This document shows, one piece after another, positions 1-35,240 of a stretch of DNA of 35,240 bases. The translations under genes and the position numbers were made by a program. Below the pieces are notes generated by a model. That model did not search any database. It was not told where the DNA came from and saw only the letters and a list, made by a program, of their open reading frames with translations. Source of the DNA: Fidelibacterota bacterium (GTDB taxonomy: Bacteria > Fidelibacterota > Marinisomatia > SCGC-AAA003-L08 > TS1B11); the NCBI GenBank assembly GCA_022574435.1, contig JACZSB010000002.1, positions 1 through 35,240 of the forward strand, read 5' to 3'. Positions within the stretch are counted from its first letter, which is position 1, and every line of letters starts with the position of its first letter.

Positions 1-2
1 GT

Positions 3-275
3 ACCACGATGCATATCCTGGTGGAATCCGCCCAAGCGCAACAGCAGTTGCTACGGGTATTACCCACCGTTGAGGAGCAGTTCGTGGACTTGGGGATGAA
101 CTTCGCCGATGTGGACGTGGAGGTGGGTGATACCGGCTCGGATAGCCGGTTCAACAAGCGGAGCCGTCGTGATCCCAATGTGGCCTTATCTAACGGAGCG
201 GAAGGATCCGCCCCGGTTGAACTAGTAGCAGGCATCAGAGACTTCGGTTATAACACCGTTGAATTTGTGGCCTAA
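3..275 (+). CDS. fliK: Flagellar hook-length control protein FliK, C-terminal fragment
   Basis: The reading frame is open from the left edge and ends in TAA, so only the C-terminus of the protein is visible. The visible part (LRVLPTVEEQFVDLGMNF, then a V-rich strand) has the look of the Flg_hook domain of FliK: alternating hydrophobic helix and strand ending in a Gly/Ser/Asn-rich disordered tail. In the family this domain contacts FlhB and switches export from hook to filament substrates when the hook reaches its length. The gene lies 15 bases before flgD, the usual order (fliK-flgD-flgE). The first ATG in frame, at position 9, is internal and is not taken as the start. The assignment rests on position plus a weak motif. 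Confidence 0.72.
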   Translation, partial: TTMHILVESAQAQQQLLRVLPTVEEQFVDLGMNFADVDVEVGDTGSDSRFNKRSRRDPNVALSNGAEGSAPVELVAGIRDFGYNTVEFVA

Positions 276-290
276 GAAAGGAGTGAATCC

Positions 291-971
291 ATGACTGATC
301 TCATACAACCTGTCGGAGGCCAACAGTCTTTTCCAGGTGAAAGCACAACCAGGAAGGGTTTTCTGGATCAGGAGCAGTTTTTGCAGCTCCTGGTCGCGCA
401 ACTGAAAAACCAGGATCCGCTCTCGCCAATGGAAAGCCAGGAGTTCGCTTCCCAGATGGCACAATTCGCCAGTTTGGAACGCCTTCACAGTATAGACTCG
501 CGGCTGGCCGACTCACTAAATGCCCAGTTAATGTCGACCCAGGCGATCACTAACACCATGGCCGCCAGCCTGATTGGAAAAGAGGTAGTGGCGGCGGGTG
601 ATAGTTTGGTGCTGAAAAACGGCTCGGCCAATCTCTATTTCGACCTGGCGGCTCCCGCCAAGGAAGTGGAGATCACGATCTATGACCAGGAAGGCAACGC
701 TATCCAGACCATATGGAGACGTACGCTCAGTGACGGTGAGAACACAGTGGTATGGGACGGCTCGGACTACAGCGGTAAGACTGTGGCTGATGGCTCCTAT
801 ACTTATACTGTGCAGGCCACCGACCAGAATGGGGATCCGATTAGCGCTCTTCAGACGGCATCGGGAATTATTACCGGTGTCAACTATGAAGGGGGGGTCG
901 CCACGCTGATAGCTGGTGACCTGGAGTTCCCCATGGGCAATGTGATCTCTATCCGGCAACCGGAGGAATAA
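291..971 (+). CDS. flgD: Flagellar hook-capping scaffold protein FlgD
   Basis: FlgD caps the growing hook and helps FlgE subunits polymerise; it is discarded when the hook is complete. The 226-residue product has the diagnostic N-terminal helix (FLQLLVAQLKNQDPLSPMES, residues about 28-47, followed by a QMAQFASLERL segment) and a C-terminal FlgD Ig-like/tudor module around residues 110-215 (the DGENTVVWDG turn is typical). Length is normal for the family. The start is supported by a purine-rich AAAGGAG about ten bases before the ATG. It is followed after one base by the TIGR02530 protein, so the two are probably translated together. Confidence 0.96.
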   Translation: MTDLIQPVGGQQSFPGESTTRKGFLDQEQFLQLLVAQLKNQDPLSPMESQEFASQMAQFASLERLHSIDSRLADSLNAQLMSTQAITNTMAASLIGKEVVAAGDSLVLKNGSANLYFDLAAPAKEVEITIYDQEGNAIQTIWRRTLSDGENTVVWDGSDYSGKTVADGSYTYTVQATDQNGDPISALQTASGIITGVNYEGGVATLIAGDLEFPMGNVISIRQPEE

Positions 972-972
972 G

Positions 973-1404
973 ATGGAACTGGAAGCAGTAAAACTCCAAG
1001 CACGACTACATCCGCTAAAGCCGGCGCAGCCGACACCGAAATCCGGTGGCGGACTGGTGGACCGGACTGGAACCAAAGGCTCGTTTTCCAAGACGCTGGC
1101 TACGGAGCTGGCCCAGAAGAAACCGGCCGTTAACCAGGTCCCGGTCTCGCAGGGGGTGGAATTTTCCGCCCATGCCCAGGCGCGGCTTCAAGAGCGGAAC
1201 ATCACTCTCACACGCCATAATCTTGATCGGCTCGACAAAGGTGTTCAGCTGGCCGAGAAAAAAGGTAGTGTCAACACATTAGTTTTGATGGATGACACCG
1301 CCTTCATCGTGAGCGTGAAAAACAGGAAGGTGATCACTGCGATCACCCGGGACGCTGCTGTCGATAACGTGTTTACACAGATCGATAGTGCGACCATCGT
1401 GTAA
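973..1404 (+). CDS. Flagellar operon protein, TIGR02530 family
   Basis: This small protein (143 aa) is the family commonly found between flgD and flgE in Firmicutes and many diderms. The N-terminal 60 residues are basic and probably disordered. The conserved core starts near residue 63 with FSAHAQARLQERNITL, continues through LDRLDKGVQLAEKKG, and ends in LVLMDDTAFIVSVKNRKVIT, all strongly family-like. Its function is not firmly established; its constant place beside the hook genes implies a part in hook assembly or export. It starts one base after the flgD stop, and the GGAGGAA overlapping the end of flgD serves as ribosome site. No cysteines or membrane segments are visible. Confidence 0.9.
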   Translation: MELEAVKLQARLHPLKPAQPTPKSGGGLVDRTGTKGSFSKTLATELAQKKPAVNQVPVSQGVEFSAHAQARLQERNITLTRHNLDRLDKGVQLAEKKGSVNTLVLMDDTAFIVSVKNRKVITAITRDAAVDNVFTQIDSATIV

Positions 1405-1413
1405 CTAACAAAC

Positions 1414-1495
1414 GGCCAGGCTGGCCCCATTTATCCGGGAACAGGTCCCGGAGCTCAGGGAAGCCTGGATCCCGCCGAACGACTGAAGCGGGATC
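1414..1495 (+). other. Hairpins in the flgE leader
   Basis: The 124-base gap before flgE holds two inverted repeats. GGCCA/TGGCC with a 3-base loop lies at 1414-1426. GATCCCGC (1468-1475) pairs with GCGGGATC (1488-1495) across a 12-base loop. Neither is followed by a T-run, so a simple intrinsic terminator is unlikely. They may stabilise or process the mRNA and let the hook subunit be expressed more strongly than flgD. I see no convincing promoter here. Confidence 0.35.
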
Positions 1496-1528
1496 ATAGC
1501 CAAAACCTGAAAAAAGGGGAATAGAATA

Positions 1529-3151
1529 ATGCTGAGATCATTAACATCAGCAGTAACCGGGTTGAAGAACTTCATGATCCAGTTGGACGTGTTGGGTAAC
1601 AACCTGGCGAATGTAAGGACCCTCGGCTTTAAATCGAGCCGGGTGGCGTTTTCAGAGGCCTCCACCCAGGCCCTGTCGGGTGTATCCCGCGGGTTCGGTG
1701 GCGGCTTCGGTAAGATCAAACAGATCGGACTGGGTGTGACCATCAGTTCCACGGACATGAACTTCGAGCAGGGGGCGCTGGAATTCACCGGCACCGACAC
1801 CGACCTCGCAGTTCGGGGGAAATCCTTCTTCATTGTCAGTGACGGCACGAAGAACCGCTTTACCCGGGCCGGGAACTTCTTCTTCAATGATAATGGGTTC
1901 CTGGTCAATTCCGGCGGATTGGCGGTCCAGGGGTGGAGAGCCAATGCAGATGGTGAAATAGATACTTTTGCCCAGTTGCAGGAGATCTTTATGGACACCA
2001 CCCTCACATCGCCCGCTAAAGAAACCTCGCAGGCGGTGCTGTCCGGCAACCTGGACGCGGGCCTGGGGCCCATCGCGCAAGTGCTGGCCTCCGCTATCGC
2101 CTTCACTGAATCCAACGAAGATGCCCTAGTTGACACGAAACTGATTGACCTGGATCAGACCAGTGATCCCGGCGCGCTCGTGGGGACCGCTATTGAAATC
2201 TCCGGTAATGAGCCTAATGGTGACGTCGTCAGCGCTACTTACCCGGTAACTGCGAGCAGTACTTTGGGCGACCTGATGGCGGCGATCGATGCGGCCTGGG
2301 GCGGCACCGTCACGGTGGCTCTCGAGGACGGTAAAATCGTTCTGACCGATGATGACCCGGGCGAATCCAGCAGCTCCATTTCGTTGGTAGACGGTGATTT
2401 TATCTCCATACCAACGTTCGAGGTAAGAACGGCGGGATTCACAGGTACGGTCACCACGTCCAGGATTGTCTATGACAGTCTGGGCGAAGCCCACAATCTG
2501 ATTCTCACCTTCACCAAAGAAGAGAAAATCGGGGAGTGGACCTGGGTGGCTACCTTTACCGGGGATGAGGAAATCACCGCCGGCAGCACCGGGACCATCG
2601 CATTCAATGATACCGGTAACGTAGTCTCCTTCGGTGTGGACGGAGCGGAAACCGGGATTCTCATCAATCCCAATAACGGAGCCGCCCAGTTCTCGGTGGA
2701 ACTGGACGTCCACGGTAGCCCGGGATTCACCGGGATCACCCAGTACGCCTCCGATCCCACGGTATTCTTCCGTGAGATTAACGGCCGGCCGCTGGGTAGC
2801 CTGTTACGGTTTACCATCGATACCACCGGAATCATAACCGGGATATTCTCCAACGAGGAGAACTTGACTCTGGCCCAGATCGCACTGGCGGAGTTCCCCA
2901 ACCCGGTGGGATTGCTGCGGGCGGAGAATGGATTGTTCGACACGGCTTCCAGTTCGGGTAACCCGATCATTGGAAGGGCCGGCGAGCAGTTCACGTCGAG
3001 CATCATTTCCGGATCGGTGGAAACGTCTAATGTGGATCTGGTGAGACAGTTCACTGATATGATCGTCACTCAGCGCGGCTTCCAAGCCAATGCGCGGGTA
3101 GTGTCGACCGCTGATCAGATCCTGGAAGAAACCATGAGGTTGAAGCGATAG
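1529..3151 (+). CDS. flgE: Flagellar hook protein FlgE
   Basis: FlgE forms the curved universal joint between rod and filament. The N-terminal rod-type motif (LDVLGNNLANVRTLGFKSSR, residues 19-38) and the C-terminal SNVDLVRQFTDMIVTQRGFQ helix (about residues 492-511) are the two halves of the shared D0/D1 core. Between them are FlgE D2-type strands and, at about residues 204-296, an inserted segment resembling the flagellin hook-IN module (STLGDLMAAIDAAW, then EDGKIVLTDDD). At 540 aa it is longer than the enterobacterial protein (about 400 aa), mostly through this insertion. AAGGGGA precedes the ATG. A motA gene follows rather than flbD or swrD, which often occupy that place. Confidence 0.96.
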   Translation: MLRSLTSAVTGLKNFMIQLDVLGNNLANVRTLGFKSSRVAFSEASTQALSGVSRGFGGGFGKIKQIGLGVTISSTDMNFEQGALEFTGTDTDLAVRGKSFFIVSDGTKNRFTRAGNFFFNDNGFLVNSGGLAVQGWRANADGEIDTFAQLQEIFMDTTLTSPAKETSQAVLSGNLDAGLGPIAQVLASAIAFTESNEDALVDTKLIDLDQTSDPGALVGTAIEISGNEPNGDVVSATYPVTASSTLGDLMAAIDAAWGGTVTVALEDGKIVLTDDDPGESSSSISLVDGDFISIPTFEVRTAGFTGTVTTSRIVYDSLGEAHNLILTFTKEEKIGEWTWVATFTGDEEITAGSTGTIAFNDTGNVVSFGVDGAETGILINPNNGAAQFSVELDVHGSPGFTGITQYASDPTVFFREINGRPLGSLLRFTIDTTGIITGIFSNEENLTLAQIALAEFPNPVGLLRAENGLFDTASSSGNPIIGRAGEQFTSSIISGSVETSNVDLVRQFTDMIVTQRGFQANARVVSTADQILEETMRLKR

Positions 3152-3185
3152 TCATCGCTTGACTTAAACAGCCTGAACCGTTGTA

Positions 3186-3212
3186 GGGTCGTCCTGAAAT
3201 CCAGGACGGCCC
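3186..3212 (+). terminator. Strong hairpin between flgE and motA
   Basis: GGGTCGTCCTG (3186-3196) pairs with CAGGACGGCCC (3202-3212), an 11-base-pair stem with one G-U pair and a 5-base loop. There is no T-tract after it, so it is not a textbook intrinsic terminator. It could be a weak or factor-assisted terminator, or a 3'-end stabiliser that lets flgE mRNA accumulate apart from the stator genes. Confidence 0.4.
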
Positions 3213-3243
3213 TCGGCGGATCGGCTTAACAGGGAGATGCGGA

Positions 3244-4032
3244 TTGGATATTGCCACCATAGCGGGTATTATTGCCGGTTTCGGCCTGATCATCGGGACT
3301 ATCCTTACCGGTGAAGGCGCCGGAGCATTCTTGCATCTACCCTCCATGCTGGTGGTGGGGGGCGGAGCCACTGCCGCTACCCTGGTGGCGTTTCCCATGG
3401 AACAGATGATCTCAGCCTTCAAGGTAGCCGCCAAGACCTTCCTGAAACAGGAGAGCACCGATACTGAATCGGTTAAGCAGTTCATCGATTTGAGCCAGAT
3501 GGCCCGCCGTGATGGTATTTTGGCCCTGGATCGGGCTCTCAAAGATGTCGCTAACCCTTTCATGCGCATCGGACTGGAAATGGCGGTGGACGGTACGGAG
3601 CCCGATACCATCAGGGATATCATGGAAACCGAGCTGTCGTCGCTCCAGGAACGGCACAAGGTGGGCCAAGGTATATTCACCACCCTGGGGACCTACGCCC
3701 CGGCGTTCGGGATGATTGGGACCTTGATCGGATTGGTCCAGATGTTGCGCAACCTGGATGATCCCTCTACCATTGGCCCAGCCATGGCCATAGCTTTAAT
3801 TACTACATTTTATGGCGCAATCCTGGGTAATCTGGTGTTCCTGCCCATGGCCGTTAAGCTTAGAAACAAGTCGACCCTGGAAGTCCTGTCGATGAAGATG
3901 ATCATAGAGGGAGTGCTGGCCATCCAGAAAGGGGTCCATCCCAAGAATATTGAACGCAAACTGATGAATTTCATGGCTCCCGCTGCGCGCCCCACCGAGG
4001 GGGAGGAGCCGGCTGGAGGAGGAGGAGGCTAA
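3244..4032 (+). CDS. motA: Flagellar motor stator protein MotA
   Basis: MotA surrounds the MotB dimer in the inner membrane and converts ion flow into rotation. The 262-aa product has the family layout: a first membrane pair (residues 2-20 and about 32-52), a large cytoplasmic loop, and a second pair beginning at TYAPAFGMIGTLIGLVQML (about residues 151-169) and TIGPAMAIALITTFYGAILG. A TTG start is chosen because AGGGAG lies 8 bases upstream and no in-frame ATG precedes the first membrane segment. The C-terminus ends in an unusual acidic and Gly-rich tail (EGEEPAGGGGG). motB follows after one base. Confidence 0.96.
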   Translation: MDIATIAGIIAGFGLIIGTILTGEGAGAFLHLPSMLVVGGGATAATLVAFPMEQMISAFKVAAKTFLKQESTDTESVKQFIDLSQMARRDGILALDRALKDVANPFMRIGLEMAVDGTEPDTIRDIMETELSSLQERHKVGQGIFTTLGTYAPAFGMIGTLIGLVQMLRNLDDPSTIGPAMAIALITTFYGAILGNLVFLPMAVKLRNKSTLEVLSMKMIIEGVLAIQKGVHPKNIERKLMNFMAPAARPTEGEEPAGGGGG

Positions 4033-4033
4033 A

Positions 4034-4747
4034 ATGGCCGTGGAAGAACCGGAAGTTGATGAGGGGCCAACAGCTCCGTTCTGGATGACTACCTATGGTG
4101 ACATGGTGACGCTGCTATTAACGTTCTTTATCCTGATGTTTGCCATGTCCACTATCGAAGAACAGAAATTTCTCCAAGCCGCGGCCTCTCTGGCGGCGGC
4201 CCTGGGGGTGCTTGAAAAGAATATCAGTGTGATTGGGGAGGAATCGATGGCCATCGGAACCACCGGCCTATCCCGGGATCAGATCGATATGCTGCAGAGT
4301 ATGGAAGACATAGCGGAGATGTTCCAGGACGAAGCGCTGACAGACATAGCTTCCCTGGAAATTGTCGGTCCCGGTGAAGTAGTGGTACGACTGGGTGATG
4401 AATTGCTGTTCAGACCCGGGAGTTCTACGCTCAAGCCCCAGGCCGTGCGGGTTCTGAGGAACATCGTCCGCTCCATCCAGGGCAGCACCGAACGGTTGTG
4501 GGTGGAAGGGCACACGGATAATGAGCCGATCAACACAGCGGATTTTAGTTCCAACTGGGACCTGTCTACGGCCCGCGCGGTAACTGTAGTCCGCCTCCTG
4601 GAACGTGCCGGGATTGAGCCGGAGCAGCTGGCGGCTGTAGGGCATTCCCAGTATCAACCGTTGGCAGATAACGCAACGCCTGCCGGCCGGGCCAAAAACC
4701 GGCGGGTGGAACTGTACATCAGTTGGGAAGAATTAGCTTATGAGTGA
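4034..4747 (+). CDS. motB: Flagellar motor stator protein MotB
   Basis: MotB anchors the stator to peptidoglycan and carries the ion-binding aspartate. The single N-terminal membrane helix contains TYGDMVTLLLTFFILMF; Asp23 of this motif is the expected ion-carrying residue. The OmpA-like peptidoglycan-binding domain occupies about residues 115-235, with VEGHTDNEPI and the closing AGRAKNRRVEL motif intact. At 237 aa it is slightly short, with a compact plug/linker. It lies one base after motA, and its last 8 bases overlap fliL, so motA-motB-fliL are translationally coupled. I cannot tell from sequence alone whether protons or sodium drive it. Confidence 0.97.
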   Translation: MAVEEPEVDEGPTAPFWMTTYGDMVTLLLTFFILMFAMSTIEEQKFLQAAASLAAALGVLEKNISVIGEESMAIGTTGLSRDQIDMLQSMEDIAEMFQDEALTDIASLEIVGPGEVVVRLGDELLFRPGSSTLKPQAVRVLRNIVRSIQGSTERLWVEGHTDNEPINTADFSSNWDLSTARAVTVVRLLERAGIEPEQLAAVGHSQYQPLADNATPAGRAKNRRVELYISWEELAYE

Positions 4748-5300
4748 AGTTGGTGATCAGGAAGATACGGGCGTCGACCAACCGGACGACGAGCAAGATA
4801 AACCTTCGTTCCCTATCGGAAAGTGGCTGGCGATTGTCGTTGTGCTGGTCCTGATGGGGTTGGGCGCCTATATGCTGACTGAGCGGGTAATTGTGCCCAA
4901 GCTCACCGGCCGGGGTGACGTGGGCGACAAGATGCGGGCCATGCGGGACAACGTGCAGGAGGCACGGGAAGAAAAAAAGAAAATGGGCAAAATAGGGCCG
5001 GTGATCCCGCATCCCATCATGGGAATCACCGCCAATACCGCCGGTTCCCGCGGGCGGCGTTTTGTGACCTTCGACCTGATCGTGGAGACCAGGGTTGAGG
5101 ACGCCCGCGATGAAATGATTACTAAGGAATACCAGATCCGGGATGCCTTGATCACCTATTTTGGCGGCCGATCGGTAAGCGAACTAGCCACCCGTCAGTT
5201 CATGACCGCCGCCAAGGATACCGTTCAGGCCTTGATCAACCGGCTGCTGGAGACGGGGAATATTGATACGGTATATTTTACCAAGTTTCTGATTCAGTAA
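4740..5300 (+). CDS. fliL: Flagellar basal body-associated protein FliL
   Basis: FliL is a single-pass inner-membrane protein that rings the stator and aids torque under load. The first 25 residues are acidic and cytoplasmic, then comes one membrane helix (WLAIVVVLVLMGLGAYML, about residues 30-47), a basic stretch, and a periplasmic stomatin-like domain. The C-terminus (DTVQALINRLLETGNIDTVY followed by FTKFLIQ) is the usual FliL ending. Its ATG lies inside the end of motB (8-base overlap) and it is followed 10 bases later by fliM, bridging stator and switch genes. Length of 186 aa is normal. Confidence 0.93.
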   Translation: MSEVGDQEDTGVDQPDDEQDKPSFPIGKWLAIVVVLVLMGLGAYMLTERVIVPKLTGRGDVGDKMRAMRDNVQEAREEKKKMGKIGPVIPHPIMGITANTAGSRGRRFVTFDLIVETRVEDARDEMITKEYQIRDALITYFGGRSVSELATRQFMTAAKDTVQALINRLLETGNIDTVYFTKFLIQ

Positions 5301-5310
5301 GGGGAAAATC

Positions 5311-6306
5311 ATGGCAAAAATACTTAGTCAAGATGAAATCGATGCCCTATTGTCAACGGTATCGGAGGAAGCGAGTGAGATTGAGGGTCTTGAAGGGGCT
5401 CCCTCTAAGCGAGTAATACTCTATGATTTCAAGCACCCCAACCTGATTTCCAAAGAGCAGATGAGGCTGCTGGAGAATATTCACGAGAGTTTTTCCCGCA
5501 ATTTCGGGGTCTTTCTTTCGGCTCAGCTGCGGATGATCGTGGAGATTGATCTACTGGCCATCGACCAGCTGCTGTACTCCGAGTTCGTCATGTCCATCGC
5601 CCCGCCAGGCTGCCTGTACGTGATTGCCATGGAACAGCCGCCAGGCGAGGTGATCCTGGAATTGTCCCCCGCGCTGGTGATCTTCATTGTGGAGAAGCTG
5701 TTCGGCGGCAAGGGTGTCTTTTCCAGCACTACCTCCCGGCCCATATCCGTTATAGAGCAGAGGATCATGGGGAAGGTAATCGACCGCGCCACGGCGGAAA
5801 TGTCCAATGTCTGGAGTCCCGTGGCCGAACTGAAAACGGAGGTGACCCGGTTCGAGTCCAACCCGGAATTCATCCAGATCATTCCATCCGCCGAACCGGT
5901 AGTGGTGGTCTCATTACAAGTCAAAATCCATGATAACAAAACCTTGATGAACTTCTGTTATCCATACCGCTGGCTGGCTGAGATGGTGGGCCGGCCGGAG
6001 GTGCAGGACCGGCTGCAGTTTGGTGTGGGAGAGTCGACCGCGGAGGAGCGAAAGACCCTGACCTCACAGCTAAAGCAGGTCACCTGTTCGCTGCGAGCCA
6101 GCGTGGGCAGCACCCAGATAAGTATAGAAGATTTTATTCAGTTGCAGGTCGGTGATCTGCTGCTTTTGGATACCAAGCCCAACCAGGAGAATACAATTTT
6201 TGTCCGTGATAAACCGACCTTTAAAGGTCTGATCGGTCGCCGCGATAGATATCGGGCGGTGATGATTACGGACGTAATTGATAAGGAAACGAACAATGCA
6301 GTATAA
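5311..6306 (+). CDS. fliM: Flagellar motor switch protein FliM
   Basis: FliM is the middle layer of the C-ring and the docking site for CheY-phosphate. The extreme N-terminus reads MAKILSQDEIDALLS, the conserved CheY-binding peptide, so a response regulator is expected elsewhere in the genome although no che gene lies here. The middle domain (residues about 45-230) includes ALVIFIVEKLFGGKG, and a C-terminal SpoA fold (about 245-325) contacts FliN. Length (331 aa) is typical. A GGGGAA ribosome site sits about 7 bases before the ATG. The last 11 bases overlap the chosen start of fliN. Confidence 0.97.
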   Translation: MAKILSQDEIDALLSTVSEEASEIEGLEGAPSKRVILYDFKHPNLISKEQMRLLENIHESFSRNFGVFLSAQLRMIVEIDLLAIDQLLYSEFVMSIAPPGCLYVIAMEQPPGEVILELSPALVIFIVEKLFGGKGVFSSTTSRPISVIEQRIMGKVIDRATAEMSNVWSPVAELKTEVTRFESNPEFIQIIPSAEPVVVVSLQVKIHDNKTLMNFCYPYRWLAEMVGRPEVQDRLQFGVGESTAEERKTLTSQLKQVTCSLRASVGSTQISIEDFIQLQVGDLLLLDTKPNQENTIFVRDKPTFKGLIGRRDRYRAVMITDVIDKETNNAV

Positions 6307-7468
6307 CGACTTGAATCAAAAATACAGCGCCATGCTTGAAGAGCTGCTGTCGGTCCTGAATCAGGCCGGAGGCCAAGCCCTGCAGGGCGAGGTCAAGGTG
6401 GATTCCGGCGAGGCCGCTGCCGAGGTGACGCCCGAGTTCAAACCAGGTCACGAATTTCCCCTGTTGCGGCTGACATTCAGCACTACCGGGCAGAGTGCGT
6501 ATGACCACCAATTTCTCATGGACCGGTCCCTGGCCGGGCTGGTCTATAGCTGGATGGTGGGCGGTGATCCCCCCGAGGAGATCGGCGATGAGCACCTGGA
6601 CGCGGTCAAGGAGGCAGTGGGACAGATTATAGGTCAGCTGCAGGCTGCCTTCGATGGCGAGGACGGCGCCTTCACCCCCGGTGAGGTGGCCATTTCCCAG
6701 TTGGCTTCAGCTGATGAGCTGGCGTTACCGGAGGGAGGATTAGTAGCTACCTACAGTTTCTCCCGGGGTGACGATGCCACCAAGCACCTCATCACCCATA
6801 TCGTCCAGGGTGAATTAGCGGCCCAGGAAGACGAAGCGGCCCCGGCGGAGGAAGCCGCTGGAGCTGAGGCCGGGGAAGGCGCTGAAGAGATCCTGGAGGC
6901 AGAATCCGAAGCTGCCACTGCGGAGGGTGCTGAAGACGCCCCGGAGGCAGAAGACGCAACAGGCGTTGAGGGTCTGTTAGCCGACGATTTCGGCGAAGAA
7001 GTCCCTACCACGATTCTGGAGGACACCTCCGCCGAAGAGGCTGCTGATGAACTGACTGATCTGGTAGCCGAAACCGCCGGCATCGATGATATTTTCGGGG
7101 AGGATCTTGATGAGCCGGTTGGTGCTGGCGAACCGAGTTCGGTGGAAGCCAGCCCGGTCCAGTTTGACGAATTCGGCCCGAGCCCTAAAACTGACGGGCA
7201 GGGTCGCCAGATCGATATGCTGCTGGATGTGGAGCTGGATGTAACGGTGGAATTGGGCCGCAAGATCATGCTGGTGGAAGAGATTCTCCGGCTGGGCAAG
7301 GGCTCGGTGGTGGAGCTCGACAAACTGGCGGGTGAACCGGTGGATATACTGGTCAACGGTAAGAAACTAGCCGAGGGTGAAGTGGTGGTTGTGGAGGATC
7401 ACTTCGGTGTCCGCCTGACCAACTTGATCAATCCTAGGGAACGTATCAGAAGCCTGGGTAAGGCATGA
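6296..7468 (+). CDS. fliN: Flagellar motor switch protein, FliY-like FliN with degenerate CheC-type site
   Basis: The C-terminal 85 residues (from about residue 303, IDMLLDVELDVTVELGR, to NPRERIRSLG) form the SpoA domain of FliN, the outer C-ring layer and export docking site. The N-terminal 175 residues resemble the CheC-like phosphatase domain of FliY: DAVKEAVGQIIG (residues 102-113) lines up with SAVSEAMNQMMG, as I recall it, in Bacillus FliY, and a downstream Pro (FTPGEVAI) is kept. Glu106 is retained but the catalytic Asn is Gly109, so phosphatase activity from this motif is doubtful. A long Ala/Glu-rich acidic linker (about 180-290) joins the domains. The ATG at 6296 is preferred over an upstream TTG at 6278 because AAGGAAA lies 7 bases before it. 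Confidence 0.9.
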   Translation: MQYNDLNQKYSAMLEELLSVLNQAGGQALQGEVKVDSGEAAAEVTPEFKPGHEFPLLRLTFSTTGQSAYDHQFLMDRSLAGLVYSWMVGGDPPEEIGDEHLDAVKEAVGQIIGQLQAAFDGEDGAFTPGEVAISQLASADELALPEGGLVATYSFSRGDDATKHLITHIVQGELAAQEDEAAPAEEAAGAEAGEGAEEILEAESEAATAEGAEDAPEAEDATGVEGLLADDFGEEVPTTILEDTSAEEAADELTDLVAETAGIDDIFGEDLDEPVGAGEPSSVEASPVQFDEFGPSPKTDGQGRQIDMLLDVELDVTVELGRKIMLVEEILRLGKGSVVELDKLAGEPVDILVNGKKLAEGEVVVVEDHFGVRLTNLINPRERIRSLGKA

Positions 7469-7950
7469 AGTTTAAGATCAGCGGTCCGGCTGCCCGGCTG
7501 ATTGCCATAGGGGTGGTGATAACCATAGCCGTCGTTGGAATCACCATGCGCGGGCGGGAGATCAAGTCAATCACCTCGCCGTCTTCGGTGACCGCGGACA
7601 GCGCCGCCACCCAGGAACTGCAACTAAAGACCTACGATGCCGACGGTTTAACCAATGCCTTATACAAAACGGTTTTCGTAACCATGGTGATAGTGGCGAT
7701 TATTGTCCTGGGATCCCGGGGACTACGGCAATACCGTAGACGCCGGCCGGACTCAATTGCGGGATTCGATATGCAAATTCTGGGTCGGCGCTATTTCAAT
7801 ACCAAGCAGTCAATTGCGCTTGTGAGGGTGCGGGACAAGGAACTGTTGCTGGGGATTACGGATCACTCCATACAATTGCTCTGCGATCTCACTGCCGATG
7901 ATCCGGCCGAAGTGGTGGATAGGGTGATTGATCTACCGTTGGGAAGGTAG
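7465..7950 (+). CDS. fliO: Flagellar biosynthesis protein FliO
   Basis: FliO is an assembly factor for the FliPQR export gate. This 161-aa protein has a first hydrophobic segment at residues about 9-27 and a second at about 68-86 (VFVTMVIVAIIVLGS), separated by a Ser/Thr-rich loop, then a basic cytoplasmic stretch. The cytoplasmic domain has the family signature LGRRYFNTKQSIALVRV followed by KELLLGIT. FliO usually has one membrane helix; the first segment here could instead be an uncleaved or cleaved signal. ATGA overlaps the fliN stop and fliP follows after two bases. Confidence 0.87.
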   Translation: MKFKISGPAARLIAIGVVITIAVVGITMRGREIKSITSPSSVTADSAATQELQLKTYDADGLTNALYKTVFVTMVIVAIIVLGSRGLRQYRRRRPDSIAGFDMQILGRRYFNTKQSIALVRVRDKELLLGITDHSIQLLCDLTADDPAEVVDRVIDLPLGR

Positions 7951-7952
7951 GA

Positions 7953-8702
7953 ATGATAAAACACCTGACGCCCCTATTGCTTTTGCTCCTGTTCTTCGGA
8001 GCGGCTCCCCTGATGGCTCAGTCCGGCGGGTTCCCGGTTATCAATTTCTCGCTGGAAGAGTCAACCAGTCCGCAGCAGTTGAACACTACCATCCAGATCG
8101 TCTTGCTGATGACGGTCCTGGCCCTGGCCCCCTCCATCCTGGTAATGACCACCGCCTTCACCCGCATTGTCGTTATTTTCCATTTTCTGCGCCAGGCCAT
8201 CGGCACCCAGAACACCCCCTCAAATCAGATTTTGATCAGTCTGGCCCTATTCTTGACCTACTTCGTTATGGGTCCGGTCTTCACGGAGATCAACGATAAT
8301 GCCCTGCAGCCCTACCTGAATGAGGAGATCGAGCAGCAGGAAGCCTTCCAGCTGGCCACGGAGCCGGTCAAGCGGTTCATGCTGATCCACACCCGGGATA
8401 AAGAGTTGGCTCTGTTCGCCGATTACTTCCAGGGAGAAATACCTACTTCCCGAAGCGAGCTATCCCTGGCGGTGGTGATCCCGGCCTTCATGATCAGCGA
8501 GTTGCGAGTGGCGTTCCAGATCGGGTTCATGCTCTACCTGCCCATGTTATTGATAGATATGGTGGTCTCGGCTGTGCTCATGTCCATGGGTATGATGATG
8601 CTGCCGCCGGTTATGATTTCCATGCCCTTCAAAATTCTTTTATTCGTCCTGGTGGACGGTTGGTACCTGATAGTGGAATCGATAATCAACGGACTGAGGT
8701 GA
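7953..8702 (+). CDS. fliP: Flagellar export gate protein FliP
   Basis: FliP forms the pentameric core of the type III export channel. The product (249 aa) begins with a cleavable signal peptide (LLLLLLFFGAAPLMAQ), as in other FliPs, then the first gate helix with MTTAFTRIVVIFHFLRQA, and ends with the conserved pair LPMLLIDMVVSAVLMSMGMM and LPPVMISMPFKILLFV. All the strongly conserved FliP blocks are present and the length is typical. Two bases separate it from fliO and one from fliQ, the standard fliO-P-Q-R order. Confidence 0.98.
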   Translation: MIKHLTPLLLLLLFFGAAPLMAQSGGFPVINFSLEESTSPQQLNTTIQIVLLMTVLALAPSILVMTTAFTRIVVIFHFLRQAIGTQNTPSNQILISLALFLTYFVMGPVFTEINDNALQPYLNEEIEQQEAFQLATEPVKRFMLIHTRDKELALFADYFQGEIPTSRSELSLAVVIPAFMISELRVAFQIGFMLYLPMLLIDMVVSAVLMSMGMMMLPPVMISMPFKILLFVLVDGWYLIVESIINGLR

Positions 8703-8703
8703 C

Positions 8704-8973
8704 ATGACAACGGATTTCGTCGTATTCATCAGCCACAAGACCCTTATCACGGCCCTGTACATTCTAGCGCCGATCCTGGGCAGCGCGCTGCTGGTAGGAG
8801 TATTGGTGGGACTTTTCCAAGCGGTTACCTCCATCCAGGAAGTGACCCTTACGTTCATCCCCAAAATAGCGGTGGTGGGTCTGGTCATATTGATGATGAT
8901 CCCCTGGATGCTTGACCTGGTGATTAGTTTCACCCTTCTAATTTTTGATCAGATCACTCAGTTAGGCCGGTGA
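8704..8973 (+). CDS. fliQ: Flagellar export gate protein FliQ
   Basis: FliQ packs around FliP/FliR as helical hairpins in the export gate. At 89 aa with two membrane helices (about residues 16-38, including LGSALLVGVLVGLFQAVTSI, and 54-75), length and topology fit exactly. The central IQEVTLTFIPK turn is the family hallmark. The ATG follows the fliP stop by one base, and its stop codon overlaps the GTG of fliR. Confidence 0.97.
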   Translation: MTTDFVVFISHKTLITALYILAPILGSALLVGVLVGLFQAVTSIQEVTLTFIPKIAVVGLVILMMIPWMLDLVISFTLLIFDQITQLGR

Positions 8974-9755
8974 CTCTCGGCCTGGCGGACCTGTTTTCCG
9001 GCTGGGGAATTTCCTTCATGCTGGAATTGAGCCGGATTTCCGCCATGATCTATGCTTTCCCATTCTTGGGCTCACCCGCCATACCGGCCCGGATACGCGT
9101 TGCCCTGGCCCTGGTAATCAGCTTCATGCTGTTGCCTATTGTTGGGGTGGTAGACCTGGGCACAGATTGGGGTCTGGGCCGGCTGACCCTGGCCCTGGCG
9201 GCGGAAACGGCCGTGGGGTTGGTGGTGGGATTCGGCGCCAAATTCCTATTCGAGGCTTTCACTATGGCGGGTACCTTCGCCGGCCGGCAGATGGGGTTCG
9301 CCATAGCCGATCTGTTGGACCCGGTTACTGCGACTCCCCAGTCCATGGTAGGACAATTTTGGTCGCTGGTAGCTATCTTGTTTTTCCTGGCCTTCGACGG
9401 GCACCTGTTTTTGGTACAGTTTTTGGTCGAGAATTTTCGGGTGATTCCCCTAGGCGCGGGCGTACTGACCGCCGCCACCGGCCAGGAACTGATTGCCGGT
9501 TCCAGCCATATGTTTGAGATTGCACTACAGCTGGCGGCTCCGGCACTGATGCTCACCCTGATGATGGATGTGGGAATCGCCGTACTGTCGCGGGCCATGC
9601 CTCGGTTGCAGATCTTTTTCGTGGCCCTGCCCCTGAAACTGTTTGTGGGGATTTTCGCATTGGTGATTTCCATGCAGCTGTTCCAGGCTATATTTGCCAG
9701 TATGTTGACTGATTCTCAGGAACACCTGATCCGACTGCTTCAAACAATGAGGTAA
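8970..9755 (+). CDS. fliR: Flagellar export gate protein FliR
   Basis: FliR is the single subunit that completes the FliP5FliQ4FliR1 gate. The 261-aa protein is hydrophobic throughout, with the family blocks ELSRISAMIYAFPFLGS near the N-terminus, GRQMGFAIADLLDPVT in the middle, and PRLQIFFVALPLKLFVGIF towards the end. It starts at a GTG that overlaps the fliQ stop by four bases; no ATG fits upstream without removing the overlap. flhB follows with a 3-base gap. Confidence 0.97.
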   Translation: MTLGLADLFSGWGISFMLELSRISAMIYAFPFLGSPAIPARIRVALALVISFMLLPIVGVVDLGTDWGLGRLTLALAAETAVGLVVGFGAKFLFEAFTMAGTFAGRQMGFAIADLLDPVTATPQSMVGQFWSLVAILFFLAFDGHLFLVQFLVENFRVIPLGAGVLTAATGQELIAGSSHMFEIALQLAAPALMLTLMMDVGIAVLSRAMPRLQIFFVALPLKLFVGIFALVISMQLFQAIFASMLTDSQEHLIRLLQTMR

Positions 9756-9758
9756 CCC

Positions 9759-10829
9759 TTGGCGGAAAAACCGGCCCAAGAACGTACAGAAGAAGCGACT
9801 CCAAAACACCTGCAGGAAGCCCGGGAACGGGGCGAGGTGGCCCGTAGCGTGGAGCTGACCTCAGCGACCCTGTTGCTGGCCAGCGTATTGCTGTTTTATT
9901 TCATTGGTGAGGACTTTCTTCAGAAACTGTCCGGTGTAATCAGGACGATCTACAGTTCCTTGGATACGGTGAATATCAATCCCGGCAATATCCCCGCCTT
10001 GGCCAAATGGGCCATGGGAGAGGCTGCAGATATCCTCGGGCCGCTGTTGATCATGGTGCTGCTGTTGGCGCTCTTGGTGAATTATTTACAGATAGGGGTA
10101 ATTTTTGCCCCCAAAGCCCTCAACCCCAAATGGAGCCGGGTCAGCCCAGCAGCCGGCTTGAAACGGATTTTCTCGTCGAAGGGACTGGTTGAGCTCATCA
10201 AGGGTATTCTGAAACTGCTCATCATTGGCACGATTATTTATGTTTACCTGGCCGAAAGAGTGAAGGACTACCCATTTTTAACCTACATGACACCGCTGCA
10301 GACCATTGGAGTTCTGGCCAACGATATTTTCAAGATCGGCCTCTATGTGGGCATTGCATTCGTCGCCCTGGCCGTGGCCGATTTTACGTTTCAGAAATGG
10401 GAATACAAGCGCCAGTTGCGCATGAGTAAGCAGGAAGTGAAGGAAGAGGCCAAACAGACCGAAGGCAGTCCGGAGATGCGCGCTCGCATTCGGACGCTGC
10501 AGCGGGATATGAGCCGCAATCGTATGATGACCGAAGTGGCCCGGGCCACCGTGGTGATCACCAACCCGGCGCATGTGGCCGTGGCGTTGCGCTACAACGA
10601 GGAAGAAGGATTAGATGTGCCAAAGGTGGTAGCCAAAGGCCAGCGCAAGATGGCCGAGCGGATCAAGGCAATCGCCCGGAAGAACGATATACCCGTCAGA
10701 GAATCGCCACCGTTGGCCAGGGCACTCTACCAGACTTGCGAGCCCGGAGATACTATACCGGACAACTTTTACCAGGCCGTGGCGGAATTATTGGCCGAAA
10801 TCTTTTGGGAGCAGCATGCAGCCGCATAG
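9759..10829 (+). CDS. flhB: Flagellar export switch protein FlhB (NPAH variant)
   Basis: FlhB controls the change from hook-type to filament-type export by cleaving itself between Asn and Pro of an NPTH motif. The 356-aa protein starts with the usual ERTEEATPKHLQEARERG, has four membrane helices between about residues 33 and 215, and a cytoplasmic domain. The autocleavage loop reads VITNPAHVAVALRY: Asn269, Pro270, Ala271, His272, so Thr is replaced by Ala while Asn-Pro and His remain. A TTG start is chosen because GAGGTAA overlaps the fliR stop just upstream and the protein then begins at the family N-terminus. Confidence 0.97.
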   Translation: MAEKPAQERTEEATPKHLQEARERGEVARSVELTSATLLLASVLLFYFIGEDFLQKLSGVIRTIYSSLDTVNINPGNIPALAKWAMGEAADILGPLLIMVLLLALLVNYLQIGVIFAPKALNPKWSRVSPAAGLKRIFSSKGLVELIKGILKLLIIGTIIYVYLAERVKDYPFLTYMTPLQTIGVLANDIFKIGLYVGIAFVALAVADFTFQKWEYKRQLRMSKQEVKEEAKQTEGSPEMRARIRTLQRDMSRNRMMTEVARATVVITNPAHVAVALRYNEEEGLDVPKVVAKGQRKMAERIKAIARKNDIPVRESPPLARALYQTCEPGDTIPDNFYQAVAELLAEIFWEQHAAA

Positions 10830-10883
10830 CCAATTGATCAGCGACCACCGCCTCCCGGCCGGGCGCTCTGAGCGGGGTGTAGT

Positions 10884-12932
10884 ATGCCGCCGGGGCTGAG
10901 ATTATCCGATCTGGGCTTGGGCACCGCCGTGATCTTAATTCTGGCGGTTATGCTGATCCCACTGCCCACCTTCCTGATGGACGTGTTCCTGGCCATGAAT
11001 ATTTTAGGGGCCCTGGTGATCCTGTTCGTGGCCCTGTATACCATTAGGCCGTTGGATTTTGCCGTCTTCCCCAGTCTGCTGCTCATGGTCACCCTGTTCC
11101 GGCTGTCTTTAAACGTGGCCACCACCCGCCTGATACTTGGCGAGGGCTACGCCGGTGAGGTGATCCAGGGGTTCGGCAGCTTCGTGGTGGCCGGCAACTA
11201 CGTCGTGGGCTTCATCATTTTCCTGATCCTGGTGCTGATCAATTTCCTGGTAATCACCAAGGGCGCTACCCGCATTGCCGAGGTAACCGCCCGCTTCACG
11301 CTGGATGCTATGCCGGGTAAGCAGATGGCCATCGACGCGGACCTCAATTCCGGTCTGGTAGATGAGGATGAGGCCCGCCAGCGCCGGCGCGACATTTCAA
11401 GGGAAGCCGATTTTTACGGGGCCATGGACGGTGCCAGCAAGTTCGTGCGGGGGGACGCCATTGCGGGGCTGATGATTACCGGTATCAATATTATCGGCGG
11501 GCTGGTGATCGGTACCTTGCAACTGGGAATGACCCTGGGCGACGCCGCCCGTAAGTATACCTTACTCACCGTGGGCGATGGTCTGGTGGCCCAGATCCCG
11601 GCCCTGATAGTTTCCACCGCCGCCGGCCTGATCGTGACCCGCTCAACCTCCGAGACGGATCTGGGCCGCGACGTGATAGCTCAGGTGTCCGACAAACCCA
11701 CAGCGCTGTATATTGCCGGTGGTACCCTGTTCCTGATCGGCGTGATCCCGGCCATGCCCGCCGCGCCCTTCATGGTGCTGGGTACAATGCTGGCCGGTTC
11801 AGGGTACATGACAGCCCGGACCAAGTTCTTAGCGGAGCAGAAACTGCAGGAGGCCGAAGAAGCCCAGGTGGAAGTGCCCGAAGAGCGGATTGAAAGTTAT
11901 TTACATCCCGATCCCTTTGAGATCGAAATCGGCTACGGCCTGATCAGTCTGGTGGATACCAACCAGGGTGGCGACCTGTTAAACCGCATATCTTCCATCC
12001 GCAAAAGCATCGCCCTGGAACTGGGTATCGTCATTCCGCCTATCCGCCTGCGGGACAATATCAATCTGGGGGCCAGCGAATATGTCTTTAAAGTCTATGG
12101 CATTGAGGTGGCCCGCAGCGAGGTAATGGTGGGCTATCACCTGGTGCTCAATCCCGATCCCGACGCCGGCCTGGTGGGTATTGATACAGTGGAGCCCACC
12201 TTCAAACTGCCGGCTCTGTGGGTTTCTGGTGAGCAAAAAGCCAAGGCCGAGGCAGCCGGCTTCACGGTGGTGGAACCGCCGGTGGTGGTGGCCACACACT
12301 TGATGGAGGTACTCAAAGCCAACGCCTATAAGCTGCTGGACCGGCAGGAAGTCAAGAAGATGCTCGATGATCTCAAGGAGGACAAGGCCGCCGTGGTGGA
12401 GGGGCTGGTGCCGGACCTGGTGCCCTTAGGGGTTATCCAGCAGGTCATGCGGAACCTGCTGCGGGAAGGGATCCCTATCCGCAACCTGGTCACAATCCTG
12501 GAGACTCTGGCCGATAGCGCCGCGGTTTCCAAGGACCCGGTATTGCTCACTGAGCATGTGCGTAGCGCCTTGGCCGATTCCATCACCGATCTATTCCAGT
12601 CTGGCGATAAGGCCATATCCGTAGCCACCTTGGAACCCCAATTGGAGGATCACATTCTGCAGGCCACTCGCAAAGGCGAGGCCTATGCGGGTAACCTGGG
12701 CTTCACGCCGCCCCAGGTAAAGGACGTTCTCACTTCTATAGGTGAGCAGGTGGAAAGAATTGTATTAGAGGGCGGCCGGCCGGCTCTGCTGGTCTCGCCT
12801 GCCATTCGCCGCTTTGTGCGGCAGTTCATTGAAACGGTGCTGCCCAACGTTGCGGTGCTTAGTTTCGCGGAATTATCACCGATTGTGGAACTCAAATCAG
12901 TAGGAGCAGTGAGGTATCCTGATGTTCGTTAA
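10884..12932 (+). CDS. flhA: Flagellar export platform protein FlhA
   Basis: FlhA is the nonameric export platform that binds chaperone-substrate complexes. The 682-aa product has eight predicted N-terminal membrane helices (first at about residues 13-33) and the FHIPEP-family cytoplasmic core, with ARFTLDAMPGKQMAIDADLN around residues 135-154 and DEARQRRRDISREADFYGAM just after. The C-terminal domain runs from about residue 330 to the end. A stop codon lies 15 bases before the ATG in frame, which limits the start. The 54-base gap after flhB contains the palindrome CCCGGCCGGG (10854-10863) and a weak GCGGGG ribosome site. flhF overlaps the last 11 bases. Confidence 0.98.
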   Translation: MPPGLRLSDLGLGTAVILILAVMLIPLPTFLMDVFLAMNILGALVILFVALYTIRPLDFAVFPSLLLMVTLFRLSLNVATTRLILGEGYAGEVIQGFGSFVVAGNYVVGFIIFLILVLINFLVITKGATRIAEVTARFTLDAMPGKQMAIDADLNSGLVDEDEARQRRRDISREADFYGAMDGASKFVRGDAIAGLMITGINIIGGLVIGTLQLGMTLGDAARKYTLLTVGDGLVAQIPALIVSTAAGLIVTRSTSETDLGRDVIAQVSDKPTALYIAGGTLFLIGVIPAMPAAPFMVLGTMLAGSGYMTARTKFLAEQKLQEAEEAQVEVPEERIESYLHPDPFEIEIGYGLISLVDTNQGGDLLNRISSIRKSIALELGIVIPPIRLRDNINLGASEYVFKVYGIEVARSEVMVGYHLVLNPDPDAGLVGIDTVEPTFKLPALWVSGEQKAKAEAAGFTVVEPPVVVATHLMEVLKANAYKLLDRQEVKKMLDDLKEDKAAVVEGLVPDLVPLGVIQQVMRNLLREGIPIRNLVTILETLADSAAVSKDPVLLTEHVRSALADSITDLFQSGDKAISVATLEPQLEDHILQATRKGEAYAGNLGFTPPQVKDVLTSIGEQVERIVLEGGRPALLVSPAIRRFVRQFIETVLPNVAVLSFAELSPIVELKSVGAVRYPDVR

Positions 12933-14094
12933 AAGTTATACTGCCGGCAGTGAAAGAGAAGCGCTGAACCTGGCTAAAGAGGACTTGGGCCCAGATATCA
13001 TGATTCTGGATCTTCGCCGTACGCCGGCGACCCTGCCGGGGCAGGAAAAAAGAGTAATGGTCACTGTTACTCCTGATGGCGCTCATAATGCCAACCCTCG
13101 TCCCGAGGCCGACAAACTGTTTCCCCGGCAATTGGCTCCCAAGGGGCCCGTGCGGCCGGGCCAGCTGTTGGAGACTTCCCCGATTCTGGATGAAAAGGAA
13201 GTGGCCGAGTTGTTCTACCTGCGCAAACAGATGCGCAACTTAAAAGCCCGCATCCGGGCCGGCCGCCATGTCCCCTTCGAGGAACCATTCAAATTTTGTT
13301 TCGATCTGCTGGCCGAATCCGGCGTGCCGGACCATATGGCCGAGTCGCTGGTTCAACGCACCGAGCAGCAGCTGGCCGAAGAAGCATTTACCTCCATGAC
13401 CGATCTGTCAGCAGTCAGCCGCGCCGTAGCCGTGAACGAGCTGCGCAACCAGATCCAACGACTGTTCGTCTCTGCGCCGGTCCCACCAGTAGGAGACGGC
13501 CAACAGGTAGTGGTCATGATCGGTCCTTCGGGCGCCGGAAAGACTTCCCTGATCACCAAGTTGGCTTCCCATAAAGAGGTCTATCGCGGTCGCCGGTTGG
13601 CGGTCATCTCCACCGACATCTATCGGGCCGGGGCCAACGCGGGGCTCAAGTCCATTTGTAAGATATTAGAGATTCCCATTGTCGAGGTCAAGCATCTGGA
13701 TGACATCCCCCGGGCCAAAAAGAACCTCTCAGACTTTGAGGTGCTCCTGGTGGATACCCCCGGCCGGAGTCCTCTGTCCAAGGAGTGCTTACCGGCACTG
13801 CAGACCCAATTGGCCCTGTTCAAACCCACCGAGACAATCCTGGTGCTAAGCGCCAACATGGGCATTGAGGAGTTATGGCTGTTCCTGGGGCTCTACCAGG
13901 GGGTGCATCCGACGGCCCTGGCGGTCACCAAGCTGGATGAAACCAGCCGTCCCGGTAAGGTACTGGGATTGGCCGACGATCCTAAACTGCCCCTAAAATA
14001 CATTTCCAACGGTCAGGCAGTGCCTCAAAGCCTGGCGACCCAGGTTGGGGAGGCGATCATAAAACAATTACCCCTCACGGGCGGGAAAGACTGA
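12922..14094 (+). CDS. flhF: Flagellar placement GTPase FlhF
   Basis: FlhF is an SRP-type GTPase that marks the site and number of flagella, often at a pole. This 390-aa protein has a basic N-terminal domain, a helical N-domain (about residues 90-185), and a G-domain with P-loop GPSGAGKT (201-208), DIYRAGA (232-238), DTPGR (278-282) and TKLDE (336-340), all intact. The start overlaps flhA by 11 bases and opens with MFVKSYTAG, close to the FlhF consensus. It is followed by flhG, its regulatory ATPase, so the host probably controls flagellar number and position strictly. Confidence 0.95.
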   Translation: MFVKSYTAGSEREALNLAKEDLGPDIMILDLRRTPATLPGQEKRVMVTVTPDGAHNANPRPEADKLFPRQLAPKGPVRPGQLLETSPILDEKEVAELFYLRKQMRNLKARIRAGRHVPFEEPFKFCFDLLAESGVPDHMAESLVQRTEQQLAEEAFTSMTDLSAVSRAVAVNELRNQIQRLFVSAPVPPVGDGQQVVVMIGPSGAGKTSLITKLASHKEVYRGRRLAVISTDIYRAGANAGLKSICKILEIPIVEVKHLDDIPRAKKNLSDFEVLLVDTPGRSPLSKECLPALQTQLALFKPTETILVLSANMGIEELWLFLGLYQGVHPTALAVTKLDETSRPGKVLGLADDPKLPLKYISNGQAVPQSLATQVGEAIIKQLPLTGGKD

Positions 14095-14095
14095 A

Positions 14096-14983
14096 GTGCT
14101 GACCAGCCAAGTGCAGAAGCCGGCAGCCAAACCCAAGTACAAGCAACGCCCATCGGCGGTGCAGCAGTACCTCCCCGAGATAATCACCATCACCTCCGGC
14201 AAGGGCGGGGTGGGCAAGACCAACCTGGCGGTGAACCTGGGTATCCTCCTGAGCCAGCGCAAGCAAAGGGTCCTGCTGATGGACGCCGACCTGCAACTGG
14301 GCAAGCTGGATGTGATCCTGGGCGCTTCGCCCCGTTATACACTGGCCGACCTGGTGGAAGGGCGCAAGACAATTGATGAAATCATCATGCACCATCCCTC
14401 AGGGATCGACATATTGCCGGCCACCTCCGGTGATCTGGACCTGCTGGACGCCGACGACCGGATGCTTAAGGTATTAGCCAATTCGTTTTCTTCCATTCAG
14501 TCCCTTTACGACTACCTGATCGTCGATACCGGCGCGGGACTCTCCCCGACGGTGCTCACCATGGCGCTGGGAGCCGACAAGGTTATCCTGCTGGTGACCC
14601 CGGAGCCGGCCTCGGTTTCGGATGTGTACGCCATGATCAAGGTGATCAGCCAGAAAGCGCCTGACCTGCCATTGATCCTGGTGCCCAACCGCCATTCGTC
14701 GCTCGAAGATGGGGTGGAGTTGCATAAAAAGTTGAACCTGATTACCCAGAAGTTCCTCAAAACTACCATCTACTACGGCGGCTCCATCGTGGAAGATAAC
14801 GCCGTGCGCCAGGCTGTAATACGACAACGGCCCTTCGTGACGGAATTTCCCAATAGCCAGGCGGCCAATAACCTGCAGCTGGTTTGCCACCGGCTGCTGA
14901 AATTTCCACGCCAGGATTTCGACCGCCGTTCAAATATCTTTGATCGGCTGAAGGAAAAGCGTAAAGTCATGGAAACGGCCTAG
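14096..14983 (+). CDS. flhG: Flagellar number regulator FlhG (MinD-like ATPase)
   Basis: FlhG (FleN, YlxH) is a MinD/ParA-type ATPase that stimulates FlhF GTP hydrolysis and limits flagellar number. The deviant Walker A motif is KGGVGKT at residues 36-42, followed by MDADLQLGKLDV and the switch-II-like VDTGAGLSPTV. The N-terminal tail is basic and Gln-rich, as in FlhGs that carry an FlhF-activating peptide; I do not see a clear DQAxxLR motif, only QYLPEII before the first strand. The GTG start lies one base after the flhF stop. Length of 295 aa is typical. The basic C-terminal end probably acts as the membrane-binding helix. Confidence 0.93.
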   Translation: MLTSQVQKPAAKPKYKQRPSAVQQYLPEIITITSGKGGVGKTNLAVNLGILLSQRKQRVLLMDADLQLGKLDVILGASPRYTLADLVEGRKTIDEIIMHHPSGIDILPATSGDLDLLDADDRMLKVLANSFSSIQSLYDYLIVDTGAGLSPTVLTMALGADKVILLVTPEPASVSDVYAMIKVISQKAPDLPLILVPNRHSSLEDGVELHKKLNLITQKFLKTTIYYGGSIVEDNAVRQAVIRQRPFVTEFPNSQAANNLQLVCHRLLKFPRQDFDRRSNIFDRLKEKRKVMETA

Positions 14984-14984
14984 A

Positions 14985-15224
14985 ATGAGCTCGACCATTT
15001 ACCAGTTGACCCTGATTATCGGGATGGGTACCTTGATCACGTTGCTGATCAGGGGCATGAGCCTGGGAATCGCCCTTTACCGGAGCATCGTGGTGATCAT
15101 GGTGATGCTGGGATTGCTCCTGGCGGCCGGTATTATAGTGAAATGGGCCACTATTCCCAAGCCCCCGGAATCCGAAATCAAGGATTCGGAAACCGACCTG
15201 GAAGTGGTTGATAACACGAAATGA
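14985..15224 (+). CDS. Small two-helix membrane protein between flhG and sigma-28
   Basis: I do not recognise a family. The 79-residue product has two hydrophobic helices (about residues 6-22 and 32-52, the latter IVVIMVMLGLLLAAGIIVKW) joined by an Arg-containing turn, and a short acidic C-terminal tail. Its ATG is one base after the flhG stop and its last four bases overlap the sigma-28 start (ATGA), so it is almost certainly translated with both. The coupling and sensible codon use support a real gene. A role in membrane tethering of FlhG, or in gating sigma factor output, would be speculation. Confidence 0.7.
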   Translation: MSSTIYQLTLIIGMGTLITLLIRGMSLGIALYRSIVVIMVMLGLLLAAGIIVKWATIPKPPESEIKDSETDLEVVDNTK

Positions 15225-15994
15225 GTACTACCGTTACAGATAGCCGGGAACATAATGGCGAAACACTCCTGCGGGAATACTACGCCACCAAGGATCCCAT
15301 CCTGCGGGAGCGGGCGATCCGGGAGTTCTTGCCGCTGGTCTACTACGTGGTCAACCGTGTTACCCTGCCCGCTACCGACGCCATCACCCGGGAAGACCTG
15401 GAACAGAGCGCCATTCACGGCCTGCTGGAGGCCATCGAACGCTTCGACGAAACGCGGCAAGTTAAATTTAAGACCTTTGCCTATAAACGCATCTACGGCG
15501 CTGTTATCGACGCCATCCGGCAAGTACGCATCCTCAGCCGCACTAAACTCGAGCGCCTGATGAGAGTACAGCGCATTACCGAAGAGCTGACCCAGAAGCT
15601 CCACCGGGAGCCACTCCCTGATGAAGTTTGCGAGGCAGCCAATATTTCTCCCAGCGAGCACTCGAGTTTACTGGTGGCTGGGCAGCTGAGCTATGCCACT
15701 TTTTCACTGGACGATCCGGTCCTGGGAGAACCGGAAGGCTCCGTCAGGCAGATTGATCTGCTGGCGGATGTGGAATCTGAAGACCCGGAGAAGTCTTATA
15801 TGATGGAGAACCTGAAGGCCCGTTTGGTCAACATGATCAAAGAGCTCCCCGAAAGAGAGCGTTTGATTCTGGCTCTATACTACTATGAAAACCTTACCCT
15901 GGTAGAGATCGGCAAGGTGCTGAGTATATCCGAATCGCGGGTATCCCAGATCATGAGTAAGTCGATGGACAACCTGCGAGGCAAATTAAAATGA
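15221..15994 (+). CDS. fliA: RNA polymerase sigma-28 factor, FliA/WhiG family
   Basis: FliA directs transcription of late flagellar genes (flagellin, cap, chemotaxis). The 257-aa protein has region 2 at about residues 38-105 (DLEQSAIHGLLEAIERFDE, then FKTFAYKRIYGAVID), region 3 with LTQKLHREPLPDEVCEAA (about 122-139), and region 4 ending in the helix-turn-helix TLVEIGKVLSISESRVSQIM. All are strongly FliA/SigD-like. The ATG overlaps the stop of the small membrane protein by four bases. The next gene overlaps its own stop. No recognisable FlgM anti-sigma factor is nearby. Confidence 0.96.
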   Translation: MSTTVTDSREHNGETLLREYYATKDPILRERAIREFLPLVYYVVNRVTLPATDAITREDLEQSAIHGLLEAIERFDETRQVKFKTFAYKRIYGAVIDAIRQVRILSRTKLERLMRVQRITEELTQKLHREPLPDEVCEAANISPSEHSSLLVAGQLSYATFSLDDPVLGEPEGSVRQIDLLADVESEDPEKSYMMENLKARLVNMIKELPERERLILALYYYENLTLVEIGKVLSISESRVSQIMSKSMDNLRGKLK

Positions 15995-16287
15995 TCGATA
16001 TCCTCGATCCGAACCAGGGATTGCCGCAACCGGTGCCGGTTACCACCCAGCCGGTGGAACCGGTGGATACCGATAACGTCAGTATTCATGATAACCGGCT
16101 GGAGGAGGAGAAACGTTCCGGCCAGGAAGACCAACTGCAAGAGCGCAGGAAGCAAAAAAAAGGGGACGTAGTGGAATTGTCCAGTCGAACGGGGGCTCAG
16201 CATTCGGAAGAGGAAAAGTCGGAGGACGACACGGGCCATCAAGGCCCCGAAACAGATGAACACCAGATCGATATCATCATTGAGTAA
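15991..16287 (+). CDS. Small hydrophilic protein coupled to sigma-28
   Basis: A 98-residue, highly charged, Pro/Glu/Gln-rich protein with no membrane segment; most of it should be disordered. The only family-like element is GDVVELSSRTG (about residues 58-68), which resembles the short D-x-VELS motif near the front of FlgM and several flagellar cytoplasmic proteins. The C-terminal sigma-binding helices of FlgM are not visible. The ATG overlaps the sigma-28 stop by four bases, which favours a real, co-translated gene, and its end overlaps the next gene by 32 bases. It could be a divergent anti-sigma factor or an unrelated filler protein; I do not assign a function. Confidence 0.6.
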   Translation: MIDILDPNQGLPQPVPVTTQPVEPVDTDNVSIHDNRLEEEKRSGQEDQLQERRKQKKGDVVELSSRTGAQHSEEEKSEDDTGHQGPETDEHQIDIIIE

Positions 16288-17086
16288 AATTCTATTGCTG
16301 GCCGCCATAATGGTGGGCGGGTCCGTCCAGGGCGGCTCAGGGAAGTATATAGCTTTTTTCTCCGCCGAACAGGAACATTACCGGCGGATTCTGATCGACG
16401 GTGTCGGCAACCGGCACGTAAACGTAGAGCTGGATAGTTTGGGCCAGTGCGAGATCAGAATCTGGGGCGCCTCCGAAAAATCGTATGTGGGTCTTAGAAA
16501 CTATTCTAAAGGCTACCTGATCCCGGTGCACATCAAAGTGGAATTCCCTGAGAAGCAGCTTATGTTGATTAAGGTTTATGGGACCCGTTTTAAGGAAGTA
16601 GTGAAATTCCGCGAAGTTGGGTCGGGCCTGTACGTCATTGACTTGTACGTCCGGCGCCTACCCCAGGAGAGCATTTTCCGTGAAGAGACCATCAGCGCCT
16701 TATGGCCGGGCGGCCGGTTCCAGCCGGATGTTATCCCCGGAGGGGGCGCTACGGTACAACTGGCGGCAGCGCATAAGATAAGTTTTATTCCACCGGTATT
16801 GGCCAAACTGGCCCCCTATCGTTATGTGATATACCGGGCCATGTTCTGGGCCGCCGCCGTATTTGCCGGCCTGTTTATAACCGGCATACCGTTGATTATT
16901 CTCATGCGCCGCCGGAGAACTCACCGCCTGTTCGGCTCCCGGCAGGGTAAGGGCTCCACCCGGCTGGATATGGCGGATGCCGCTACGGTCCGCGCCCAGA
17001 ATATGATGAAACACAATGGCGACCTCAGTTTTGAAGAGGCCACACTGATGGCCGATTTGGAAAAGGACCCCGCTGGCCGCTCCTGA
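16256..17086 (+). CDS. Exported membrane-anchored protein of unknown function
   Basis: I do not recognise the family. The 276-aa product has an N-terminal signal sequence (SLSKILLLAAIMVGGSVQGG, residues 8-27), an extracytoplasmic beta-rich domain of about 160 residues, one membrane helix at about residues 196-215 (AMFWAAAVFAGLFITGIPLI), and a basic cytoplasmic tail of about 55 residues. The order resembles a periplasmic sensor or assembly factor with a cytoplasmic contact arm. In Bacillus the gene after sigD is swrB, also a membrane protein with a cytoplasmic part; that is only a positional parallel. The ATG is chosen because it gives a good signal peptide; it overlaps the previous gene by 32 bases. 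Confidence 0.72.
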   Translation: MNTRSISSLSKILLLAAIMVGGSVQGGSGKYIAFFSAEQEHYRRILIDGVGNRHVNVELDSLGQCEIRIWGASEKSYVGLRNYSKGYLIPVHIKVEFPEKQLMLIKVYGTRFKEVVKFREVGSGLYVIDLYVRRLPQESIFREETISALWPGGRFQPDVIPGGGATVQLAAAHKISFIPPVLAKLAPYRYVIYRAMFWAAAVFAGLFITGIPLIILMRRRRTHRLFGSRQGKGSTRLDMADAATVRAQNMMKHNGDLSFEEATLMADLEKDPAGRS

Positions 17087-17110
17087 TCACCGCAGCCCCA
17101 AAGCGCCGGC

Positions 17111-17911
17111 ATGCTCAGACTAGATTATCTAGACCAGTTCGGCGCGCTCCTGGAGAAGAGCCTCTCCAGTGACGAAACCTACGACGCAGTCCTCGGAATC
17201 CTCGAACAAGTCATCGATTACAATTCCGCCACCCTGTTTATTAACGACCCCGTTACTAACCGGCTGGAAGTATCCCAGTCCCACGGGCAGGGCATTGTCG
17301 ACCTGATCGTGGAGGTCACTTTCGAGCGGGGCGAAGGGTTGAGCGGTTGGGTGGCTTCGCAACATGCCCCCGTGATTTTTTCGGCCATCCATACGGAGAA
17401 CCGGGATAGCCGATTCCACTCCCTGGTTTCCATGCCTCTTTGGTCCGAGGACCGGCTGCTGGGGGTGCTCAACCTGGGACACTCCCGGTCCGGGTTCTAC
17501 CGGCAGGAACATAAACCGGAATTCCAGAAATTGGCATCGCAACTTTCAATGATCGTTGAACAGTTGCGGCTCCGGGATGAGCTTAAGGCGAAAAACAGTC
17601 GGCTTGAGGAGTTGCTGGCAGAGCTGCGGACGGCCCAACAGGCCCTGGTGGAAAAGGAACGCCTGGCGGCCATCGGTGAAGTGGTCGTAAAGATCAAGCA
17701 TGAAATCAACAACCCATTATCGGTCATCATCGGATTCGTCGATCTGTTGAGCATGGAATGCCCCGAGGCCCTGCCGGAGTTCGCCGCGAACTTGGCCAAG
17801 ATCAAGACAGCTGCCAAGCAGATCGAGAGCCTTACCAAAGCCTTGGAGAACGTGGAATCGAGCCAGGCGGAGGAATATCACGCCGGCGTTAAGATGTTGA
17901 AAATTGATTAG
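17111..17911 (+). CDS. GAF-domain protein with histidine-kinase DHp helix and no ATPase domain
   Basis: Residues about 10-150 form a GAF domain (strand NRLEVSQSHGQGIV, then GEGLSGWVASQHAPVIF). A coiled coil follows (about 150-185), then a HisKA-type dimerisation helix with ERLAAIGEVVVKIKHEINNP, in which His197 is the expected phosphorylation site. The protein ends at residue 266 with no N, G1 or G2 ATP-binding boxes, and the 225 bases downstream do not encode them. It is thus a kinase-like protein without its own catalytic domain. It might accept phosphate from another kinase, act as a dimeric scaffold, or be a shortened kinase. It ends the sigma-28 group, 24 bases after the previous gene. 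Confidence 0.87.
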   Translation: MLRLDYLDQFGALLEKSLSSDETYDAVLGILEQVIDYNSATLFINDPVTNRLEVSQSHGQGIVDLIVEVTFERGEGLSGWVASQHAPVIFSAIHTENRDSRFHSLVSMPLWSEDRLLGVLNLGHSRSGFYRQEHKPEFQKLASQLSMIVEQLRLRDELKAKNSRLEELLAELRTAQQALVEKERLAAIGEVVVKIKHEINNPLSVIIGFVDLLSMECPEALPEFAANLAKIKTAAKQIESLTKALENVESSQAEEYHAGVKMLKID

Positions 17912-18083
17912 CCCAAAGCTGCCCATAAGGGAAAAAACTACCACCTGATATTTAAATAGAGTTTCCTTCCCTTTCCAGGTACGGAGGCCCTCCAGCCGGC
18001 GCTACCAGAATAACCCCTCTAATACCCTTTCTCCTCTGAAAAGATTCCGCTTGCAGCCGTCAAACAAGTCCTGCCACCGGGTT
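17912..18083. other. Non-coding stretch before the flgF promoter
   Basis: Together with the promoter region this gap of 225 bases separates the two flagellar blocks. It has a pyrimidine-rich tract (around 17967-17980) and an A-rich patch (GGGAAAAAACTA near 17929) directly after the GAF gene, but I could not build a clear terminator stem. No ORF is convincing on either strand. Confidence 0.4.
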
Positions 18084-18099
18084 TGGCACGGCATTTGAA
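18084..18099 (+). promoter_or_regulatory. Candidate sigma-54-type promoter of the flgF-flgL block
   Basis: TGGCACG (18084-18090), four bases, then TTGAA (18095-18099) matches the -24/-12 consensus TGGCACG-N4-TTGCA at all positions except that the -12 GC is GA. Spacing is exact. Transcription would begin near 18110, about 27 bases before flgF, leaving room for GTGGAG as ribosome site. In many bacteria rod, hook and ring genes are sigma-54 dependent, which fits the location. The altered -12 base and the lack of rpoN or an activator gene in this window keep confidence modest. Confidence 0.45.
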
Positions 18100-18136
18100 C
18101 CAATATTGGCCAGCGACATGAAATTGTGGAGTAACT

Positions 18137-18850
18137 ATGGATTTTAATCTCGGCAGGATCGCCCGTAATATGACCAGAAACCTGTTCGGTACTGATATTA
18201 TCGCCAACAACCTGGCTAATACCAGCACCACCGGTTTTAAACGGGACGCCGCGTTTACCGACGCGTATATGGAGGCCGTCCAACAGGGCGCCTCCAAGAG
18301 CTATACCAACTTTTCCCAAGGGGAAATGATACACACTGCAAATTCCCTGGATTTTGCCATCACCGGTACCGGCTTTTTTGTGGTCCAGACCGAATTGGGG
18401 CTGGCCGTCACCCGTAACGGACATTTCCAAGTCGATGCCCAGGGTATGCTGGAAACAGCTGCGGGCGAGCTGGTATTGGGCGAGCATGGACCGATGTCAA
18501 TTATTGCCAGCGGTGATACTCCCGGCCAGGTGCTGGTGACCCGGCAGGGAGAGTTATATGTGGACGATGTTTTTATTGATACCCTGGCAATCGCCCAGGT
18601 AGCCGATCTCCAAGCGCTGGAGAAAATCGGCTCCAACCTATTCAAGGTCGGCAATGATATCCTGATGACCCAGCTGGACCAGGAACTGATCGACATCCGC
18701 CAGGGGATGCTGGAAGGGTCGAATGTCTTGCCGGTGGTTGAGATGGTAACCATGATCGACCTGCAACGTAATTATGAATCAACTCAACGGGTGGTCAAAG
18801 CCATGGACCAGATTCTGGGACGGGCCATTCAGTTGGGTGAGTACCGCTAA
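18137..18850 (+). CDS. flgF: Flagellar basal-body rod protein FlgF
   Basis: FlgF is a proximal-rod subunit. The 237-aa product has the N-terminal rod motif IIANNLANTSTTGFKRD (residues about 21-37), the LDFAITGTGFFVVQT strand shared by the FlgF/FlgG/FlgE group, and the C-terminal helix with VEMVTMIDLQRNYESTQRV. It is shorter than FlgG and precedes it, as flgF normally does. It could equally be named a FlgG paralogue, since the two are separated by subtle differences. GTGGAG lies about five bases before the ATG. flgG follows after nine bases. Confidence 0.9.
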   Translation: MDFNLGRIARNMTRNLFGTDIIANNLANTSTTGFKRDAAFTDAYMEAVQQGASKSYTNFSQGEMIHTANSLDFAITGTGFFVVQTELGLAVTRNGHFQVDAQGMLETAAGELVLGEHGPMSIIASGDTPGQVLVTRQGELYVDDVFIDTLAIAQVADLQALEKIGSNLFKVGNDILMTQLDQELIDIRQGMLEGSNVLPVVEMVTMIDLQRNYESTQRVVKAMDQILGRAIQLGEYR

Positions 18851-18859
18851 GGAGGATTT

Positions 18860-19648
18860 ATGATCAGATCACTGAGAACCGCTGCCCTGGGCATGGGCGC
18901 CCAACAGCTGCAACTGGACGTGATCGCCAATAACCTGGCTAACGTCAATACCACCGGCTTCAAGCGCAGTTCGGTGGAATTTCAGGATGTGCTCTATGAA
19001 ACTATCGTATCGGGCGCCGGCGGCGGCGGTCTGGGAGGGGAGAAGCCTGCTGTGATCCAGATTGGCCACGGCAACCGCGCCGTTTCCACCTTTCGCACGT
19101 TTGCCCAGGGGACCATTGCCGATACCGGCAACCCCCTGGATATGGCCATCGACGGAGACGGATTTTTCCAGGTGCTGCGGCCGGACGGGAGTTACACCTA
19201 TACCCGGGACGGGTCGTTTCATCTCAACTCCGATGGGTACATTGTCAATTCCTCGGGCTTAAGGCTGGCCTCTGAGATCAGTCTGCCGTCGGAAACAACC
19301 AGTGTCAGCATCGGCGAGAATGGAATCATTGAAGTGCTGCTATCCGGCGAGATAACCCCCAGCGAGCTCGGCCAGATCGAGTTGGCCAAGTTTGTCAATC
19401 CGGCGGGACTGCTGGCCATTGGTGGAAATATGTATGAGGAGACCGTGGCTTCCGGGCCGCCTTCCATCGGCTTCGCCTCCGATAACGGCTTTGGCCGCAC
19501 ACTCCAGGGTTTCCTGGAAAAATCTAACGTGGACGTCGTCCAGGAGATGATCAATATGATCATCGCTCAACGGGCGTACGAAATCAATTCCAAGGCGGTC
19601 AAAACCGCCGATGAGATGCTGGCCGTAGCCAACAACATCAGACGATGA
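18860..19648 (+). CDS. flgG: Flagellar distal rod protein FlgG
   Basis: FlgG builds the distal rod that crosses the periplasm and passes through the P and L rings. The 262-aa protein has the near-invariant start MIRSLRTAALGMGAQQLQLD followed by VIANNLANVNTTGFKRS, the GNPLDMAIDGDGFFQV strand, and the C-terminal EKSNVDVVQEMINMIIAQRA helix. Length matches the family closely. GGAGGA just before the ATG is a strong ribosome site. Its stop overlaps flgA by four bases (ATGA). Confidence 0.98.
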   Translation: MIRSLRTAALGMGAQQLQLDVIANNLANVNTTGFKRSSVEFQDVLYETIVSGAGGGGLGGEKPAVIQIGHGNRAVSTFRTFAQGTIADTGNPLDMAIDGDGFFQVLRPDGSYTYTRDGSFHLNSDGYIVNSSGLRLASEISLPSETTSVSIGENGIIEVLLSGEITPSELGQIELAKFVNPAGLLAIGGNMYEETVASGPPSIGFASDNGFGRTLQGFLEKSNVDVVQEMINMIIAQRAYEINSKAVKTADEMLAVANNIRR

Positions 19649-20391
19649 TCTCTGCCCGCACAGCTCCATCCTCAATTATCATGGCGGCCCGGCTGGGTCT
19701 GTTGGCACTGGCCTTAGCTATCCCATCAGGTCTATTATCGGGCGGCTCCTCCCGTGAGGCGTTCAATAGCCGGCTGGAGGCCGCTCTCAGGGATCATGTT
19801 ACCGGCGGGTTACGCCATGCTAATCTGTCCGGAGAGGTAGCCGCGGTACAGTTGCCCGCCAACTTGGGAGTATACCCTAGCGATGCGGGCATCCGGCCGT
19901 TGCGATCATTTTTGCCCGATAAGGCGGCCGGGCGCTATATCATTCCAATGGAAATCTCACCGCCGGGCGTACGGCCCGTGCGGATCTATGCCACCGTGGA
20001 GACCGTAGCCCTGGTGTATGGCTGGGAGGCCCAGCTGCCGCTGAAACGGGGTGATTCACTGGACCCCAAACTGTTCAAGCGCACTACCGCCCGGGTGCAC
20101 CGGCGCGAGCGGGACTATTATACCGCTGCCAGTTTGCCTGAGGGGTACCAGATTTGCGCCCGGCTCGCTCCGGGAGAGCTGCTACGGTATCATCATATCG
20201 AGGAGGCGCCGGCTGTCAAGCGGGGAGAGAAAGTTACCATTTACTACCAACGGAACAACATTACCCTGATATCGCCGGGAAAGGCTCGCCGTCGCGGCCA
20301 AATCGGAGACATTATCCCGGTCATCGCGGCGGTAACCGGCAAGCGGCTCTACGGTCGCCTGACGGCGCCGGGCATTATTGTAGTGGAGTGA
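19645..20391 (+). CDS. flgA: P-ring assembly chaperone FlgA
   Basis: FlgA is a periplasmic chaperone that helps FlgI form the P ring. The 248-aa product has a hydrophobic signal region (MAARLGLLALALAIPSGLL, residues 13-31), a variable N-terminal domain, and a C-terminal SAF/FlgA domain beginning near LPLKRGDSLDPKLF and closing with a TGKRLYGRLTAPG turn, the usual end of FlgA. The ATG at 19645 overlaps the flgG stop; a second ATG at 19681 lies directly before the hydrophobic segment and is an alternative start. flgH follows after four bases. Confidence 0.88.
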   Translation: MISARTAPSSIIMAARLGLLALALAIPSGLLSGGSSREAFNSRLEAALRDHVTGGLRHANLSGEVAAVQLPANLGVYPSDAGIRPLRSFLPDKAAGRYIIPMEISPPGVRPVRIYATVETVALVYGWEAQLPLKRGDSLDPKLFKRTTARVHRRERDYYTAASLPEGYQICARLAPGELLRYHHIEEAPAVKRGEKVTIYYQRNNITLISPGKARRRGQIGDIIPVIAAVTGKRLYGRLTAPGIIVVE

Positions 20392-20395
20392 ATAA

Positions 20396-21058
20396 ATGAA
20401 GAATTTCAACAGATTTCTATCCCTGGGGTTGATCCTCCTCGCCGGGTTGGGGATTGGCACGGCGGTCCAGGCCCAGGATGGTCCCCCGACGCTGTTCGCC
20501 GACCATAAGGCCCGCCGTTTGGGGGATATGGTAACCATACTTGTGCAAGAGACCACCAACGCCCGGCGGGAATCCCAATCTCAACAGAACGATAATAACA
20601 AGGTGAACGTGGAGGGCGGAGTCGACGGAAACCTGTTGCGGTTCCTACCCGTTTTTGGATTACGGTCCACCCTGAAGACCACCTCGGACTCCAGGGAAGG
20701 GACTTCCCAGCGCGATCAGATCACCGGCCGGATCGCAGCGGTAATTACCGAGGTGTCCGCGGCCGGCCTATATACCATCAGCGGTTCGAAATTGATCAAC
20801 ATAAACGGAGAACGCAACCTGATGACCATCAAGGGTCAGATCAGATCCAGGGATATCCGTAGCGACAATACCATCTACTCTTACAACATTGTAGATACCA
20901 AGATCTACTATAGCAAAGCCGGCCTATCCGGAAAATATATAAAGCGCGGCTCTATCCCTCGGCTGGCCAACCTGATAATGGGTGGCGCGGGATTGGCCCT
21001 CATCGGCTATGTGGGTGGTATCAGCGCCCTGGCCATAATCAGGAGTTTTGCACTATAA
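20396..21058 (+). CDS. flgH: L-ring protein FlgH, non-lipidated form with hydrophobic tail
   Basis: FlgH forms the outer-membrane L ring. The FlgH core is clear: ARRLGDMVTILVQETTNARR (about residues 39-58), then TGRIAAVITEVSAAGLYTIS, and IKGQIRSRDIRSDNTIYSYN. Two features are odd. The signal sequence (LILLAGLGIGTAVQAQ) has no lipobox Cys, and no Cys occurs anywhere in the protein, so it cannot be the usual lipoprotein. The C-terminal 35 residues (about 186-220, including GGAGLALIGYVGGISALAII) form a hydrophobic helix absent from the Escherichia coli protein as I recall it. At 220 aa its length is otherwise normal. It overlaps flgI by one base. Confidence 0.93.
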   Translation: MKNFNRFLSLGLILLAGLGIGTAVQAQDGPPTLFADHKARRLGDMVTILVQETTNARRESQSQQNDNNKVNVEGGVDGNLLRFLPVFGLRSTLKTTSDSREGTSQRDQITGRIAAVITEVSAAGLYTISGSKLININGERNLMTIKGQIRSRDIRSDNTIYSYNIVDTKIYYSKAGLSGKYIKRGSIPRLANLIMGGAGLALIGYVGGISALAIIRSFAL

Positions 21059-22185
21059 TGAAACGTTTGAAATACCTACTTTTAATTCTGGCGTTGGGTC
21101 TGCACCAGCTGCCGGCTCAGGCCATCAGCCGCATTAAAGACATCACCACCTACCGCAATGTAAGGCAGGTGGCGTTGGTCGGTTACGGGCTGGTGGTGGG
21201 CCTGAACGGTACCGGCGACCGGGCTCTGGGCAACCGTGGGACCCTCTTCACGGTGCAGAGTATTGCCAATATGCTCGAAGAGTTCGGCCTGACCGTTAAC
21301 AGCAAATTTATGCGCACCCGGAATGTGGCGGCCGTGATGGTTACCGCCAACACCCCCCGCTTCGGGAAATTAGGAGCCACCTTCGACGTGAACGTCTCTT
21401 CCCTGGGAGACGCCAGCAGCCTGGAGAACGGCCTTCTGCTCATGACGCCCCTACGTGATGCCCGCGGTGTCTATTACGGCCTGTCTCAGGGTCCCTTGTC
21501 GGTGGGCGGATATAACATCACCACCCTGGGAGGCGAACGGCTACGGCGGAATTACGCCCTGGTGGGACGGGTACCCGGTGGGGCCACCCTGGAGCGGCCG
21601 GTGCTGGGCAGCACCCTGCAATTGGACCAGCCGTTGGAATTGCTGTTGAAAGAACCCAGTTATACCACCGCCACCCGGATCGCTGCGGCCATCAATATTT
21701 TTTCACCGGCGGTGGAGCCGCTGGCCCGCACTTTGGATGCCTCGGTGGTGCAGATCAGCTTCCCCGCGGCTTTGACCCAATCCTACGAATTATCATCGTT
21801 TGTAGCCGGCATCGAAACCTTGACTGTTGTTCAGGATGTGGATGCCCGGGTAGTGATTAATGAGCGCACCGGGACTGTGGTGGCAGGCGGCAACGTGACT
21901 ATCGGCGAGGTGATGATATCCCATGGCTCGTTACAGATCCATACCACTACCACGCCCTATTTCTCCCAACCCACCTCTTTTAGCGGCGGCCAGACCATTT
22001 CCGTGCCCATCAGCCAGACCACGGTCACCGAAGAAGCAGGTGAGGCGGCGATCCTATCAGCGGCCACCGTGGCCGAGTTGGCAGCGGCGCTCAATGACAT
22101 GGGCTTCAAGCCCCGGGATGTGATCGCCGTGTTCCAGGCCATCAAAGAAGCCGGTGCTCTTAACGCCAAATTGATCATAATGTAG
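21058..22185 (+). CDS. flgI: P-ring protein FlgI
   Basis: FlgI forms the periplasmic P ring around the distal rod. The 375-aa product has a signal peptide (YLLLILALGLHQLPAQA, residues 6-22) and then the conserved mature start RIKDITTYRNVRQVALVGYG and LVVGLNGTGDR. FlgI blocks continue through MTPLRDARGVYYGLSQGPLS to the C-terminal LAAALNDMGFKPRDVIAVFQ and AIKEAGALNAKLIIM end, all typical. Its ATG shares one base with the flgH stop. Together with flgH it shows a two-membrane envelope. Confidence 0.98.
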   Translation: MKRLKYLLLILALGLHQLPAQAISRIKDITTYRNVRQVALVGYGLVVGLNGTGDRALGNRGTLFTVQSIANMLEEFGLTVNSKFMRTRNVAAVMVTANTPRFGKLGATFDVNVSSLGDASSLENGLLLMTPLRDARGVYYGLSQGPLSVGGYNITTLGGERLRRNYALVGRVPGGATLERPVLGSTLQLDQPLELLLKEPSYTTATRIAAAINIFSPAVEPLARTLDASVVQISFPAALTQSYELSSFVAGIETLTVVQDVDARVVINERTGTVVAGGNVTIGEVMISHGSLQIHTTTTPYFSQPTSFSGGQTISVPISQTTVTEEAGEAAILSAATVAELAAALNDMGFKPRDVIAVFQAIKEAGALNAKLIIM

Positions 22186-22194
22186 GGATTGACA

Positions 22195-22593
22195 ATGCCC
22201 GTACAAGGTCTCGGACCAAAACAGATCCCACTCCCGGCCAGCGATGGTCCCCAGCCACTTGAGAAACGGCGAGCCGATATCAAGGATCAAAAACTTCATA
22301 AGGTGGCCCGCGATTTCGAAGCAATTTTCTTAAGCCAGCTGGTCCGGGCCATGGGCAAAACCATACCGGAAGGTTCCATGACCACCGGCGGCATGGCCGA
22401 CCTGATGTTCGACCAAGTTATGGGGAAAGCATTGTCTGAGGGGGGCGGTATCGGCCTGGCGAAAATAATTTACCGGGACCTGCTGTCTAAAGATGTTTCG
22501 GATAACTCCGAGAAAGGTGATATAGCCACAATGCAGAACCTGATTATGCCCGCCCAGAGAAAGGGAATCGATGTCAAATCGTCCAGCAAATGA
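22195..22593 (+). CDS. flgJ: Rod-binding protein, FlgJ N-terminal domain only
   Basis: This 132-aa protein is the rod-cap/rod-binding half of FlgJ: KVARDFEAIFLSQLVRAMGK (about residues 36-55), then GGMADLMFDQVMGKALSEGG. The C-terminal muramidase domain of enterobacterial FlgJ is absent, as in many other phyla, so another peptidoglycan hydrolase must open the wall for the rod. The ATG at 22195 is preferred to the in-frame TTG at 22189 because GGGA around 22186 is then at a normal distance. Its last 23 bases overlap flgN. Confidence 0.93.
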   Translation: MPVQGLGPKQIPLPASDGPQPLEKRRADIKDQKLHKVARDFEAIFLSQLVRAMGKTIPEGSMTTGGMADLMFDQVMGKALSEGGGIGLAKIIYRDLLSKDVSDNSEKGDIATMQNLIMPAQRKGIDVKSSSK

Positions 22594-23089
22594 TCGGCTG
22601 ATCGCCCGACTTATCACGGTCCTCTCGGAAGAGATGCAGATGTACAACGCGTTGTTGTTGGCCTTGCGGGAGAAGCAGACCAGTATAATCGAGGGTAAAG
22701 TGCATGAATTGCAGGAGTCGGTCCACAAGGAGCAGACCATCCTGAACCGCACCAAGGCGGCGGCGGCCAGCCGGGAAGAATCCTTCCAGGCAGTCAGCGA
22801 GGCCCTGAGCGGGGAGGAGGAGATCCGCACCCTGAGCCAGTTGATCCAGGTAGTGGAATCGTCATACGCCGAGCGTCTCTCGGACATCCATAGCTCCCTG
22901 CAGCAAATCCATCAGCAGGTGATGCTGACCAACGAGGAAAATCGTTACCTGCTGAACTACTCCATAAATTTCGTTCGGGACGCCGCCCGTGAACTGGTGC
23001 GCTCCTCCGACCAGTTCCCGGTCTACTCCGCGACCGGTTCCGATCAGGAAGGCCCCATGGGCTCGCGTCTGATCGAGGGGAAGGTGTAA
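22571..23089 (+). CDS. flgN: Flagellar export chaperone FlgN
   Basis: FlgN is the cytosolic chaperone for the hook-filament junction proteins FlgK and FlgL, which lie directly downstream. The 172-aa product is all-helical, with the family-like first helix (ITVLSEEMQMYNALLLALRE, about residues 16-35, followed by a KQTSIIEG turn) and long amphipathic coiled-coil segments. Sequence conservation in FlgN is low, so the placement between flgJ and flgK carries much of the assignment. It overlaps flgJ by 23 bases and is separated from flgK by one. Confidence 0.85.
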   Translation: MSNRPANDRLIARLITVLSEEMQMYNALLLALREKQTSIIEGKVHELQESVHKEQTILNRTKAAAASREESFQAVSEALSGEEEIRTLSQLIQVVESSYAERLSDIHSSLQQIHQQVMLTNEENRYLLNYSINFVRDAARELVRSSDQFPVYSATGSDQEGPMGSRLIEGKV

Positions 23090-23090
23090 T

Positions 23091-24452
23091 ATGGGTGGCA
23101 TCGCTACGCTGTTCGAACTAGGCCGGCAAGGGATGATGGCTTCCCAGTCGGGGATGCAGGTCGCAGGGACCAACATTACTAATGTCAATACCAAGGGTTA
23201 TTCCCGCCAGCGCTTGGATGTGGTGCCCCAATTGCCACAGGTTCTGGCCGGTTTCAACCTGGGTGGGAGCCTCAATGCGGATAACCTGCGGCAAATTCGG
23301 GACGCTTTCACCGACCGGCAGTTCCGCAGCCAGAATTCACTGAAGTTTCAGTACCAGACCGAGGAGTCGGTCCTTTCCCAGCTCGAGGGGGTTATGCCCG
23401 CCGACAATGAGGCCGGTTTGCGGGCCATGCCGGCCGAGTTCTGGGACGCCTGGGACCGCCTGTCAAACGACCCGGAAAACAATGTGGCCCGCGATGACAT
23501 ATTTAACAAAGCCGATACCATGGCCACTACCTACCGGCGGATCCACCGGGAGATAGTCAACCTGCAAGGGGGCATCGATGACGATATCCAGGCCTCGGTA
23601 GCCAAGATCAACAGCCTGGCCCAGCAGCTCGCTAAGCTGAATGCTGCCGACCAGGGAGACAACCTGAATATTATCGACCACCGCAACCGCCTCATCGACC
23701 AACTCTCCGAGGAGGTCAACATCCAGTTCTATATGGATGGGAAAAATACTGCTGTCACCATCGGAGGTGTCAACCTCGTAGGCGGGGTCAGTAGCTTTGA
23801 CTTTAGGCTGGAGCGCACCGCCGATGAGCAGGGAGTAGGCCAGATTACTTTGTTTATGGGCAATACCAAGCCGATAGAGGTGGATGTTACCTCCGGTATC
23901 CTGGGCGGATTGATTAAGGTTTACAACGGTGATATCCGGGACATTCTGGAACGGATGGATACTCAGGTGCTGGCTATCGTGGACCAGGTCAATGCCCTGC
24001 ACCAAACCGGCTATAACCTGGACGACGCCACCGGGAGGGACTTTTTTGCGGCGGGGATCTTGGGCGCCGCCAATTTCGATATCGATACGGTCATCGCCGG
24101 TAACCACAATCTGATCGCCTCCAGCGATACTCCGGGGGAGACCGGTAACGGTGGTATCGCCCGGGCTATTTCGGCCATCCGGGATGCCCGGATCATCGGC
24201 TCGGAGACCCTCGGGGAGCATTATCGCTCGATGATAGCTAACCTGGGGGGACGAATCCAGGAATCCACTTTTTTAGGGAACAGTCAAAAGAAGGTGGTTG
24301 AGCACCTGGAGTTGAAGCGGGAATCGGTTTCCGGAGTAAGTATTGAAGAGGAGATCACCCTGATGATGCAGCTGGAGCAAGCCTTTACCGCCGCCTCCCG
24401 GATGGTGGCCATGGCCGATGAGCTCACCAGGACCCTATTACGGCTATTCTAG
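23091..24452 (+). CDS. flgK: Hook-filament junction protein FlgK (HAP1)
   Basis: FlgK is the first junction layer between hook and filament. The N-terminus has the family motif MQVAGTNITNVNTKGYSRQR (residues about 22-41), and the C-terminus has VSIEEEITLMMQLEQAFTAA followed by SRMVAMADELTRTLL, the matching D0 helix. At 453 aa it is shorter than the enterobacterial version (about 550 aa), consistent with a reduced outer domain. The middle contains the long helix INSLAQQLAKLNAADQGDNL typical of FlgK. The gene sits between its chaperone flgN and flgL. Confidence 0.96.
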   Translation: MGGIATLFELGRQGMMASQSGMQVAGTNITNVNTKGYSRQRLDVVPQLPQVLAGFNLGGSLNADNLRQIRDAFTDRQFRSQNSLKFQYQTEESVLSQLEGVMPADNEAGLRAMPAEFWDAWDRLSNDPENNVARDDIFNKADTMATTYRRIHREIVNLQGGIDDDIQASVAKINSLAQQLAKLNAADQGDNLNIIDHRNRLIDQLSEEVNIQFYMDGKNTAVTIGGVNLVGGVSSFDFRLERTADEQGVGQITLFMGNTKPIEVDVTSGILGGLIKVYNGDIRDILERMDTQVLAIVDQVNALHQTGYNLDDATGRDFFAAGILGAANFDIDTVIAGNHNLIASSDTPGETGNGGIARAISAIRDARIIGSETLGEHYRSMIANLGGRIQESTFLGNSQKKVVEHLELKRESVSGVSIEEEITLMMQLEQAFTAASRMVAMADELTRTLLRLF

Positions 24453-24468
24453 AAGGAGGTAAGTAAAG

Positions 24469-25338
24469 ATGCGGGTAACCACTAACATGCGGCAAGGGGA
24501 GATTATCAGGGCGCTGGCTGACAGCCAGGAACGCCTGCTGGAGGCCCAAACCAAAATCAGCACTACCAAGGAAGTGTCGGCTTCGTCCGACGGACCGGCC
24601 AAGTTTGATAGGGCCTCCCGGCTTAAGACCCTGCTTTCCCGCAATGAGCAGTATCAGGATAATATCGCTGACGGGATCGGCTGGGCCAGTACCAGTTCAG
24701 ATACTCTCAACAGTGTCTACACTCTTCTGATGGATGTTCAAATCAATGGCCTGCGTGCCGTGGGCAATGTCAATCCGGACGAACGACCGGTTGCCGTTCA
24801 AGCAATTAACTCTTTTCTGGAAGAGATGCTGGACCTGGCGAATGGCAAGTTTTTGGGTAAATATCTGTTCGGTGGGACCATCACGCTCAATACCAAGCCA
24901 TTCAGCTATGACGGCTCTACCGTTACCTACGAGGGGAACGAGGGCGAGTTGCTGCGCAAGGTCGGTCCTGATATATTCATTTCGGTAAATACAGTGGGCA
25001 GTGAGTTCGAGGATGTATTCCATGCTACCATTGCCTTGCGCGAGGGCATTATTGCCGAGGACAACAGCGCTATGACCGACGCCATGGGCCAGATTGAAGA
25101 TTCCATGAAGGCCCTGTTCAGCGCCATGGCCTCCTCGGGCAACCGCCAGAAGAAACTGGAGCTTACCAGGGATAATCTCGAAACGGCGGAAATCAATTTA
25201 AGAGCTCACATTTCCCAGTCGGAAGATGTAGATTTAACCGAGGCGATATTGCGGTTTAACTCACAGGAGCTGGGCTTCCGCGCCGCCCTGGAATCAAGTG
25301 CCAGAATAATGAGCCTGAGCATCCTCGACTTCCTGTAA
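24469..25338 (+). CDS. flgL: Hook-filament junction protein FlgL (HAP3)
   Basis: FlgL is the second junction layer and resembles flagellin at both ends. The 289-aa product begins MRVTTNMRQGEIIRAL, carries the SASSDGPAKFDRASRLKTLL type helix (here EVSASSDGPAKFDRASRLKT), the characteristic NGKFLGKYLFGG, and ends in the flagellin-like C-terminal helix with DLTEAILRFNSQELGFRAAL. An AAGGAGGT ribosome site, a perfect match to the anti-SD complement, precedes the ATG by about nine bases and is the strongest I saw in the window. It is not a flagellin, since the length, FlgL motif and position beside flgK all fit FlgL. Confidence 0.95.
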   Translation: MRVTTNMRQGEIIRALADSQERLLEAQTKISTTKEVSASSDGPAKFDRASRLKTLLSRNEQYQDNIADGIGWASTSSDTLNSVYTLLMDVQINGLRAVGNVNPDERPVAVQAINSFLEEMLDLANGKFLGKYLFGGTITLNTKPFSYDGSTVTYEGNEGELLRKVGPDIFISVNTVGSEFEDVFHATIALREGIIAEDNSAMTDAMGQIEDSMKALFSAMASSGNRQKKLELTRDNLETAEINLRAHISQSEDVDLTEAILRFNSQELGFRAALESSARIMSLSILDFL

Positions 25339-25340
25339 GC

Positions 25341-25793
25341 ATGGCGGACAAACCAACCGGCAAGCAATCCCAACCGGAGTGGGAAACATCCTCCGAACCG
25401 GCCGATTTCCCGGCCGGCATACCGGGGTTTGAAGAGCATAAGAAATTTGAACTGGTCAGCCGCGCCGATCTGCGCCCGTTTCTCTGGTTACGGTCGCTGG
25501 ATGACCCGGATGTATCGCTGCCAGTGATCGATTGCCTGCTGCTCAATAGGCAGCTACTGCCGGAAATCAGCCGGGAGGTGCTCAACCAGATCGGGGATCC
25601 CACAAAAGAAAAATTTGATTCCTATTGTGTAATACGGGTGGACCCCGAAGCCGGGACCATCACAGTCAATACAAAGGCCCCGGTCGTGATAAGTTCACAG
25701 ACCCGGCGGGGATTCCAGGTCTTCCTAGACAACCCCGAATTGCGCCTGGATGAACCGTTGACCAACTTAGTCCCTCCTCGGAAAGACCGTTAA
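25341..25793 (+). CDS. fliW: Flagellar assembly factor FliW
   Basis: FliW binds flagellin and, when free, the translational repressor CsrA, and so ties flagellin synthesis to its export. The 150-aa protein has the family start [19 protein letters not shown] (residues about 21-39), then [19 protein letters not shown], and ends with [21 protein letters not shown] slightly long, polar N-terminus precedes the conserved domain. csrA follows after two bases. The pair suggests FliW-CsrA control of flagellin translation as worked out in Bacillus and Campylobacter, although flagellin itself is not in this window. Confidence 0.95.
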
Positions 25794-25795
25794 AG

Positions 25796-26065
25796 TTGCT
25801 GGTACTAACTCGCAGGAACGGCGAAAGCATCCGCATCGGGGATGGCATCATCGTCACTATTCTGGACCAGTCCGGCGGCCAGGTCAAAGTTGGGATTACC
25901 GCCCCGCCTCAGGTACCTATTCACCGGGAAGAAATATACCTCAAGATCAAGGCCGAGAACCTGGCTGCAGCGCAGGCTAGCAAGGCCACCAACCTGTTGC
26001 TCAAGCAGTTAACAGACGAATTCAACGTTGAGGGCAGCCTGGGCTCCCCGCAGCTCGATAAATGA
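25796..26065 (+). CDS. csrA: Carbon storage regulator CsrA
   Basis: CsrA is a dimeric RNA-binding repressor of translation that recognises GGA in hairpin loops. The 89-aa product starts [18 protein letters not shown] and continues through [20 protein letters not shown], the RNA-binding strands with the key Arg residue of the I-H-R-E-E motif present. A TTG start is required because no ATG exists before the first conserved strand. The C-terminal extension (about 28 residues beyond the conserved core) is longer than in enterobacterial CsrA; in the FliW-responsive class the C-terminus takes part in FliW binding. Confidence 0.97.
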
Positions 26066-26405
26066 TTTCAGGCCCAGTTAGCCGAACCCCGTCCACAGAA
26101 TCTCGCATCTAATATTCACGACAGTTTCATGGCAGTAGGACCGCTGTGGGAGCTTCTGCAATGCTTCGGTGAAAAGCGTAACATACCCGGTACGGCAATC
26201 GCGCATCAGTTCACCCCACAAGGCCTCGATCACCCTTTTAGTGATGCCCGGCGCAATTCCCACCACTGATTGCCATCGACAATAACTGTCTAATTTTATT
26301 CCGTAGCTATAATCACCTCTAAATTCACTAAGCTGTTGGGCGGCCCACCGCTGGTTGATTAATATATCATATCGTTGTCACCGGCGCTACTGGGCTAATC
26401 GGAGG
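26066..26405. other. Intergenic stretch after csrA
   Basis: No recognised gene lies here. A minus-strand ORF of 62 codons (26078-26266) has no family resemblance I can see. From about 26280 the DNA turns AT-rich. A perfect TATAAT occurs at 26308-26313, but the -35 position (ACTGTC) is poor; a second possible pair is TTGGGC (26336) and TAATAT (26360) at 18-base spacing. Either could start transcription of the regulator downstream. I see no clear terminator for csrA. Confidence 0.35.
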
Positions 26406-26411
26406 ATGGTA

Positions 26412-26636
26412 ATGTTAGCTATCGGATTGCCTCGGCCAGATTCAGTATTACATTTAATACCGGAATATTCATGCACCTCAATGGTGGTGGAGTCTCATAG
26501 TACATTGACCCCCACAAGTGTTGCTGCGGGCGAAACCGGATCATCAGCAGGGCCGACAGTTTTTGCGGAACATGGCAAGAAATCAATAGCACCTGGCAGT
26601 TTCCGCACCTATTATTTCCAGGTTGAAAACGACTAA
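26412..26636 (+). CDS. Possible small hypothetical protein
   Basis: A 74-codon ORF with a good ribosome site (GGAGG six bases before the ATG) ends 20 bases before the cyclic-nucleotide-binding gene. The product is Ser/Thr-rich, with one Cys and no signal peptide or motif that I recognise. Codon use (TTA, TCA, AGT, ATA) is more AT-rich than in the flagellar genes, so it may be a young, transferred or decaying gene. I keep it as a weak call. Confidence 0.25.
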   Translation: MLAIGLPRPDSVLHLIPEYSCTSMVVESHSTLTPTSVAAGETGSSAGPTVFAEHGKKSIAPGSFRTYYFQVEND

Positions 26637-26656
26637 TTGGTGGAGGGTTGACTAAA

Positions 26657-27652
26657 ATGGGATTCCTGGAACAGCAACTTAAGAGAGAATACAAGTCGGG
26701 GCAGGTTATTTTCAAGGACGGTGACCCCGGCCAGACCATGTTCATTATCCTGGAAGGTAAGGTTGAAATCACCAAATTGCTGGGGGATCAGAAAACGGTA
26801 CTGGCCACATTGGATAAGGGTTCGATCTTCGGAGAGATGGCGATCATCGACCGGGAACCCCGATCGGCCACCGCCACCACACTTAGTGATACCGTGATGC
26901 TCGAGATCAGCCGGGAGATGTTTCATGACCGATTGTCCCAAGTGCCGGGCTGGATGCAGAGCTTCTTTGCCATTTTAGTGGACCGCTTGCGTTCTGCCAC
27001 CCGCCTCCAGAGTATATTGCTCACCCAGGGCGCCGCCCGCCAGATACTCAATCTACTGGCTGTGCTGGTTCAATCGGGCGATAAAGATGCCACCGACCGG
27101 GTCATATTGCCGATAAATGAAACCGCAGGCAAGATGGCTTTTATCCTGGGCCTTGAAGAAGAGCTGGTGAGTAAAACTATTATGCGGTTTATCGACAGTA
27201 AACTCTGCGAAGTAGCCCGGAAGATTGATGCGGGCCGGGTACTGGTGTTCGATAACACCGAAAAGCTGTTTCAACTGGCTCGTTTCTGCAAGGAGAGGAT
27301 GCTCATCGAATCCGGTTTGATCAAGACCATGTCGGAGGAATTCCGGTTTAAAAGCCGGCACGAGGTGGAGCTGTTGCAAGTGCTGTCGGCGCTTGTTCAG
27401 GATCCGGACGTGCCCGATGACATGTCCGCCTCCAAAATGGATGAACGGGTAAAGGAGAAATATAAGAATCCCATCGGGCTCTACCAGCCTCTCCTGGACA
27501 ACTTTGTCAAGGTCGGTCTGTTGGAAAAATTCCAACCCAAGGATGGCGATCCGTCCTACGCGATCAACAATAAAGAGCTATTCCAAGACCAGTTGGCCAA
27601 AATCAGTTTAGTTAAGGAGTTACGAGGGTTGGAGAATAAAATCCGCCGTTGA
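26657..27652 (+). CDS. Cyclic-nucleotide-binding (CAP_ED) regulator with extended C-terminus
   Basis: Residues about 1-120 form a cyclic-nucleotide-binding domain. The phosphate-binding cassette FGEMAIIDREPRSATA (58-73) retains Glu60 and Arg69, the residues that bind the sugar and cyclic phosphate, so ligand binding is likely. A winged-helix-like region follows (LPINETAGKMAFILGLEEEL, about residues 152-171), then a further domain of about 110 residues that is not part of standard Crp/Fnr proteins and may be a second helical or winged module. The ATG at 26657 is preferred to the TTG at 26648 because GGAGGG ends at 26647. The last four bases overlap the next gene. Confidence 0.8.
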   Translation: MGFLEQQLKREYKSGQVIFKDGDPGQTMFIILEGKVEITKLLGDQKTVLATLDKGSIFGEMAIIDREPRSATATTLSDTVMLEISREMFHDRLSQVPGWMQSFFAILVDRLRSATRLQSILLTQGAARQILNLLAVLVQSGDKDATDRVILPINETAGKMAFILGLEEELVSKTIMRFIDSKLCEVARKIDAGRVLVFDNTEKLFQLARFCKERMLIESGLIKTMSEEFRFKSRHEVELLQVLSALVQDPDVPDDMSASKMDERVKEKYKNPIGLYQPLLDNFVKVGLLEKFQPKDGDPSYAINNKELFQDQLAKISLVKELRGLENKIRR

Positions 27653-28851
27653 AGTACCCGGAGGAACCGTCCCTGGGCGATATCACCCTCTGCTTGGTGG
27701 TAAAGCATCGCACCGGGAACCTGGCCAATGTTCTGCACTCGGTCAATCGGCTGGTTTCCCGGATGGTGGTTCTGGAGGCGGTTGGCCAGGGCACTAAAAC
27801 AGTGCAGCACCTGGCTTCTGAGTACGATGCCGACTACCTGCACGTTCCGCCAAATCCTGACCATGCCTTTTTGCTCAACCGGGTATTGGATCGGGTCGAC
27901 ACTATTTGGGCCTTATTCCTCAACCAGCCGGAAGTGCTGCATCTGGACGATCAACAAACTTTGCTGAAGATCCTCGGTAATACCGAGGCCATTGCTTTTG
28001 ACTTCCCCATCATAAGACTGTCTGAGCCTGATAACCACCACTTCGAAACCCGGCTGATTAGAAGCGATAGGGGTATACATTGGCAGCATGCCATATATCC
28101 AACGTTGGTGGACAGTCTGCAGCTCGCCGGCCAGCAGTTACAGCAACCACCGGTGACCGAAATAATGCCTACGGTGGCGGTGGTCAGTTTGGGGGAACCG
28201 CGCCCGGAGGAAAGGGAATTGCAGGAGGCTTTGGGTAGCATCGAGGCAGAGCTCAATCGTGATCCCAATTCGATTCGCTACTGGTACCATCTGGCCCGGG
28301 TGGCCCGGCAGCTCCAGGATTGGCAAAAGTCGCACGATGCGGTGGAAGAAGGTTTGAATGTTATCAGCCGTCAGGCGGATACGGCTTTTGCCGAACCTGA
28401 TGCGGCCAACGGCCTGATCGGCATGTTCTGTGAGGCCCTGCTGTCCGGCCAATTCCAGCCTGATAAAACGGTGCAATCGCTCTGGACGATCTTCAACAAC
28501 ATGGTCTCCGATGGCCGTTTCAGCCTGCCACTGGGGCGACTGTTGTTATCTACGGGCCAACGGAAAGAAGCCATTTCCGCCCAGCTGGCTGCAATGGAAA
28601 CTTTCTTTAGCCAGCGCAAGTATCATTTGTCCCTGGAAAACGGCCTCTTCCGGCCGGCGTTGTTTATCTGGGAGGTGGAGGCCGGTCATGGGAGTCGCGC
28701 CCTGTTGACCAGCGTAGTGAATGTGCAAACTATCTTGAAGCCGCAAAATTTCAATTTTCAGTTGGTGCTGGAGTATGTCTTCGAGCAAAATCGGGACCTG
28801 TTTGCCCGGCTACAGCAGGTCCTCCAGCGCAGTTTGCGGGCCAAGGAATAA
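27649..28851 (+). CDS. Degenerate GT2 glycosyltransferase-like protein with TPR-type C-terminus
   Basis: The first 165 residues follow the outline of the GT2/TPR family: ITLCLVVKHRTGNLANVLHS corresponds to the usual LCMIVKNE..L..CL.S start, and RLIRSDRGIHWQHAIYP to the acceptor-side end. The nucleotide-sugar motifs are lost: the VDTGSTDGT loop is VLEAVGQGTKT and the LDADE metal site is LNQPEVL. The remaining 230 residues are helical, with a tetratricopeptide-like run (SIRYWYHLARVARQLQDWQK, about residues 205-224). It starts at a TTG overlapping the regulator stop (TTGA). Catalytic activity is doubtful; a binding or scaffold role beside flagella or surface glycans is possible. No signal peptide. 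Confidence 0.62.
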   Translation: MKYPEEPSLGDITLCLVVKHRTGNLANVLHSVNRLVSRMVVLEAVGQGTKTVQHLASEYDADYLHVPPNPDHAFLLNRVLDRVDTIWALFLNQPEVLHLDDQQTLLKILGNTEAIAFDFPIIRLSEPDNHHFETRLIRSDRGIHWQHAIYPTLVDSLQLAGQQLQQPPVTEIMPTVAVVSLGEPRPEERELQEALGSIEAELNRDPNSIRYWYHLARVARQLQDWQKSHDAVEEGLNVISRQADTAFAEPDAANGLIGMFCEALLSGQFQPDKTVQSLWTIFNNMVSDGRFSLPLGRLLLSTGQRKEAISAQLAAMETFFSQRKYHLSLENGLFRPALFIWEVEAGHGSRALLTSVVNVQTILKPQNFNFQLVLEYVFEQNRDLFARLQQVLQRSLRAKE

Positions 28852-28872
28852 CAGGGCTCAGGGGACGCCTAA

Positions 28873-29103
28873 ATGTGCATGATTGTGCGTTACGAAGTGG
28901 CATTATCCTCCTGCCGTCCAGATAAACATCAAGGGTGTGGCTAACAACTGGTGGTGGATACCGGCTCACAAGAAGGTACGGTGCAGGGTGCTCAGTCGTT
29001 GGGAGCAGAGGTTAAGTCATTTGACGATAATATTGCCTCAGCCAGGCTGCTCTATACGCCCAGTCTGGTGATGGCGAAATGGCGGCTTGATTGCAGCAAG
29101 TGA
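28873..29103 (+). pseudogene. Frameshifted relic of a GT2-family glycosyltransferase N-terminus
   Basis: Frame 1 from ATG 28873 reads MCMIVRYEVALSSC, matching the family start CMIVRNE.xxL..C. The next family block appears in frame 2 (VQINIKGVANN, about 28916-28948, compared with xxSIKGVADE), and frame 1 then resumes after a TAA (28942) with LVVDTGSQEGTVQGAQSLGA, followed by EVKSFDDNIASAR, which corresponds to VVDTGSTDGTVEIARSLGA and DDFAAARN. The length between Cys and the VDTGS block is the same as in intact proteins, as expected from two compensating frameshifts. The expected LDADE region is missing. It lies 21 bases after the intact degenerate paralogue. Confidence 0.68.
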
Positions 29104-29406
29104 ATTCAGATTAATTACACAACAAGGTCCGGTTGCCAAATATCAGTTACTATCGGCTGGGATCGTAGTTGTAAAGCCAATGCCTGCCTTACTCTGTGAA
29201 TAATATATATCGGGGTATCTTAATATTCTAACAGACTTATATACTTCTAGACTATCGCCCAATTTCTGGATAAATTGCCATGGGAGGTTTTACCATCAAC
29301 CTGGGCCGAATGTGAATTTCTATTCGACCGAGAACAGGTTAAAGGCAGTCTAACATGCTGGTAAAGACCGTGAACACTATTGTAGACAGGGAGTTAAAAT
29401 AGTCTT
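29104..29406. other. AT-rich non-coding leader of the XRE gene
   Basis: After the glycosyltransferase relic there are about 300 bases without a convincing ORF. The segment from 29195 to 29260 is clearly AT-richer than the flanks (TAATATATAT, TTAATATTCTAA) and could hold a promoter, but I could not choose a -35/-10 pair. AGGGAG at 29389-29394 is the probable ribosome site for the regulator. Confidence 0.35.
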
Positions 29407-29799
29407 ATGAGTGATTTTAGTTGGCAATATGGCGAACGCTTTAGGCAGATCCGTAAAATGGCAGGGCTTAGCCAGGAGGAATTCGGGGTGGTCCTCAATG
29501 TCAGTCGCCAGACCATCAATGCTTACGAAAACGACCGGCAGCGTCCCACCATGGACATGATGGAAAAGGTCTGTGAGCGACAGAACATCAACCCGTCCTG
29601 GCTGTTGACCGGCGTGGGGGATTCGAAGAAGGGCGCCACCTACACCTATTCTCCGGAAAGTGGCGTGCAGATTTATTCGGTAGGTGATAGTAGTTTCACC
29701 CATGAACAGCACACCTTGATGAACTACATCGCCGAAGATCCGGAAAGGGCTACACAAATGGCCCATCTGCTCTTCAGTGGTGCGCTGAAAGAACTGTAA
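29407..29799 (+). CDS. XRE-family helix-turn-helix regulator
   Basis: This 130-aa protein has an N-terminal HTH_3/Cro-C1 fold at residues about 8-65. LSQEEFGVVLNVSRQTINAY (21-40) contains the two HTH helices, and ENDRQRPTMDMM is the usual end of the recognition module. NPSWLLTGVGDSKKG (about 62-76) is the common junction of many XRE regulators. The C-terminal half (about 55 residues) is acidic and of unknown type, perhaps for dimerisation. Nothing shows its target; it stands alone in a stretch with decayed genes, convergent to the SprA-related gene. Confidence 0.86.
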   Translation: MSDFSWQYGERFRQIRKMAGLSQEEFGVVLNVSRQTINAYENDRQRPTMDMMEKVCERQNINPSWLLTGVGDSKKGATYTYSPESGVQIYSVGDSSFTHEQHTLMNYIAEDPERATQMAHLLFSGALKEL

Positions 29800-29852
29800 C
29801 CGATACGATTCCGCTGATTGAGGCTCTCTTACGCCGCCGGGTGCTGTCTTGA

Positions 29853-29871
29853 ACCCAACTCACCGTTGGGT
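29853..29871. terminator. Hairpin between convergent XRE and SprA-related genes
   Basis: ACCCAAC (29853-29859) pairs perfectly with GTTGGGT (29865-29871) across a 5-base loop. It lies 53 bases after the XRE stop and 24 bases after the end of the opposing gene, the right place for a shared bidirectional terminator. No T-run follows in either direction, so the call is tentative. Confidence 0.4.
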
Positions 29872-29895
29872 ATGATTGCCTCGCGGCTTCGGTGA

Positions 29896-30441
29896 TTATA
29901 CGAACTGGTTTATGAGCGGGGCTTCGGCCGGTGTGCCGGGCGGTGCATTGCCGTTTGTACGGCCTTGCGCTTTGGTTTGTGCGACGCGAGCCCGGGCCTG
30001 CTCAGCCCTGGCTGCCATCTCGGCCCTGGCGGCCTGGGTAGCCACTCGTTGGTCATGTGGGGAAGGATTCCGCGGAGCGAGGGCCGCTCGTTTTATGGCT
30101 TGCATCTTCTGTATATTGGCTCCGGGATTATTAGTGATCGCGCTGGCTTCAATCTGGACCTCGCCGCGTACGGCGTAGCGATTGCCATCGGGACCGACCT
30201 CATACTGGTAGCGGGCGCCACCCCGGGCGTACTGAGCCGCAGCTGCCAAATGCGCGCGCTCATGGTCCCGGACCGCAGCATCCGTCGCTTTTAGCTCGGC
30301 CAATTTCCGCTTCTCCCGGGGGGATAACTCCTGCCTTCCTGCGGCCAAACGGGCTGGGCGCTCAGGACCGTCAGTCGGCCCGGTATGCCGTGATGGCTGG
30401 TCCGTCTGAGTTGCCGGACCAGTTATGGAGGTCAGTTGCAT
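29896..30441 (-). CDS. SprA-related putative metalloprotease (HExxH)
   Basis: The family signature is clear: ELKATDAAVRDHERAHLAAA (about residues 49-68), with HERAH at 60-64 as the HExxH zinc motif, then YEVGPDGNRYAVRGEVQIEA, and a KMQAIKRAALAPRNPSPHDQ helix. These are marks of the SprA-related family (PF12118), annotated as putative metalloproteases although the activity is unproven as far as I know. The first 45 residues are Pro/Thr/Arg-rich and probably disordered, and the last 45 form an Ala/Arg-rich helix. No signal peptide is visible. The ATG is the first in frame. Its leader holds a foldable element (30471-30533). Confidence 0.85.
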   Translation of the reverse strand: MQLTSITGPATQTDQPSRHTGPTDGPERPARLAAGRQELSPREKRKLAELKATDAAVRDHERAHLAAAAQYARGGARYQYEVGPDGNRYAVRGEVQIEASAITNNPGANIQKMQAIKRAALAPRNPSPHDQRVATQAARAEMAARAEQARARVAQTKAQGRTNGNAPPGTPAEAPLINQFV

Positions 30442-30470
30442 AATTCTAAAAGCTATCTAACTGTTTTTAC

Positions 30471-30533
30471 GGTTCAGCGCCAGGAATGCCGGTTCGCCGG
30501 CACCTCCTGCGGTTACCCTTATCGGCTGGAACC
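30471..30533 (-). promoter_or_regulatory. Structured leader element upstream of the SprA-related gene
   Basis: Read on the minus strand, GGTTCCAGC pairs with GCTGAACC (one bulged C) to close a 63-base unit. Inside it an arm of CAGGA/TCCTG and TGCCGG/CCGGCA, separated by a small bulge, is capped by CGAA. The unit lies 29 bases before the gene start, so it would be in the 5' leader. It does not match the c-di-GMP-I, TPP or cobalamin riboswitches as I know them. The strand is ambiguous, since the same pairing works on the plus strand towards the moaA relic. Confidence 0.35.
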
Positions 30534-30729
30534 AAAAAAACTTTAATATTTTAAAGTCTGAGATCATGACGCCCGAACCAACCGCGAGACCTGGTTTGAA
30601 TCTTTAGGCGGTGGCTTTCGGTGGCGACCGGTGTTAAACTCGGTTTTCCCTGGGGCCAATAGTGGATATGCTAAATATAATCATTCGTGAATTCAATTTG
30701 GCCGAACCGGCCGGGTATTTCCTCAAGCC

Positions 30730-31005
30730 ATGACATTTGCCACCAGCCCTCTCTGGACGGCCGCTAGGTTTACTCCCCCGCCATCTCAGGCGCCGGCTGA
30801 CCGGCGTGGACGCACTTTCGATTATCCAGGGATGGTCCTGACGGCACGGTGCAATCTGCTCTGTTTATACGGCCTGCCGGAAGACGGCATCCCGTTGGTC
30901 GCGGCCCATAAGTCGCTCCGGACCGATGAGATTCTACCGGTTATAGCGGAGGGCGCCAACTTCTTTGGGAGTGTCCGCAAACGTATGATCCGGCTCGGCG
31001 CCTAG
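30730..31005 (+). pseudogene. moaA: Truncated moaA (GTP 3',8-cyclase) relic
   Basis: The ORF of 91 codons matches only the N-terminus of MoaA: DRRGRTFDYPGMVLTARCNL corresponds to the usual GRxxxYLRISVTDRCN, and SLRTDEILPVIAEGANFFG to LTxEEIxRLxxxFAxLG. The radical-SAM cluster motif CxxxCxxC reads CNLLCLYG, with the third Cys (TGC) changed to Gly (GGC). It ends VRKRMIRLGA-stop where KxRxTGGEPLxRR should continue, and the next frame positions still show the Arg-Arg. About 240 residues are missing, including the second 4Fe-4S cluster. The moaC-moaB fusion starts 12 bases later. The host must carry moaA elsewhere or make no Moco. Confidence 0.72.
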
Positions 31006-31017
31006 AGGCGGGCGTAG

Positions 31018-31983
31018 ATGGACCGCGACCAACCCGATCGCCAACTGACCCACCTGGATAGCCGGGGCCGCGCGCGCATGGTGGACGTCAGTGACAAGCC
31101 CGTGACCAGCCGGATAGCGGAGGCCAGCGGGTTCATCAGCCTGCAACCGGAAACCTTGGAGGCCCTTTATTCGGGGCAGGTGCCCAAAGGCGACGTGTTG
31201 AGCACGGCCCGACTGGCGGGCGTGGCGGCCGCCAAACAGACTGCTACCCTGATCCCACTGTGCCACCCCCTGAACTTGACCTGGGTGGACCTGGAGTTCA
31301 CGGCCCGCGATGACGGAATCGCCATCGGTTGCACCGTCAAGGCCCGCGAGGTGACCGGCCTGGAAATGGAGGCGTTGACCGCCGTCTCGGTGGCTGCTCT
31401 GACCATTTATGACATGTGCAAGGCTATCGACCGTAGTATGCGGATCGGTGATATCCGCCTGGTGCGCAAGGAAGGGGGGAAATCATCGCATCAGCCGGCC
31501 TACCGTCCCCGGACGGCCGTGCTAGTCGTGTCCGATTCCGCCGCCTCCGGTGAGCGCCAGGACCGTTCCGGGGCCCTCCTGAGGGAGGGCTTTCTGCTGG
31601 CAGGTTGCCAGGTGGACCCCGTGTTGGTGGTACCAGACGAGCCTGACCAACTGTTAGCCGCCGCCCGGAAATTCCTCGATAAAGGTATTGAACTGCTGAT
31701 TACCACCGGAGGCACCGGACTGGGTCCCCGGGATATTACTATTCCCACCCTGGAGCAGCTGCTGGACGACCGCTTGCCGGGGGTGGAGCAGGCCCTGCAT
31801 GCCGTGGGGCGCACCCAAACCCCCCTGGCCATGCTCTCCAAACTGGCGGTTGGGACAGCCGGTAAGGGGATCATCGTTTCTCTTCCGGGCAGCTCGGCCG
31901 CCTGCCGGGACGCTTTGACGGTACTGATCCCGGCCATTTTCCACGCCTTTGAGGTGCAAAAAGGCGCCGGGCACGGCGATTAG
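31018..31983 (+). CDS. moaCB: Bifunctional MoaC/MoaB molybdenum-cofactor protein
   Basis: Two Moco enzymes are fused. Residues 1-155 are MoaC, which with MoaA makes cyclic pyranopterin monophosphate: [20 protein letters not shown], then [21 protein letters not shown] and [20 protein letters not shown] are all intact. Residues about 163-321 are MoaB/MogA, which adenylylates molybdopterin: [38 protein letters not shown], and the closing [21 protein letters not shown] Lys-rich linker (KEGGKSSHQ) joins them. The fusion is known in several phyla. The start follows the moaA relic and gives the full MoaC N-terminus. Confidence 0.95.
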
Positions 31984-32001
31984 CCCCGCCAACTCACCAG
32001 T

Positions 32002-32742
32002 ATGACTACTTTCCTGCTGCCCCTGATCTTCATGGTGGTGGCCCTGGTCTATTCCGCGGTGGGGCTGGGTGGAGGCTCCACTTACGTGGCCATATTGGCG
32101 CTCACCGGTATGGACCACCAACAACTGCCCACCATTTCCCTGTCGCTCAACCTGGTGGTCACCAGCGTGGGAATCTACAATTTCCGCCGCCACGACCACA
32201 TCCGCTTCGACCTGATCTGGCCGTTCCTGATCACCTCGCTACCTATGGCTTATTTGGGCGGATCGCTGCAGTTGTCCCGGCTAACTTTCCTATGGCTGCT
32301 ATTTATTACGCTGCTGTTCGTGGCGGTGCGCATTTATCTTTGGCGCGAAGTCACCTTTAACTTGCACCTCAATCATCTCGGGCGCCGGGCAACCATGCTG
32401 GCCTCGGGCGCTGCGCTGGGATTTGTAGCCGGTACAGTGGGTATCGGCGGCGGTATCCTGCTGGTACCCCTCATGATTATGTTAAGTTTGGCCAGGGAGC
32501 AGGAGGCGGCTGGGGCCGGGGCGGTTTTTGTATGGGTTAACTCGGCCATGGGACTGATTGCCCGTTTCAACCGGCAAGCGTTTGATCCTGACCTGATTGT
32601 GCCGCTGGTAGTGGCCGTAATTGTGGGCGCCGGGATCGGCTCGTACCTGGGCGCCGCCCGGCTCAAGCCCCGGTCGGTGCAACTAATTATGGGGGTAGTG
32701 ATCCTGATGGCCTTGGTGTCAATTGGGGGGCAACTGCTATGA
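32002..32742 (+). CDS. TauE/SafE-family membrane permease
   Basis: This 246-aa protein is almost entirely membrane helices (about eight) with an internal duplication. The two half-repeats carry the family glycine motifs VYSAVGLGGGSTYVAILALT (about residues 16-35) and FVAGTVGIGGGILLVPLMI (about 140-158). The family moves sulfite, sulfoacetate or other small organosulfur anions, and the substrate is not readable from sequence. It lies inside the Moco operon, with a four-base overlap into moeA, so a link to sulfur oxyanions handled by a molybdoenzyme is possible but unproven. Confidence 0.87.
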   Translation: MTTFLLPLIFMVVALVYSAVGLGGGSTYVAILALTGMDHQQLPTISLSLNLVVTSVGIYNFRRHDHIRFDLIWPFLITSLPMAYLGGSLQLSRLTFLWLLFITLLFVAVRIYLWREVTFNLHLNHLGRRATMLASGAALGFVAGTVGIGGGILLVPLMIMLSLAREQEAAGAGAVFVWVNSAMGLIARFNRQAFDPDLIVPLVVAVIVGAGIGSYLGAARLKPRSVQLIMGVVILMALVSIGGQLL

Positions 32743-33968
32743 AGAGCGTCCCGGAAGCCCGGAAAATCGTGGCGGCCGCCGTCCCCGTTCCAACGTCGGA
32801 ACTGGTCCCCCTGGCCGAATTGACCGGCCGGGTGCTGGCCGAGCCTATATTGGCCCCCTTTCCCCGGCCCCGGTACACAGATTCCGCCATGGATGGCTTT
32901 GCGGTACGTACCGCCGATCTGGCCCGCGCCGACAGACAAAATCACATCGCTCTACGTTTGGTGGGGGTCACCGCAGCCGGGGCCCGGGAGCCGGGGGTCG
33001 TCGGTCCCGGAGAATGCCGGCAGGTGATGACCGGAGCGGCCATCCCTGAGGGGGCCGATGCCGTGGTCAAAGTGGAGGATACCAGCGGCTTCGAAAAGGA
33101 GCCGGTGCAGGTTTACCATGCTCCCCAGGTTGGAGAAAACATGCGTAAGGCCGGTGAGGAAATCCCAGCTGGGGAGCTGCTACTGAGCCCGGGTGCTCGA
33201 TTTGGGCCTGGTGAGTTGGGCATCCTGGCGGGCTGCGGTTTGGATACAGCGTCTGTTTATCTCCGGCCCCCGGTAGCCCTGATCACCACGGGTAACGAAC
33301 TGGTCCGGCCGGGAGAACCCTTATCTCCGGGGATGATATATAATTCCAATCTACCGGTGCTGCGGACCCTGGCGGAGCTGGCCGGGGCTACTATAATCTC
33401 GGCTGAGACCGTTCCTGATGACCAGCAGGCTCAGCGGGACAGTGTCGCCCAAGCGTTGGAACAGGCTAAATTGGTGGTGGTTAGCGGTGGTGTATCCATG
33501 GGGCGCTTCGATCATGTTCGGGAAGTTTTACGGTCACAGGGCATCCGGGAGCGGTTCTGGCGGGTGGCTCAGAAGCCGGGCAAACCGCTCTACTTCGGTA
33601 CCGGCCCTGACACCCTGGTGTTCGGTTTACCGGGGAACCCGGTGTCGGCATTTATCTGCTTCATGGAGTTCATTTGGCCCGCGCTGGAGAGCCTCCAGGG
33701 TTTAGCTCCCAGGCCCCAACTGCGAGGGACATTATCAGCCCCCTATCCCCGGGAGCGGAAGCTCTGGCGCTTCCTGCTCGGGGAGGCCTGGGTGCAGGTT
33801 GGCCGTCTAATGGTGCGGCCCTCCGGGAAGCGCGGCTCTCACATGTTCACCACCACCCTGAAGGCCAATTGCATCCTGTCAGCATCACCAGGTGAAGGCC
33901 CGCTTGAGGAAGGGGCGGAAATCTCCGTCCGGTTGCTGCCCTGGACTATGTTGCCGGGGGAAGCATGA
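32739..33968 (+). CDS. moeA: Molybdopterin molybdenumtransferase MoeA
   Basis: MoeA inserts molybdate into adenylylated molybdopterin. The 409-aa product has the family blocks in order: YTDSAMDGFAVRTADL (about residues 47-62), MTGAAIPEGADAVVKVEDT, GENMRKAGEE, TTGNELVRPGE, VVSGGVSMGRFDHVREVL with its catalytic acidic residue, QKPGKPLYFG, and GLPGNPVSAFICF. Nothing is missing and the length is standard. ATGA couples it to the permease, and the same arrangement couples it to moaD. It works after the MoaB domain of the upstream fusion. Confidence 0.97.
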   Translation: MKSVPEARKIVAAAVPVPTSELVPLAELTGRVLAEPILAPFPRPRYTDSAMDGFAVRTADLARADRQNHIALRLVGVTAAGAREPGVVGPGECRQVMTGAAIPEGADAVVKVEDTSGFEKEPVQVYHAPQVGENMRKAGEEIPAGELLLSPGARFGPGELGILAGCGLDTASVYLRPPVALITTGNELVRPGEPLSPGMIYNSNLPVLRTLAELAGATIISAETVPDDQQAQRDSVAQALEQAKLVVVSGGVSMGRFDHVREVLRSQGIRERFWRVAQKPGKPLYFGTGPDTLVFGLPGNPVSAFICFMEFIWPALESLQGLAPRPQLRGTLSAPYPRERKLWRFLLGEAWVQVGRLMVRPSGKRGSHMFTTTLKANCILSASPGEGPLEEGAEISVRLLPWTMLPGEA

Positions 33969-34222
33969 CCGGGCCGGAGGTTAAAATCACCGTGCTACTT
34001 TTTTCCCACCTGCGGCACGCACTGGGCAGCGGGAAGTTGACCATCACCTTGGCAACCGGTTCCACCGCCGCCGACCTGGTAGGCCATATCCGGGAAATGC
34101 TTGAGGAGCGCCTGGCCGGAATGCCCATGCGGGTGGCCGTTAATGGGCAGTTTGCCACCGATGATACCATCCTCCAGGCCGGTGACGAGGTAGCCCTGAT
34201 TCCACCCGTGCAGGGGGGTTGA
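33965..34222 (+). CDS. moaD: Molybdopterin synthase small subunit MoaD
   Basis: MoaD is a ubiquitin-fold sulfur carrier; its C-terminal Gly-Gly is thiocarboxylated and gives sulfur to cyclic pyranopterin monophosphate. The 85-aa product ends PPVQGG as required, preceded by DEVALIPPV, the standard tail. The N-terminal strand ITVLLFSHLRHALG fits the family. It overlaps moeA and moaE by four bases each. The activating enzyme (MoeB) and the sulfur source are not in this window. Confidence 0.95.
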   Translation: MTGPEVKITVLLFSHLRHALGSGKLTITLATGSTAADLVGHIREMLEERLAGMPMRVAVNGQFATDDTILQAGDEVALIPPVQGG

Positions 34223-34224
34223 AG

Positions 34225-34641
34225 ATGGTGATGACCGAACTGGTGGAAGGACCGCTGCCGCAATTGGCGGAAGCTCAGGGGCTGACCGAAACAGGCGCAG
34301 AAGTAATTTTCCATGGCCGGGTGCGGGATCGGGAGCAGGGCCGGGAGATTGTGGCCCTGTATTACGAGGCTTATGCCTCCCTGGCCGACCACGAGCTGCG
34401 CGCCATCGGTGAGGAAACGGCCAGCCGCTATTCCCTTCTGGACCTTACCTGCCATCATCGGATAGGGGAGGTGCCGGTGGGGGCAGTCTCATTGCGGGTG
34501 GTGGCCCTGGCCCGGCATCGGGAAGCTGCCCTGGAGGCGGTGACCTGGATGGTGGATCAATTGAAGCGCCGGGTGCCGATCTGGAAGTGGGGCGTGCTAT
34601 CTTCCGGTGAGCGGTTCCCTTCAGGACTGGCGACAAAATGA
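34225..34641 (+). CDS. moaE: Molybdopterin synthase large subunit MoaE
   Basis: MoaE pairs with MoaD to form molybdopterin synthase. The product (138 aa) has GAEVIFHGRVRDREQGREIV (about residues 24-43), then YEAYASLADHELRAI, HHRIGEVPVGAVSLRVVALA, and the active-site lysines in DQLKRRVPIWKWG. The ATG at 34225 is preferred over a TTG four bases before the moaD end (34219), because AGGGGGG would then be well spaced; the choice adds or drops only two residues. It is the last gene of the Moco operon. Confidence 0.95.
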   Translation: MVMTELVEGPLPQLAEAQGLTETGAEVIFHGRVRDREQGREIVALYYEAYASLADHELRAIGEETASRYSLLDLTCHHRIGEVPVGAVSLRVVALARHREAALEAVTWMVDQLKRRVPIWKWGVLSSGERFPSGLATK

Positions 34642-34800
34642 TTTGCTCACGCAACTCATCGGCCATCGTAGATAATGCATGCACCAGGAGTTTCCCCGAA
34701 AATTGAATACGTGAGCCTGTAGTGCAATAATCTATTGGGAATCGTATATAATGACAAGTGGAAGAAACTGTTATTCAATAAGGGATCCCTTGGCCAGGGG
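34642..34800. other. Non-coding region after moaE
   Basis: No convincing ORF lies here on either strand. The DNA between 34715 and 34785 is AT-rich (TAATCTATTG, TATATAATGA, TTATTCAATA). TATATAATG near 34744 resembles a -10 element, but no plus-strand gene follows. I see no stem with a T-run that would terminate the Moco operon. Confidence 0.3.
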
Positions 34801-34873
34801 AACCTCACCCCCGTCCTGCGGCCGCCCCCTCTCCTTAAGGAGAGGGGCGACACGAAGTGTCTGGGGTGAGGTT
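34801..34873. repeat. Palindromic intergenic repeat with nested hairpins
   Basis: A 73-base unit is closed by an 11-base perfect inverted repeat, AACCTCACCCC (34801-34811) and GGGGTGAGGTT (34863-34873). Inside are a perfect 22-base palindrome centred on TTAA (34826-34847) and a small hairpin, GACAC-GAA-GTGTC (34849-34861). Such three-arm units are typical of dispersed REP/MITE-like repeats in intergenic DNA. No second copy is visible in this window. It lies between the Moco operon and a convergent outer-membrane gene. Confidence 0.7.
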
Positions 34874-34956
34874 AAACGGAACGTAATCCCACGATTAGCC
34901 ATTAGTGGTAGAGAGGTTTAATATTTCGGGGGAACTCCTGAAAAGCTTCCGGCCGA

Positions 34957-35240
34957 CTAAAACTCCAGCCCCAGGGCGAATGCGCTACTGAGGCCTAACG
35001 GTCCCAGGTTCTTCACCGCCCCATCCACCGTAAGCCGCCTGTCAAGATGCCCACGGTTAGTGACTAATCCCAGCCCCAGTGAAAACCCCGACAGCAGATC
35101 GGAATAGGCAGCGCCCCGGGCGTAGTCCGTTTTACCCTCATCCACCCCCAGCCGGAATTGGATACCCAGCGGTAGGGTGAACTCGCCGCCCAGACGCCAG
35201 ACCGGGTTATCCAGCCCCTCGAGCCGGCCCGCAGTGACAT
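34957..35240 (-). CDS. PorV/PorQ-like outer-membrane beta-barrel protein, C-terminal fragment
   Basis: Only the last 93 or so residues are in the window; the frame stays open to the right edge. They alternate polar and aromatic/aliphatic residues in strand-like runs (WRLGGEFTLPLGIQFRLG, then GFSLGLGLV) and end in SSAFALGLEF, with the terminal Phe expected for insertion by the BAM machinery. The LTVDGAVKNLGPLGLSSAFA strand pair resembles the end of PorV/PorQ and UPF0164-type barrels of the Bacteroidota-Chlorobi-Marinimicrobia group. The first visible GTG, at 35145, is internal. The product is exported, and its full domain order cannot be judged. Confidence 0.6.
   Translation of the reverse strand, partial: VTAGRLEGLDNPVWRLGGEFTLPLGIQFRLGVDEGKTDYARGAAYSDLLSGFSLGLGLVTNRGHLDRRLTVDGAVKNLGPLGLSSAFALGLEF

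Follow-up and report, generated by a model that had tools for sequence, protein, structure and literature searches.

The flagellar gene cluster of the window (the whole 35,240-nucleotide stretch of DNA analysed here, from a MAG of 3.05 Mb) encodes a protein, GAF-DHp, that joins a GAF domain to a histidine-kinase dimerisation (DHp) hairpin and lacks an ATPase domain. GAF-DHp probably transfers or removes phosphate within the two-component system that switches on the rod and hook genes. Our favoured reading, to which we assign a probability of roughly one half, is that the flagellar sigma-54 system has in GAF-DHp a dedicated phospho-histidine module without an ATPase domain, which would be loaded in trans and would exchange phosphate with the receiver protein REC1, the NtrC-type regulator, or both. 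A sequence-only reading of the same DNA had proposed either a phosphotransfer hub phosphorylated in trans or a dimeric scaffold; its interpretation as a whole is partly supported, and comparison with related genomes favours predicted trans-phosphorylation. The anatomy, conservation and linkage of the protein, together with the neighbouring promoter sites, can be read from the genomes themselves and are described first.

The GAF-DHp gene (17111..17911, + strand) begins with ATG and encodes 266 amino acids comprising a GAF domain, a coiled coil and a HisKA (DHp) hairpin. Residues 18–150 (17162..17560, +) matched Pfam GAF_2 (8.3e-12) and residues 194–252 (17690..17866, +) matched Pfam HisKA (5.4e-10), both above the curated cut-offs. 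His197 (codon CAT, 17699..17701, +) lies in the H-box HEINNP, within IKHEINNPL. Past the HisKA match the protein has only about 14 residues and hence no CA-like domain; 13 of these form a conserved C-terminal tail, EEYHAGVKMLKID (17870..17908, +). Neither HATPase nor Hpt, the latter the feature of monomeric HPt proteins, gave a Pfam match in the window protein at E<=1. Of the features of HisKA-class histidine kinases, GAF-DHp therefore has the DHp with its H-box and lacks a HATPase_c on the same chain, and it is presumably unable to phosphorylate itself. The open reading frame and Pfam matches thus bear out the architecture first described for this protein, i.e., GAF, coiled coil and DHp with an intact HEINNP and a missing ATPase domain. 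The claim that no trace of a catalytic domain follows also stands, given that the same tail ends the proteins of relatives and that a sigma-54-type site lies in the 225 nt downstream. An AF2 model, built from an input of three near-identical rows, placed helices over the HisKA/DHp region; its mean pLDDT was 46, and therefore only the helix pattern was taken from this low-confidence model. In a profile search, the best solved-structure match of the GAF domain was NLH1 (PDB 4g3k; E 1.6e-14), itself a sigma-54 activator of Aquifex; here, in contrast, the GAF domain sits on a DHp protein.

Homologues of GAF-DHp (E<=1e-15) were detected in 36 of 245 genomes of the uncultured phylum Marinimicrobia, all of them among the 42 genomes that encode FlhA. 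The gene was present in 36/42 genomes with FlhA and 0/203 without it (Fisher 3e-37, kinship ignored), and because its presence tracks FlhA we regard it as a flagellar gene of the phylum rather than a local accident. Wherever the contig permits inspection, it sits in the fliA-flgF cluster, which is where the sequence-only reading had suggested looking for it. Among the other FlhA-encoding genomes, G003 lacks the gene between orf276 and flgF, G143 and G144 have at this position a degenerate form of 227 aa, the contigs of G202 and G216 stop short of this place, and the flhA locus obtained for G009 (70% complete) shows no fliA or flgF. A sister MAG contains two versions of the locus, on two contigs (L006 and L007) that each carry flagellar genes around GAF-DHp; their proteins share 98% and 94% identity with the window protein and most simply represent two strains in one assembly. 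Synonymous codon changes relative to these copies exceeded non-synonymous ones (8 v 6 and 25 v 16), and this excess, together with homologues of the same length in 36/245 genomes, indicates that the gene is real. Outside the phylum, a single genome-contig scan returned the sister MAG only and a plasmid scan returned no homologues; similar tails may occur in Deltaproteobacteria, which we treat as a lead only.

The ATPase domain is absent throughout this distribution. Homologue frames are mostly 255–312 aa long, with two of only 155 and 214 aa at contig edges, and the homologues are overall as little as ~31% identical to the window protein. Both GAF_2 and HisKA were found in 28/28 of the full-length homologues scanned, and HATPase in 0/28. 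Relatives with a HATPase fused at the same locus had been named as the sign of a simple truncation in the window; they were sought and not found, and none of the 36 genomes has a frame at the homologue locus long enough to accommodate this domain.

The H-box and tail are strongly conserved in an alignment of 37 homologue rows, of which two are truncated where their contigs end. The family has an almost invariant H-E-[IV]-N-N-P, with His197 retained in 35/37 rows, E198 and N200 in 36/37 each, N201 in 34/37 and P202 in 37/37. His and Glu are both kept in 34/37 rows, the exceptions being G016, G063 and G068. In G068, E198 is replaced by K, while G016 has K in place of His yet retains the E, N, N and P. 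The tail is present in 34 rows, and its residues Tyr256 and Met262 do not vary among them. The rows without a tail are G041, where the contig ends, and the two that lack His, G016 and G063. Hence GAF-DHp shows the feature typical of Spo0B and ChpT, a DHp-like hairpin (HisKA 28/28) with a conserved phospho-acceptor His (35/37).

The location of the gene in a flagellar operon was confirmed by the gene order flhA-flhF-flhG-fliA-orf98-orf276-GAF-DHp-flgF-flgG. All of the genes given here lie on the + strand: flhA, flhF and flhG upstream in the same cluster (10884..14983; flhG start 14096), fliA encoding sigma-28 (15221..15994; Sigma70 r2/r3/r4), orf98 (15991..16287), orf276 directly upstream of GAF-DHp (16256..17086), and flgF (18137..18850). 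The conserved proteins orf98 and orf276 have no Pfam match and are assigned to the cluster by synteny; they recur at the same place in the window's family, and ORFs of similar size occur there in other families. Further along the window, csrA is followed at 26648-28851 by a cyclic-nucleotide-binding-domain protein (334 aa) and possibly a TPR-like protein, and the flagellar cluster is followed at 31018-34641 by molybdenum cofactor genes (a moaC-mog fusion, a TauE-type exporter, moeA, a moaD-like gene and moaE).

The 225 nt between the end of GAF-DHp and flgF contain a sigma-54-type −24/−12 site, TGGCACGGCATTTGAA (18084..18099, +; TGGCA-N6-TTG), and flgF is the first gene behind it. We searched for the pattern TGGCA-N6-TTG, allowing T or C at the first base and A or C at the fifth, at most 90 nt upstream of the gene. 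Such a site was present before flgF in 30/30 loci (0.12 expected by shuffles) and before flgB in 30/30 loci (0.05 expected by shuffles), so that both elements are well supported as putative sigma-54 sites. The sigma-54-like promoter initially proposed from one sequence therefore holds up as a candidate site across the phylum. A link to a sigma-54 activator, at first an attractive idea, now appears strong, judging from the sites at flgF and flgB in 30/30 loci each and from the NtrC-type regulator encoded beside flgB. The base after TTG at flgF is A in the window's family and C outside it, except in G062; at flgB sites (e.g., L127) it is A, T or G, not C. Two genome-scale measures were uninformative: TGGCAC-N5-TTGMW had four genome-wide matches compared to three for a reversed control pattern, and RpoN, being encoded in 219/245 genomes, does not serve as a marker of the GAF-DHp system.

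The NtrC-type regulator consists of REC, Sigma54_activat and Fis HTH domains and is encoded directly upstream of flgB-flgC. In the window's own genome it lies on contig C43, in the order FapA - REC1 - REC2 - FlrB-like kinase - NtrC-type regulator - flgB - flgC. In the sister genome, one contig carries both the regulator (2.5 kb) and GAF-DHp (31 kb), so that the two loci are parts of a single cluster. A search with the regulator gave matches in 42/245 genomes (E<=1e-115), among them a few paralogues and genomes without FlhA, and regulator loci were obtained for 40 of these 42; the acceptor Asp of the regulator is kept in 40/40. "FlrB-like" is a label based on the position of the kinase next to the regulator and on its short HisKA-HATPase architecture, not on comparison with FlrB of V. 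cholerae. Such a kinase precedes the regulator in 11/11 genomes of the window's family, although the G010 copy is a fragment and in G005 kinase and regulator are on two separate contigs. Among the other 29 genomes with regulator loci, it does so only in G015 and G016; in most genomes outside the window's family the regulator instead follows REC2, REC1 or (in G062) FapA, without an intervening kinase gene.

Outside the window's family, a complete kinase is encoded directly upstream of GAF-DHp. This PAS-HisKA-HATPase protein (~385–422 aa) was found in 22/245 genomes (E<=1e-40), and comparison of coordinates placed its 3' end within ~100 nt of the GAF-DHp gene in 22/22. Since no kinase gene adjoins the regulator in most genomes outside the window's family, the PAS-kinase is the natural candidate kinase for the regulator. 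It was not detected in 14/36 GAF-DHp genomes: nine belong to the window's family, G016 has a PAS-less DHp-HATPase gene in its place, G062 and G194 have a REC-HisKA-HATPase gene there, and in G065 and G124 this place is cut by contig ends. The PAS-kinase was found in 0/11 genomes of the window's family, where the closest match in the window's own genome is a generic kinase (1.3e-19). The term "orphan" originally applied to GAF-DHp is thus only partly apt, as 22 genomes have an adjoining complete kinase and the window's family has a FlrB-like kinase at the flgB locus. The search of relatives for a neighbouring kinase or NtrC-type regulator, likewise proposed from the single sequence, located the former beside GAF-DHp in 22 genomes and the latter at the flgB locus. 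Where loci are assembled, the type of complete kinase varies by clade (PAS-kinase, REC-kinase or FlrB-like). Because the kinase differs in this way while GAF-DHp, the regulator and, with exceptions, REC1 persist, GAF-DHp appears to be a common hub and not a part of one kinase.

We aligned 25 upstream kinases, i.e., the 22 PAS-kinases, the two of G143 and G144 and the PAS-less one of G016. Their own His is kept in 25/25, and the acid that follows it is lost in 9/25 (f30, f26, f6 and G218). This acid is considered important for the catalytic activity of HisKA kinases. Its loss from kinases, set against the retained H and E of GAF-DHp, fits a predicted role of GAF-DHp as phospho-acceptor in trans. 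In G143 and G144 (L069 and L070), the ATPase motifs of the PAS-kinase are degenerate, its His is kept and the adjoining GAF-DHp has no H-box; kinase and GAF-DHp here are apparently a doubly decayed pair. Two further proteins occur at or near these kinases and in G194, respectively. A ~90–110 aa protein without a Pfam match precedes the PAS-kinase outside the window's family (L052:7853-8167 and equivalents) and is absent together with it in the window's family. G194 encodes a second ATPase-less DHp protein (GAF-PAS-HisKA, 445 aa; L058:11569-12906, −) that has a terminal tail like that of the GAF-DHp family.

Of the two receiver proteins, REC1 is the better candidate partner. It comprises REC, GAF and a further C-terminal part, and its acceptor Asp is kept in 34/34. 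Its GAF domain is related to that of GAF-DHp (hhalign probability 97) and also has NLH1 (4g3k) as its best solved-structure match. The Asp of REC2 is lost in 8/32 genomes, including f8, f26 and f31 with His-intact GAF-DHp, and REC2 was ruled out as a Spo0F-like step. In the genomes whose GAF-DHp lacks His, no REC1 was present at the readable regulator loci (G016, G063 and G144), and searches by sequence and profile detected none anywhere in the genomes of G016, G063 and G143/G144. An FlhA tree resolves these as three separate His/REC1 losses. Among the 34 His-intact genomes, REC1 occurs in 29 and as a fragment in G041; it was not found in G062, G010 (67% complete, with N runs), G208 and G218 (locus cut by a contig edge). 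A naive Fisher test of REC1 against His gave 9.5e-4 (30/34 v 0/4), counting the G041 fragment as present and ignoring kinship. An independent-pairs sign test was not significant (p 0.25–0.5); it left out G010, G208, G218 and G143 for their REC1 state and G003, G009, G202 and G216, which have no GAF-DHp, and G203 had no FlhA row. G003 keeps REC1, the FlrB-like kinase and the regulator and has lost GAF-DHp from an otherwise similar fliA-flgF cluster (L067). We regard the co-loss of His and REC1 as a lead, not proof.

For the favoured module, we infer dimerisation, phosphorylation, the direction of transfer and the GAF signal from these patterns. GAF-DHp would dimerise through its DHp, either with itself or with the kinase. 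His197 would receive phosphate in trans, either from the ATPase domain of the kinase or from a phosphorylated receiver, of which REC1 is the best candidate, and GAF-DHp would then pass phosphate to REC1 or the FlrC-type regulator or withdraw it from them. The GAF domain may control this exchange, which would in turn set the timing of rod and hook gene transcription. A more specific version, which we advance tentatively, is a relay from kinase, via REC1 where it takes part, to and from the ATPase-less GAF-DHp and on to the FlrC-type activator, with interchangeable kinases. In some families, the chief part of the acid-less PAS-kinase would then be to supply the ATPase of a split kinase, with GAF-DHp as its working phospho-acceptor. 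Such a relay would be analogous to KinA-Spo0F-Spo0B-Spo0A and, if true, would make GAF-DHp a checkpoint that merges a second signal into the control of flagellar assembly.

Since HExxN is about as conserved as His, phosphatase action alone also fits. GAF-DHp would in that case be a stand-alone phosphatase or phosphate sink whose HExxN dephosphorylates REC1~P or the FlrC-type regulator on a GAF signal, with no need of ATP or of His197 phosphorylation. The isolated DHp of EnvZ dephosphorylates its regulator, and the conservation of E198 (36/37) and N201 (34/37), as well as the G016 protein that exchanged His for K and kept E, N, N and P, are in keeping with this activity. However, the His is often dispensable for a pure phosphatase, whereas here it is conserved in 35/37 rows and the tail was lost together with it in G016 and G063, and we consider this explanation doubtful. 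It is also unlikely that GAF-DHp is a mixed-dimer partner or scaffold, whose hairpin would insert into the kinase dimer so that the GAF domain modulates the kinase and His197 phosphate is not needed, in the manner in which RetS acts on GacS. GAF, coiled coil and DHp are all common dimerisation elements, and the gene directly follows that of the PAS-kinase in all 22 genomes that have one; a scaffold would nevertheless have no use for an intact H-box, and its partner would have had to change in f1, where GAF-DHp persists without the PAS-kinase. Finally, a truncated kinase was ruled out (36 genomes without HATPase, a common C-terminus, HATPase in 0/28), and the kinship in architecture with kinases notwithstanding, the same phylum-wide pattern, with H-box and tail conserved despite ~31% identity, refutes a decaying remnant that recently lost its ATPase domain, which we hold to be extremely improbable.

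The favoured ATPase-less module has partial counterparts in known systems. Spo0B and ChpT work in multi-protein relays, between REC domains, and Spo0B has a CA-like C-terminal domain. Such proteins, like PhyT, establish that a DHp protein derived from a kinase can act as a phosphotransferase (PMC3433190, PMC5898713). Spo0B of B. subtilis and ChpT of Caulobacter share with GAF-DHp a DHp-like hairpin with a phospho-accepting His and a lack of self-phosphorylation, the latter predicted for GAF-DHp; in ChpT, a C-terminal domain of atypical Bergerat fold is also present (PMC3433190). In contrast to both, GAF-DHp has no CA-like domain and has an N-terminal GAF domain and the 13-residue conserved tail. 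By analogy, it would resemble a DHp phosphotransferase in its working, and it departs from the named members in the CA-like domain. PhyT/PhyP of Sphingomonas was initially regarded as a phosphatase, before transfer of phosphate to it from a single-domain regulator was demonstrated (PMC5898713). It is, like GAF-DHp, a DHp protein derived from a histidine kinase without a working ATPase; unlike GAF-DHp, it is described there with an HRxxN-type (HWE/HisKA_2-like) DHp, a degenerate ATPase domain, a membrane anchor and a role in the general stress response instead of the flagellum.

In FlrB/FlrC, FleS/FleR and FlgS/FlgR, an NtrC-type regulator, a kinase and sigma-54 promoters control the rod and hook genes (PMC7064773, PMC12607845), and the sensor domains of the flagellar kinases vary between species (PMC7064773). 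The Marinimicrobia locus likewise has an NtrC-type regulator linked to flagellar genes and putative sigma-54 sites on the rod/hook operons; the tie of GAF-DHp to such an FlrBC/FlgSR-type system is seen as co-occurrence and adjacency. In the accounts considered here, the described systems consist of kinase and regulator, with no additional ATPase-less GAF-DHp or REC-GAF protein. Among the matches listed in our literature searches, no publication dealt with an ATPase-less DHp protein encoded among flagellar genes, and none with flagellar regulation in Marinimicrobia.

If the favoured reading is true, the timing of flagellar gene expression across the phylum has an extra phospho-step beyond plain kinase-regulator pairs, and a DHp phosphotransferase can exist without any CA-like domain. 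The combination of a kinase that varies by clade with a hub that is retained would also provide a natural experiment on the rewiring of two-component circuits.

Follow-up and report, generated by a model that had tools for sequence, protein, structure and literature searches.

The locus described here raises the question of how a bacterium can make Moco when the first gene of its Moco operon is broken. The operon lies near the end of a 35,240-nt stretch of a Fidelibacterota contig (JACZSB010000002.1, positions 1 to 35,240, all of which was analysed and is called the window below), and it is headed by a short ORF that an earlier note on this DNA had read as what is left of moaA. Three matters have to be settled: what this ORF is, where the cell might obtain MoaA instead, and whether the same exchange is seen in related genomes.

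The moaA remnant and its operon

The ORF at 30730..31005 (+) encodes 91 aa and retains approximately 55 conserved N-terminal residues of MoaA. In a profile search it matched TIGR02666 at positions 3-54 (22.4 bits, E 8.8e-5), and against a profile built from 22 relatives it scored 41.6 bits over positions 3-57 of 325, with residues 24-78 being the part that aligns to the start of MoaA. The match stops at 57/325, and both the TIM-barrel core with its GGEP motif and the C-terminal three-Cys Fe-S cluster are absent. The earlier reading of a broken moaA at the head of the operon is thus upheld, as is its assignment to the N-terminal end of the protein, but what survives is about a sixth of MoaA and not the first quarter. 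The loss of one radical-SAM Cys that the earlier note described is also borne out. The CxxxCxxC motif is represented by CNLLCLYG (C41-NLL-C45-LY-G48), in which the third Cys is replaced by Gly (codon GGC at 30871), so that the motif is no longer matched. Among the 15 strongly conserved N-terminal positions, 10 are kept and five are substituted; the remnant has drifted through substitutions besides being cut. Its frame is free of internal stops, but 7% of mono-shuffled versions of this DNA are open as well, which makes the lack of stops weak evidence in itself; that the remnant is real follows from its homology to MoaA. Taken jointly with the transfer and displacement described below, the ORF is very probably a pseudogene of the native operon moaA.

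The stop codon of the remnant (31003-31005) lies 12 bases upstream of the moaC-moaB ATG at 31018, as the earlier note had stated. The last residues before this stop may be the original C-terminal tail of MoaA (30970..31005, +), as VRKRMIRLGA-stop resembles the consensus HRESMTQIGG-stop. This likeness is suggestive only: no more than about 0.2% of the pre-stop peptides in the window score equally well against the MoaA tail, but full-sensitivity HMMER found no second (C-terminal) domain in the remnant, and pairwise scores of its end do not separate the C-terminal-tail reading from an N-side one.

All later genes of the operon are intact by their Pfam matches, as had been claimed, and all lie on the + strand. 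They comprise a moaC-moaB fusion (31018..31983; PF01967 186 bits, PF00994 100 bits), a TauE/SafE-like permease gene (32002..32742), moeA (32739..33968), moaD of the ThiS family (33965..34222) and moaE (34219..34641). The permease gene is a constant member of the Moco operon in the relatives examined and may serve in sulfur or oxyanion transport. Upstream of the remnant are a gene for an XRE-type regulator (29407..29799, +), which anchors the orthology of the locus, and a divergent SprA-related gene (29896..30441, -), both of which are also present in the relatives G002, G005 and G007. In G002 and G007 a gene of 317-319 aa lies between these two neighbours (315 aa in G005), and its absence from the window (29799-29896) indicates that the locus has lost other DNA too. 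No Moco riboswitch or other Rfam RNA was found upstream of the operon. On its other side, 3' of moaE, a palindromic element at 34790-34880 has about 19 matches in the genome at 77-100% identity and appears to be a repeat of the REP or MITE kind.

A full-length moaA and the CO dehydrogenase cluster

The genome to which the window belongs (G000) is a fragmented metagenome bin of 474 contigs, 87% complete. A second moaA, one of the ways out that the earlier note had offered, is present in it: contig C6 encodes a full-length MoaA of 351 aa at 2642-3631, which scores 340.8 bits against TIGR02666, above the curated cut-off of 284.05. This protein has CQLRCIYC, CGNCDRIRITADGCIRNC and a C-terminal GG, and both Cys motifs are present. 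Contig C6 and contig C412, the latter carrying coxM, coxS, coxL and coxG, both align at 94-97% to a single contig (C90) of the sister genome G001, on which the gene order is moaA, iscS, a membrane protein gene, an xdhC-like gene, coxG, coxL, coxS and a coxM cut by the contig border. Through this sister contig, the moaA on C6 appears to be linked to an aerobic CO dehydrogenase (CODH) cluster. The coxL on C412 scores 1234 bits against TIGR02416 (cut-off 991). The CoxL protein of G001, which is nearly identical to that of G000, contains AYRCSFR, which we take to be the active-site motif of the form I aerobic CO dehydrogenase large subunit.

Related loci and transfer of the CODH-linked moaA

The same locus was compared in sister genomes, as the earlier note had proposed. 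In G002 and G005, the neighbourhood consists of the XRE regulator, the SprA-related gene, an intact moaA, moaCB, TauE, moeA, moaD and moaE, and the searches found no second full moaA in either genome. Both genomes also have CODH clusters, and no moaA was found in the stretches of these clusters that were read, the G005 contig ending inside coxL. G007, a congener of G002, shares this neighbourhood, here on a 345 kb contig, but its operon moaA encodes only 151 aa, in which profile positions 1-62 are joined in frame to 284-325. The core is gone from this protein, all three N-terminal Cys are kept, and it ends in SSMTEIGG. The second moaA of G007 is full-length and lies in a CODH cluster arranged like those of G000 and G001. 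Gain of the linked moaA, and not of CODH alone, predicts loss of the operon moaA. The corresponding remnant region of G001 falls outside its assembly, where the contig ends inside moaCB. In L070, a Candidatus Neomarinimicrobiota bacterium and the nearest of the named records in the genome collection that match in full (moaCB 52%), a full moaA is adjacent.

The two remnants are 52% and 41% identical to the operon-type MoaA of G002 and 44% and 37% identical to the detached copies; being slightly nearer the former, they are not partial duplicates of the latter. The G007 remnant must be younger than the split between G007 and G002 and thus arose independently of that in G000, unless G002 regained its copy.

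The detached copies and the operons have different histories. A tree of concatenated operon proteins groups G002 with G007 (support 100/100), and one of concatenated cox-cluster proteins groups G000 with G007 apart from the rest (support 100/100). Likewise, G007 and G000 share 57% identity in moaCB and 51% in moeA, as against 83-93% in coxL, coxS, coxM, coxG, iscS and moaA. These conflicting trees and identities indicate that the CODH cluster moved horizontally between lineages together with its moaA. In G004, where the Moco operon and the cox cluster are adjacent, the operon moaA is the gene most closely related to the detached copies. An alternative possibility is that the detached moaA arose by duplication within the lineage, and it does fall among family members in the MoaA tree. 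This is very unlikely, as the detached copy is 83-86% identical to that of G007, compared with approximately 48-57% for operon genes, and the operon and the linked cox genes give conflicting trees, each at 100/100.

The replacement copy thus has a history that differs from that of the host genes, as the two fully supported trees and the identities attest, and the native copy has decayed in a syntenic locus where sister genomes keep it intact. The explanation in which we place high confidence is xenologous displacement of the operon moaA by the CODH-linked copy, followed by decay. A CODH cluster carrying its own moaA would have entered the lineage from a related bacterium by horizontal transfer, and the newcomer MoaA would supply GTP 3',8-cyclase activity cell-wide, presumably feeding MoaC in trans. 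With this activity available, the operon moaA would no longer have been needed; an internal deletion would have taken out its catalytic core, and substitutions would then have accumulated. This deletion would have been confined within moaA, sparing the sequences on which expression of the other operon genes depends, namely the initiation region upstream and the moaA 3' end that adjoins the moaC ribosome-binding site.

A third case is found in G049, from another family of the class, in which moaA is present upstream of moaCB only as pieces, with about 21 conserved N-terminal residues followed directly by about 30 C-terminal residues in another frame. Its near-identical sister G095 (95% at the locus) has an intact moaA, and the flanking matches at the G049 deletion junction overlap by 8 bases, as expected for a deletion between short repeats. 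The full moaA of G049 lies 27 kb from these pieces, downstream of genes resembling those for DMSO-reductase type II alpha and beta subunits, and its identity of only 65% to the operon copy of G095 indicates that it is also foreign. The moaA swap is separate in at least two related lineages besides that of the window and has taken place at least three times in the class. Across the 171 genomes of the class that were surveyed, 70 contain a full moaA and none contains two, and in 64 a full or near-full moaA lies no more than 1.3 kb upstream of moaCB. A detached full moaA combined with visible DNA upstream of moaCB occurs in G000, G007 and G049, and all three have a remnant there. Among the other detached cases, the loci of G001, G062 and G065 are cut off at or close to contig borders, and G009 is without a moaCB match.

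In G031 and G127, which have moaCB without an adjacent moaA, no moaA pieces were found upstream, so that neither genome is informative, and G136 is cut off at or close to a contig border. A record labelled Pelodictyon (L075), also with moaCB and without moaA, was rejected as a further case, as its other neighbours differ and no remnant is present there. Three further irregularities were encountered in the class. In G163 (C221:21521-23400; L171 2022-3316), moaA is broken after residue 286 and roughly its last 22 residues are found about 370 bases further on, reflecting either an insertion or an assembly problem. The moaCB frame of G013 (C55:44023-44946; L048) contains internal TAA codons and may be a pseudogene, two genes or an error. 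G107 has, in addition to a full operon copy, a second moaA-like stretch with three internal stops (C101:9325-9933; L175), another decayed moaA.

Surviving gene ends and significance

Why these particular parts of moaA persist may be explained by signals that act in cis. At 31000..31017 (+), the end of the remnant, its stop codon and the moaC ribosome-binding site fall together (TAGAGGCGG), with the site overlapping the stop and an anti-SD duplex of -6.4 kcal/mol. In 7/14 intact operons, the moaC ribosome-binding site is formed by the codons of the invariant C-terminal Gly-Gly of MoaA, with duplex energies of -9 to -10.5, and in these operons moaA stops no more than a few bases from the start of moaC. 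The G007 remnant keeps this Gly-Gly/ribosome-binding-site arrangement, and its stop overlaps the moaC start. Removal of these ends would probably damage downstream expression, which could account for which ends of moaA survived. This account does not cover the genus of G049, in which the moaC ribosome-binding site is far from moaA.

A stronger version, in which core-deleted remnants are selected as translated leaders and loss of moaA repeatedly leaves behind a cis-acting mini-gene controlling moaC translation, is quite unlikely. The related proposal that the remnant is a retained short gene, either a translated leader coupling moaC translation or a mini-MoaA peptide with a role of its own, has a very low probability as well. 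It draws on the open frames kept in both G000 and G007, on the in-frame run of the latter from N-terminus to C-terminal GG with a stop at the moaC start, and on the overlap of the moaC ribosome-binding site with the remnant end. However, the G000 remnant is without a cluster Cys and other conserved residues, the surviving ends in G049 are in different frames, and an open frame of such length is not rare in shuffled DNA.

Less probable again is that an assembly or sequencing error hides an intact operon moaA, as the earlier note had considered. The bin is indeed fragmented, but a simple assembly deletion would not produce substitutions at five of 15 conserved positions, the analogous deletion in G007 lies on a 345 kb contig, and the full moaA is elsewhere in the same bin. 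The remaining suggestion of the earlier note, that the host is losing Moco synthesis or importing a precursor, is extremely unlikely even with the first-step gene of the operon dead, for the later genes are intact and a search of the rest of the genome found, besides the moaA on C6, several molybdoenzymes (CODH, xanthine-oxidase-family proteins and a molybdopterin oxidoreductase), which together indicate that Moco synthesis has been neither lost nor obviously replaced by import of a precursor. The bin contains all the genes for the first steps of Moco synthesis, and its molybdoenzymes imply that this synthesis is needed.

Displacement of the operon moaA by the CODH-linked copy is a recurrent example of an established process, and there is precedent for molybdoenzyme islands that carry a moaA of their own (PMC4623255). 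As in other cases of xenologous (orthologous) gene displacement, an ortholog gained by horizontal transfer assumes the function and the native gene degenerates, and in the present case the native operon still shows the remnant. Unlike in the usual case, the newcomer sits in the cluster of an enzyme that uses its product, and a single class provides at least three examples of the exchange. The genomic island for perchlorate reduction similarly is a transferred molybdoenzyme island that carries a moaA homolog, one that matters for the enzyme, although the perchlorate-reducing isolates all keep another moaA elsewhere in the genome (PMC4623255); the native gene is thus kept there and destroyed here, and the enzyme and phylum are different. 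In Mycobacterium tuberculosis, the moaA1-D1 island places horizontally acquired Moco genes beside native homologs, and the paralogs are kept with different regulation (PMC5720804), whereas a single full moaA is left here. No report of such a moaA displacement was found in the literature searched.

Taken together, these observations mean that the first step of cofactor synthesis, which is oxygen-sensitive, can pass to another gene copy when the cluster of a cofactor-using enzyme brings one with it. The absence of any relative with two full moaA genes, in all 171 genomes, suggests that the redundancy is resolved quickly. An operon may look broken while the pathway is complete, and genomes like these would be misjudged as lacking Moco synthesis if pathways were predicted from one operon at a time.
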